Below the pieces are notes generated by a model. The model did no database searches, had not been told where the DNA came from, and saw only the letters and a program-made list of their open reading frames with translations. Positions 1-41,683 of a stretch of 41,683 bases of DNA are shown here, in pieces (position 1 is the first letter of the stretch; each line of letters starts with the position of its first letter). The translations under genes and the position numbers were made by a program. The DNA is from a virus: positions 1 through 41,683 of IMG/VR virus record IMGVR_UViG_3300033690_000035, one strand, 5' to 3'.

Positions 1-187
1 ACTTGTTCAGCTCGACCCAGGCTTTCACCGCGTCGGGACCCTTGGCCGTCGCCGGGGCTGGAGCACCACCAGCAGGTGCCGAACCCCCGCCAGCCGGGAG
101 GGCTGCACTGGCGGGGGCGGCGGGCGCCGAGTCGAGGGCTGGCAGGCCCTGGCGCTTGTCCTCGTTTTCTTCGTCGTAGTAGGCCAT
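1..187 (-). CDS. Partial late protein, N-terminal 62 residues only
   Basis: The gene starts at ATG 187, four bases after the TGA (192-194) of the preceding gene, and runs off the left edge. The visible part has a highly charged opening (MAYYDEENEDKRQ), then an Ala/Pro/Gly-rich linker, then a helix-like stretch ending KAWVELNK. I do not recognise the family. It is the last visible gene of the leftward tail cluster, so a virion role is likely by position. Its missing 3' part may be the gene cut by the right edge of the window (41161-41683), although the frames are one base out if the ends are joined directly. Confidence 0.6.
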   Translation of the reverse strand, partial: MAYYDEENEDKRQGLPALDSAPAAPASAALPAGGGSAPAGGAPAPATAKGPDAVKAWVELNK

Positions 188-191
188 CCGC

Positions 192-638
192 TCACCCGCT
201 TCCAAGTACTAGCCACCGCAGCACGTACTTCGTCGTCGGCGTCAGCGTCTCCTGCGACGTGATGCGCACCTTACCACCAGCCCGGTCCGTTGCCGACACC
301 TCCGTCCAGACGGGGGAGGTGAGCGCCCCCACCGCCGCGCCCTCCTGCCCGGAGGACTCCAGCACGCGGCAGTAGATGGGGGCCGAGACGCCCGCCACCT
401 TACCGGAGATGGAGAGGACGAACTCGGCCGGACGGGTGGTGCTGGGCGGGAGCCCTCGGTGCTCGAGCACCTGGACGTTGAGTTGTGAGACGAAGATGCG
501 CGCCAGCGCCTCCTGCAAGGGGGCCAGGAGGCGGTTGAGCGGGCCGAGGAGCGACGCTTCCACCCACGAACGGTGCTCCGCCGGCACCTGCTCGGAGACC
601 AGTTTCGTGACGGGGAGTTGGCCGGGAGAGAGAATCAT
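192..638 (-). CDS. Hypothetical tail-cluster protein (148 aa)
   Basis: The start is ATG 638, which overlaps the TGA of the large tail gene by four bases (ATGA), so the two are probably translationally coupled. The N-terminal half is amphipathic and helical, with a Leu-rich stretch near residues 30-55. The C-terminal half looks beta-rich and may be a small beta-sandwich. There is no signal peptide or membrane segment. I do not recognise the family. Its position directly after the large tail protein suggests a tail or tail-hub accessory component. Confidence 0.75.
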   Translation of the reverse strand: MILSPGQLPVTKLVSEQVPAEHRSWVEASLLGPLNRLLAPLQEALARIFVSQLNVQVLEHRGLPPSTTRPAEFVLSISGKVAGVSAPIYCRVLESSGQEGAAVGALTSPVWTEVSATDRAGGKVRITSQETLTPTTKYVLRWLVLGSG

Positions 639-2782
639 CGGGACACGGAGGGCGAACACAGACGTCCGCGCAACGTCCACGACTGCAACGCGTACCGCTC
701 TTGCGAGCCGACGTGGTTGAACTTCCACTTGATGCGCGAGCCCCGCATCCAGGACTTCGGGACCCACCAGTCGATGGCCGTCGCCTCGGCGGTGCTGCCT
801 CCCGGAGGCGTGAGCGTCGTGGCGTCGGAGTACGTGGGGGAGAGGTCGGTCGAGAACTTCAGCGTCGCGTCCACGAAGCGTGAGTCTCGGAAGCCGAGGG
901 AGCCCACCTTCCAGACCTTCTGAGCGCCGGGGTCGTCCTCCGTCATGGGCACCGTTTCGATGGTGGAGCCGTTGGTGCCGCCCACGGGGCCAGCAGTGGG
1001 CCAAATGGTGTCCCCGTCCATCCATCCAGCCGCAGAAGCCACCGTCACCTCTCCACCAGCACCGCCGGCTCCGGGGCCTGGCGCGTAGGCGGTGATGGTG
1101 CTCGTCAGGCTCCGGGTGACGTTCCGGACGGAGGTGCCGACCTGCCAGTAGTCGGTCCCGAAGTCCGCCGGGGTGAAGGAGTTGGAGAACTGGCCCGTCA
1201 CGGTGGTGGACTTTGTGCCGGGGATGATCGGGTCCATCTGGTCCGCCACGCCCGACAGGGACTTCCGCTCTTTCACTACGTAGCCGCCGCTGGCGATGTG
1301 GACCTTTCGCTCGAAGATGATGGCATCCTGCGCGACCGGTCCCGACCCGTCCCCGCCAGTGAGTTCCCAGCGGGTGAAGGAGCGTTCCGCCATCGAGTAC
1401 ACGTAGACCTGTTTGGCGCTGGTGTCTCCTGCCGCGACCGGCAAGAAGAAGTAGACGAAGCCATCTGCGGCATTGCTCAAGGCGAAGCCGTAGCTGGCAA
1501 CGTCGGAGGAGGCGCTCGCCAGCAGGGTGCGGAGGTCCTTGTCGATGCGCGACGACACGATGCGCGCGGACTCGCCGAGCTCGGCGAACCCTTGGTCTGC
1601 GAACACGTATCCCTTGTTTGCCCCAATGACCCCCAGTCGCTTGCCCTTCGCCTCTAGGGACACGTCGTACTCGGAGATCGCCCAGTTCACCCCGTTCCCG
1701 TTCACTTGATAGACGCCGTTATCGGTCAGGACGAGCAAGTGATCTTGCTTGGGCAGAATCGTGTAGATGGTGGTGTCCGATGGACCGATGGTATCGAAGT
1801 TGACCGCCGGGACCGCCGTTGGCTCTCCCGGCGGAGACCACATGAGCCCGTTGTTGATCTCTCGGTTGTCCGACGAAAAGACGTCGAACGACTGTGAATA
1901 GAAGACGTAGAAATCCAGCGCCGTGGCGTTGTTGCCGGTCTCGTTGTACGTCCAAGACGTGGAGGTCGGGGTGGTGGCGACCGTCTTATTGCCGGTGGGA
2001 AAGTCCGTGTCGGCCGAGCCGGACCAACGCTCCATGTACACCTGCTGTCCGACGGAATAGCCGTGGGGGTCCGCGTGGGTCACGGTCACCACGTTCGCGG
2101 CCCTGACAACGGACACGTGCGGCAGTCGGCGAGCCGGAATGGGGACGACGTACTCCGGGTTGGCGGCTGCGGTCGCCACAACGCACGTAAACTCACCCTT
2201 GGTGGGGTCCCTGCCGTACACGCGAATCCGGCCCGGCGCCTCGGTATCAGTGCTGACGTATTCGGCGGTCAGATTCGAGTTGGTGCTGAGAGCATTCAGG
2301 GCCCTCACCATGCTCCGCGTCGTATCTGCGATGTTCTGCGACGCTGAGCCGGTGGTGAACACCTTGAACTGTCCAGAGGTTAGCGCTTCCGAGGATGCGC
2401 CCGTGATCGTATGGGAGTAGTAGGAACCATCCGACGGCGCGAGCACCGAGCGAAACAAAACGGCGTCGCCGGACTGAAGCCCTGTCGCCCCACCCACGCC
2501 GATCACCGCCAAGTCCATCGCCTGAACGTTCGCCGTGCCTCCGTAGAATGCCGCCTCTCGAAACGTCGCCGCCTCTAGGGCTCTGGGCGGTTGCGCCTTG
2601 GCGGCCAGAAGAGTGCTTACCGACGTGTAGAGTTCGGTGCTCCGGACCTCGTCGGGAGCGATGTCCGTGACGCTCATCACGCCGGCCGTGATCTCCAAAT
2701 TCGTCGGCGCGCGCTCATAAACCAGGCCCATCGAGTCGCTCGCTTCGGTGTTCGCGTCGGCGGACTTCGCGGAGCGGTACAC
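635..2782 (-). CDS. Large tail protein, C-terminal part after an in-frame TAA
   Basis: This is the downstream part of the large tail protein. The frame is continuous with the upstream gene, separated from it only by the TAA at 2792-2794, and remains open from 2791 to 635. The first candidate start is GTG 2782 (715 aa), but no convincing ribosome binding site precedes it, so it may not be made independently. Protein features flow across the stop: the upstream part ends in a beta-rich stretch, and this part opens with FAQVYRSAKSADANTEASDS, the kind of segment expected mid-protein in long podoviral tail proteins. The C-terminal half is beta-rich with several Gly/Asp turns. Read-through would give about 1,015 residues. 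Confidence 0.7.
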   Translation of the reverse strand: MYRSAKSADANTEASDSMGLVYERAPTNLEITAGVMSVTDIAPDEVRSTELYTSVSTLLAAKAQPPRALEAATFREAAFYGGTANVQAMDLAVIGVGGATGLQSGDAVLFRSVLAPSDGSYYSHTITGASSEALTSGQFKVFTTGSASQNIADTTRSMVRALNALSTNSNLTAEYVSTDTEAPGRIRVYGRDPTKGEFTCVVATAAANPEYVVPIPARRLPHVSVVRAANVVTVTHADPHGYSVGQQVYMERWSGSADTDFPTGNKTVATTPTSTSWTYNETGNNATALDFYVFYSQSFDVFSSDNREINNGLMWSPPGEPTAVPAVNFDTIGPSDTTIYTILPKQDHLLVLTDNGVYQVNGNGVNWAISEYDVSLEAKGKRLGVIGANKGYVFADQGFAELGESARIVSSRIDKDLRTLLASASSDVASYGFALSNAADGFVYFFLPVAAGDTSAKQVYVYSMAERSFTRWELTGGDGSGPVAQDAIIFERKVHIASGGYVVKERKSLSGVADQMDPIIPGTKSTTVTGQFSNSFTPADFGTDYWQVGTSVRNVTRSLTSTITAYAPGPGAGGAGGEVTVASAAGWMDGDTIWPTAGPVGGTNGSTIETVPMTEDDPGAQKVWKVGSLGFRDSRFVDATLKFSTDLSPTYSDATTLTPPGGSTAEATAIDWWVPKSWMRGSRIKWKFNHVGSQERYALQSWTLRGRLCSPSVSR

Positions 2783-2791
2783 CTGCGCGAA

Positions 2792-3682
2792 TTACTGCAC
2801 CGCGTTGGCCGCCGACGCTCCGGTGATGGCGCTCGGGATGGGGATGGAGATCGTCGCGTTCCGGGAGGTGAATCCGTAGGTGATGCTGTTGCCGGGGTTG
2901 CCGGAGAAGGCCGCCGAGCCATCGTCCGCGTAGGTGAACGACGTGGACGAGAGGACCGTCACTTGGTACGGGCTGCCGGCGGCGCTGAAGTTGGCCTCCG
3001 CCCCGCCCAGCGTCACGTTGACGTACTCCCCGGTGGTGAAGCCGTGGGTGGTGTTGATGACGGTAACGGTGTCGGTCCCGGCCGTCTTGGAGATGTTCGC
3101 CGCCGCCACCGTCAGGTTCGCCGGGGCCGTCAGCAGGAACCGTCCGGAGGGAGCGCCCAACTGGAGCCGGTTGTTGGCGTTCCGGTACCCCCAGACGATG
3201 CGGTAAGCCCACTGCCCGTTGGCCGTGGCAAACCCCGTCTCGGATGTGGTCCGTCGCAGCGTCGCGGTGCCCTGCAAACCAGCGGGCGAGCCGGCCAGAC
3301 GCCAGACCCCGGACGTGGGGTGGTCCAACTCGTACACCCCCGCCGCCGTCAGCATGAAGAGGGAGGACTCCGCCTCGAAGAACTTCACCCGCGTCGTGGC
3401 GTTCGGGGGGTTGTAGGTGCCGGAGTAGGCGCTCCACGCAGAGCCGGTCCACCGAGCCACCGAGTTCGTGCCATAGTGGGCGATGATGGAACCCCGGAAC
3501 TCCGTCATGCGGTTGATGGTGCCACCGATGCTGGTCAGGGAGAGGAGTTCGTACCCCCGGCGCGGCTCCGCGAGGCCGTCCCGGTAGAACGCCACGTTGT
3601 CCGCCGTCAGCAGCGCCCCCACCGGAGGCGCGGTGTCGGCTGGCGAGGTCCAGAGCCCCGAAATGTGGTCGGCGTCGCTCAC
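2792..3682 (-). CDS. Large tail protein, N-terminal part truncated by TAA (296 aa)
   Basis: The preferred start is GTG 3682, which overlaps the lipoprotein stop by four bases (GTGA), the junction type used throughout this genome. An upstream in-frame ATG at 3826 would add a spurious signal-like stretch inside the lipoprotein gene. Near residues 20-45 is the pattern DNVAFYRDGLAEPRRGYELL, which resembles the opening of large phage tail proteins that follow a neck protein. The rest is beta-rich. The gene stops at TAA 2792-2794, yet the same frame stays open for 715 more codons. A single TAC or TAT to TAA change, or a sequencing error, would explain this. Confidence 0.7.
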   Translation of the reverse strand: MSDADHISGLWTSPADTAPPVGALLTADNVAFYRDGLAEPRRGYELLSLTSIGGTINRMTEFRGSIIAHYGTNSVARWTGSAWSAYSGTYNPPNATTRVKFFEAESSLFMLTAAGVYELDHPTSGVWRLAGSPAGLQGTATLRRTTSETGFATANGQWAYRIVWGYRNANNRLQLGAPSGRFLLTAPANLTVAAANISKTAGTDTVTVINTTHGFTTGEYVNVTLGGAEANFSAAGSPYQVTVLSSTSFTYADDGSAAFSGNPGNSITYGFTSRNATISIPIPSAITGASAANAVQ

Positions 3683-4074
3683 GTGGTTGAATTGTGGATC
3701 GTCCGCCGCAATCCACTCCTGTTCATCTGACGAACAGACGTCGGAGCGTCCGCAGGCGGGCGAGGTGACGACGGCGAGGGTAAGTGAGAGAATCCACGCG
3801 GGAGCGTGGCGGTTGTCGGTGTGCATGCCGCCACCCTACCAGCGGCGCTTGCCGGTGGGTACGGTTTGACCCGGCTGGCGTCGCTTTCTGGGATTGGGCA
3901 CACGTTGACGCACCGCCCCTCTCGGCACACGGGTGCGTCCGCCGCGCACTTTCCGTCCGTGGCGCAGCAGTAGGTGGCGCCGGGAGTCGGTTCGCAGTCC
4001 CGGTCCATGACGCACTCGGGGACGGGGCAGCCCGTGAGGAACGCGGGGAGGGCGATGGTGGCGAGGCGCCTCAT
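3679..4074 (-). CDS. Cys-rich lipoprotein in the tail operon (131 aa)
   Basis: The start is ATG 4074, overlapping the stop of the neck-type gene by four bases. Residues 1-16 (MRRLATIALPAFLTG) form a signal peptide ending in an LTGC lipobox with the lipidated Cys at 17, so the product should be an outer- or inner-membrane lipoprotein. Residues 17-60 hold about ten cysteines in a CPVPEC...CC...C pattern typical of secreted Cys-rich modules in myxobacteria-like genomes. The C-terminal third is low complexity, rich in Pro and Ser. The lipoprotein family is unidentified. By analogy with T5 Llp, a lipoprotein next to tail genes could mask a receptor or exclude superinfection. That role is inference. 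Confidence 0.7.
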   Translation of the reverse strand: MRRLATIALPAFLTGCPVPECVMDRDCEPTPGATYCCATDGKCAADAPVCREGRCVNVCPIPESDASRVKPYPPASAAGRVAACTPTTATLPRGFSHLPSPSSPRPPADAPTSVRQMNRSGLRRTIHNSTT

Positions 4075-4979
4075 GGCCAGACGGTGTTCCCCACGGCTGC
4101 CGGCTCCTCGTCGTCCCGGTCCGACGCGCCCGTGTAGAGGTCGTCCTCGAGGTTCTTCAGCTCCACCAGCCCCTTCTTCAGCGCCGCCGGGTCCTCCGCG
4201 AGCAACTGGTTGGCCACCATCTGCGCCACCACGGCGAAGGCTTCAACGGGAAGCTGCAACACGGGCGCTTGCTGGGCGAGGCACACGTAATCACCCACTG
4301 CTGGGAGCGTAGAGACGGCGCCAGCGGCGAACAGGGCCGAGTTGCTGGCGATGCTGACGGGCGTCACGTCGTCCGCCAGGGAGTCGAATGGCGGCGCGGC
4401 CTGGATGACGTCCAGGGGCGTTGAGGTCGTCATGCTAAGCGTGGAGTAGTTCACGCTGATGGTGATGCTGGCCTGGTTGGAGATGTTGAGGCTGGAGCCC
4501 GTCACCACCCCCACCGTCGCCACCGCGACCAGTTGGTTCGGCCGGCGCGGGTAGGTGAACCGCATCGAGCCCGCGTTGGCGTCCGGGATGGGCCAGTACA
4601 CCACCGAGTTCCCCCGGAAGAGGAACGCCTCCGGAGTTCCGGTGAGCGTCATGTCGCGGCCCGCGAGCTCGTTCTCTGTCCACCGCTTCAGGTGGTGGAG
4701 CACGCTGGACGAGTCGAGGCGCTGCACCAGCGACACCGCGCCGTGCATGGAGCGCGTCGGTACCCGGTAGGCGGCTGTCCCGGAGGTGAAGGCCGTGTCG
4801 CGCTGGACGAAGAAGTAGCCTTGCCGCACCTTCCGGAGCCGTTTCGTGATGCCCGGAAGCGCGGAGTTGGCCATGCGGAGCAAGTCCGCGTCCTGCCACC
4901 CCGGAGCGGACGAGGAGGAGACCGGCGCCAAGGCCCGGCTCCGGATCTCCGCCGTCAACTCGGTGGTGCGCCAGGCCAC
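4071..4979 (-). CDS. Neck/adaptor-type structural protein (302 aa)
   Basis: The start is GTG 4979, three bases after the previous stop. The N-terminal 70 residues are helical and basic (ITKRLRKVRQGYFFVQ), the middle is beta-rich, and the C-terminal 60 residues are helical and acidic with the pattern QMVANQLLAEDPAALKKGL. That C-terminal helix pattern is common in podoviral adaptor and tail-tube A-like proteins that dock on the portal. Position supports this: it follows capsid-associated genes and precedes the large tail protein. It could also be another head-completion protein. The family assignment is by resemblance only. Confidence 0.55.
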   Translation of the reverse strand: MAWRTTELTAEIRSRALAPVSSSSAPGWQDADLLRMANSALPGITKRLRKVRQGYFFVQRDTAFTSGTAAYRVPTRSMHGAVSLVQRLDSSSVLHHLKRWTENELAGRDMTLTGTPEAFLFRGNSVVYWPIPDANAGSMRFTYPRRPNQLVAVATVGVVTGSSLNISNQASITISVNYSTLSMTTSTPLDVIQAAPPFDSLADDVTPVSIASNSALFAAGAVSTLPAVGDYVCLAQQAPVLQLPVEAFAVVAQMVANQLLAEDPAALKKGLVELKNLEDDLYTGASDRDDEEPAAVGNTVWP

Positions 4980-4982
4980 GTG

Positions 4983-5201
4983 CTACTTCCCTCGGAGTGC
5001 CTTGAGGCGATCCATGAGGCTGGGGCCCTGAGCCGCCGCCTCGGGAGCGGACTCCGCCGGCCTCTCCGGGGCCTTCCGGATGAGGCTCAACACCCGGTTC
5101 CGCATCCCCTTGGAGACGAGGCCGCGCAGGTCCCCGAGCGCCGTCTTTCGGCCCTCTGCCTCGTGCTGCATGTCGTCGTGCATGCCTGCCCCCAGCGTCA
5201 C
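4983..5201 (-). CDS. Small helical structural-cluster protein (72 aa)
   Basis: The start is GTG 5201, overlapping the previous stop by four bases. It is a short charged protein with helical stretches at residues 20-45 and 60-72 (SLMDRLKALRGK at the C-terminus), joined by an Ala/Pro/Glu linker. There are no cysteines, signal or membrane segment. I do not recognise the family. Its place between the repeat-built virion protein and the adaptor suggests a minor head or assembly role. Confidence 0.65.
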   Translation of the reverse strand: MTLGAGMHDDMQHEAEGRKTALGDLRGLVSKGMRNRVLSLIRKAPERPAESAPEAAAQGPSLMDRLKALRGK

Positions 5202-6412
5202 AAAGTCAGATTGAGGACCGTCCCGTTGCTCCCGCCCGTCGAGTACGCCCCTCCACCCGTGGGCGTGGCGCCCGCGCCGGCCACCACGGATACGGTGGGC
5301 AGAGCGCCGCCCGTCAGCCGCGTTCCGCCGGCAGTCGCCCCGGTGCCGGTGGCCGCGAGCGTGATGGCGTTGCCGAGATGTCCGCCCCGGACGGCGGTGA
5401 TGGTGATCACCCCCGAGGAGTTGGCCGCCGTGACGTGGCCCCGCACCAGGGCGTCCGTCAGGCCGTTGATGGCCGCGACGATGCTCACTGCCGTGGCGGT
5501 GTCGTCCCCGTTGGTGCCCGCCACGTTGCCCGTCGAGACGCCGTTGATGGTGACGGTGTAGTTCCCGCCGTCAGCCCCGGAGACGGTGACCGTGTTGGAC
5601 GCCTGCGCGCCCTCGTGCTGAGCCGCCGTCCCGCCCGTCAGCCGGCCGGTGCCCGAGACGGCCAGGTCCGTGCCGTCAGAGGTGCTGAGTGAAATCGCGT
5701 TTCCCGCGATGCCGCCGTAGCGGGCGAAGATGTGCACCACCGCCGACCGGGCCAGCGCCCGGACGTGCTTGGAGACGATGGCCGTGGTGGAGCCGTTGAT
5801 CGCCGCCGCGAGGTTGGTGGCGGTTGCCGCGTCGGTGGCGCCGACCACGAACTGGTTGTTCGCCGCCGTGGTGGCGTGGGCGGTGATGGCTTGGCCGTTG
5901 ATCGAAATCGAATCGGCCGCGTCCACGGAGGCGCACGTCGCGGTGCCCGTCGCCACCACCCCGAGGTTCTCCACGGTGATGGTGGACGCGCCCGGCTGGG
6001 CGGTGAGCGTCACAACCCCTTCGGAAGAGGTGGCCGTCAGGACGTTCACCACCCCGGCGGAGGTGCTGGCGTTGATGGCGGCAGCGAGCGCCGCCGCGTC
6101 CAGCGTGTCGGTGCCCCCGGAGATGTCGAACTCGTTGTTCCCGGAGGTGGCCGCGCTGCCCTTCGAGGTGAACGGGACGCCGTTGATGAGGAGGACGGTG
6201 CCCGCCGCCATCGAGGCGAGGGTGATGGTGACGGTGCCGGCCACCGCCGAGTCCCGGACGGCCACGGTGCGGATGGTGTGCGCCCCGTTCAGCCCGCCTT
6301 CCAGGTGGTTGATGATGTGGCGGAGGTTGTTCTGCGCCCCCGCGTCGGTGTCGAACGACACGTCCCCGGAGTTCAGGGAGGTGATGCTGAGGTTGGTAAT
6401 CTTCGAAGCCAT
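5198..6412 (-). CDS. Repeat-built virion protein, possible capsid decoration or head fibre (404 aa)
   Basis: The start is ATG 6412 with a strong GGAGG site seven bases upstream. After about 45 helical residues the protein is almost entirely Ala/Gly/Thr/Val and beta-rich. It is built from three related modules of roughly 90-100 residues. Each module contains an 'ING' turn, a DTA..A..LAAAIN-type helix and a V(V/I)TITA strand pair followed by GNAI(T/S)L. Such modules are found in phage tail-sheath and capsid-decoration proteins. It is immediately downstream of the major capsid gene, so a decoration or head-fibre role is likely. Exact function is inferred. Confidence 0.6.
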   Translation of the reverse strand: MASKITNLSITSLNSGDVSFDTDAGAQNNLRHIINHLEGGLNGAHTIRTVAVRDSAVAGTVTITLASMAAGTVLLINGVPFTSKGSAATSGNNEFDISGGTDTLDAAALAAAINASTSAGVVNVLTATSSEGVVTLTAQPGASTITVENLGVVATGTATCASVDAADSISINGQAITAHATTAANNQFVVGATDAATATNLAAAINGSTTAIVSKHVRALARSAVVHIFARYGGIAGNAISLSTSDGTDLAVSGTGRLTGGTAAQHEGAQASNTVTVSGADGGNYTVTINGVSTGNVAGTNGDDTATAVSIVAAINGLTDALVRGHVTAANSSGVITITAVRGGHLGNAITLAATGTGATAGGTRLTGGALPTVSVVAGAGATPTGGGAYSTGGSNGTVLNLTL

Positions 6413-6440
6413 GTCGCGCCTCCCTGAACCGGGGTCCGGA

Positions 6441-7697
6441 CTACTCGGTGATGCCGGTCAGCGCCACGGTGCGGCCGGGGGCAAACAGGGCGATCTGCGA
6501 GATGTCCGTGGTGCGGGCCTCGTAGGTGTTCTTGTCCGCCACCTGGGTCCACAGGTCCGAATTCTCGTCCGGGCCGGTGACGAACTTGAGGTCCGTGATG
6601 CCGACGCGGAAGAGGTTGTTGGGGCCGATGGCGAGGCCGTCCGAGTCCCGGAGCAGCGGGTGGACCATCAGCTCCGTCACGCCCGTCTGCCCATAGTACT
6701 CGATGGTCTCCACGCCGCTGGTGCCCTTCGAGCGGTTGTAGGAGCCATCGAAGCGCCGGGAGGACATCAGGTCGGAGTTGAGGATCTCGTAGGACGGCGA
6801 GGGCAGGAACAGGGTGGTGTTCTGCTTGTCGTCCTTCTTCGAGGCGATGGTGTTGCGCCCGACCAGCTTCCGCATCGCCTTGAGGATGAGGAGCATGGTC
6901 GGCCGCCCGAACGAGCTGGAGACGTTGGGCTTGGCCCACGGGTAGGTGGCGAGCGCGATGTTCTGCACCGTCCCGGAGGTGGTGGTCATCAGCTTGTGGA
7001 GCCCCATCTGCTCCTTGTGGGCAGTGGTGGTGCGCGCGCCCTTGAAGTACAGCCAGTCGTTCGCCACCACCGAGGACGACGTCCCGGTGACGGTGATGGT
7101 CTTCGCGTCCAGGTCCACCGCCGAGACGGTCAAGTCCCCGTTGTGCTGGTTGGCGGTGGCCGCCTGCGCGTCGAAGGCCTCCAGGATGGCGTTGATGAGC
7201 CGGATGGCCAGCGTCGGGCACCACGTGTCGTCGGTGATGGTGATCACCCCGGTGTCGATGCTGGAGACCTTGAACAGCCCCTCCTGCCCGTACAGGTAGG
7301 AGTGCTCGCGCCGGAACTCGTGGCCGGTCTGGAGCGCCTGGAGCCGCTGCTTCGTGGCGTTCTCGAAGGCCGCGTCCCCCGCCTTGGACGCCTCCTCGTA
7401 GGCGCGGGTGATCATGCGCGTCCGCATGATGGTCTCGTAGGCGTTCACCTCCGCCTGCTGGTTGACGCCCACGATGGCGTCGGCGAGGGTGGCCTCGGCG
7501 GAGCCGGTGGTGTTGTAGGTCATCCCGTGTTCCATGGCCAACTCCATCAGCCACCGGAACGTCTCGCCGATCTTGTACTTGTCGGTGAACGGGGCCCGGT
7601 CGGTGATGAGGGTGGGATGGAACGGGAGGCGCTCGTACTCGTTGCCGTAGACGCGCTTCGCCTGCTGGGACTGGGTGGGAGTTGCGACGGAAGCCAT
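6441..7697 (-). CDS. Major capsid protein (HK97-fold type, 418 aa)
   Basis: The start is ATG 7697. Its length, position between scaffold and tail genes, and sequence features all suit a major capsid protein. These include an N-terminal arm, an MITRAYEEASKAGDAAFENA helix, a repeated central beta region and the late segment ISQIALFAPGRTVALTGITE. No upstream Shine-Dalgarno sequence is obvious. A 759-base intergenic region precedes it, so it may have its own promoter. It is separated from its scaffold gene by an oppositely oriented gene pair, which is unusual. The family call rests on position and composition rather than on a diagnostic motif. Confidence 0.75.
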   Translation of the reverse strand: MASVATPTQSQQAKRVYGNEYERLPFHPTLITDRAPFTDKYKIGETFRWLMELAMEHGMTYNTTGSAEATLADAIVGVNQQAEVNAYETIMRTRMITRAYEEASKAGDAAFENATKQRLQALQTGHEFRREHSYLYGQEGLFKVSSIDTGVITITDDTWCPTLAIRLINAILEAFDAQAATANQHNGDLTVSAVDLDAKTITVTGTSSSVVANDWLYFKGARTTTAHKEQMGLHKLMTTTSGTVQNIALATYPWAKPNVSSSFGRPTMLLILKAMRKLVGRNTIASKKDDKQNTTLFLPSPSYEILNSDLMSSRRFDGSYNRSKGTSGVETIEYYGQTGVTELMVHPLLRDSDGLAIGPNNLFRVGITDLKFVTGPDENSDLWTQVADKNTYEARTTDISQIALFAPGRTVALTGITE

Positions 7698-7905
7698 GGA
7701 GAACTCGCAAGCGCGACGTGCGCGCGGAAAGAGGCTGAGCCGGACTGCGCTTCAGGCTCCCTTGCGGTAGTGGCTGGACTCGGCCGGGTGGCCCATCGCC
7801 CCAGAGGGGTAGAGGTGCGCCCTGCTTCGTCCCTGGCCTACATCTCCGGGGCCGACGTGTGTGACGCTACGTGACTTGTGGTGCCGGCGTCAAGCGCCCG
7901 GCCCG

Positions 7906-7955
7906 GATTCGGCGCAACGTGAGCGGCGCGCGGGGGCTTCGGGTTGCGCCGAATC
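7906..7955. repeat. Perfect 13-bp inverted repeat
   Basis: GATTCGGCGCAAC at 7906-7918 is the exact reverse complement of GTTGCGCCGAATC at 7943-7955, with a 24-base spacer. It could form a hairpin in RNA or a paired operator. There is no T-run on either side, so an intrinsic terminator is unlikely. Confidence 0.7.
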
Positions 7956-8128
7956 GCACGCACACCGACCCACGTGGACGAATTCCCTCTAGTTCGGAGG
8001 CCATTCCCTCCTGTCCTTTGGCCGGGAAATGCCGGGGGTCGGGCGGGGAGGCGCCTCCGGGTAATTCGCCGACGCTGGACCTTAGGCTTCGTGCTTTTGT
8101 CGGCGGAATGCCGCTTCAGAGGGAGATT

Positions 8129-8196
8129 CCAATCTATTGGCAGCGGTGCCAATGCGTTGGAGCCAGCGGAGTGGATTTCCTGCCAATCCGTTGGAG
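8129..8196. promoter_or_regulatory. Cluster of CCAATNNRTTGG palindromes (operator candidates)
   Basis: Three 12-bp palindromes occur at 8129-8140 (CCAATCTATTGG), 8149-8160 (CCAATGCGTTGG) and 8183-8194 (CCAATCCGTTGG). The second and third extend to a 16-mer TGCCAATNCGTTGGAG that differs at one base. Between the first two, TTGGCA-GCGG-TGCCAA (8137-8152) forms a further perfect palindrome that uses half of each site. Centres are 20 and 34 bp apart. I found no other copy in the window. They probably bind a dimeric regulator of the flanking divergent genes. Confidence 0.6.
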
Positions 8197-8201
8197 TGGG
8201 C

Positions 8202-8232
8202 TTGACGATGGCCGGCCGCGAACGCCTACACT
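8202..8232 (+). promoter_or_regulatory. Possible promoter for the inserted gene pair
   Basis: TTGACG (8202-8207) and TACACT (8227-8232) lie 19 bp apart, which is long for a sigma-70 spacer. The third CCAAT palindrome ends eight bases upstream of the -35 box, which would suit activator or repressor control. The start codon is about 220 bases downstream, so a long leader would result. The call is weak without transcript data. Confidence 0.3.
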
Positions 8233-8456
8233 CGCGCGCCCCGCGTCGCTGATCGATCCTGCCTCGCTGGTCACGTCGCGACTGTCGGGGCGCTGCCCCG
8301 AACCCCGCCCCTCTCGCCGGGGAGGCACAGCGGCTCGTTGGTGACGCGACCGACGCGACGTGGTACAACGTCGGCGCGGCGCGGGCACGGATGGCCATCC
8401 GGTCCGGCGTCCCAGCGTCGGCAGCCCGCCGCCGCGTTCTCTCTGGGAGGAGAGCC

Positions 8457-8795
8457 ATGCAGATCACCGAGCACGACCTGAATCAGTTGGAGATGGACCT
8501 CGCCCTGGCGGTGATGCGCGCCGTCCACGAATGGGCGGACCGAGTTCGCGCGGCGGAGGTGGCCAAGTCCCGCGCGTTGCGCGAGTTCTCCGCCTCGGCC
8601 GAGGCGATCTGCGCCGCCTTCGGCTACCCCATCGGCGACATGCCGCCCGAGTTCCTGGCGGACGTGACCGTGGCGATGACCGAGCAGCGCGAGCCGATCG
8701 ACTTCTCCAAGGACGGAATGCTGCTGGCTCTCTGGCGCTTCTGGGGCGCCGGGCGAGGGATGGCTGCTAGGCGCCAGGGCGGACGGCAACCATGA
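8457..8795 (+). CDS. Hypothetical protein, first gene of a rightward insert (112 aa)
   Basis: The start is ATG 8457 with a strong GGGAGGAG site upstream. Residues 1-60 are helical and charged (ITEHDLNQLEMDLALAVMR), the middle contains FGYPIGDMPPEF, and the tail is basic (MAARRQGGRQP). There is no signal peptide or membrane segment. I do not recognise the family. With the next gene it forms a two-gene operon pointing against the late genes on both sides, the arrangement expected of a moron acquired between structural genes. Confidence 0.75.
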   Translation: MQITEHDLNQLEMDLALAVMRAVHEWADRVRAAEVAKSRALREFSASAEAICAAFGYPIGDMPPEFLADVTVAMTEQREPIDFSKDGMLLALWRFWGAGRGMAARRQGGRQP

Positions 8796-9055
8796 TCACG
8801 GACGTGCGGCTGTGCGTGAGCGGCGGACCCGGCGGGATTGCGCATCTCTGCGAGCCCACGGGCGGCGGACTCGTCAAGGCGATCGAGAAGTGGACGAAGG
8901 CAAACGAGTTCGTCTCAATCATCAGCATCGGCTGGGGGTTCGAGCCGCCCAACCGCATCAGTCAGGGCGGAGGGTGGGGCACCCAGCACGATGGCTGGTT
9001 TCACGCACACATCCTCTACGCCGTCCGCTCCGACGCGGCCATGTGGAACTCCTGA
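8792..9055 (+). CDS. Hypothetical protein, second gene of the rightward insert (87 aa)
   Basis: ATG 8792 overlaps the previous stop by four bases. The protein is Gly-rich at both ends, with a hydrophobic core segment EFVSIISIGWGFEPPN and a closing AHILYAVRSDAAMW. It could be a small globular alpha/beta protein. I do not recognise the family. It ends 13 bases before the stop of the convergent scaffold gene, with no visible terminator between them. Confidence 0.7.
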   Translation: MITDVRLCVSGGPGGIAHLCEPTGGGLVKAIEKWTKANEFVSIISIGWGFEPPNRISQGGGWGTQHDGWFHAHILYAVRSDAAMWNS

Positions 9056-9068
9056 GAGCCCGGAGCGC

Positions 9069-10058
9069 CTACCCCTTCGCCCCGATGAAGTCCAAGAACT
9101 GCGCCCGCTCGCGGGAGATGTACTGCCCGTTGCCGTTCCGGGGCTGCCCGTTGCCGTTGCCACCCGTAGGCGCCGGACGCTGGCCACCAGTCGCCACCGC
9201 GCCACCGCCGGCCTGGGCCCGCCCCGCCGCCTCCTCGGCCTCCCGGACTTCCACCCACGCCTCCGCCGCCCGGTCCAGCCACTCCCGCCCCATCGCCGCC
9301 GCCAGGGACTTCCCCCGGAGGTTGCCGAAGGTCACCATCTGCTCGGCGCGCATGTCTTCGACGGCCAGCTTCGCGAGGAGCTGGGGGGAGATTCGGGCCT
9401 GGGCCTCTTCCGGGGTCATCTCCCCGGCCAGCACCGCCTCGTCAATCTCCGCCTGGTAGCCGGCCATCTTGGCCACGAAGCCCCACGACGCAGGCCCCTC
9501 GGGGACGCCGGCCTCTTTGAGCGCGCCGACCCAAGCCGCGCCCAACTCCGCACGCTGGCGCTTGGCCACCGCCTCCGTCTTCTCCTTCTGGGCGCGGGCC
9601 GTCGCCTCCTGCTTCTCCTTCTCGATGGCGGCCAGCTTCTCGCGGGCCTCCCGGAGTTCCCGCTGTTCCGGCGTCTCCTGAGCGCGCTCGTGGTCGGTGA
9701 TGAGCTTCCGGGCCGCCCACTGCTTCGGGTCGAGTTCCACCTCCCGGAAGACGGACTCGGGGTCCGCCTTGAAGCGCTCCTTCCAGTCCTTGACGCGGGC
9801 CTCGTGTTCCGCCTTCGCTCGAGCGAGTTCCTCCCGCTGCTGGTGGAACGCCGCGCCCTGCTGTGCGTACCGGTGGTACACCTCGTCCGGGACCTCCCGC
9901 TCGGATCCGTAGACCTTCACCTTCCGGAGGACCGGCGGAGGCGCCTGCTGGCCGCCCGCTGGTGCTCCGCTGGCGGGCTGCTGGTCGGGTGCTGGTGACG
10001 TGCTGGTGCCCCCGGTGGGGGCGGGGGTGGACGGTGCGGCGGCGGGTGCGTCAGCCAT
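9069..10058 (-). CDS. Head scaffolding protein (329 aa)
   Basis: The start is ATG 10058, with AGGAG seven bases upstream. An upstream in-frame ATG (10079) lacks that site. Residues 1-45 are a Pro/Ala/Gly-rich disordered arm. Residues 70-190 are a long, highly charged helical region, very likely a coiled coil rich in Glu, Lys, Arg and Ala. The C-terminus is Gly/Asn-rich and ends in a short basic segment. This layout and its place between portal and capsid genes are typical of phage scaffold proteins, which guide procapsid assembly and are then removed. No protease motif is visible. Confidence 0.75.
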   Translation of the reverse strand: MADAPAAAPSTPAPTGGTSTSPAPDQQPASGAPAGGQQAPPPVLRKVKVYGSEREVPDEVYHRYAQQGAAFHQQREELARAKAEHEARVKDWKERFKADPESVFREVELDPKQWAARKLITDHERAQETPEQRELREAREKLAAIEKEKQEATARAQKEKTEAVAKRQRAELGAAWVGALKEAGVPEGPASWGFVAKMAGYQAEIDEAVLAGEMTPEEAQARISPQLLAKLAVEDMRAEQMVTFGNLRGKSLAAAMGREWLDRAAEAWVEVREAEEAAGRAQAGGGAVATGGQRPAPTGGNGNGQPRNGNGQYISRERAQFLDFIGAKG

Positions 10059-10263
10059 TGATGGACTCCTGGCCGACATGGATGATCGGCCCGCGAGGGA
10101 AGTGGGGGACGGGACGGAATCCGAGGCGCCCGCTGGCGCGATCCTCGTCCTCCCGGTAGCCGAGAATGCGAATGGCGGCGGTGAACTCGTTGAGGGAGCG
10201 CGCCTTCACCTCGATGCCGTCGAGCGTGGCCTCAAACCGCTGGACGAACGATGCGTCAGCCAT
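10051..10263 (-). CDS. Small structural-cluster protein (70 aa)
   Basis: ATG 10263 lies within ATGGCTGAC, whose TGA is the stop of the gene before it. The protein opens MADASFVQRFEATLDGIEVK, then has a helix (SLNEFTAAIRILGYREDE) and a beta-rich end. I do not recognise the family. The next gene starts in the same way, with an identical 8-base overlap. Confidence 0.65.
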   Translation of the reverse strand: MADASFVQRFEATLDGIEVKARSLNEFTAAIRILGYREDEDRASGRLGFRPVPHFPRGPIIHVGQESING

Positions 10264-10399
10264 TGTGGGTCTCCACACGGATCCGGCGAACGGTCCCGCA
10301 CGAGAACAACCACACCGAGCCATCGTGACACACGATCAGCACCTCTCCGCTCGGCAGAATACAGGAGTGCTCCACTTCGGTCGGCAACACGTCAGCCAT
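10256..10399 (-). CDS. Small protein following portal (47 aa)
   Basis: The start ATG 10399 overlaps the portal stop by eight bases (ATGGCTGA). The short product is beta-rich with two cysteines (VLIVCHDGSVWLFSCG). The segment VLIVCHDGSVWLF looks like a single beta-hairpin or blade. I do not recognise the family. Its tight overlaps on both sides support it as a real gene despite its size. Confidence 0.6.
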   Translation of the reverse strand: MADVLPTEVEHSCILPSGEVLIVCHDGSVWLFSCGTVRRIRVETHNG

Positions 10400-12593
10400 T
10401 GGCCACCTCCCCAGTCGGGGACCATTCGGCCCCGGTCTTCGGATTCGTCGGGCGCTGTGCCTCCCTGGCGCCACCTTCCGGCGGCCCTGACGGCGCTGGG
10501 CCTCCACCTCCGTCAGGCTTCGGCGCGCTTCCGTCAGGGCCCGGAGCGCCTCCCGGCAGGCCGGCGGGCATGGGCATCTGCGGCGGCGGGCCGTGGAGCG
10601 CCAGAAGGAGCGGGTCACCTTGGACCCACTGCATCAGGATGCGGACGTGGGCCATCATGTGGGCGCCCGCGTTCGCCACCACCACCGCGTTCTTCCGGGC
10701 GGCGGGGGACGCCAGAACCGGTCGGTGTCCCAGGATGTGCTTCAGCGGGTGGTCGGTGAACATGGCGGTGCTGACGACGGGTGTGCCGGACATGCCGTCA
10801 GGGCCGGTCGGCATGGGCAGCGGCGCTCCGTCCATCCCTGCCGGCTCGAGCGCTTCCCCGGAGAGAAGCCGCTCGTTCTCCTCCCGGATGGTGAGCATCT
10901 CGGCATGCTCGTCTTCGATGAGCGGCTCCCACTTACCCGTCTCCAGGAAGGTGATCAGCGGCTCCACCGGCATGTTCTGCCCCTTCGCCTCGATGATGAG
11001 TTGAGCCACCGCCTGCCTACCCGTGGCGGTGCGCATCATCGACGGCGCGCTCTCAACCGTCACCCGGTCGATTCCGCCGAGTTCCTTCTTGCTGAAGGAG
11101 CCCATCACGGTCCGCTGGGACTTCCCCACGGTGAGCGGCAGCGTCCGGGAGTACTGGCCAAACTGCGCGAAGCGGCGGAGGATGCCGGTGGCTACCTCCC
11201 GGCGAAGCTCGTTGTACGCCTTCGCCAGCCCCGACACCGAGCGCTGCGTCTTGTCGTCGATGAGCAGCGCCAGGGAACCGGACGATGGCAGCGGGCCGCG
11301 CCCCATGGACTGGTCATCCATGCCCATCTTGGCGTCCACGCTCGCCTTCTGCTTGTCGAGCATCTGGAGCACCTGGGCGTCGGTGTGCGCCAGGTCCAGC
11401 CGCTTCGGCTCGCCGTCCTTCCCGCCCGAGTAGTGGAGAGCGAGGAGGCCCTTGCGGAGATCCTCCGGTCGCAGCCCGTTCCCCTCCGGGTTGAGAATGG
11501 TGTTCGTCCCCAGCCCGGCTTGGTTGCTGTGAATGACGCTGGTCAGGGTGTCCACCACCCGCTGGAGCCCCAGGGCGTCGTGCGCCGAGGTGTACGCGCG
11601 GGGCGTGCCGTACATCTCGCCGGCAGCGATGCGGTAGCACGCCAGGTCGTCCTGCCCCTTCGAGTCCACGTAGCGGGCAGGCCCGTCCGCGAGCACGATG
11701 TCTCCACCCACCACCCGGCACCACCGCCCCTGCGGGCAACCTGGCGTCTTCATGTGGCGCAGCTCGAGCACAGCCACCTCGTCCGTCCGGCTCCGGTAGT
11801 TCGCCGCGCCCTGGGCCTTCGTCCAACCCCGGATGTAGCGCGACACCCGGTCTTCCTTCGCGTCACTGGAGATGGCCCGGATGCGAGCGGCGAGTTCCGG
11901 CGTCGGCGCCTCGGCCGCCAAGTCGTACTTGTTCACCCAGCGCCGGAGGATGAGCCACTGCAAGTCCCCGCGAGCGTCGTACTCGAAGGCGACGTCCGTG
12001 GGGAGGTAGAAGCGGACCTCCACGTCCCCGGCCCGGATTTCCTGGACGCCCTGAAGGTTCGGCGGCGGGAGCGGCTGGCCCTCTGCCACCGGCCCGGACT
12101 CTCCCACCACCGGGCGCTTCTCCGCCACCGGCCCGGCGCGGTCGTTCCAGGGAACGTCCACCCACGCCCAGGCGAGGTTTTCCGACGTCTCCGCCGCCAG
12201 GAGACACTTCTTCTCCGCCCCCAGTTGGTCGAAGTAGTAGTCCAGCACCGCCCGCCCCAGCACCACGGAAGCCTGCGAGTCCGAGTCCGAATTCGAGGGA
12301 ACGGGCTTGAAGGCGCTCGGCTCCGCCGTGGCGATGGTGAGTTTGTTCCGGAGGGCGCTCCGATACTCGTTGTCCATCACGTACCGGAGTTGGTCTTGCT
12401 CTCCCTTCTTGCCGATGCGCGACGTCTGATTCCCGTCCTCGTCGCACCCGTAGTAGGCGTAGGTGGCGAGTTGCATCCGGTCGAGGTCGCGGTGGAGCAG
12501 TGCTTGCTCGAAGTCGTCGAACTTCTCGACAAGCTTCGGGGCCAACTCCTCCGGTGGGAGGGTGGCCCAATGGCGGAGGGACTGGTCGATCAT
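10392..12593 (-). CDS. Portal protein (733 aa)
   Basis: The start is ATG 12593, overlapping the stop of the preceding small gene by four bases (ATGA). The frame is open to 12659, but the overlap decides the start. The size is typical of podovirus portals. The N-terminal region is helical (residues 10-60), followed by a mixed wing/stem region with YLPTDVAFEYDARGDLQWL and NKYDLAAEAPTPELAARI. A long helical stretch covers residues 370-560, and a Gly/Pro-rich low-complexity tail occupies the last 80 residues. It lies directly downstream of terminase, as expected for the DNA-entry vertex dodecamer. No single motif is diagnostic; the call rests on length, layout and context. Confidence 0.75.
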   Translation of the reverse strand: MIDQSLRHWATLPPEELAPKLVEKFDDFEQALLHRDLDRMQLATYAYYGCDEDGNQTSRIGKKGEQDQLRYVMDNEYRSALRNKLTIATAEPSAFKPVPSNSDSDSQASVVLGRAVLDYYFDQLGAEKKCLLAAETSENLAWAWVDVPWNDRAGPVAEKRPVVGESGPVAEGQPLPPPNLQGVQEIRAGDVEVRFYLPTDVAFEYDARGDLQWLILRRWVNKYDLAAEAPTPELAARIRAISSDAKEDRVSRYIRGWTKAQGAANYRSRTDEVAVLELRHMKTPGCPQGRWCRVVGGDIVLADGPARYVDSKGQDDLACYRIAAGEMYGTPRAYTSAHDALGLQRVVDTLTSVIHSNQAGLGTNTILNPEGNGLRPEDLRKGLLALHYSGGKDGEPKRLDLAHTDAQVLQMLDKQKASVDAKMGMDDQSMGRGPLPSSGSLALLIDDKTQRSVSGLAKAYNELRREVATGILRRFAQFGQYSRTLPLTVGKSQRTVMGSFSKKELGGIDRVTVESAPSMMRTATGRQAVAQLIIEAKGQNMPVEPLITFLETGKWEPLIEDEHAEMLTIREENERLLSGEALEPAGMDGAPLPMPTGPDGMSGTPVVSTAMFTDHPLKHILGHRPVLASPAARKNAVVVANAGAHMMAHVRILMQWVQGDPLLLALHGPPPQMPMPAGLPGGAPGPDGSAPKPDGGGGPAPSGPPEGGAREAQRPTNPKTGAEWSPTGEVANG

Positions 12594-12964
12594 GAGGCAC
12601 CCGGCTTGTGAGCGCCCTCGTGACGGGGCGGAAGGGAGCAGTGGAGATCTCGGTGGCATTCACCGGAGCAAGACACGCGCTCGCCGCACGTGCCCCACTC
12701 CTCGCCGTACTCGGAGAAGAGGCGAACATCGTGACCGTCGTGTTCCCAGAGCCACCGACCGAGGCGCAGAACGCCGTGGACCTCAAGGCCCATGAGCACC
12801 TCGGCCGGGTGCCGGATTGTCTCATGGCGCGCGCCGAGGGCTGCGAGCTCCCCCCGTCCGTCGCGCAGTAGGTCGGCTGCCTCTTGGCCTCGGTGATTGG
12901 ACCGGTCGTCAAGGTCGTAGCGGACGCCACACCCGAGACAGCGGTACTCGTAGGACGTGCTCAT
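12590..12964 (-). CDS. Small zinc-binding protein between terminase and portal (124 aa)
   Basis: The start is ATG 12964, four bases after the terminase stop, and the gene ends in a 4-base overlap with portal. An N-terminal CLGC pair lies near residues 9-12. The C-terminal third has C..C..C..C spacing (CGERVSCSGECHRDLHC) followed by PPRHEGAHK, a pattern found in small phage zinc-binding proteins. It could be a packaging accessory or a nucleic-acid-binding factor. Function is not established. Confidence 0.65.
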   Translation of the reverse strand: MSTSYEYRCLGCGVRYDLDDRSNHRGQEAADLLRDGRGELAALGARHETIRHPAEVLMGLEVHGVLRLGRWLWEHDGHDVRLFSEYGEEWGTCGERVSCSGECHRDLHCSLPPRHEGAHKPGAS

Positions 12965-12968
12965 CCGC

Positions 12969-14477
12969 TCACCTTCCTCCGAACGCCCTCAGAAGCGCAA
13001 CGCCAGACTCGGAGACAGGCGCCCCGGCGCGGTCCTTCAGCGGCGGCAGCGTGTTCTGCAAGTCCATCCCGTACAGGTGCGGCACCCGTCCCTTGTTCGG
13101 CACCACGTTGCGGTGCCCGTAGAGCAGACAGTCCAGCAGGTCGAAGTGACCGAAGCCTTCCACCCGTTCGTACTCGGTGTGCTGCTTGTTCCAGATGGCC
13201 GCTCGGCACTGCGCCACCGTCTCCGGCACCTCGGGCGAGAACTCCACCTCGTCCCGAAGAAGCGCGTCCTGCAAGTCCATCAGCCCGGCCTGCTTGTCGT
13301 CCTTGCGCGGGGGCGTCGTCACGAAGTTGTACTTCTGCGCCAGGTCCCGACGCACGATGCCCAGGTCGTCGTCCATGATGCGGAAGTGGAGCCCGCGAAG
13401 CGTCGGCATCTGGGAGAACGTGGCGGCTTCCAGTGCCCGCGCCGCCTTCACGATGTCCTCTTCCGTGGGCCGGAGCAGCTTCGCCTCTCGCTGCGCCCGG
13501 AACTTCCGGCGAGGGAAATCGTAATAGCCCACCAGCACGCCGGTTGGGTCTCGGCTCCCTCCTAAGTCGATGAGCGTGTACCAGTCCGAGAAGAGCGGCG
13601 TGCTGATCTCCGCCACCGTCAGACGGTTGGCGAGCGCCTCCGTGAAGCGCGGCAGCACCGCCCGCGTCTCCTCGATGACGAACTCCGCCATGAACTCTCG
13701 GAGGTAGACGGTGGAGAGCATGAACTCCTCCACCGACATCCGCTTCATGTCCGCGCCCTGGCGAACAATTTCCCACTTCTCCGCCTCGGAGTAGCGCGGG
13801 GTTTCCCAGAAAGTCGCGTGCGCGCTCCGTCCCTTCGCCTTGGCACCGAGGTAGTAGTTTTGGAAGGCGTGGCCCGGCGAGTCCGGGGGCGATGAGGCAA
13901 TGACGCCCGGCCCGCCCGTGTTCCACGTCTGGGGCCAGAGCACCTCGTCCACCACCGTGGAGAGTTCTGGGACGAATGCCCCCTCGTCCACCACCCAGAG
14001 GTGGGCCTCCTGTCCGCGCAAGTTCTCGTAGTGCCCGCCGTCGCAACCGGCGATGTCGATGATGGAGTCCGCCTCGTGCGCTCGTTTCGCCTTCGGCGTC
14101 CGGTAGATCTGCAACTCGTTGGACTGCGAGTCCAGCTTCGGCCGGATGTCCTCCGGACAGGTCGCCAAGATGCGCTTGATGGACGGACGGATCATCTTCC
14201 GCACATCCACCTGCGTCTTCGCCGCGTACTTGATGGAGCGCCCCGAACCCTGGAGAGCACACTCCAGCGCCAGCACCAGCAGGGCGTAGGTTTTCCCCAC
14301 GCGGCGGGCGATGTCCCAGACGATGATGCGCCGGGTCCCCGTAGCCGCGTAGAACTGGCAGTAGAGGCGGTATTGCAGCTCGTCCAGCAACCACCACAGC
14401 CGCCCCTTGCGCCAGGCGTCCGCCCTCTTCTTGGGGTTGGAGCGGATGAGGCTGGCCGCTGCCTCGAAGTCGCTCAT
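12969..14477 (-). CDS. terL: Terminase large subunit (502 aa)
   Basis: This is the packaging motor ATPase and nuclease. The start is ATG 14477, overlapping the previous stop (ATGA). The Walker A-type loop is ARRVGKTYALL near residues 57-67, and the Walker B box is LWVVDEGAF near residue 160. The nuclease domain shows LIDLGGSRDPTG near residue 295, MDDDLG near 365, and HFDLLDCLLYG near 465, giving the expected acidic residues. Length fits the family. It follows the small-terminase-type gene block and precedes portal. The final 30 residues are a flexible tail. Function is well supported by motifs. Confidence 0.92.
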   Translation of the reverse strand: MSDFEAAASLIRSNPKKRADAWRKGRLWWLLDELQYRLYCQFYAATGTRRIIVWDIARRVGKTYALLVLALECALQGSGRSIKYAAKTQVDVRKMIRPSIKRILATCPEDIRPKLDSQSNELQIYRTPKAKRAHEADSIIDIAGCDGGHYENLRGQEAHLWVVDEGAFVPELSTVVDEVLWPQTWNTGGPGVIASSPPDSPGHAFQNYYLGAKAKGRSAHATFWETPRYSEAEKWEIVRQGADMKRMSVEEFMLSTVYLREFMAEFVIEETRAVLPRFTEALANRLTVAEISTPLFSDWYTLIDLGGSRDPTGVLVGYYDFPRRKFRAQREAKLLRPTEEDIVKAARALEAATFSQMPTLRGLHFRIMDDDLGIVRRDLAQKYNFVTTPPRKDDKQAGLMDLQDALLRDEVEFSPEVPETVAQCRAAIWNKQHTEYERVEGFGHFDLLDCLLYGHRNVVPNKGRVPHLYGMDLQNTLPPLKDRAGAPVSESGVALLRAFGGR

Positions 14478-14824
14478 GCACCGCCGAGACTCCCAGCACG
14501 CCGCACCGTCACTCGCCCGCCGGGACCATCAAACTCGAACGCCTCCACTTCGGCAGTGGTGGGGCAGATCTGGACGGCGGCGACGGCCTCTGGCGGCGGA
14601 GTGGCGCTCGCCCACGGCGCGTGATCCGGAAGCATCACGGCGACCACGCGCTCGCCCGGCCCAGGAATGCGCCGTTCGACCTCCGGTCGGAACGCCCAGA
14701 GCACCGGCCAATAGTCGCGGTCACTCAGCGTCAGGCCGACATCGCGCATGCCGCCATTCACGAGCGCCAGCAACGCCCGCAGGACCGGCTCCTGGATGCG
14801 CGCGCGGGCCGTCTTCTGGCTCAC
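14474..14824 (-). CDS. Hypothetical protein before terminase (116 aa)
   Basis: GTG 14824 overlaps the previous stop by four bases. An upstream in-frame ATG at 14836 is an alternative start. The N-terminal 40 residues are helical and basic, the middle contains DRDYWPVLWAFRPEVERRI, and the C-terminal third is beta-rich. I do not recognise it. Its place directly before terminase suggests a packaging or head role, but its sequence gives no firm clue. Confidence 0.65.
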   Translation of the reverse strand: MSQKTARARIQEPVLRALLALVNGGMRDVGLTLSDRDYWPVLWAFRPEVERRIPGPGERVVAVMLPDHAPWASATPPPEAVAAVQICPTTAEVEAFEFDGPGGRVTVRRAGSLGGA

Positions 14825-15048
14825 TCGCCACCCCATCCCATCTTCCGCTCCACCTTCAGCAGCCGCGCCTCCAGCCGCTTCAGGCTCAGTGCCTGTTCCT
14901 CCGCCGCGACTCGTCCGGAGGCGGCGAGTTCTGCCACCTTTGCCGTGAAGGCCCGGCGCTCGTCCGTTCGACGGAGCCACAGCAGCCACGCAGCGAAGGC
15001 GAGGCATCCGAGGAAGGCGGCGGCGAGGGAGGGCCCAAGGAGACTCAC
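14821..15048 (-). CDS. Small membrane protein with coiled coil (75 aa)
   Basis: GTG 15048 overlaps the previous stop (GTGA). One transmembrane helix spans about residues 4-27 (LLGPSLAAAFLGCLAFAAWL), followed by a charged helical region likely to form a coiled coil through residue 70. This topology is shared by inner-membrane spanin subunits and some holin-like proteins, so it is one of several lysis candidates. It could instead be a virion-associated membrane protein. No homology is clear. Confidence 0.65.
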   Translation of the reverse strand: MSLLGPSLAAAFLGCLAFAAWLLWLRRTDERRAFTAKVAELAASGRVAAEEQALSLKRLEARLLKVERKMGWGGE

Positions 15049-15368
15049 GGCCGGGCCTCGCACGCCCAGACCCAGGCGCCGACGTGAACATTGGCCATGG
15101 CGTCGGCGGTCCCGAAGAGCCAGAACATGCCGCCGGTCGGCCGGAGCGTGAAGATGTCCCGCGTGCGCATGTCGTCTCCGGAGGCGTCCGCGCTGAGTAG
15201 CGCCATGCGGTCCCCGTCGATGCGGACGGGCTGCCGGATCTCCACCTTCGCGCCGGGCCCGGACGTGGGGAACTCGTTGGCGATGCTGACGATCTGCCCA
15301 ACCCGCCAGAACGTTAGCGACTCCGGGGTGAGGATTTCGACGTCCCGCCGCAGGCTCGGGTTACCCAC
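15045..15368 (-). CDS. Hypothetical protein (107 aa)
   Basis: The start is GTG 15368, overlapping the preceding TAA by eight bases. The protein is beta-rich with repeated short strands (LTFWRVGQIVSIANEF, DIFTLRPTGGMFWLFG), suggesting a small beta-barrel or SH3-like fold. I do not recognise the family. It belongs to the packaging-side operon of small proteins. Confidence 0.6.
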   Translation of the reverse strand: MGNPSLRRDVEILTPESLTFWRVGQIVSIANEFPTSGPGAKVEIRQPVRIDGDRMALLSADASGDDMRTRDIFTLRPTGGMFWLFGTADAMANVHVGAWVWACEARP

Positions 15369-15825
15369 CGCCCACCTCCTCCAGAGCCGCCATGGCCTTG
15401 CCGATGGCCACTGAGCGGTAATCCTCCTGGTGGTACTGCTCCACCTTCACCACTCGTCCCTTCTCCACCGTGGCCACCTCCACCGCCGCCGGCCCAGAGG
15501 ACGACGACAGGCGCACCCACTTACCCGGAGGCGCGGACTTCGTGACGGCGACGAGGTACGTCACGCACCAGCGCCGCGTCTCGTAGAGCGGGAGCCCGTC
15601 CCTCGGGTTGACGCCGGCTGGCACCGTCTCCGTGCGCTGGAACAGGGAGCCGGACTTCACCCACTCCGCCACCACGCGCTGCTCCACCTTCGCGCGTTTG
15701 GAGATGGCCGCTCGGGCGAGGTCCAGGGCGTTGCCCATCTGCCCGTCGATGTAGGTGATGGCTTCCCACTCCAAGTGCTTCAGCGGGGGCCGGGTGTCCA
15801 GCGGGGCCTGTGCGGCGGCGCTCAT
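15361..15825 (-). CDS. Hypothetical protein (154 aa)
   Basis: The start is ATG 15825, overlapping the previous stop (ATGA). The N-terminal third is helical (DLARAAISKRAKVEQRVV), with a beta-rich middle containing RRWCVTYLVAVTK and a helical C-terminal end. It has a single Cys and no signal. I do not recognise the family. Its TAA stop lies within the next start region. Confidence 0.6.
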   Translation of the reverse strand: MSAAAQAPLDTRPPLKHLEWEAITYIDGQMGNALDLARAAISKRAKVEQRVVAEWVKSGSLFQRTETVPAGVNPRDGLPLYETRRWCVTYLVAVTKSAPPGKWVRLSSSSGPAAVEVATVEKGRVVKVEQYHQEDYRSVAIGKAMAALEEVGGG

Positions 15826-16046
15826 GCGGACCTCTGGCGCTCGTGCGCCTCCATGGTGGTCTCACGCCACACGCAGTCGGCGACCGCCGTCTCCGGGCAT
15901 GGCGCGCAGAACCGAACGGTGCCGTCGCGCTGAAGCGCTGCCGGCGCCATGGGCAGAATCCGCCCGGTCCGCTGGCCCTTGCCGTCCAGGCGCTCAAGGC
16001 GCCCATCCAGTTTCACCTCGAGCGGGATGTCTCGGTAGGCCGTCAC
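15822..16046 (-). CDS. Small Cys-containing protein (74 aa)
   Basis: GTG 16046 overlaps the previous stop by four bases. The first half is beta-rich and charged. Near residue 52 is a CAPC pair, with another Cys at ADCVW, so a small zinc site is possible. I do not recognise the family. It is one of many small Cys-pair proteins in this genome. Confidence 0.6.
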   Translation of the reverse strand: MTAYRDIPLEVKLDGRLERLDGKGQRTGRILPMAPAALQRDGTVRFCAPCPETAVADCVWRETTMEAHERQRSA

Positions 16047-16534
16047 GCGCGCTCCAGCACCACGCAAGCGCCCGTCTCATCCCACCACGCCAGCGTTCCG
16101 AGCCGACACGCCTCCTGGTGGCGCGGGTCACCCCGGCTCAGCCCCTCCATCTCGTGATCGAGTTGGGTCAGCGCCTTCCGGAACTCCTCCGGGGCCAGCA
16201 GGAGGCGAGCGGTGCGGCTCTCGGAGCCGGACGCCCCGGACTTCCTGGCCACGTCGAAGGCGGCATTCCAGCCCGGCCACTTCTCGGGCTTGCGATGAGC
16301 GGCGATGAGCGCGGCCGCCAGTTCCATCCGCCCGGCCGGTGTCTGCGGTAGGTCCTTCAGCGGCAGTCCGGCCACCTCCGGCGGCGGGACCGGGCCGACC
16401 CCCACCTCCGCCCGGAGCATCGCGCTCGAGATCGTCCCCTCCCGCGCAACGCCCTGTTGGTAGGGGGTGAGCGTCGGCGGCCTCGCCTCGGGCTGCGTCT
16501 TCTTCGCCGCCGGCTTCTCGGTCTTCTTGCTCAC
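16043..16534 (-). CDS. Hypothetical protein (163 aa)
   Basis: GTG 16534 overlaps the previous stop (GTGA). A basic, Lys/Pro-rich N-terminal 25 residues precede a helical body with ALIAAHRKPEKWPGWNAAFD. The last 40 residues include DPRHQEACRLGTLAWWDE. No signal or membrane segment is visible. I do not recognise the family. Confidence 0.6.
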   Translation of the reverse strand: MSKKTEKPAAKKTQPEARPPTLTPYQQGVAREGTISSAMLRAEVGVGPVPPPEVAGLPLKDLPQTPAGRMELAAALIAAHRKPEKWPGWNAAFDVARKSGASGSESRTARLLLAPEEFRKALTQLDHEMEGLSRGDPRHQEACRLGTLAWWDETGACVVLERA

Positions 16535-17190
16535 TTGCGCTCCTTCCAGGGGCCGGACTCGGCCAGTTCAACCGCAGGGGCGTTAGTGTGTTCGCCCGGA
16601 CCGTCGGTAATGCCAGTCAGCCGAACGCTCCAAGTCGGCGGCTGGAAGTCCTCGCGCGCCGGGATCGGCGACAACGCCTGTACCGGAATCGCTCCCTTCG
16701 CCGCCACCGCGTCCGGAGTCCAGGCTTGGCGCTGGGCGCGGGCCTCTTCGATGGCGGCGCGGGCGTCGGGGCGGAGCCGGGCGGTCTCGGCGGTGTGCAT
16801 GGGCGTCGAGACCGTTCCTTGCCGCTCGAAGGCCGCCAGCATCTCGCGGGACGCCCTCCGGTCACGCTCGCACGCCGGGCACTCCTCGGCCGGACCTTGG
16901 CGATGCGGCTCGCCGATGGACGGGACCTCCTGTGCTTTCGCCTCCGCCCTCTCAAACCACACCGTCCCCTCTTGCAGGTAGACGGCGAACTCCGACGTGG
17001 GCTTCCGCTGGTACGGGCGTTGGTAGTACGTCCTCGCCTTCGCCCACTCCGCCGGACCCAGCGTCAGCGTCAGGGACGGGCGCTCGCCCGCGCGTGGCGA
17101 CTCCAGGGCATGCAGCAGCGCCCGGAGCGCCTCGTCGAGGATGGCGCGGTCTGCCTTGTCGGATGGTGCTACGGCGTCGTAGGCGTTCAT
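16531..17190 (-). CDS. Hypothetical protein (219 aa)
   Basis: ATG 17190 overlaps the previous stop by four bases. The N-terminal 100 residues mix helix and strand. A CPAC pair in GPAEECPACERDRR near residue 105 could bind zinc. A helical, charged middle and a beta-rich C-terminal region follow. It sits between the small-terminase candidate and the other packaging-side genes. No family is recognised. Confidence 0.6.
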   Translation of the reverse strand: MNAYDAVAPSDKADRAILDEALRALLHALESPRAGERPSLTLTLGPAEWAKARTYYQRPYQRKPTSEFAVYLQEGTVWFERAEAKAQEVPSIGEPHRQGPAEECPACERDRRASREMLAAFERQGTVSTPMHTAETARLRPDARAAIEEARAQRQAWTPDAVAAKGAIPVQALSPIPAREDFQPPTWSVRLTGITDGPGEHTNAPAVELAESGPWKERK

Positions 17191-17615
17191 CGCTTGGCCT
17201 CGTGGATGGCGCGCCCTTCGGCGCGGGCCTTCTCCACTTCCGCCCGGAGCATGGCGGTCTTGCCGTGGCGCGGGCCGTAGAGCGCCGCAATCTCCGCTCG
17301 GTCCATGACCTTCCGCCGGCCGAGGCCACGCGCCAGGGCCGCCATCTGCTCCTGGGTCAGCAACTCACCGGGAGCGGGGCTCGTCAGCGTCCGGGCGCTC
17401 TCCGCGCGCATCCGCTCGATCTCCAGCGTCCGGGCGCGCTTGGCCTTCGCCCGCCCCAGCGCCTTCTGGAGCCGGCGACGCTGGTCGTTGTTGCGCACCC
17501 GAGCGATCTGCGCGTCGAGAGAGTCCAGCACCGCGTCTGCCTGCGCTCGCGTCGGGAGCGTGGTGGCCTCCGGGTGCTGCGCCGCGTACCGCCTCGCCTC
17601 GTCCAACGTCGTCAT
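17187..17615 (-). CDS. Basic helical protein (142 aa)
   Basis: ATG 17615 follows the small-terminase candidate by 17 bases. Almost the whole protein is predicted helical and charged, with a strongly basic centre (NNDQRRRLQKALGRAKAKRA near residues 43-62). Such composition suits a nucleic-acid-binding or coiled-coil assembly factor. I do not recognise the family. The 3' end overlaps the next gene by four bases. Confidence 0.65.
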   Translation of the reverse strand: MTTLDEARRYAAQHPEATTLPTRAQADAVLDSLDAQIARVRNNDQRRRLQKALGRAKAKRARTLEIERMRAESARTLTSPAPGELLTQEQMAALARGLGRRKVMDRAEIAALYGPRHGKTAMLRAEVEKARAEGRAIHEAKR

Positions 17616-17632
17616 TGCTCCCTCCCCAGGGC

Positions 17633-18031
17633 TTACGCCGCTCCCAACTTCGGCGGCTCCAAGTCTGCGTCACTTCCGGACTCGCCCGACGCGGACGCCT
17701 CCGGTTCCGGCATCTTGTCGGCCGGGATGGCCGTGCCCAGCCCCCGGTCCCACAGCGCCTCAAGGGCCGTCAGCCGCTCCCGGTGCGAGGGTCGGTCCGT
17801 CAGCGTGACAACTCCACCGTCCTTTGAGGCGACCTCCCGCGTCGCCGTCGCCTCGCCCCGGGCGATGGCCAGGAGCCGGTCTACCAGTTCCCGCCCCTCC
17901 CGCGTCTCCCGGCGGATGTACTTCGCCAACCCGGCCGGCCCCAACTCCTTTGGCCGCCCCTTCGGGTTGCTCACCTCGCCCGGCCGGAACGGCCTCCCAC
18001 GCGGCATCCCGTCCGGCCGCAATTCTCGCAT
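17633..18031 (-). CDS. Small terminase-type protein (DUF5681-like, 132 aa)
   Basis: The first gene of the leftward packaging operon. The preferred start is ATG 18031; TTG 18055 and ATG 18007 are alternatives, and none has a strong ribosome site. The N-terminal FRPGEVSNPKGRPKELG resembles the FxPGxSGNPxGRPKG signature of DUF5681, a family often found next to large terminases and likely to act in DNA recognition. The rest is helical, with an acidic, Ser/Glu-rich tail. The small-terminase role is inferred from motif and position. Confidence 0.65.
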   Translation of the reverse strand: MRELRPDGMPRGRPFRPGEVSNPKGRPKELGPAGLAKYIRRETREGRELVDRLLAIARGEATATREVASKDGGVVTLTDRPSHRERLTALEALWDRGLGTAIPADKMPEPEASASGESGSDADLEPPKLGAA

Positions 18032-18118
18032 GGAGTCGCCAGGCACGGGCCGCAACCTACTCCGCTACACGCGCCCGCGTCCACTCTGGCGCTCGCACCT
18101 GTCGCGCTTTCGGGCAGT

Positions 18119-18143
18119 GGACTACGCGCGCGCACCGTAGTCC
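18119..18143. repeat. 8-bp inverted repeat in the divergent region
   Basis: GGACTACG (18119-18126) and CGTAGTCC (18136-18143) are perfect arms with a 9-base spacer. The match extends outward with one bulge (AGTGG against CCCAC). It lies between the leftward packaging operon and the rightward small-protein operon, so it could be an operator or a leader hairpin for the packaging transcript. Confidence 0.6.
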
Positions 18144-18181
18144 CACCGCGTCATGACGGCGAGGTGCCGAGTTACGGATGG

Positions 18182-18196
18182 TTGCGAGAAATGCAC
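18182..18196. promoter_or_regulatory. Operator-like site related to the switch palindromes
   Basis: TTGCGAGAAATGCAC has the half-sites TTGC and GCAC seven bases apart, one base off the GTGC-N7-GCAC sites at 28627-28657. It matches the second of those sites at 11 of 15 positions. It covers the place where the -35 box of the 18211-18219 promoter should be. A shared regulator is inferred. Confidence 0.45.
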
Positions 18197-18210
18197 GACG
18201 GCATGTGGTG

Positions 18211-18219
18211 TGCTATATT
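18211..18219 (+). promoter_or_regulatory. Extended -10 promoter with leaderless start
   Basis: TGCTATATT fits an extended -10 element (TGnTATAAT) with one mismatch. Transcription should begin about seven bases after it, at 18226-18227, which coincides with the ATG at 18227. No Shine-Dalgarno sequence could then be present, so the first mRNA would be leaderless. The -35 region has no good TTGACA match, as is common with extended -10 promoters. Confidence 0.55.
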
Positions 18220-18226
18220 GGTGGGC

Positions 18227-18451
18227 ATGAACGAGACGGCGCGGAAGGTTCGGGTTGGGGACTTCGTGGCGAGGCTGATTCACTTCAACGCCGGGTGGCG
18301 CTGGTGGGCGTCGTACAGCGGCCCGAAGGCGGCGCTGGCAGGTGAGGACGATGTGTTCGGCCTGGCGCCTGGCGGATACGAGGACCGGGGCGCGGCGGTC
18401 CGGGCGATGAGGCGGGCGGCGGTGCGGTTGACCACGAAGGCGGAGGGCTAA
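18227..18451 (+). CDS. Small protein, first gene of a rightward operon (74 aa)
   Basis: The start ATG 18227 coincides with the predicted transcription start, so translation would be leaderless. The protein is basic, with RVGDFVARLIHFNAGWRWWA near the N-terminus and a helical, Ala/Arg-rich C-terminal half. It could bind nucleic acid. I do not recognise the family. It is followed by a run of small genes that mostly share 4-base overlaps. Confidence 0.65.
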   Translation: MNETARKVRVGDFVARLIHFNAGWRWWASYSGPKAALAGEDDVFGLAPGGYEDRGAAVRAMRRAAVRLTTKAEG

Positions 18452-18454
18452 GCC

Positions 18455-18706
18455 ATGACGACGATTGAGAACGTGACGAAGGTGCAGATCGAACAACTCC
18501 TGGACGATGCCAAGACGGCCGGCGACCTTTTCTTGGTCCAGTTCTGTGAGTTGGCGCTGGTCACGTTCGGGCCTCGCCCGGCGCGGCTCGACTACGAGCG
18601 CGCGGAGAACGCCCTCTCCCGGTGCGTCCGGGCCATCCAGGCGGCGGAGTCGATGAGGACGGGTGCGAGGGCCACCCTGCTGGGCCACGCGACCCCATGG
18701 GCGTGA
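18455..18706 (+). CDS. Small helical protein (83 aa)
   Basis: ATG 18455 lies three bases after the previous TAA. The product is mostly helical with an acidic N-terminal half (VQIEQLLDDAKTAGDLFLVQ) and a basic C-terminal end. It may be a protein-protein adaptor. I do not recognise the family. Confidence 0.6.
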   Translation: MTTIENVTKVQIEQLLDDAKTAGDLFLVQFCELALVTFGPRPARLDYERAENALSRCVRAIQAAESMRTGARATLLGHATPWA

Positions 18707-18762
18707 CGGTGTACTGCGATGGCTCCTGCCGTAAGGTCAGCGCCCGGCGGGTGGTCCGGTGA
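18703..18762 (+). CDS. Micro-gene of 19 codons with coupled starts on both sides
   Basis: GTG 18703 overlaps the preceding TGA and its own TGA overlaps the next GTG, both as GTGA. The peptide is MTVYCDGSCRKVSARRVVR. The opening V(T)VYCDGSC resembles the first strand of RNase HI (xxIYTDGSC), so it may be the remnant of a longer gene. Alternatively it acts as a translational relay. Both the coding status and the RNase H resemblance are tentative. Confidence 0.35.
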   Translation: MTVYCDGSCRKVSARRVVR

Positions 18763-18992
18763 GCCACCTCCGCGACATGGCCTCCACCATCGACCGCTGC
18801 ATTGAGGCGGGGCTGGCGTACCTGGACGCAGAGCGGCGGCTAGAGCGATGGGAGATGTGCGCGCGGGTGTACGCCATGCCGTCAGGGGTTGCGGAAGAGG
18901 GGCTGAAGGAGTCTGGGCGGGCGGTGGCGACGAAGGGTCTGGAGTTGATGCTGTGCGAGCAGATGGAGCAGGGGCTCTGGGAGGAGAAATGA
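18759..18992 (+). CDS. Small helical protein (77 aa)
   Basis: GTG 18759 overlaps the preceding stop by four bases. Nearly all residues are predicted helical and charged (LAYLDAERRLERWEMCARVY). The C-terminus ends in a Glu-rich segment. I do not recognise the family. Confidence 0.6.
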   Translation: MSHLRDMASTIDRCIEAGLAYLDAERRLERWEMCARVYAMPSGVAEEGLKESGRAVATKGLELMLCEQMEQGLWEEK

Positions 18993-19315
18993 GCATGCAA
19001 GGGAAGCACGCGCTGACGCGAACCAACGACCACGGCGAAGTGACGTTCCGGATCTCCAACGGGGACAGGACCATCGCCGAGAAGACGCTGTGGGAGGACA
19101 TCTCGACGCCGGAGGAAATCGCCGAGGTAGAGCGCGAACTTCGGGTCGCGGCGGCAGCCCCGGAGATGCTGGACGCGCTCAGGGATGCAGCCAAGTTGCT
19201 CCGGGGGTTGGCCGACTCCGAGGATCGCGCCGGCAAGCACAACGCCGGCGTCAACGTTCGGGCGGTCGAGAAGAAGTTGTACGCCGCCATCGCCAAGGCC
19301 ACGAGGACGCCATGA
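18989..19315 (+). CDS. Hypothetical protein (108 aa)
   Basis: ATG 18989 overlaps the preceding stop (ATGA), with GGGAGGAGAA just upstream as a good ribosome site. Residues 10-40 are beta-rich, and residues 45-105 form a helical pair with MLDALRDAAKLLRGLADSED. Similar small proteins with an ALxxAxxxL helix are common in phage accessory operons. Function unknown. Confidence 0.65.
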   Translation: MSMQGKHALTRTNDHGEVTFRISNGDRTIAEKTLWEDISTPEEIAEVERELRVAAAAPEMLDALRDAAKLLRGLADSEDRAGKHNAGVNVRAVEKKLYAAIAKATRTP

Positions 19316-19356
19316 CCTCCGACGCCCTCACCCACGAAGAAAGGAACACGCCATGA
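19312..19356 (+). CDS. Possible 14-codon leader ORF
   Basis: ATG 19312 overlaps the preceding TGA, and its own TGA (19354-19356) overlaps the next ATG. The peptide would be MTSDALTHEERNTP. The stretch also holds the AAGAAAGGA ribosome site of the next gene, so it may be only spacing DNA. It could work as a coupling peptide that hands ribosomes on. Confidence 0.3.
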   Translation: MTSDALTHEERNTP

Positions 19357-19580
19357 AGCACGAACTCATCTCCGGCGGGACCCGGTTGCACGTTCGCATC
19401 TCCTTTACCGAGCAGGAGGTGGCCGCCTTCCCTCACGCAGCCTGCCCGGAGGGAATTGACGTGACGCTTGACCTGCCCCAGCTCGGCGGCATGGTCGCGG
19501 CGGCCATCCGCTCGAAGCACGGCAAGTCGGTGGACGCGGGCGGGGCGCTGGTGGTGCGTCGGGCGAAGGCGAAGTCATGA
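19353..19580 (+). CDS. Small beta-rich protein (75 aa)
   Basis: ATG 19353 has GAAAGGA upstream. The protein is beta-rich in the first half (TRLHVRISFTEQEVAAFPH), then helical (LGGMVAAAIRSKHGKS). One Cys pair is absent, so a zinc site is unlikely. I do not recognise the family. It overlaps the next gene by four bases. Confidence 0.6.
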   Translation: MKHELISGGTRLHVRISFTEQEVAAFPHAACPEGIDVTLDLPQLGGMVAAAIRSKHGKSVDAGGALVVRRAKAKS

Positions 19581-20194
19581 ACGACGCCTTCGACAACGCA
19601 CGCACCGACCGGGAAGCGCTGGAGCGCTACGGCGCCGTCCTGACCCACGCCGTCACCGTCCCCCAGCCCATGGCCTGGGCCATCGCCTCCGGACACTGCT
19701 CCACCATCCCAGCCGACACCCGTCCGGACATGGGGAGAGAGGGGGAGTTGCTGGGTATCCACGCAGGCCTCAAGCGCTACTCGACGCTGGACGCCATCGA
19801 CTGCTGGCACCAGATGCCGCCCGACTCCGGAAGCGTCCCGCTGGACCTCCCTCGCGGCGCCCTCATCGGAGTGGCGAGGCTGGTGGGGGTGGTGCGCAGG
19901 GACGAAGACCTGGACGGCTGGGTCAGCATGATCGGTCGATCCGTGACCAGCGCCTTGGACGCCGAGGACTGCGCTCGCATCGCTCCCTGGTGGCCCCCCG
20001 GCACGAAGTGGGGCCTGCTACTCTCCAAGGCGGTGTTGCTCTCGGAGCCCATCCCGATGCGGGGGAGTGGTGGGGTGTGGCGATTGCCGCCAGCGTGTTT
20101 GCTCGGAGGACTGTGTGTCGACGAGCGGCCGCACCACTGCGACCCGAGACGCGAGGCCCTGGAGCAGTGGCGGAAGGCGAGGGCGCAACAGTGA
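19577..20194 (+). CDS. ASCH-domain-like protein (205 aa)
   Basis: ATG 19577 overlaps the previous stop. Residues 22-100 show the order of an ASCH domain: TVPQPMAWAIASG (the 'QPwA..I..G' motif), an RxxxxxGxELLGIHAG strand-turn and LPRGALIGVARLVGVV. ASCH is a PUA-like RNA- or nucleotide-binding fold found in phages and mobile elements. The remaining 90 residues contain WPPGTKWGLLLSK and a C-terminal Cys pair that may stabilise the fold. Likely acts on RNA or nucleotides; substrate unknown. Confidence 0.6.
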   Translation: MNDAFDNARTDREALERYGAVLTHAVTVPQPMAWAIASGHCSTIPADTRPDMGREGELLGIHAGLKRYSTLDAIDCWHQMPPDSGSVPLDLPRGALIGVARLVGVVRRDEDLDGWVSMIGRSVTSALDAEDCARIAPWWPPGTKWGLLLSKAVLLSEPIPMRGSGGVWRLPPACLLGGLCVDERPHHCDPRREALEQWRKARAQQ

Positions 20195-20385
20195 GACGAC
20201 CTCGCCCTTGCCGGATCATCGGCCCCAACTTGCCGTGCGGCCACATCCGTCAGACCCCCGCTGGCCAACGCCAATCGCTTCCCTGCGCCACCTGCTGTGG
20301 CCAGGTGTTTGCCGACAAGGCCGCCACCATTTCGCGCTACGGCGTCGCTGGCGTCTACATCTGGGTCGAAAGGCCAGCGCCATGA
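20191..20385 (+). CDS. Small zinc-ribbon-like protein (64 aa)
   Basis: GTG 20191 overlaps the previous stop (GTGA). The cysteines and histidine fall in the order C, CGH, CATCC across residues 7-34, a likely zinc-binding knuckle pair. The rest is beta-rich (GVAGVYIWVE). Function unknown; nucleic-acid binding is plausible. Confidence 0.6.
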   Translation: MRRPRPCRIIGPNLPCGHIRQTPAGQRQSLPCATCCGQVFADKAATISRYGVAGVYIWVERPAP

Positions 20386-20771
20386 CCTCCCGCTCCTACT
20401 CCTCCATGGTGGCTGAGCGTGAGGAGGTGCTCGCCCAGAAGCGGCGCGGACCGGCACTCACCCGCTCCCAACGCCTCGCCTCCGGACTCGCGGTCTGTCG
20501 GGCCGATGTCGCGTGCGGACGCGCGGTCTGGCGCCGAGGGATGTGTCGCTCGTGCGCCGCCGCCAACCCGTCCGCACGTGCGCGCTTGGGGGTGAAGGCG
20601 ATCATCCCCATCTCGTTCCCTGCTGACGTCTGGGCGCGGGCGATGACTCGGGCGGCAATGGACGGAATCTCCGCTTCCGAGTTGGTGCGGAGGGCGGTGG
20701 TCCGGGCGCTGGGTCAGCCCACGAGCGACAACTGCCCCTCGTCCGGGCCGAGCACGCGGACGTGCCCGTAG
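20382..20771 (+). CDS. Zinc-finger plus ribbon-helix-helix-like protein (129 aa)
   Basis: ATG 20382 overlaps the previous stop. The middle has four cysteines (CRADVACG, CRSCA) suited to one zinc. Residues 75-110 (IPISFPADVWARAMTRAAMD, then ISASELVRRAVVRAL) follow the strand-helix-helix pattern of CopG/RHH DNA-binding proteins. A regulatory role is likely. Its last 58 bases overlap the 3' end of the convergent methyltransferase gene. Confidence 0.6.
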   Translation: MTSRSYSSMVAEREEVLAQKRRGPALTRSQRLASGLAVCRADVACGRAVWRRGMCRSCAAANPSARARLGVKAIIPISFPADVWARAMTRAAMDGISASELVRRAVVRALGQPTSDNCPSSGPSTRTCP

Positions 20772-21334
20772 CCGCGCGCCTTCGACTCCGGCGTCCAGAC
20801 GAACCACGCATACTCGGTGGCGTCCGTCCCCTCGCCATCGAAGGATGGGCGTTCGCTGAGGACGTAGACGTCGGCTGGGTTGCGGCGCCAGAAGTCGAGG
20901 CGCTTCTGCGAGCCGAGGAAGTTCAGGCGAAGCAGCATCGCCACGACCGGGGCGCATCCCAGCGCCCGCGCAACGTGTTCCGCCGCCGCGCCGTAGGGCG
21001 GATTCCCGCACACCACGTCGTGCCGGTGGATGTGGGCGTAGCGCGGCGCGGCCGTCAGGAAGTCGTCCCGATCCGCGACCCCGCTTCTACCGTCGGCCGC
21101 CACGGACCGCACCAGCGCGCCCATGGCCTCCTCGCGCAGTTCAATCGCCGTCCACTTCACGTCGGGGCGGCGCGCGTTCACGGCCCGGATGATGGCGCCC
21201 TCTCCGGCGCTCGGCTCTAACCACCACCCTCCGGGCAGATTGACCGCCCGGAGCAGCCAGTCCACGCACCATGCTGGCGTCGGGAAAAAGTCCAGCCCTC
21301 CGCCCCCTCGCTCTCCTCGGTTGGTAGCGCTCAT
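20714..21334 (-). CDS. N6-adenine DNA methyltransferase (206 aa)
   Basis: ATG 21334 overlaps the previous stop (ATGA). The N-terminal FFPTPAWCVDWLL and the motif I region LEPSAGEGAIIRAV bind S-adenosylmethionine, and the catalytic motif IV is NPPYG near residue 124. This is the amino-methyltransferase pattern of phage Dam-like enzymes. At 206 residues it lacks room for a large target recognition domain, so its specificity may be short or supplied elsewhere. It ends the leftward early operon and overlaps a convergent gene. Probably protects phage DNA from host restriction. Confidence 0.8.
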   Translation of the reverse strand: MSATNRGERGGGGLDFFPTPAWCVDWLLRAVNLPGGWWLEPSAGEGAIIRAVNARRPDVKWTAIELREEAMGALVRSVAADGRSGVADRDDFLTAAPRYAHIHRHDVVCGNPPYGAAAEHVARALGCAPVVAMLLRLNFLGSQKRLDFWRRNPADVYVLSERPSFDGEGTDATEYAWFVWTPESKARGYGHVRVLGPDEGQLSLVG

Positions 21335-22338
21335 GGTTGAGCCCTCGTGGAGTGGAGCTCGATGGCAGCCTCCTTTGCGGGGCCGTCCGGCGAGCACGTA
21401 AGGCACAGATAGAGTCCCCGCCCCGGTTGCGTGGGGTCCGGGACGATCTCCCCCAAGCAGATTTGGCATGGGCCGCCCTGCCACGGTGGCGTCTCTTGCG
21501 CCCTCGTCGCCTCCGGGACGTCGCTCGCCACCTCGGTCATCTGGCGCAGTTGGAGTTCCGCCTCTTCTGCTCGTCCTCTCATCTGCTCTAGGCGAGCGGT
21601 GAGGGATTCGATCTCTCCAGCGCGCTCGACGCTTGTCTCCACTTCGGCCGCAAGGAGGCGCTCGCGGTTTTGCAGTTGCGCGGTGAGGGATTCGACTTCG
21701 GCCTTCCCAGCGAAAGAGCGGATCAACTCGGCCGCGCGCTGCTGGTTGTCGTCGAGACACGTGGGACGCGTTGTCGGATGGCCGCCGTCCGGAGCGCAGA
21801 GAGCTCCGCGCGCCTTCGACTCGGCCTCCAGCGCCCGCTCTTCCGCTGCGTCCGCTCGCCGTGTCTGTTCCTCCGCGATGTCTCGCTCTCGGAGCGCTCG
21901 CGCGAACGCTGCATCCGCTCGCCCCTTCTCGCGCGAAGCGACGGCCGCCTCGTCCCGCCACGCCTTCGCGAGCACACTCACCGCGTCGTCTAGGTATGGG
22001 ACTCCTTCTCCTGGAGTGCCTTTGAGAGCCTCGCGGATGGCGCCCACCGGGAACGTCGCCCCGCCGGTGGCTTCCTCGGCGATGCGCTGGCGCAGGTAGA
22101 GCACCAGATCTTGCGCCTCTTGGTACGCGTCCACCAGCGCATCCCGCCCGTTCCGAGTTCGCAGGGGCGTGCCGTACTTCGCGAGTCCGGCTTCGGCACG
22201 CTTCCGGAAGTCCTCCAACACCAACGGCAACACCGGCGCCCCTTCGCCCGCGGGCGGCGGTTGTCGTTCCCACGGGCGCAGCGGCCCCGACTCCATGACC
22301 GCCTCACGCGCCTTCGCCTCGCCGCTGTCGTCGCTCAT
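21331..22338 (-). CDS. Long coiled-coil protein with zinc ribbon (335 aa)
   Basis: The start is ATG 22338, overlapping the previous stop (ATGA). Near residues 45-80 is KYGTPLRTRNGRDALVDAYQ, a conserved helical module of phage proteins often seen near MazG-like genes. Residues 110-275 are long coiled coil with Glu/Arg/Ala repeats. A C-terminal zinc ribbon has CQICLGEI and, 20 residues later, CLTC. It could be an assembly or nucleotide-metabolism accessory protein. The module is known, the role is not. Confidence 0.65.
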   Translation of the reverse strand: MSDDSGEAKAREAVMESGPLRPWERQPPPAGEGAPVLPLVLEDFRKRAEAGLAKYGTPLRTRNGRDALVDAYQEAQDLVLYLRQRIAEEATGGATFPVGAIREALKGTPGEGVPYLDDAVSVLAKAWRDEAAVASREKGRADAAFARALRERDIAEEQTRRADAAEERALEAESKARGALCAPDGGHPTTRPTCLDDNQQRAAELIRSFAGKAEVESLTAQLQNRERLLAAEVETSVERAGEIESLTARLEQMRGRAEEAELQLRQMTEVASDVPEATRAQETPPWQGGPCQICLGEIVPDPTQPGRGLYLCLTCSPDGPAKEAAIELHSTRAQP

Positions 22339-22487
22339 GACTCCACCTCTCCAGCGAGCGTGGTCCCCGCGTCCGTCGAGTTGATGCTCACCGCACACCG
22401 GCAGTCCCCCAGCAGGAGCGCAAGGAGGAAAACAAGCCCGGCGGCCACCACGAACGGCGACAGCGCCTCTTCAAGGTCTCGCGTCAT
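22335..22487 (-). CDS. Small single-pass membrane protein (50 aa)
   Basis: ATG 22487 overlaps the preceding stop (ATGA). A transmembrane helix covers about residues 11-28 (PFVVAAGLVFLLALLLG), followed by two cysteines and a polar tail. The orientation is probably N-in. It could be a holin-like or inhibitory membrane peptide. No family recognised. Confidence 0.6.
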   Translation of the reverse strand: MTRDLEEALSPFVVAAGLVFLLALLLGDCRCAVSINSTDAGTTLAGEVES

Positions 22488-22879
22488 GGCTCCCTCTTCT
22501 CGATTCGAATCCGCACTGCCCACTCCTCGCCCCGCTCCTCTGCGTACTTCCACCGCACCCGCGTTCGGTCCCCGTCGTTCACTCCGAGCCCATCCGCCAC
22601 GCCGTCCCGGATGGCCTTGAAGCCGGCCGCCAAGTTGTCGTCGTCCAGCACCTTCCCGCGCGCCGTGCGAATTCGCGTCAGCGTCACCAGCGCCGGGAGG
22701 AGTCCGCGAGCGCTCGGCGGGGCGCTCCGGAGCGCGGCACTCACCGCCATCTTGGCTCCGTTCCGGTGCAGCGCCCGACGTTGGGCATGGACGTACCAGG
22801 CGCCTCGGAGGTTGGTCTCCGAGACGACGTGCGCCGGGATGGTGATCTCCAGCGGAGGCGGGTCGATATGCAGGGTCAT
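22484..22879 (-). CDS. RusA-type Holliday junction resolvase (131 aa)
   Basis: The start is ATG 22879, with GGAAGGGG upstream as a strong ribosome site. The C-terminal half carries GKVLDDDNLAAGFKAIRDGV, the Asp-rich catalytic motif of RusA-type resolvases, followed by DGLGVNDGDRTRVRW, which supplies a third acidic site and a basic strand. RusA cuts four-way DNA junctions during phage recombination and replication. It lies in the early operon with other replication genes, and the phage also encodes annealing and Gam-like proteins. Family assignment is based on motif pattern. Confidence 0.75.
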   Translation of the reverse strand: MTLHIDPPPLEITIPAHVVSETNLRGAWYVHAQRRALHRNGAKMAVSAALRSAPPSARGLLPALVTLTRIRTARGKVLDDDNLAAGFKAIRDGVADGLGVNDGDRTRVRWKYAEERGEEWAVRIRIEKREP

Positions 22880-22904
22880 GAGTCCCCCTTCCGGGCGTAG
22901 CGGC

Positions 22905-23090
22905 TCAAGGGCGCCCATCCTTCCGGAACACCAGCACGAGGTTTGCCGCGAGCATGATGCCGTTCGACACCGCGACGACGGCGAACCCGAGGCGCGGCCA
23001 TCCCATGCCGATGTTGGCGCCGACGAAGCCCAATACCGCCGCCGTCAGTCCGCAGACTCCGAGGATTCGCGTGTTCGGCCACCTAGTCAT
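22905..23090 (-). CDS. Two-helix membrane protein (61 aa)
   Basis: ATG 23090 overlaps the previous stop (ATGA) and has GGAGCGG upstream. Two transmembrane helices lie at about residues 8-25 and 31-53 (LGFAVVAVSNGIMLAANLVL). The C-terminus is basic. Small two-pass proteins of this kind include holins and superinfection-exclusion factors. It is in an early operon, which argues against a holin. Function unknown. Confidence 0.65.
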   Translation of the reverse strand: MTRWPNTRILGVCGLTAAVLGFVGANIGMGWPRLGFAVVAVSNGIMLAANLVLVFRKDGRP

Positions 23091-23317
23091 CCGCTCCACT
23101 CCGGTCTCTGGCTCCACGCCGCATCAGCGACGCTCGGCTCGTCTTCGGTTGCCCGGCTCGGTGCTGCGTGGGCCAGGTGCTGCTTCTTCGTGTTCTGGTT
23201 GGGGTGCGCCGGGCTCCAGTTGTCCGGTACCGCTGCGACTTCGGCGGGGCTGGAGCGGAGGAGGCGCTCGCGTTCGTTCTCGCGGGCTTGGAGGACGGCG
23301 GAGATGAGGGACTTCAC
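23087..23317 (-). CDS. Hypothetical protein (76 aa)
   Basis: GTG 23317 overlaps the previous stop (GTGA). The N-terminal 25 residues are helical (SLISAVLQARENERERLLR) and the rest is polar and disordered-looking. I do not recognise the family. Confidence 0.55.
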   Translation of the reverse strand: MKSLISAVLQARENERERLLRSSPAEVAAVPDNWSPAHPNQNTKKQHLAHAAPSRATEDEPSVADAAWSQRPEWSG

Positions 23318-23538
23318 CGCTTGCCCCTCCGCTGCTTCTTGGGCGGGTACTGGATGGTGCGCAGCAACTCGGCCAACTTCCCGACCTCGGCCGTCAGCGC
23401 CTCCCGCTCGGAGCGACGCCGCAGCCCGCCGATCATCCCGCCAAGCCGGACCATCGCGTACATCACCTCGTCCCATTGCTTCGCCGTCATGCGGACCTCG
23501 ACTCGTTGTGCTGCATGTTGACTGACCTTCGTCGTCAT
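23314..23538 (-). CDS. Small basic helical protein (74 aa)
   Basis: ATG 23538 overlaps the previous stop (ATGA). A helical body (KQWDEVMYAMVRLGGMIGGL) precedes a second helix (AEVGKLAELLRTIQ), and the C-terminus is a basic run (KKQRRGKR) suited to nucleic-acid binding. I do not recognise the family. Confidence 0.6.
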   Translation of the reverse strand: MTTKVSQHAAQRVEVRMTAKQWDEVMYAMVRLGGMIGGLRRRSEREALTAEVGKLAELLRTIQYPPKKQRRGKR

Positions 23539-23771
23539 GGCGTCCACCCCTTCGAGCGCATCCACGCCTCCAGGCGCCCCCGCGTCCCCTGGTGGTCCAC
23601 CTCCGAGAACACCAACCCCGCCACCGCGCACAACCACCGCCCCCAGTTCAGCGTCACCGCCCCGCCGCAGTTGTGCTTCCCGGCCATCTCGCACTTCTGG
23701 CCGCTCAGCCCCGTGTTCGGCTCGCCCTCCATCCGCTTCGCCGTCTCCAGCATCGTTTCGCCCCGTCTCAC
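23535..23771 (-). CDS. Small Cys-containing protein (78 aa)
   Basis: GTG 23771 overlaps the replication-gene stop (GTGA); ATG 23753 is an alternative. Two cysteines in CEMAGKHNCGG could bind a metal with the nearby His. The remainder is mixed and hydrophobic near WGRWLCAVAGLVF. I do not recognise the family. Confidence 0.6.
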   Translation of the reverse strand: MRRGETMLETAKRMEGEPNTGLSGQKCEMAGKHNCGGAVTLNWGRWLCAVAGLVFSEVDHQGTRGRLEAWMRSKGWTP

Positions 23772-24622
23772 TCGCCACGCTCCTGGGCCAGGTCAGCCCG
23801 CACTCCTGCCCACATGTCAGTTTCGTCCGCCACCTTGTCCGCTCCTCCGCCCACGTTGAGGTGCTCCGGACGCCGCGCCTGGTGGCCGGAAACGGCCTCT
23901 GGCGCCCCGACGTCGTTCCACTTCGACTCCAGGTCCACGAAGTTGGAGCACCTCGCCTTGTACTTCGCCCGGACGCCATGCCCCCATCGCCGGATGATCT
24001 CCGAGCCGTCGTGCTTCTCCCGAAGACGCGCCAACGCCTTCCAGGACTTGCCGTCCGGCTCCAGGTCGAAGCCCCGGTCCTCCCGGAAGAGGACGAACAG
24101 CGTCGCGACAAGGGCTTTGTACGTTGCGTCCCCACCTTCGCGTGGGTCCAGCGGGGCGGCGCTAGCCGAGCCCGCAAGCTTCTGGCGCGGCGGGAGATCC
24201 TTTCCCAGATCTCCTTCCCTTCCCTTCCCTTCCCTTCCCACGGGACTCGACGGGATGGTCTCAGACCTTTTCACGGCGGGCCGTTTCTTTTCACGGCTCG
24301 GCGCTTCGGGGAGGACGCTGGCCGGTTCCTTCGGATGTGGGCGCTGGTGGCGCACGAAGCCCGGCACCCACAGCAGCGCCACGCCGGCCGTCTCGTAGAG
24401 CTGCACCTTGCCGATCTCGTCCAGGTCCGCCGCCAGCGCGACCACGTCCACCGGCCGGTAGGGGAAGAGGGTGGCCTTCACGCGGCCGGGTCGCCACTCC
24501 ATGCGCCCCTCCCGGTCCGCCAGCGTCAGAAGCCCCACGAACAGGGCCAGGTGGTCCCCGGAGAGGGCTCCGAGATCCTCGTCAAGGAAGAGCTCCGGTT
24601 TGATGGTGCGGATCCTACCCAC
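23768..24622 (-). CDS. Replication initiator-like protein with GGGAA tract (284 aa)
   Basis: GTG 24622 overlaps the end of the HNH gene by eight bases. The N-terminal MGRIRTIKPELFLDEDLGAL and RMEWRPGRVKATLFPY segments, with the later FVRHQRPHPKEP, match the conserved opening of phage replication-initiation proteins with a winged-helix fold. The C-terminal third is helical and basic. The central linker is low complexity and contains five tandem GGGAA units (24215-24239), so gain or loss of one unit would shift the frame. No helicase or polymerase gene was found nearby; the phage probably recruits host factors. Confidence 0.7.
   Translation of the reverse strand: MGRIRTIKPELFLDEDLGALSGDHLALFVGLLTLADREGRMEWRPGRVKATLFPYRPVDVVALAADLDEIGKVQLYETAGVALLWVPGFVRHQRPHPKEPASVLPEAPSREKKRPAVKRSETIPSSPVGREGKGREGDLGKDLPPRQKLAGSASAAPLDPREGGDATYKALVATLFVLFREDRGFDLEPDGKSWKALARLREKHDGSEIIRRWGHGVRAKYKARCSNFVDLESKWNDVGAPEAVSGHQARRPEHLNVGGGADKVADETDMWAGVRADLAQERGE
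24215..24239 (-). repeat. Pentanucleotide repeat (GGGAA)5 inside a coding region
   Basis: Five perfect TTCCC units on the plus strand, read as GGGAA in the gene. They encode the linker VGREGKGREGD. A 5-base unit is not a multiple of three, so slippage would switch the downstream frame off and on. This is the only short tandem repeat of this length I noticed. Confidence 0.85.
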
Positions 24623-25196
24623 GGTAGTACCGATACTTGGGCGTGATGCCGTCGCGCTTGTTCCGAAGGATGGCCTGGAAGTACCGGCACTGCCGTTCGG
24701 CGTCGTCAGGGTTGTAGTCCTGTCCTGGCGTGCCGACTCGATTGGCCGTGATCTCGATCGCCTCGTGGATGGTTTCGATGGGCCACTCCTGACTGATACG
24801 ACCCAAGCGATCGTACATCTTGACGTTCATCCCGCCGATGCGCTCTTCCCAATAGACGAAGATGGAGTCCACCACTGCCTTCCGGGCCTCGTCGAGCGCG
24901 CGCTGGGCGAGGAGGTATTCCCGAATTTGCTCGGCATGGTCTCCGAGTTCTTCGGCGGAAGCGCGCGGCGGGAGCGCCTTCGCGTCCAGCAGTACCGCCG
25001 CCTTGCCGCCGTTGCACGTTTGGCAGGCGGTAACGAGATTCGAGGGTTCGTTGCCGCCGCCCTCTTTGACTGGAAGAACGTGGTCCACGTGGAGCGGGGC
25101 TTGAACTGGAGTGTTGCCACAGTAGACGCACCGGAAGCCGTCTCGCTTGAAGATCTCGAAACGGAGGCGCTTCCCGACCGCCTTACGTCTCCCCAT
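24615..25196 (-). CDS. HNH nuclease-domain protein (193 aa)
   Basis: The start is ATG 25196, with GGGAGGGG ten bases upstream. Residues 11-70 hold a complete HNH domain: RFEIFKRDGFRCVYCG (zinc pair), then HVDHVLPVKEGGGNEPSNLV (His-Asp-His and Asn), then CQTCNGGK (second zinc pair). The C-terminal half is helical with an IRxYLLAQRAL segment and an RISQEWP motif. This enzyme could act in DNA packaging, recombination or defence against other phages. The preceding 136 bases are non-coding and include a short CTTGT/ACAAG inverted repeat. Confidence 0.8.
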   Translation of the reverse strand: MGRRKAVGKRLRFEIFKRDGFRCVYCGNTPVQAPLHVDHVLPVKEGGGNEPSNLVTACQTCNGGKAAVLLDAKALPPRASAEELGDHAEQIREYLLAQRALDEARKAVVDSIFVYWEERIGGMNVKMYDRLGRISQEWPIETIHEAIEITANRVGTPGQDYNPDDAERQCRYFQAILRNKRDGITPKYRYYRG

Positions 25197-25332
25197 GTGC
25201 AACTCACCCCTCCCAACCAGCGCCGCGAAACGCCGGAAGGGAGGGGGCCTCAGTGCTGCTACGAGGTTAAGATGCGTAGCCGGTTCGCGGGCCGGCAACT
25301 GTCTGTCTTGTACCAGAACATCCGGACAAGCG

Positions 25333-25801
25333 CTACTCCGGCGGCGGCGCTTCCAACCTCACGAGTCCGGATTTCGTCTCCCCCGCCACTCGCCAACCCG
25401 CCTTCAGAAAGCACCGGCCTGGGTCCCGCTTCCGGCGCGTCTTCTCCGGGTCCACCTCCGTCCGGAGCGGCACGGACGGAAGCCCGCCGTAGTGGCGCCT
25501 CCAGAACTCGTAGGTGCGCGCAGTCGCCTCCGCCACAAGGAGAGAGGACAATATTGACCCCTCGTTCCGGAAAATGGAGCAGCGCCAGTGTCGCTCGCCG
25601 TCAAACCCGAGTATCTCAATGACCGCCCCACACAGCTGCGCAGTCGGCGGTCAAGAGCACTAGCGTCCGACCGTTGGCCATGAAATTGAGTGCTCCGGGC
25701 GTCTGCCTGGAGTAGTGGCGGTCCGCGAGCACGCGCGCCCGGACGTCGCAGCGGTCCACTCGGCGCCAGTAGCCGTCCTCGATGAGCGCCAGTTGCGTCA
25801 C
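25333..25801 (-). pseudogene. Frameshifted GNAT/Mom-like gene (about 155 aa if restored)
   Basis: GTG 25801 overlaps the preceding stop (GTGA). The frame ends after AAVWGGH, while the adjacent frame continues with VIEILGFDGERHWRCSIFRN. Deleting one G from a four-base run (25626-25629) restores a continuous protein reading AAVWAVIEILG. Features include RCDVRARVLADRHYSRQTPG near the N-terminus, RNEGS in the middle and GRCFLKAGWRVAG at the end, a layout like GNAT-fold proteins. The HYS motif also recalls phage Mu Mom, which modifies adenine. A sequencing error or slippage at the homopolymer could explain the break; the family link is tentative. Confidence 0.6.
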
Positions 25802-26058
25802 CGCGCCTCCGCCCTCACCGCCGCGTACCACCCGGAGCGCTCATTCCAGGACTCGGCCCGCTCCTTCGCCTCCCACGCGAGTTGAGCGCGTTCGGCTTGA
25901 GCCACTTCCTCCGGAGTCCCGACCCACCCGCGTCCGCAGTTGGGACAGACGATGCGCTCCCCAGGGTTGGCGCGGTGATTCCAGTTCGCCGCCCGGATGG
26001 GGACTCCGATGGAGCCGCAACCGTGGGGACACTTCGGGCAATCGTGCCAAGGCTTCAT
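25798..26058 (-). CDS. Small zinc-ribbon protein (86 aa)
   Basis: ATG 26058 overlaps the previous stop (ATGA). A rubredoxin-like zinc ribbon spans residues 7-45 with CPKCPHGCG and, about 25 residues later, CPNCGRGW. The rest is an Ala/Glu-rich helix. It could be a transcription or replication accessory. No specific family recognised. Confidence 0.65.
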   Translation of the reverse strand: MKPWHDCPKCPHGCGSIGVPIRAANWNHRANPGERIVCPNCGRGWVGTPEEVAQAERAQLAWEAKERAESWNERSGWYAAVRAEAR

Positions 26059-26381
26059 GGTGCCTCCGGTCCCGCCCCGATGGTGCCCGCTAGGATGCCG
26101 TTGAGCTTCTGGTTGAGGATGGCCAGCACGCCCGTCATGTTGATGCGGTACGCGCCGCACAGCGAGAGGTAGACGAGCATCACGTCTGCCGCCTCTTCCT
26201 CCTTCGACGAGTCGCCCTTCCCCCGGCACGCCTCGATGAGTTCCGAGACTTCGAGATGAAGGTAGCATCCGCGAGCGCTCCAGTCGGTCCGCCATCCGCG
26301 CTTGACGCAAGCGGCGAGGGTGTCCACGGCCCATCGGTGGAGAGTTTCGGCAACGGCGTAGTCCGGCGCGGGTGCGGTCAT
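26055..26381 (-). CDS. MazG-like nucleotide pyrophosphohydrolase (108 aa)
   Basis: ATG 26381 overlaps the previous stop (ATGA). The central helical segment LEVSELIEACRGKGDSSKEE, followed by EAADVMLVYLSL, carries the E-x3-E...E-x2-D pattern that coordinates magnesium in all-alpha NTP pyrophosphohydrolases. Such enzymes remove odd or excess dNTPs, and phage versions may blunt stringent-response or abortive defences. The length fits a single-domain family member. Its neighbours are small zinc and nuclease proteins of the early operon. Confidence 0.75.
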   Translation of the reverse strand: MTAPAPDYAVAETLHRWAVDTLAACVKRGWRTDWSARGCYLHLEVSELIEACRGKGDSSKEEEAADVMLVYLSLCGAYRINMTGVLAILNQKLNGILAGTIGAGPEAP

Positions 26382-26971
26382 GGCGTAGTCCTCGGTGCGG
26401 CGGGGAGCGTGGTCTTCGTTTCGACGACGGCGATCCGGTCTTCCACCCGGCGCGCCTCCTGGACGTAGCCGTGCTTCCGGCAGTGGCGCAGGAAGACGAG
26501 GAGCCACGTCACTTCATCCGGCCGGTTCGCCTGGCGCTGCCTGTGGCATACCCTCGCGAGCATCCAGACGTTCTGAAGCGTCTGCGGCACCCGACGACTC
26601 GCCTCGTGGTCCATCTCGGGCTTACAGTCGCCCTCCTCCCGGAAGTGGCGCCCACAGCCGCACTCGCACACGCCTCCGGACCGCGACATGGCGATTCTCC
26701 AGAGTTCCGCCGTCCCCTCCCTCTTCTCGGACTTGGATGGCTTGCGCGACCGTTCGCCAAGGATGAGCTTGCGCCACTTCGTCACGAACTCCGACCCCTG
26801 CTTCCGGGACTTCGGGCGGGCCCTGGGGGCGCGGTCGAGACGGGCGAGGGCGCTCCGGAGTTCCTTGGCCACGTCGGCAAAGACCGTGACAAGACCGAAG
26901 CGTTCGTCCAGTTCCACGAGATCACGCAGCCACCGCGCCGTCTTCTCGCTGATGCGTACTGAGCGAGCCAT
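26378..26971 (-). CDS. Second HNH-type protein (197 aa)
   Basis: ATG 26971 follows the previous stop by one base. The N-terminal 80 residues are helical and basic. The middle has a compact zinc and catalytic region: VCECGCGRHFREEG, then PEMDHEASRRVPQTLQNV, then ARVCHRQRQ. The DH, Asn and Cys-His order is that of an HNH nuclease, although the first zinc pair (CECGC) is unusual. The C-terminal helical region is charged. Two HNH proteins in one operon may differ in role. The nuclease activity is inferred from motif order. Confidence 0.65.
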   Translation of the reverse strand: MARSVRISEKTARWLRDLVELDERFGLVTVFADVAKELRSALARLDRAPRARPKSRKQGSEFVTKWRKLILGERSRKPSKSEKREGTAELWRIAMSRSGGVCECGCGRHFREEGDCKPEMDHEASRRVPQTLQNVWMLARVCHRQRQANRPDEVTWLLVFLRHCRKHGYVQEARRVEDRIAVVETKTTLPAAPRTTP

Positions 26972-26972
26972 C

Positions 26973-27326
26973 TCAGCGCACCGCCTTGTGACGGGCCAGC
27001 ACGTCCGCGATCACCTCCCGGACCTCCTTCCGGTAGCGCCGGAAGCCATTGGGGCCAATGCGCCGCCAGTCCACGGCATCCACCAACTCGTAAAAGGCCG
27101 CCTCTGCCTCGTCGAAGTCCCAGAAGCGGGCGACGGAGTAGCCGACCGGGAGCGCACTAAGCGCGAAGAATGGACCGGAAACGGCGGGTCCGTCCACGCC
27201 CCAGACTTGGTGCAGGGCCAGTCCGTTGCGCTCGGCATAGACCGGCGCCTCGAAGCGGCGCTTCCGGGTCTTCCCTTGGACGGGAGGGGCCATCAGGACA
27301 ACTCGCTTCACGGTTCGGGCGCTCAT
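26973..27326 (-). CDS. Hypothetical protein (117 aa)
   Basis: ATG 27326 overlaps the previous stop (ATGA). The N-terminal 30 residues are basic, the middle is beta-rich (ALSALPVGYSVARFWDFDEA) and the C-terminal 40 residues are helical. The FWDFDEAEAAF pattern may mark a small RAGNYA-like or modulation domain. I do not recognise the family. Confidence 0.6.
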   Translation of the reverse strand: MSARTVKRVVLMAPPVQGKTRKRRFEAPVYAERNGLALHQVWGVDGPAVSGPFFALSALPVGYSVARFWDFDEAEAAFYELVDAVDWRRIGPNGFRRYRKEVREVIADVLARHKAVR

Positions 27327-27532
27327 GGGGTCTCCTTCTTCGTGGGTCCGCCGGGGCAGGGCGGCATCTTGGAGCGGGAGTTGAGTTCGAGATGAAGGCC
27401 ATCGCTTCCGACAAACTCACGTGTGCCAGCCCACCGCCCCGCGCGCTCGTAGGCGAGACAAGCCAGACAAAGCCGTGCCCCACGCTGCCCCGTCTTCGCC
27501 TCGAAGGGTTCCCACCGATGCCTAGCGCTCAT
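27323..27532 (-). CDS. Small Cys-pair protein (69 aa)
   Basis: ATG 27532 overlaps the previous stop (ATGA). CLACLAYERAG near residue 22 gives one Cys pair, and a second Cys near the C-terminus (PPCPGG) could complete a zinc site. The rest is polar. Function unknown. Confidence 0.6.
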   Translation of the reverse strand: MSARHRWEPFEAKTGQRGARLCLACLAYERAGRWAGTREFVGSDGLHLELNSRSKMPPCPGGPTKKETP

Positions 27533-27819
27533 GGCTCAGACTCCACAGGGACGAGGCGAAGCGTTGTCGCGAGCGGCGCGGCCGGCTCCGGAGCCGGGAC
27601 CGCCTTCCGCGCCGCGACGACGGCGGCGGCCACCTCGCAGAGCCATTCATTGTGCCGGCTCGCGTCCTCAATGTCGCCGCCACACCGCGTGCACCATGGA
27701 CGCGCGGGCGTTCGACTCCGGTCGTGGTGGACGGTGAGCCGGAAAGCCGCCGTCTCCAGCGCTTCGACCAGTTGGTTGACGAGGGTCGCCCACTCCGGGT
27801 CTGGATGTCGTGGGGTCAT
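27529..27819 (-). CDS. Small zinc-pair protein (96 aa)
   Basis: ATG 27819 overlaps the previous stop (ATGA). An N-terminal helix (EWATLVNQLVEALETAAFRL) precedes a CTRCGGDIEDASRHNEWLC segment with Cys, Cys, His and Cys that fits one zinc. The C-terminal end is Ala/Pro-rich. Function unknown. Confidence 0.6.
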   Translation of the reverse strand: MTPRHPDPEWATLVNQLVEALETAAFRLTVHHDRSRTPARPWCTRCGGDIEDASRHNEWLCEVAAAVVAARKAVPAPEPAAPLATTLRLVPVESEP

Positions 27820-28115
27820 GGAGCCGCACCTTCCAGCGCTTGAGCAAACGCCGAGACGGCCCGGTGACAGATGCGCAGCGCCTCCTCCTTCGCGCCATCC
27901 ACAGACGCCGCCGCCAACTCGCGCCGCTCTACGCCAATGGCGTGACTGGTGACGTGCCAGTGGCCGGGGTTGTCGATGTGCTGGTGGATGACAACCTCTA
28001 GCACCCCCAGATCGAGGCGATGCTCGCCGGGGCCACGCCGGTCCGGAAGATGCTCCCACTTCGGAACAGGCGGTGGCGGAGGTGGCGCTACTGGAGTCTT
28101 CGTGTGCTTGGCCAT
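27816..28115 (-). CDS. Small protein with Pro-rich N-terminus (99 aa)
   Basis: ATG 28115 has AAAGGAG upstream. Residues 8-19 are almost all Pro (PVAPPPPPPVPK). The middle contains repeated His residues (IHQHIDNPGHWHVTSHAIG), a possible metal site. The end is helical. I do not recognise the family. Confidence 0.6.
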   Translation of the reverse strand: MAKHTKTPVAPPPPPPVPKWEHLPDRRGPGEHRLDLGVLEVVIHQHIDNPGHWHVTSHAIGVERRELAAASVDGAKEEALRICHRAVSAFAQALEGAAP

Positions 28116-28117
28116 GG

Positions 28118-28330
28118 CTACTCATCTCCTTTCACGGCGACCTCAATCCTCAGGACGGACCGGATGGACCCGTCCCGGCTCCGGGTGTCCGGAAACGCCC
28201 GGAACACCACCAGCCGCCCGACGAACGCCCGGACCTCCGGGTCATCGGAGGTGCAGACGAGTTCAATGCGGTCGTCCGCGCCCGACAGCGCGCAGTTCTG
28301 GCGCAACTCCCCAACCGTGCCGAGCGCCAT
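28118..28330 (-). CDS. Small beta-rich protein (70 aa)
   Basis: ATG 28330 abuts the TAG of the regulator gene. The protein is beta-rich (RIELVCTSDDPEVRAFVGRL, then VLRIEVAVKG). One Cys pair is spaced too far for a clear zinc site. Function unknown. Its place directly after the regulator may mark a partner gene. Confidence 0.6.
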   Translation of the reverse strand: MALGTVGELRQNCALSGADDRIELVCTSDDPEVRAFVGRLVVFRAFPDTRSRDGSIRSVLRIEVAVKGDE

Positions 28331-28600
28331 CTACGCACCTCCCGTCTTCCGCCACTGGTCCACCGCTACCGCCCGCGTCGGCCCACCGAGCAACTGCGCC
28401 ACCGACATCCCCAGAAGCGCCGCCAACTCCACGGCGAGATGGGCCGCCACCGCCTGGCGCCCGCGCTCCCACTTGAGGACCGTCGTCCGGTCCACCCCAA
28501 GCCTGGACGCCACCCACCCCTGCGAGACTCCCACCTTCCGCCGCCGGTCCCTCAGCGAGCGCCCCATGTCCGCGTAGAACTGCGCAGTGCTTTCGAGCAT
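28331..28600 (-). CDS. XRE-family transcriptional regulator (89 aa)
   Basis: The predicted transcript starts at about 28600, which is the ATG chosen here; ATG 28606 is an alternative but would lie upstream of the transcript. Residues 13-68 form a helix-turn-helix: SLRDRRRKVGVSQGWVASRL, then GVDRTTVLKWERGRQAV, typical of Cro/CI-type regulators. The C-terminal 20 residues are short, so it may bind as a small dimer. It starts the leftward early operon and would control the divergent promoters next to it. The leaderless start recalls lambda cI. Confidence 0.8.
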   Translation of the reverse strand: MLESTAQFYADMGRSLRDRRRKVGVSQGWVASRLGVDRTTVLKWERGRQAVAAHLAVELAALLGMSVAQLLGGPTRAVAVDQWRKTGGA

Positions 28601-28606
28601 GGCCAT

Positions 28607-28635
28607 CTTCTACCAGCGCGCCGCCCGTGCGTCAA
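28607..28635 (-). promoter_or_regulatory. Leftward early promoter (leaderless)
   Basis: On the minus strand TTGACG (28635-28630) and TAGAAG (28612-28607) are separated by 17 bases. Transcription should begin near 28600, at the ATG of the XRE gene, leaving no untranslated leader. Its -35 box lies inside the palindrome at 28627-28641. Confidence 0.65.
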
Positions 28636-28641
28636 TCGCAC
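28627..28641. promoter_or_regulatory. Operator 1, GTGC-N7-GCAC palindrome
   Basis: GTGCGTCAATCGCAC has perfect 5-bp arms and covers the -35 box of the leftward promoter. It ends one base before the next palindrome. Binding of a dimer here should block leftward transcription of its own gene. Confidence 0.6.
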
Positions 28642-28642
28642 C

Positions 28643-28657
28643 GTGCTTGACATGCAC
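28643..28657. promoter_or_regulatory. Operator 2, GTGC-N7-GCAC palindrome
   Basis: GTGCTTGACATGCAC has 4-bp perfect arms and covers the -35 box of the rightward promoter. Its centre is 16 bp from operator 1, so dimers could sit about one and a half helical turns apart. A weaker GTGC-N6-GCAT element at 28587-28600 may be a third site. Confidence 0.6.
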
Positions 28658-28675
28658 AGCGCCCGCGAGTAGAAG
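28647..28675 (+). promoter_or_regulatory. Rightward early promoter
   Basis: TTGACA (28647-28652) is a perfect -35 box. It is followed by a 17-base spacer and TAGAAG (28670-28675). Transcription should start near 28682, giving an 84-base leader before the ATG at 28766, which has a GGGAGG ribosome site. This is the best sigma-70 match in the window. Confidence 0.75.
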
Positions 28676-28765
28676 TGGTCTCCGTTGGTCCGCCGCATCG
28701 GGGACTCTTCGCCGGCACTTGCTGGCTCGGTCTTGCGACAGTGGCGGAGAAACGCGGGAGGCTGC

Positions 28766-28969
28766 ATGGCGACGTACGTGGTGGTGGCCGAGGTGACGGT
28801 GTCGATCCGGACCGAGGTTGAAGCGGAGAGTCCGGAAAAGGCCATGGAGATTGCGGAGGGCCGCGAGATGTCGCGGCTGTGCCACCACTGCGCGACTGGG
28901 GAGCCCGAGAAGGAGTGGGTGGCGAGCGAGTTGGACGGGTCCCCGGAGAAGATTCGGATCGGGGATTAG
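28766..28969 (+). CDS. First gene of the rightward early operon (67 aa)
   Basis: ATG 28766 has GGGAGG six bases upstream. The protein has a beta-rich first half (ATYVVVAEVTVSIRTEVEA) then a helix and a CHHC-type segment (LCHHCATGE). It could be a small immediate-early regulator. I do not recognise the family. Confidence 0.65.
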   Translation: MATYVVVAEVTVSIRTEVEAESPEKAMEIAEGREMSRLCHHCATGEPEKEWVASELDGSPEKIRIGD

Positions 28970-29009
28970 TGGTGGTGGAAGGTACTCGAAGGACGATTGG
29001 AGACGCACC

Positions 29010-29312
29010 ATGGCGAAGGAAATCACCGAAGAGCAAGCCCGGAAGTTGGCGGCGTCCCGGTTCTGGGAGTCCATGACGCTCCGGGAGCGGGCGACCTTCC
29101 AGTTGAACACCGACCGCCTGTGCATGCCGTTCGAGGTCTTTCACGAGGCGTTGGAGAAGACGCTGGGCCGGCCGGTCTATACCCACGAGTTCGGACTGGA
29201 CGTGGATGGACTCCGGGCGGAACTCAGGGGCGAGCGGGCCGCGCCCACCTTCGACGAGGTACTGGCGCTCATCCCGGAAGCGCAGCGCGTGCTGGTTGTC
29301 GTGGCGCCATGA
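29010..29312 (+). CDS. Small early protein (100 aa)
   Basis: ATG 29010 has TTGGAGAC upstream. The N-terminal half is helical and charged, including FWESMTLRERATFQLNTDRL, and the C-terminal half contains FDEVLALIPEAQRVLVVV. The layout suggests a compact helical domain. The gene ends in a 4-base overlap with the next one. I do not recognise the family. Confidence 0.65.
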   Translation: MAKEITEEQARKLAASRFWESMTLRERATFQLNTDRLCMPFEVFHEALEKTLGRPVYTHEFGLDVDGLRAELRGERAAPTFDEVLALIPEAQRVLVVVAP

Positions 29313-29758
29313 CTCTCCCCAACGAGTCCGCGCGACACGTGGAGGTGCTGCGCGACATCCAGCGCGGCTGTCGAGATGGGTGGCGCGCCGTCCGGACTGA
29401 CCCGGCGTCATGGGTGGCCGCCCTCGACTCCGCCATCCGGGCGCTGGAAGCGAAGGCGCTTGCCGAGTCCGGGGACGTAAATCTGGTGGACATCGGCCAC
29501 GCCATCGAGTCTCCGCATTCAGTGGAACCAAGCGACGCCGAGCGAGCGGCATTCGTCGCGGACTGGCACGAAAAGGTGGCAGGGGTCGCCGCGCTGCGGG
29601 CGCGCGTGGAGGAACTGGAGGCGGCGATTGAGGCAGTGAACGCCGGCATGGACCACGCCGCCGACTGCTGGACGGCCACGCCCGGACCGGCCGAGTGCAA
29701 CTGCCCGATGAAGGCGGTCCGCGAGGCGCTTGGGCTGACCCCGGAGAAGCGCTCATGA
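29309..29758 (+). CDS. Early protein with coiled coil and Cys-rich end (149 aa)
   Basis: ATG 29309 overlaps the previous stop. The first 100 residues are helical, with a coiled-coil-like stretch around ARVEELEAAIEAVNAG. The C-terminal end has C...CNC, a pattern seen in small phage metal-binding proteins. Function unknown. Confidence 0.6.
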   Translation: MTLPNESARHVEVLRDIQRGCRDGWRAVRTDPASWVAALDSAIRALEAKALAESGDVNLVDIGHAIESPHSVEPSDAERAAFVADWHEKVAGVAALRARVEELEAAIEAVNAGMDHAADCWTATPGPAECNCPMKAVREALGLTPEKRS

Positions 29759-29988
29759 GTTACGACCCCTCCGGACCGGGCTTGCCTCCCGAGCCTCCCA
29801 TCGAAGAACCGGACGACTCCCGGAGCAACTGGAGACGTGGTGCTGGGACTGCGGGGGCGTCTCTTGGGGACCTCGTAGCGGCACTGCGCCAACCGTCCGG
29901 CCATCGCTTTGAGCGGTTCGGCTTCACGTCGACGAAGTGCAACATCTGCGGCCGACCGCACTCGGAGCGCGACAAGGAGAAGCGATGA
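29755..29988 (+). CDS. Small Cys-pair protein (77 aa)
   Basis: ATG 29755 overlaps the previous stop. A Pro-rich N-terminal region leads to a C-terminal CNICGRPHSERD segment with Cys pair and His, a possible zinc knuckle. Function unknown. Confidence 0.6.
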   Translation: MSYDPSGPGLPPEPPIEEPDDSRSNWRRGAGTAGASLGDLVAALRQPSGHRFERFGFTSTKCNICGRPHSERDKEKR

Positions 29989-30233
29989 CGCGAGAAGAGG
30001 CGGCCTCGGCGCTGGAGTTCGCGCCCTGCATCTGCGACGACGAGGCGGTGGACCCGGCATGCAGACACCACCAGGCGCTCGCGTTGGCGCGCCACGCCCT
30101 GCGCAATCTCGGGCGCCTGATGGAGACTGTCCGAGACGCGCTCCCGGTGCATCCGGACGGCTGCCTGCCGTGCGGCAAGCCGAAGACCGACGCCTTGCGA
30201 CGCGCCCTCGCCGCTGCGAAGGAGACTCCATGA
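29985..30233 (+). CDS. Small protein with two Cys pairs (82 aa)
   Basis: ATG 29985 overlaps the previous stop. CICDDEAVDPACRHH near the N-terminus and CLPCGKPK near the C-terminus could hold one or two zinc ions. The middle is helical (ALALARHALRNLGRLMETVR). Function unknown. Confidence 0.6.
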   Translation: MTREEAASALEFAPCICDDEAVDPACRHHQALALARHALRNLGRLMETVRDALPVHPDGCLPCGKPKTDALRRALAAAKETP

Positions 30234-30466
30234 GCGCCCTCGATGCCCTGCACGAAACTCTGAAGCCCTACGGCTTCCGCATCACCGACTTGGCCTGGAT
30301 TACCGGCCTTCACCGCGACGTCCAGTTGGACGGCGAGGCCCGCTGCCAGTGGCTCGACTTCAACGCTGAGGGGATGGTCGAAATCTGGGGCGGTGGACTC
30401 CCGGAGGCGACGGTCAAGGCGGTGGAGGTGGAGGAGTACTTGAGGAAGACGGGGGCAATCTCGTGA
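30230..30466 (+). CDS. Small early protein (78 aa)
   Basis: ATG 30230 overlaps the previous stop. The protein is mixed alpha/beta, opening with LHETLKPYGFRITDLAWI and ending in a charged helix. I do not recognise the family. Confidence 0.6.
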   Translation: MSALDALHETLKPYGFRITDLAWITGLHRDVQLDGEARCQWLDFNAEGMVEIWGGGLPEATVKAVEVEEYLRKTGAIS

Positions 30467-30684
30467 GCGCGCTTACGGCGAAGTTAGAGGAGAGCATCCG
30501 GGCGTCGGTCTCGTCCGGTGCGCTGTCCGGGCTTGAGTGGGGTCCGCGCGTCTTCCGGCAGCCCTCCGGGGCGTGCGTCAACTGCCGGGCCGGGACCTCG
30601 GCGGGCGCTCGGCGCGGGCGCCTCGGGGTGTTCGTGCGGCTGTGCGGCGCCTGCTGGCGTGGCGCGGGCGGGGTGGAGCCGTGA
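30463..30684 (+). CDS. Small zinc-ribbon-like protein (73 aa)
   Basis: GTG 30463 overlaps the previous stop (GTGA). CVNCRAG and CGACWRG lie about 25 residues apart, the spacing of a zinc ribbon. The N-terminal half is helical. Function unknown, probably nucleic-acid binding. Confidence 0.6.
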   Translation: MSALTAKLEESIRASVSSGALSGLEWGPRVFRQPSGACVNCRAGTSAGARRGRLGVFVRLCGACWRGAGGVEP

Positions 30685-30974
30685 AGGTCCAAGCCACCGT
30701 AGTCCTCGAAGACCCCGACCTCGGCCCCCTGTCGGTACTGGTGGAGGCAGAGGTGGAACTCGTAGCGCCCGGACATCACCGCTTCGGACCGGCGAAGGTG
30801 CGCGGCACTACATGGGCTGCGGGCGGTCGGAGAGCCCTGCTCGATGACGGGAGCCTCACACTCCGGGGATGCGCTCAAGACCTCGTGGACTCGGACACGG
30901 CTGGCAGGGGCCACGGTTGGACCGTCTGGAATGCCCTGGTCATGGAGTACGACAGGCAGGCGGAGGCGGCATGA
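30681..30974 (+). CDS. Beta-rich early protein (97 aa)
   Basis: GTG 30681 overlaps the previous stop (GTGA). The protein is beta-rich with VLVEAEVELVAPGHHRFG near the middle and a hydrophobic end. No cysteine pair is present. I do not recognise the family. Confidence 0.6.
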   Translation: MKVQATVVLEDPDLGPLSVLVEAEVELVAPGHHRFGPAKVRGTTWAAGGRRALLDDGSLTLRGCAQDLVDSDTAGRGHGWTVWNALVMEYDRQAEAA

Positions 30975-31222
30975 ACACGGAGAAGAGGACTCGTCGCGTC
31001 GTGGTCGGACTGGACCGCCGCAACCTCCGGGAGGCTCTCGACGCCAAGCGGAAGGTTCTGGGCATGTCGTGGCGCGGGGTGGCCAGCTACCTCGCCATCT
31101 CGCCCTCAACGCTGACGCGCCTCAAGACCAGCGCCCCGAGCGCGGACACCCTGGTGTGCCTGCTGGTGTGGCTTGGCCACCCGATGGGCAAGTACGGACT
31201 GACGATGGAGATCAACCGATGA
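30971..31222 (+). CDS. Second XRE-like regulator (83 aa)
   Basis: ATG 30971 overlaps the previous stop. Residues 20-60 fit a helix-turn-helix (RKVLGMSWRGVASYLAISPS, then TLTRLKTSAPSADTLVCLLV). It is downstream in the rightward operon and could act on the same operators as a Cro-like antagonist. A Trp in the motif and a hydrophobic C-terminal helix are typical. Specific targets are inferred. Confidence 0.7.
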   Translation: MNTEKRTRRVVVGLDRRNLREALDAKRKVLGMSWRGVASYLAISPSTLTRLKTSAPSADTLVCLLVWLGHPMGKYGLTMEINR

Positions 31223-31857
31223 CTCCCGACGACGTCCCCCCGAGCGACCTCCCGACGACGGGCCACAATACGACGACGGGCGAGGTGCTGGACCCAGAAC
31301 TCCCGTGGTTCCATGACGGACGAGTCCACTCCCTGGCCGAGCTCGATTGGGCTGGCTGGGAACTCGCCGCAGTCGAGGGCATCCATCGGGACAACGAGCG
31401 CTTGGCGGAGGCGACCATCGCTCGCATCCGGGAGCGAACGGCGCGACTGAATGCCCCACTGAAGCGACGGGCGGAGGCGTTCCGGACGGCTATCGAGGTC
31501 TATGCGAAGGAGAACCGGGCCCTGCTGCTCGTCGGCCAGCGGAAGTCCCGAACGCTTCCGGGCTCCGGGTTGACGCTGAAGTGGACCGCGCGCGAGAGGG
31601 GCTTCTACCGCTACGACAAGTCCAGAACGCCGGCCGAGAACAAGGCGGCGCTCCTGAAGTGGGCGAGGAGCGAGGAGCAGTCGTGGAGCGGGCAGATCGA
31701 GCCCCTGACGCGCCAAGAGCCGGTCATCGACTTGGACCGCATCAAGGAGTACCTGGAGGCCACGTCGAGGCCAGACCGCCGCGCGCTGGCTCCTGGCCTT
31801 GAGTGGGTCCCTCCTGGCGAGACGCTTTCAATCGAAGTGGATGGGGAGGAGAAATGA
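31219..31857 (+). CDS. Gam-like host nuclease inhibitor (212 aa)
   Basis: ATG 31219 overlaps the previous stop. After a Pro/Asp-rich N-terminal 40 residues, a long helical part includes RIRERTARLNAPLKRRAEAF, and the following beta segment is RKSRTLPGSGLTLKWTARER, the order seen in Mu Gam-type proteins that bind DNA ends and block RecBCD-like nucleases. A basic FYRYDKSRTPAENKAALLKW segment follows. It sits directly upstream of the annealing protein, a classic recombination pair. Function is inferred from pattern and neighbour. Confidence 0.7.
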   Translation: MTPDDVPPSDLPTTGHNTTTGEVLDPELPWFHDGRVHSLAELDWAGWELAAVEGIHRDNERLAEATIARIRERTARLNAPLKRRAEAFRTAIEVYAKENRALLLVGQRKSRTLPGSGLTLKWTARERGFYRYDKSRTPAENKAALLKWARSEEQSWSGQIEPLTRQEPVIDLDRIKEYLEATSRPDRRALAPGLEWVPPGETLSIEVDGEEK

Positions 31858-32843
31858 GCGACACCGAAGCGGCGATGGGCGTGGAGTGCGACGAGTCGGA
31901 GAGGCTGGACAAGTTGGCGGAGGCGCTCGCCAAGGCCCAAGTGGCGATGAAGCACGCGGACCCGTCGCGGGAGGCGGGCGTCACGCGGGACAGCAATAAG
32001 AAGCGCAAGTACGCCACGCTCGCGGACGTGATGGACGCCGCGCGCCCGGCGCTGTCGGCGAACGGCTTGTCCGTCGTCCAGCACCCCAGTACCGGGCGCG
32101 GGTCGATCATCCTCACCACGTGGCTACTCCACGAGTCCGGGCAGTGGATGCGCTCGCGCCTGGAGCTGCCCCGTCACGAGGCGAGCAACATGCCCATCAT
32201 CTGGGCCATGGGGACGGCGCTCAGCTACGCCCGCCGCTACGCCTACGCGGCCATCGTCGGGGTGGCCGTGGAGGACGACGACGCGCAGAGCGCCGAGGTG
32301 GCAGACGAGGCGCACGAGGAGGCGAAGCGGGAGCGGCAGTCGCGCGGTTCCGCTCCGACGACGTTCCCGCCCTTCGGCAAGGCGAAGGGGGCGCCCATCT
32401 CCGGGGCCTCCGTCGAGCACCTGGAGTGGTACCTCGCCCGCGCCCGCGAGTCCCTGGCGGACCCGGACAAAGCGAAGTGGCACGCTCGGGAGTCCGCGCT
32501 CATCGGAGCCATCGAAGCGGAGCTCGGCCGCCAACGGAAGACGGCCCCGGAGGAGGCGGTCGCTCGCAAGGAGGTCGTCACGGCTGCCATGGCCATGTCG
32601 CCCCAGGAAGCCGGCGTCTACTACGCCCAGCTCGTCCAGGCAGCGAAGGACGCGGGCCAGCCGGACGTCATGTGGAAGACCTGGCTCAGGGGCAACGGGC
32701 TGGCTAAGCAGCAGCAAGTGACGGCGGAGCACCTCGCTCGCTTCAAGGAGCGGTTGGTGGAGATCGCGCGCCGCGACGATGACCCCATCGCCGGTGATGG
32801 TCCCGGACCGGGCCGCGAACCGGAGGACGACGCACCGTTTTAG
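31854..32843 (+). CDS. ERF-type single-strand annealing protein (329 aa)
   Basis: ATG 31854 overlaps the previous stop (ATGA). Residues 20-130 carry the ERF pattern: KYATLADVMDAARPALSANG, LSVVQHPSTGRGSIILTT, LLHESGQWMRSRLELP and AMGTALSYARRYAYAAIVG. ERF proteins anneal complementary strands for recombination-dependent replication or end joining. The C-terminal end (EPEDDAPF) resembles the acidic tip of single-stranded-DNA-binding protein (DDDIPF), suggesting the same partner contacts. With the Gam-like gene it forms a recombination module. Confidence 0.8.
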   Translation: MSDTEAAMGVECDESERLDKLAEALAKAQVAMKHADPSREAGVTRDSNKKRKYATLADVMDAARPALSANGLSVVQHPSTGRGSIILTTWLLHESGQWMRSRLELPRHEASNMPIIWAMGTALSYARRYAYAAIVGVAVEDDDAQSAEVADEAHEEAKRERQSRGSAPTTFPPFGKAKGAPISGASVEHLEWYLARARESLADPDKAKWHARESALIGAIEAELGRQRKTAPEEAVARKEVVTAAMAMSPQEAGVYYAQLVQAAKDAGQPDVMWKTWLRGNGLAKQQQVTAEHLARFKERLVEIARRDDDPIAGDGPGPGREPEDDAPF

Positions 32844-32902
32844 GCCCGTGGCGGTTCATCCACCATCCCGCGCCGGGGTGGTCGCCATGTCCCGCCACGG
32901 GC
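32844..32902 (+). promoter_or_regulatory. Nested hairpin after the annealing gene
   Basis: GCCCGTGGCGG (32844-32854) and CCGCCACGGGC (32892-32902) are perfect 11-bp arms beginning at the base after the TAG. Inside them, CCACC (32860-32864) can pair with GGTGG (32877-32881). No T-run follows, so it is not a typical terminator. It may limit read-through, protect mRNA or provide a processing site. Confidence 0.55.
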
Positions 32903-32963
32903 GGGGTGTGAGGGCATGGCGGAAGAGTCCGGCGCAAATTCACGCAGGCAGGAGGTCGCAACG

Positions 32964-33110
32964 ATGGAGAAGGGGAAGAGGCGCAAGGCGGTGGTGAGGA
33001 AGTGCGACTGCCGCATGTGTGAGCCGTCCAGCGAGAAGCCGCCGCATCGGCGCTTCTTCAGCGGCATGGACGATGGCGACCACGGTGGCTCGGTTCCGGA
33101 GGAGTCATGA
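32964..33110 (+). CDS. Small Cys-rich basic protein (48 aa)
   Basis: ATG 32964 has GGAGGT seven bases upstream; an in-frame ATG at 32916 lacks such a site. The protein is strongly basic at the start, with CDCRMC near residue 14 giving three closely spaced cysteines. Function unknown. Confidence 0.55.
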   Translation: MEKGKRRKAVVRKCDCRMCEPSSEKPPHRRFFSGMDDGDHGGSVPEES

Positions 33111-33334
33111 TCGGCCTGCTCGTCGTGCTCTTCCTGTCGCAGGGAACGCCAGCACCCAGCGCCCATGGTCGGTACGGCGAGGAGGCGCCGAGTGGGTCTT
33201 GTGGCCCGGCCCCCTCTCGCTCCGCCGCGAAGGAGGTGGCGTGCCGCCGTCCGATGCGCGCCAGGTGGGTCTGCCGCAAGTGGTACAACGGAGATTTTTG
33301 GAGCGGCAGCGGGTGGGTGGCGGAGTGCCGGTAG
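33107..33334 (+). CDS. Small exported Cys protein (75 aa)
   Basis: ATG 33107 overlaps the previous stop. A short signal-like segment (MIGLLVVLFLSQGTPAPSA) precedes a basic region with four cysteines. It may enter the periplasm. It lies in an early operon, so a role in envelope defence is possible. Function unknown. Confidence 0.6.
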   Translation: MIGLLVVLFLSQGTPAPSAHGRYGEEAPSGSCGPAPSRSAAKEVACRRPMRARWVCRKWYNGDFWSGSGWVAECR

Positions 33335-33426
33335 TTTCTGCGCCCGAGGCATGGTGCTTCGGGCGGGCGCTCCGGGAAGCACGCCAAAGGCTCCCGGAGC
33401 GTCAGTGTCTCGAGATAGGAGGGAGC

Positions 33427-33585
33427 ATGCACAAGCACGAATGGCAGGAGCGTCTCGCTGGAATCGATTCCGGCCGACAGGGCAAGAAGAAGGGCCAACG
33501 GTCCGATGGGTTCGTCTGCGGTGGCTGCAAGCTGACCGCGAAAACTCCGACGAACGCGCCGCGCAACTGGCGTCCGCTGGCCTGA
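33427..33585 (+). CDS. Small zinc-pair protein (52 aa)
   Basis: ATG 33427 has AGGAGGGAG upstream. The frame is open upstream to GTG 33325, which overlaps the previous gene and would give 86 residues; the strong site decides for 33427. CGGCKLT near the C-terminus is the only Cys pair. Basic residues dominate. Function unknown. Confidence 0.55.
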   Translation: MHKHEWQERLAGIDSGRQGKKKGQRSDGFVCGGCKLTAKTPTNAPRNWRPLA

Positions 33586-33681
33586 GGAGTGACCGGCTCG
33601 CGCCTACGGCAGGGGGACCTCCCGACTGCCGAGTTACGAGGTGGCGTGAGCCGGTGCAGTACGCAGGGCATCAAAAATTGA

Positions 33682-33753
33682 ACGACGGGGAGGGCTGGCG
33701 CCCCGAGCGGTCTCCAAAACCGCTTGCGCTGGGATCGATACCCAGACGCCGTG
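33682..33753 (+). tRNA. tRNA-Trp(CCA)-like element
   Basis: An anticodon arm (GCGGT-CTCCAAA-ACCGC, 33707-33723) gives anticodon CCA with U33 and A37. A 5-base variable region and a T-arm (CTGGG-ATCGATA-CCCAG, 33729-33745) follow. The D-arm is irregular: GGGC/GCCC with a 4-base loop, or CGGGG/CCCCG with a 10-base loop that competes with the acceptor. The acceptor stem pairs 5 of 7 bases, and T54 is A. No CCA is encoded. It could be a divergent phage tRNA, a decayed one or the tRNA-derived core of an attachment site. Confidence 0.4.
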
Positions 33754-33771
33754 CATGGAGGTGAAGACCGA

Positions 33772-34167
33772 ATGGACGAGAAGGCGACGGAGCGGATGGA
33801 CGACAAGCGAGCGGTGGAGATCGGCGTCACCCTGCGCTCGGCGCACCGAGGGGGTGACCACCTGTTCGCGTTCCGGCACGACATCGCGGACGCGGCGGTG
33901 GAGATGGACCGGGCGCGGGCGTCAGAGGCGGCGCTGGTGGCCGAGGTGCGGCGCCTCCGGGGGCGACTGGAGCGCATCGGCGAGGTAGCCGCCGAGTCCG
34001 CGCGCATTCTCGTCCATGACGCGGCGCTGAGGGAGGCGTTAGGGCGGGTCGCGGCGCTGGCGGAGGACCTCGCGCCTTCGCCACTCTGCCCCAAGGGCCA
34101 CGGCCCCATGATTCGAGTCGAGTGCTGCCCTCGGTGTGCTGAGGATGTTCCGGGGGTGACGGGGTGA
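33772..34167 (+). CDS. Early protein with C-terminal zinc ribbon (131 aa)
   Basis: ATG 33772 has GGAGGTGA eight bases upstream, right after the tRNA-like element. Residues 45-95 are helical and coiled-coil-like (ALVAEVRRLRGRLERIGEVA). The C-terminal end has CPKGHGPMIRVECCPRC, a zinc ribbon. Function unknown. Confidence 0.65.
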   Translation: MDEKATERMDDKRAVEIGVTLRSAHRGGDHLFAFRHDIADAAVEMDRARASEAALVAEVRRLRGRLERIGEVAAESARILVHDAALREALGRVAALAEDLAPSPLCPKGHGPMIRVECCPRCAEDVPGVTG

Positions 34168-34391
34168 GCGAGACTTTCGGTTGGCCGCACGAAGGGCCGG
34201 GCCCACTCACGCCTGAGCAGCAGCGGGAGAACGCAGAGTGGTTCGACCGTACGTCCATCGCGTGGTGTCGAGAGCGCGGGTTGGATGCGCTGGCGGACTG
34301 GTTGGAGAAGCCGCCCGAGCCGCAGACGATGTTGGAGGAGATCGTCGAAGCCGAGACGATGCTCCAAGCGACTCGGCCCAAGAAGCCCTAG
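34164..34391 (+). CDS. Small protein ending the rightward operon (75 aa)
   Basis: GTG 34164 overlaps the previous stop (GTGA). The protein is acidic and mostly helical (GLDALADWLEKPPEPQTMLE). Its TAG shares the CTAG tetranucleotide with the TAG of the convergent gene at 34388. I do not recognise the family. Confidence 0.65.
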   Translation: MSETFGWPHEGPGPLTPEQQRENAEWFDRTSIAWCRERGLDALADWLEKPPEPQTMLEEIVEAETMLQATRPKKP

Positions 34392-34771
34392 CGCCTCCCC
34401 GACGCCGGGCGCACGTCTCCACCGGACTCCAGCGCCCGGAGCCGGTTGTCGTGGACGGTCGTGATGGCGGCGTAGACGCCCATCCGCTCGTTGAGGGCAA
34501 TCACCGCGTCCCGAACCGCGCCGTTGGTGGCGTTAGAGTCGCGGATTGCCGCGAGCAACTCCGCGCGCTCCGCTCGGTCCCGCTCCCGGAGAGCCATTTC
34601 GGTGGCCTGCCACTTCTCGACGGCCACGAGGCGGTCGAGCGGCGGCGGGGTTGCCGCCGAGGCGGTAGACTCCCGGAGCACGTAGCCGGCGCCCGTCCCG
34701 CTCCCGAGCAGCGCCGCCACGGCCACGACGGCGCTCGCTACCTGTTTTGCGGTCGGAGCTGGCTTCCCCAT
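34388..34771 (-). CDS. Membrane-anchored coiled-coil protein (127 aa)
   Basis: ATG 34771 has GGAGG six bases upstream; the ATG at 34777 touches that site and is less likely. One transmembrane helix spans residues 9-30 (VASAVVAVAALLGSGTGAGY). The rest is charged helix with a likely coiled coil through residue 105. This topology fits an inner-membrane spanin subunit or an anchored lysis regulator. It is the last gene of the late leftward block, a usual place for lysis genes. Confidence 0.6.
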   Translation of the reverse strand: MGKPAPTAKQVASAVVAVAALLGSGTGAGYVLRESTASAATPPPLDRLVAVEKWQATEMALRERDRAERAELLAAIRDSNATNGAVRDAVIALNERMGVYAAITTVHDNRLRALESGGDVRPASGRR

Positions 34772-35010
34772 CGGCATCCTCCGGGCGGTGGCTGCGTTCC
34801 GGCGCACTGGCGCGCGAGCTCCGCCTTGCAGGCGTCCTCGGTGTTGCCCTTGGCGACGATGGGCGTGCGGCAGTAGCCAGCATCGTCGTTCCCGGAGGTG
34901 AGGCAGACGGCGGAGCACTTCCAGGAGCCATCCGCCTGTCGGGAGGTGATGACGGTCCCGAGGTGGGGCTTGCCGGCGGCCAGCGTCCAGAGGAGAAGCC
35001 AGAGCGTCAC
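34738..35010 (-). CDS. Exported Cys-rich protein (90 aa)
   Basis: GTG 35010 overlaps the previous stop (GTGA). Residues 1-13 (MTLWLLLWTLAAG) form a short signal peptide. Six cysteines follow over 60 residues (CSAVCL, YC, AC, QC, GC), suggesting a disulfide-bonded periplasmic or surface protein. Its 3' end overlaps the next gene by 34 bases. No family recognised. Confidence 0.6.
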   Translation of the reverse strand: MTLWLLLWTLAAGKPHLGTVITSRQADGSWKCSAVCLTSGNDDAGYCRTPIVAKGNTEDACKAELARQCAGTQPPPGGCRWGSQLRPQNR

Positions 35011-35252
35011 GCCTTGGCCTCCGGACGAGTCACGTCAATGACGTAGTCGCATGCCCCGCAGTGGTAGTGCCACCACTCGGTGCCACTGGGTTTGGCGCCG
35101 CTCTGCCGCTCGTCGAGTGCTCCACGCATGCCGGGCGAGGCGCACTCGGGACAGTTGCCCGCCGCCAGCGACGAATCGATCTTGTCGCTCCACTCCTGAA
35201 GTGCGACGCGGATGGATGCCGGCACCTCCCCGGCCCGGTCGGCAGTCGTCAC
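35007..35252 (-). CDS. Small zinc-ribbon protein (81 aa)
   Basis: GTG 35252 overlaps the previous stop (GTGA). After a helical N-terminal 30 residues, CPECASPGM and HYHCGACDY lie about 30 residues apart, a zinc ribbon. No signal peptide. It may be cytoplasmic among exported neighbours. Function unknown. Confidence 0.6.
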   Translation of the reverse strand: MTTADRAGEVPASIRVALQEWSDKIDSSLAAGNCPECASPGMRGALDERQSGAKPSGTEWWHYHCGACDYVIDVTRPEAKA

Positions 35253-35608
35253 GGCTGCGTCACCGGATTCGCGCACTCGTGGACGGCCTGCGGAGTGCAC
35301 CCGGCCGAGGCCTCCTGGAGGCACTCCACGTCAGCGCCAGCGAACGTACCGGCGTCCATGGCCGGCGCCAGGGCGCACCACCGGGGCCGAACACCGGCCG
35401 TCTCGGCGGATCGACAGAGGGCGTGACAGGCGAAGCCGCCGGGGATGCGCCTGGTGGCCTTCAGGACGAGAAACGTCTGACCATCGACGAGCGCGGGAGG
35501 CGAGTAATCGGCGAACGCCGCGCCCGGAGAGATCACCAGTCCGCCGCCCAGGACCGCGCCGGCCGCAGCTGCCGTCAGGAGAAACCGCTTCGTCAGAAAG
35601 TTCTTCAT
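35249..35608 (-). CDS. Exported Cys-containing protein (119 aa)
   Basis: ATG 35608 has GAGGTGA five bases upstream; GTG 35617 overlaps the previous stop and is an alternative. The signal peptide is clear: basic MKNFLTKRF, a hydrophobic core LLTAAAAGAVLGGGLVI, then a cleavage site after AAFA. The mature part contains six cysteines (CHALC, WC, C, C, C), suggesting disulfides. It follows the fibre-like protein and may be its partner. Function unknown. Confidence 0.65.
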   Translation of the reverse strand: MKNFLTKRFLLTAAAAGAVLGGGLVISPGAAFADYSPPALVDGQTFLVLKATRRIPGGFACHALCRSAETAGVRPRWCALAPAMDAGTFAGADVECLQEASAGCTPQAVHECANPVTQP

Positions 35609-35613
35609 GTGGG

Positions 35614-36630
35614 TCACCTCGTCACGTCGACGTTGCAGAGGCAGTCGGTGGGGTTGCCGGCGCAGTCCGTCGTGTTCTTGACCTGGAGGGTGTAGAACTC
35701 CGGGAGCGCGATGGAGTAATTGAAGTCCCCGCAGAACGCCAGCCCGGCCGCGTCGTCACAGGCGTTCGCGTCGTCCCCAGCAAGCGCAACCGAATCCACC
35801 TCCGTCCCGCTCTCCAAGTCCCAGAGGCTCATGGTGATGCCGTTGGTCCCGCCGGAGCCAGCCACCCGGCAAGAGCAGCACACCTGACGAAGCTTGCTGC
35901 CCCGCCCCGTGGTGGTTGGCTTCCAGGCACCCTGACCGCTGGAGCCTTCGGGGATGGCCGCACCACCGACCCACATCACCGCGAAGGGGCCGGACGAGAC
36001 TCCCGTGTCGCCGGAGATGAGGCCGGCCGTGGTGGCCACGCCCACGGTTGTGCCGGAGCCATCCGTCCAGGCGAAACCGGCCGGGTCGTTGATGCAGAAC
36101 GCGGCGGTGTTGCCGGTGCAGTTGGCCCCGTTGCCCGTGTTCTTGATGGAGTCGAAGACGTCCACCACGCCCTGCCCCTGGAGCGTCCCGAGAGAGGCGA
36201 AGCCATCCCCGGAGCAGGTCTGCACGGTGGTGTTGCCCCCGCGAGTGAGGCAGGGAGTGCCGCCGCCGGAGAACGTCACGGTGGCGAAGGTGCCGTCGTC
36301 CGCGCTCATGTCGTCGGAGACGGTCAAGTCCCCGGACAGAACGAGATTGTTGGCCCCCGCGTCCTGGAGCGTGGTGTAGCCACCGACGTGGAAGAATCCG
36401 GACACACCCGCATCCCCGCCGACCCGGAGATCGTCGGTCACGGTGGCGTCGTCCGTCGCGGTGAGGTCGCTCGCCGTCACGGTGGCGCTGAAGGTTGCGG
36501 AGGTGCCCGTCATCGCCTGAAGAAGGCGGAGGGGCTCCCGAACTCCGAACTGGTCAAGCCCCCACGCAACGGGCACCACCGCCAAGAACGCCACGATGAC
36601 GACTTGGGCGACTCGCTGGGCCTTCTTCAT
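35614..36630 (-). CDS. Exported fibre-like protein (338 aa)
   Basis: ATG 36630 overlaps the previous stop (ATGA). Residues 1-28 are a basic then hydrophobic signal anchor (KKAQRVAQVVIVAFLAVVPV). Residues 45-125 are a repeated beta pattern (TVTASDLTATDDATVTDDLR, then VSGFFHVGGYTTL), like the shaft of tail fibres. The C-terminal 150 residues are Cys-rich (CCSC, CDD, CG, C..C..CNC), a possible receptor-binding head. A fibre-like protein that carries a secretion signal is unusual for a phage. It may instead decorate the cell surface. Confidence 0.6.
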   Translation of the reverse strand: MKKAQRVAQVVIVAFLAVVPVAWGLDQFGVREPLRLLQAMTGTSATFSATVTASDLTATDDATVTDDLRVGGDAGVSGFFHVGGYTTLQDAGANNLVLSGDLTVSDDMSADDGTFATVTFSGGGTPCLTRGGNTTVQTCSGDGFASLGTLQGQGVVDVFDSIKNTGNGANCTGNTAAFCINDPAGFAWTDGSGTTVGVATTAGLISGDTGVSSGPFAVMWVGGAAIPEGSSGQGAWKPTTTGRGSKLRQVCCSCRVAGSGGTNGITMSLWDLESGTEVDSVALAGDDANACDDAAGLAFCGDFNYSIALPEFYTLQVKNTTDCAGNPTDCLCNVDVTR

Positions 36631-37181
36631 GGTGCGCACGTCGCAGTCTGACAGGCCCGGATGGAGACGGTGAGCGCTGGCGCCGCCGCAGAGGTGGTGA
36701 CGGCGTTCGCACGCGCCACCATCCGGTAAGCGCCAGGACGGAGGGAGACGGTCTGAACGAGCGTCGTCACCGCCGACTTGCCGGAGGTGGGTACGATGTC
36801 GGCGCCCATGACGTAGAGCCACGCCGCCGAGGGGCCACTGCTCCCGGAGTCGTTGGCGTAGAGGTAGATTTCAATCGCCCCGCCGCCGCTGAACGTCCCG
36901 GTGCTCAGGGACGCGGTGATGATGTAGCTGCCGATGCCAGAGAGAACGAGCCCCTCTTGCGGCGAGCTGGAGTTGCTCGGGGCGGTGCGGGTGCAGGAGT
37001 TCGCCGCGCAGGTGATGGCGATGAGCTTCGTCGGCTCCTGCCCCCGGAGCAGGCCGGGGTTGGCCGCCACCGTCGCGGAGGCCACCGCCGTGTCGTTCTC
37101 CACCACGAAGCGCGTCACCTGGGCGTGCGCGGTGGCCGCCGTCAGTGCGCCGAGAATGCCCAGAAGCCTCAGTCCCTTCAC
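36627..37181 (-). CDS. Exported beta-rich protein (184 aa)
   Basis: GTG 37181 overlaps the previous stop (GTGA). The signal peptide runs to AHA-Q at about residue 20 (MKGLRLLGILGALTAATAHA). The mature part is beta-rich with several Ser/Thr/Gly turns and two Cys pairs (CAANSC, CQTATC). It is likely a periplasmic or surface protein of jelly-roll type. It precedes the fibre-like gene. Confidence 0.65.
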   Translation of the reverse strand: MKGLRLLGILGALTAATAHAQVTRFVVENDTAVASATVAANPGLLRGQEPTKLIAITCAANSCTRTAPSNSSSPQEGLVLSGIGSYIITASLSTGTFSGGGAIEIYLYANDSGSSGPSAAWLYVMGADIVPTSGKSAVTTLVQTVSLRPGAYRMVARANAVTTSAAAPALTVSIRACQTATCAP

Positions 37182-38446
37182 TGCGCACCTCCCACGTCCA
37201 ACAGCAGTTGCCCCACCTCGTCCGCGTACTCCGGGCGCTCCGACAACAGCGCCTCGTGCAGCGCCAGCATACCCTCAACGCCTCCCGTGCGCGCGGCCTG
37301 CTGGAGCATGCCCCCGAACTTCCCGAGGGCCTGGCTGCCGGCGGCCGACTCCACGAACTCCCACAGCATCTTCCGGGAGGCCGGCGAGCGCACGAGGTTG
37401 CGGATGATGATGCCCGGGCGCCCCTGGGTGAGCGCCATCACTCCCCCGAGGCCAGCGCCCACCGCCGCGCCCTCCGGGCCGCCCACCACGCCGCCAGCGC
37501 CCGCGAGCGCGGCCGGGAGGAGCCGGTGGCCGAGGGTAGCGAGCCGAGGGGCGAACTGTTTCCGGATGGGGTCGGCGAGTCCCTCCTCGGTCCGCCGGGC
37601 GATCTCCCCGGCGCGCCCTTCCACGGCGGCGGCGTGCGCCCCGCGAAGCTGCTGCATCTCGGAAATCCGCTCCGGGGCCGTGGCCAGCTTGTTGCCGGCC
37701 ACCTGTTCCCGGACGGCGAGTCCCTCGGGGGAGGAGATGAACTCGCGCGCGCGCGCGCCCACCTCGCCGGGGAGGTCGGCGCTCTCCCGGCCCAGCACTT
37801 CCAGGTCCCGCGAGGCGGACTGGACGCCAGAGCGGTACTGGCCCAGCTTCGAGGCGATGTCCTTGTCCACCAGGGCGGCCTGGCGGGCGGTTTCGTCGTC
37901 CACGGCGGTCGCCACGCCCCGCGCCGCCCGGTTCCGGATGGCGCCGACGCCCTTGGAGACCGCGTGCCCGAGGGCCCCGGCAGCTCCGCCGGCAACCCCG
38001 CCGAGCGCGGCATCGGTGGCGGCTTGACCTACCTCTCCCTTCAGCAGGTCCGCCTCGCTGGAGCCGAGTCCCTGAGCGGCGCCCATGGCCGCGCCGACCT
38101 TCACCGCCCCCGCGAGCCCGCGCGCGGCGCCAAGGCCAGGCACCAGCGCCGTCGCCGCGCCCCCGCCCAGCTCGCCCGCGAGGTAGGCGTTTGGGTTGGT
38201 CTCCTGCGCCTCCGCGTACTTGGCTCGGGACTCGTCCCGGTGGCGGGCGTAGAGCTCTTCGAAGGGGGTCGCGTCCCCGGCCAGCTTGGCCTTGAGCGCC
38301 TCCAGGCCCCCGGCGATCTCGTCCGCGAAGCCGAGGGAGACGCCCTGAGCGCCCCCGCGCAGCCCGGACTCCAGGGCGGAGGGCGCCGCCTGGTCGAGGC
38401 CAAGCGAGGTCACCTCCGCCTCCGAGAGTGCGCGCCGGGTCATCAT
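37178..38446 (-). CDS. Internal virion/ejection-type protein (422 aa)
   Basis: ATG 38446 overlaps the previous stop (ATGA); ATG 38443 is adjacent. The opening LRGGAQGVSLGFADEIAGGL and the AYLAGELGGGAATALVPGL segment match a pattern common in podoviral internal proteins that leave the capsid with the DNA. Several Gly/Ala-rich membrane-active helices lie at residues 90-165 and 300-345. The C-terminal end is acidic and helical. The role is inferred from the pattern and neighbours. Confidence 0.65.
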   Translation of the reverse strand: MMTRRALSEAEVTSLGLDQAAPSALESGLRGGAQGVSLGFADEIAGGLEALKAKLAGDATPFEELYARHRDESRAKYAEAQETNPNAYLAGELGGGAATALVPGLGAARGLAGAVKVGAAMGAAQGLGSSEADLLKGEVGQAATDAALGGVAGGAAGALGHAVSKGVGAIRNRAARGVATAVDDETARQAALVDKDIASKLGQYRSGVQSASRDLEVLGRESADLPGEVGARAREFISSPEGLAVREQVAGNKLATAPERISEMQQLRGAHAAAVEGRAGEIARRTEEGLADPIRKQFAPRLATLGHRLLPAALAGAGGVVGGPEGAAVGAGLGGVMALTQGRPGIIIRNLVRSPASRKMLWEFVESAAGSQALGKFGGMLQQAARTGGVEGMLALHEALLSERPEYADEVGQLLLDVGGAQ

Positions 38447-40218
38447 CCCACCTCGTACCACTGGCCGTCAGCGTCCCGCTCGTAGCGCTTGCCGCCCACG
38501 GTGCGCGTCTCTGGCGCGCCAGCGGCCGGGGGTGGCGCGCCAAGATCCACGACTCCGCCGCGCCGCTGGAGCGTCTGGACCACCTCCGGGCGGTACTTCG
38601 CGGCCTTGGCCCTGAGCGCCGCCCGGAGTTCCGACGCGAGCGCCTGAATACCGGCCCGGAACTGGTCCTCGGTGGCGCCTGGACCCAAGCCGCGACCCTC
38701 CATGAAGCGCTCCGCCTCGGAGGGGGTGACGGACGCGCCGGACTGCTCATGGAGAAGACGTGCGGCCACCCTGACGGCGGCCTGACGGATGTTGATGTCG
38801 TCCCCGGACTGCATGAAGGCGGGCTTCTTCGAGTCCCACACGCCCGCGCCGGGGATGTCCCCGGTCCCGGAGATCGTCTTCTCCAGCAGGGCGAGGTCGT
38901 TCTGCACTTGGGCCAGGCCCTCGGTGTCCTTCCCGAGCTTCTGGACGTCCGCCTCCCGCGCACCGCCGAGACCAGCACCCCGGCGCATCCCCGCGAGGCG
39001 CGCTTCGTGCGCCCGATTCAGCCGCCCCTCTTCGGACCGCGCCCGCATCTGCTCCCGCGCCATCTCCCGGTCGATGATCTCCTGGAACATCGGGAACATG
39101 GCCTTCGCCTGCGCCGCCGAACGCCCCTCCGGAGGCACCTTCGCCCCACCCGGGAGTAGCTGCTCCACCACCGCCCACGCGGCCCGACTCTGGGGTGAGT
39201 TCGGGTCCGACTCCGCCCGCTTGGCCGCGTCCGCCTGCTCCATCCGGAGCTCCGCCATGGGGCGGTCCGCGTTGGCGTCCAAGGCGTCGTAGCCGGGCCC
39301 CGTCCCGCGTCCGATGGCCGTCCCGCCCGCACGGGTGAGTGTGGCAATGAGCCGGGACTGGCCGGCCGCCTTCATGGCGAGGTCCAGCGGGTCTGGACGG
39401 GCTGGGGGAGAAGATGGCCCCGCCGAGACGCCTGGGGGGGTACCGCCCGGCGGAGCCGCAGGCTCACCTTCATCCGCGAACGGAGTGGGTGGAACCTGCA
39501 TGTTGAAGTTGGGAGGGAGGTCGGTCGGGAGCGACACCGAGCGCGAGCGCACACCAGCCGCGCGCGGGGCCGGTCGGGGCGAAGGCGGAACGGGCGCGGC
39601 CTTGGCGATGTCCCCGGAGAGGGCCGGAGCGGAAGGACGCGGGGACGGTGCCGGGCTTGCCTCCGCTGGCTCGGGGGAGTTGGAACCCGGAGCGTCCCAC
39701 CACTCCTGACGTTCCGGGTCGTCCAGGAGGCGCGCTGTGGCCCCGCCGACCGAGCGGGCGAGATTCGTCATGCCGGAGGCGATGGCCTGCCCTCCGCGAC
39801 GCATCCAGTGGCCCTCAGGAAGCGCCGGCTCGGTGGGAGTCTCCTGCGAGGCCCGTCCGGCGGCCTGAAGGTCCGCGAGCATCGCCTCCCCTTCCGGCGT
39901 CGGGGGCGGAATGGCGGCCTGGGTCTCTTCTGGCGTTGGCCCACTGGCGGCGCTGGCCGCGTCGTAGGTGCCCACCGACATGCCCGGAGCCAGCGTCAAC
40001 GTCGGGCCGACGATTCGCTTGGGGGCGGCGCCCGTCGCCATGGACGCGAGCGCGGCGGCCGGCTTGGCCATCGCGGGAGGGGTGCCGCGCGCTTCCAGTG
40101 CCCGCCAGCGCTCCGCCTCGGGCGAGTCCGGGTTGCTGGCGACGTAGGCGGCGATGGCGGACTCCAAGTCCGGGTTCTGCTCCTCATCGTCGATGGTGGT
40201 GGTGCGGAAGCCGGCCAT
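38443..40218 (-). CDS. Large virion protein, ejection-type (591 aa)
   Basis: ATG 40218 follows the previous TAA directly. The first 330 residues are Pro/Ala-rich and mostly disordered, with an amphipathic stretch near 135-165. The C-terminal 250 residues are helical and charged and contain SGDDINIRQAAVRVAARLLH and ASVTPSEAERFMEGRGLGPG, a conserved module of podoviral internal proteins. It probably enters the cell with the DNA. It overlaps the next gene by four bases. Confidence 0.6.
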   Translation of the reverse strand: MAGFRTTTIDDEEQNPDLESAIAAYVASNPDSPEAERWRALEARGTPPAMAKPAAALASMATGAAPKRIVGPTLTLAPGMSVGTYDAASAASGPTPEETQAAIPPPTPEGEAMLADLQAAGRASQETPTEPALPEGHWMRRGGQAIASGMTNLARSVGGATARLLDDPERQEWWDAPGSNSPEPAEASPAPSPRPSAPALSGDIAKAAPVPPSPRPAPRAAGVRSRSVSLPTDLPPNFNMQVPPTPFADEGEPAAPPGGTPPGVSAGPSSPPARPDPLDLAMKAAGQSRLIATLTRAGGTAIGRGTGPGYDALDANADRPMAELRMEQADAAKRAESDPNSPQSRAAWAVVEQLLPGGAKVPPEGRSAAQAKAMFPMFQEIIDREMAREQMRARSEEGRLNRAHEARLAGMRRGAGLGGAREADVQKLGKDTEGLAQVQNDLALLEKTISGTGDIPGAGVWDSKKPAFMQSGDDINIRQAAVRVAARLLHEQSGASVTPSEAERFMEGRGLGPGATEDQFRAGIQALASELRAALRAKAAKYRPEVVQTLQRRGGVVDLGAPPPAAGAPETRTVGGKRYERDADGQWYEVG

Positions 40219-41160
40219 TTAACCCCCCATCCCGGCCTGACGGGCCCGCTCGCGTTCGGCGCGGTCTTCAGCACGACGCTGCTCTTCCACGGCGTACTGC
40301 CCGAAGCCTCCCGCCGCCTGCCCCGCGCCCTGCCCGTAGCCGGCCCACTGCTGTTGCGTCTGGCCGGCCTGCCCGGTTTTCACGTTGGCGGCGTTGATGT
40401 CCATGTTCGCGCGCGCCTGCTGGAGCCGGAAGTTGTTGTCGAACGCCTGCTGCTGGCCGGCGATGCGCCCCGCCTCGTTGAAGCGCGCAACAGAGTCCGC
40501 CGCCTGGCCACGAGTCACGCCCTCGCCGAAGGACTGGCCCCGCATCTGGCTCGCGAGGGAGCCGTAGTCGCGCATGGATTGGAGCGCCTGACGCCGGCCT
40601 TCCACTGCCGCGTTGAAGCCCATTCCGGAAGCGCGGTTCGCCGCGTCCTGGCCCGCCTGTTGGCGGAGCGCGAAGTCCACCCCGGAGCCGGACATCCCCC
40701 GAGCGGCCATTTGCTGCTGGATGGCCCCCTGCTGAGCGCCCGCCTGCTGGTTGGCGAACGCCTCGGCGTCGTTGGTTGCGGCGCGGAACTCCAGATTGTC
40801 CGGGCGGGAGGCGCGGCGGAGGTCATCCACCGCCTGACGCTGGGCCGCGACGGCCTGGGGGTCTGCGTAGACGGACGCCACGGCGGACGGGCCGAGGTGG
40901 GGAGTGAGTTCGGCAATCTCCGGGGCCTTGAGGATGTCGGGACCAAAGCGGTCAACCGCCGCCTTCATGAGGCGGTCGGCTTCTTCACGGTCCCCGGAGG
41001 CGAGCGCGCGGCCGATGAGATCCCCGATGATGGGGGCGAGAAAGCCAACGCCAGCACCGATGGCCGCGCCTACGCCTGGGATGGGGATGAGCGCCTGACC
41101 GACGCCAGCGCCGACCCCTGCCGCCGATGCGGACGCGCCCCAATCGAACTCGCCAGCCAT
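40219..41160 (-). CDS. Gly/Ala/Gln-rich internal virion protein (313 aa)
   Basis: ATG 41160 follows the preceding TAG directly. Residues 10-50 are Gly-rich and hydrophobic (ALIPIPGVGAAIGAGVGFLA), a likely membrane-inserting segment. The rest is helical and rich in Gln, Ala and Arg, with QQQMAARGMSGSGVDFALRQ. This composition resembles T7 gp14-like ejection proteins. It ends in TAA directly before the next ATG. Confidence 0.6.
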   Translation of the reverse strand: MAGEFDWGASASAAGVGAGVGQALIPIPGVGAAIGAGVGFLAPIIGDLIGRALASGDREEADRLMKAAVDRFGPDILKAPEIAELTPHLGPSAVASVYADPQAVAAQRQAVDDLRRASRPDNLEFRAATNDAEAFANQQAGAQQGAIQQQMAARGMSGSGVDFALRQQAGQDAANRASGMGFNAAVEGRRQALQSMRDYGSLASQMRGQSFGEGVTRGQAADSVARFNEAGRIAGQQQAFDNNFRLQQARANMDINAANVKTGQAGQTQQQWAGYGQGAGQAAGGFGQYAVEEQRRAEDRAERERARQAGMGG

Positions 41161-41683
41161 CTAGGAGTTCCCCCAGCGGTACGGGTCATCTTCCGGATCG
41201 TTCGAGGCCGCCTCGGTGGTCCCGGTCCCCTTCCACTGCGGCGGCGACAACCCGCTCGCCCCCCCGCCCATCTTCGGGGCGCCCTCCGCGCTGGGCCGGT
41301 AGTCCCCGCTCGCCGCGCCGAGGTAGGCGTCAAGGCCGCCGTACTGCTGGCCGAGTTGTTGGAAGCGGTCACCACCAGCCGAACCCGCGAGGAAGGCGTC
41401 AAAGCCCCGCATCCCCGAGCCGTAACCGCCGCCCTTCCCGTACTGGTCGGTGAGCATGGCCCCGATGCCGCCAGCGGACTGGAGCGAGCGGGCCTGCGCC
41501 GCCGCGTCGCCCGCCGCCGACTGGGCCTTGCCATAGAGGTCGGGATTCACCGCGTCCAGGGTGGGAGCCGAACTCCGCCGGGCCTGCTCGGTGAGCTGGT
41601 TGAACATCCCCTGCGCCTTCTGGGCGTCTCCCTGAACCCTGCCGGCGAGCCCGGAGGCCATCCCCTCCGCCCCTTCGCGGTTG
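41161..41683 (-). CDS. Partial virion protein cut by the right edge
   Basis: The first ATG inside the window is 41661, but the frame stays open to the edge (NREGAEG before it), so the true start may lie outside. The visible part is Gly/Ala/Gln-rich with short helices and many Gly-Gly turns (DQYGKGGGYGSGMRGFDAF). It ends at TAG 41161-41163, next to the following start. It may be the C-terminal part of the gene that runs off the left edge. Confidence 0.6.
   Translation of the reverse strand, partial: NREGAEGMASGLAGRVQGDAQKAQGMFNQLTEQARRSSAPTLDAVNPDLYGKAQSAAGDAAAQARSLQSAGGIGAMLTDQYGKGGGYGSGMRGFDAFLAGSAGGDRFQQLGQQYGGLDAYLGAASGDYRPSAEGAPKMGGGASGLSPPQWKGTGTTEAASNDPEDDPYRWGNS

Follow-up and report, generated by a model that had tools for sequence, protein, structure and literature searches.

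The window considered here, the whole stretch of DNA that was analysed, is a 41,683-bp virus record with 69% GC, in which an XRE regulator gene (28331-28600, minus strand) is the first gene of a leftward replication operon and faces a rightward Gam/ERF recombination operon. The second leftward gene (28118-28330, minus) has no family match, and its ATG comes directly after the XRE stop codon. Several genes without assigned function separate it from a MazG-like gene (26055-26507, minus; 66% identical to 13591-13899 of the relative described below), beyond which lie an HNH endonuclease (24615-25298, minus; PHROGs), a replication initiation protein (23768-24622, minus; phrog_16167, 1e-32) and a DNA methyltransferase region (20714-22273, minus; phrog_799, 1e-40) overlapped by a competing frame at 21331-22398. 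Between 20714 and 22398 the minus strand thus has two long frames that overlap. One gives the methyltransferase match and the other matches several phage families without known function; possibly these are two overlapping genes or a frameshift.

The rightward transcript would have about 84 nt of leader, in which a GGGAGG Shine-Dalgarno sequence lies at 28756-28761 before the ATG at 28766 of its first gene (28766-28969, plus; phrog_9642, 3e-10). Small conserved genes (phrog_9642, DUF7736), a Gam-like end-protection protein (31219-31857, plus; PF07352, 4e-8) and an ERF single-strand annealing protein (31803-32843, plus; PF04404, 1e-17; phrog_155, 6e-29) belong to this operon, near the end of which lies a tRNA-Trp (cca) at 33682-33754 (plus). 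The late genes (terminase, capsid) are located elsewhere in the window; a tRNA-Ser call (gga) at 39659-39733 (plus) is antisense to a long late gene and possibly spurious.

Divergent promoters and operator palindromes

The sequence at 28627-28657 reads GTGCGTCAATCGCAC C GTGCTTGACATGCAC: two 15-bp palindromes of the form GTGC-N7-GCAC, one base apart, each enclosing one -35 box. The left putative operator, OL (28627-28641), covers the -35 of the leftward (XRE) promoter, TTGACG-17-TAGAAG (28607-28635, minus; boxes at 28635-28630 and 28612-28607), which has a predicted start at 28600 and a TGG before its -10 that resembles an extended -10 element. The right one, OR (28643-28657), covers the -35 of the rightward promoter, TTGACA-17-TAGAAG (28647-28675, plus; boxes at 28647-28652 and 28670-28675), with a predicted start around 28682. 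The -35 sits two bases differently inside the two palindromes, and their registers are not identical. The predicted starts are about 82 bp apart and the operator centres 16 bp, around one and a half helical turns. An earlier note on this DNA had described the mirrored promoters and the adjacent palindromes over their -35 boxes; all its coordinates for them agree with the sequence, and the palindrome arrangement is borne out both here and by its conservation at two early promoters of the relative. It had also proposed a weaker third element at 28587-28600, which has N6 rather than N7 spacing, lies within XRE codons and lacks its GCAC arm at the XRE start of the relative; with the wrong spacing and a coding position, it is not supported as an operator.

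Tandem GTGC-N7-GCAC pairs were absent from 100 dinucleotide shuffles. When 15-bp palindromes with any identical 4-bp arms are counted, however, shuffles lead one to expect 0.38 tandem pairs per genome, so that the palindromes alone are weak evidence. The promoter pattern TTGAC[AG]-17-TANAA[TG] occurs twice in the window, both times at this site (shuffle mean 0.0), and the combination of promoters and palindromes is not due to chance. A strict sigma-70 scan of the window calls neither promoter, because TAGAAG lacks the final T; both -10 boxes are poor matches to the consensus. A broader inventory of TTGAC-(16-18)-TA in the window lists the two divergent promoters and one before the major capsid gene, with no others.

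The capsid promoter belongs to a conserved non-coding leader, about 190 nt long, that precedes the gene for the major capsid protein (7698-7893, minus, in the window; L008 17331-17524, minus, in the relative). Window and relative have in common the promoter TTGAC[G/C]-18-TAGCGT and the long identical blocks GGCCCCGGAGATGTAGGCC, GGGCGATGGGCCACCC and AGCCACTACCGCAAGGGAGCC, and an Rfam search with the leader returned no match; the region is a candidate for a late promoter and a structured leader.

The operator in a single relative

Searches with TerL and MCP found just one relative in the collection searched, IMGVR_UViG_3300043331_001189 (terminase 61-62%, capsid 69% versus the window). With ERF as the query no relatives were returned; a pattern search of viral contigs gave no close relatives of the XRE, and the sole match in genome contigs was a distant Peptococcaceae HTH. 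The relative is 43.7 kb long and its genome is probably complete, because it carries a 97-bp terminal repeat. The two ends of the window map to neighbouring spots in it (L008 8417-8788 and 9016-9879), and the gap between these matches is about 227 bp in the relative versus about 213 bp in the window once the latter is closed into a circle. This makes it probable that the window is a nearly complete genome in circular permutation, so that what is absent from it carries weight.

Both strands of the whole 43.7-kb relative were scanned for matches to the 31-bp operator pair. The best match, at 19246-19216, is identical at 22/31 positions and the second best, at 13350-13320, at 21/31; six of 500 shuffled queries scored 22. 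The flanks of the best match are unrelated and not alignable (15/60 and 19/60 identical). OR is identical to 19230-19216 at 14/15 positions and to 13334-13320 at 13/15, and OL has a similar place at 13335-13350; the second half-sites of the relative's operators are weak. When the 43 TTGAC sites of the relative were compared outside the -35 box, these two matched the operator at 16/25 and 15/25 positions, and the remaining 41 at 10/25 at most. An exact pattern search for the operator pair likewise returned the relative as its sole match.

Both sites coincide with promoters. The first is TTGACA-17-TATGGT, the promoter of a leftward operon in which one gene resembles that of an annealing protein and another that of a nuclease; neither has a Pfam match, and the annealing-like gene is a partial match to the ERF of the window, so that the label 'recombination operon' is partly inferred in the relative. 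An early-operon protein of the relative contains an alanine/aspartate/tyrosine repeat (AYAADAA...; L007 18300-18510). The second site, TTGACA-17-TATTGA, lies between an XRE-MazG operon, in which the MazG-like gene comes directly after the XRE gene, and the leftward HNH/replication side; here the XRE gene is divergent to the replication operon, not at its head. One operator site is 6 kb away from the XRE gene of the relative, kept as a trans-acting site would be. As judged by sequence, the predicted operator stands in both phages on the replication side, on the recombination side and next to an XRE gene, and the arrangement differs. These comparisons show the control region to be real and conserved; the best evidence is that two early promoters of the relative are its top operator matches.

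A wider pattern, GTGCTTGACANGCAC-N12-TA, was found in 34 stretches of viral contigs (L011-L043), about two dozen of them distinct, versus one with the permuted left arm CGTG. This suggests that palindromic -35 elements recur in phages; the wider motif is not relied on, because the permuted-arm control is single and holds CpG. An XRE gene lies beside the motif in three groups (L022, L025/L043 and L028), and in L025/L043 its GTG start lies about 7 nt beyond TATATT and looks leaderless.

The regulator and its proposed role in early timing

The XRE protein scores 43.2 and 36.5 bits against Pfam cut-offs of 27 and 23 in the HTH_3/HTH_31 family test (HTH_31, 5e-11; HTH_3, 5e-9), and its HTH is related in sequence to that of the 434 repressor. 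It consists of the HTH only, has 89 amino acids when counted from the ATG at 28600 and ends at residue 91 when counted from the ORF opening at 28606, without a CI-type C-terminal oligomerisation/S24 domain. The recognition helices of the two phages differ (DRTTVLKWERG in the window against KRETLSRIENG in the relative).

The ATG at 28606, the first of the ORF, abuts the leftward -10. From the end of the -10 to the ATG at 28600 there are 7 nt (protein MLEST...); the XRE of the relative has 6 nt in the corresponding place (MLEPI...), and the gene that opens the relative's recombination operon has 7 nt. This spacing supports a leaderless XRE mRNA that would start at ATG 28600. The earlier suggestion of a leaderless transcript is in that measure supported, with 28600 rather than 28606 as its predicted start codon.

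A bare HTH protein that heads the replication operon and faces Gam and an annealing protein is in the position of Cro, not CI, and by this analogy the XRE would have the place of Cro. The window has its small HTH-only protein encoded first in that operon, and each of the two early promoters is overlapped by a predicted operator of the conserved kind. With promoters, palindromes, gene order and conservation in the relative as its observed basis, the following circuit proposes XRE binding, the sign of regulation and the timing. The XRE would be made from the leaderless leftward mRNA as the first product of the replication operon; its dimer probably binds OL and OR, each over a -35 box, and would in this way shut off from OL its own promoter, that of the replication operon, and from OR the opposed Gam-ERF recombination promoter. 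Since the starts are about 82 bp apart, polymerases at the two starts should exclude each other; with operator centres 16 bp apart, two XRE dimers could occupy opposite faces of the DNA.

We consider it fairly likely that the locus controls the early genes of a GC-rich tailed phage of 41.7 kb, and give similar credence to the proposal that the XRE is a CI-less, Cro-like, autoregulated early-timing repressor that turns down both early operons through the predicted sites. Points that weigh against this reading are the differing recognition helices, the single relative with its weak second half-sites, the poor -10 boxes and the shifted register of OL and OR. The docking sites probably serve timing control of early genes rather than control of dormancy. 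At close to even chance, and hence more tentatively, this lineage may keep a lambda-like early operator circuit without CI, with a single leaderless Cro-like protein and a single type of operator in charge of both the replication and the recombination operon; operon heads would have been re-sorted between relatives (a back-to-back pair here, two loci there), with the operator travelling with the promoters. If so, the locus would be a minimal CI-free form of the classic phage early switch, and would allow one to ask what Cro-type repression does without a lysogeny decision. The predicted operator also offers a means to recognise the early genes of an uncultured, mostly unannotated phage lineage.

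Alternative readings and known systems

The closest competitor, which we regard as unlikely, is feedback as in the C protein of a restriction-modification system: the XRE at the distal OR (centre around -50) would activate its own promoter and at high level repress it from the proximal OL (around -34), with OR blocking the rightward promoter throughout. C.Csp231I agrees with the window in size, in the pairing of its repeats and in a leaderless start, which is predicted for the XRE. However, TTGACG as the leftward -35 comes close to the consensus and has no evident need of an activator, and each operator sits on a -35, a position of repression for both promoters. A methyltransferase and an HNH endonuclease are present in the leftward operon, but no restriction endonuclease is recognised, and most genes of the operon are without assignment.

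The earlier note had left a choice between a lysis-lysogeny switch and early timing at a divergent XRE switch. Such a switch, with -35 boxes inside operators, is upheld by the sequence and by its conservation in the relative, and early timing by the place of the XRE at the head of the replication operon opposite Gam/ERF. A lysis-lysogeny switch, with the XRE as a CI-like prophage repressor and a second XRE as its antagonist, is improbable, even though temperate phages also have divergent operators and leaderless regulators (PY54 cI and cro, PMC4488713). In neither the window nor the relative was a tyrosine (PF00589) or serine (PF00239) integrase, S24 peptidase (PF00717), rve transposase (PF00665) or ParA (PF13614) detected, in searches whose controls gave hits. 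A lysis-lysogeny switch is therefore not supported, though lysogeny could conceivably be maintained in other ways. Also unfavourable to the CI-like reading are the lack of a CI C-terminal domain in the XRE and the direction of its gene, which shares its transcript with the replication genes instead of opposing them. The proposed antagonist, a short HTH-like protein (30971-31222, plus), has weak HTH matches (HTH_23, 0.024; HTH_3, 0.007, below the cut-off) and finds no match in the relative, though the relative keeps the operators; nothing supports a part for it in the switch.

Equally doubtful is that the palindromes bind another host or phage protein and that the XRE is there by an accident of gene order. 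GTGC-TTGACA-N-GCAC promoters do occur in many unrelated phage contigs without a visible XRE neighbour, but an XRE adjoins one operator copy in both phages, and XREs also adjoin the motif in the three other, unrelated contig groups. That back-to-back promoters merely coincide with accidental palindromes is very improbable, for all that generic tandem palindromes arise at the rate given above, since the relative has the site conserved at its two early promoters, between flanks that show no similarity.

The control region, read as that of a Cro-like early repressor, is ordinary in kind and its design in itself familiar; what is somewhat unusual is that CI is missing. In phage lambda, PL drives gam-bet-exo and PR drives cro-O-P, and the PRM and PR starts are about 82 bp apart. 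Like lambda and 434, the window has the gene of a small HTH regulator at the start of its replication operon, encodes Gam and an annealing protein opposite it, carries operators that cover the promoters, and has predicted starts spaced as those of PRM and PR. It differs in lacking CI, with no CI gene between the operons, in having two operators instead of three, in early-operon promoters that are directly back to back and in a gene at the Cro position that is predicted to be leaderless.

Temperate phage PY54 has leaderless cI and cro mRNAs from a divergent promoter region, and its Cro has one binding site and is believed to act as a repressor of cI rather than of its own gene (PMC4488713). A regulator mRNA at divergent promoters, leaderless by prediction in the window, is common to both; PY54, however, has both CI and Cro, whereas no CI was detected in the window. 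C.Csp231I binds two inverted repeats, OL and OR (CTAAG-n5-CTTAG, 15 bp each), upstream of its own gene, which is leaderless, and acts as activator as well as repressor (PMC4824078). Here too a pair of 15-bp inverted repeats precedes the gene of a small regulator, with a predicted leaderless start; the repeat sequence, the restriction-modification context and the documented activation of C.Csp231I are different, and the window, in contrast, has a near-consensus -35 and a divergent early operon. Finally, CI and MOR of the temperate phage TP901-1 are two opposing repressors (PMC7250872), and the window is like this system in that divergent early promoters would be governed from a shared operator region.
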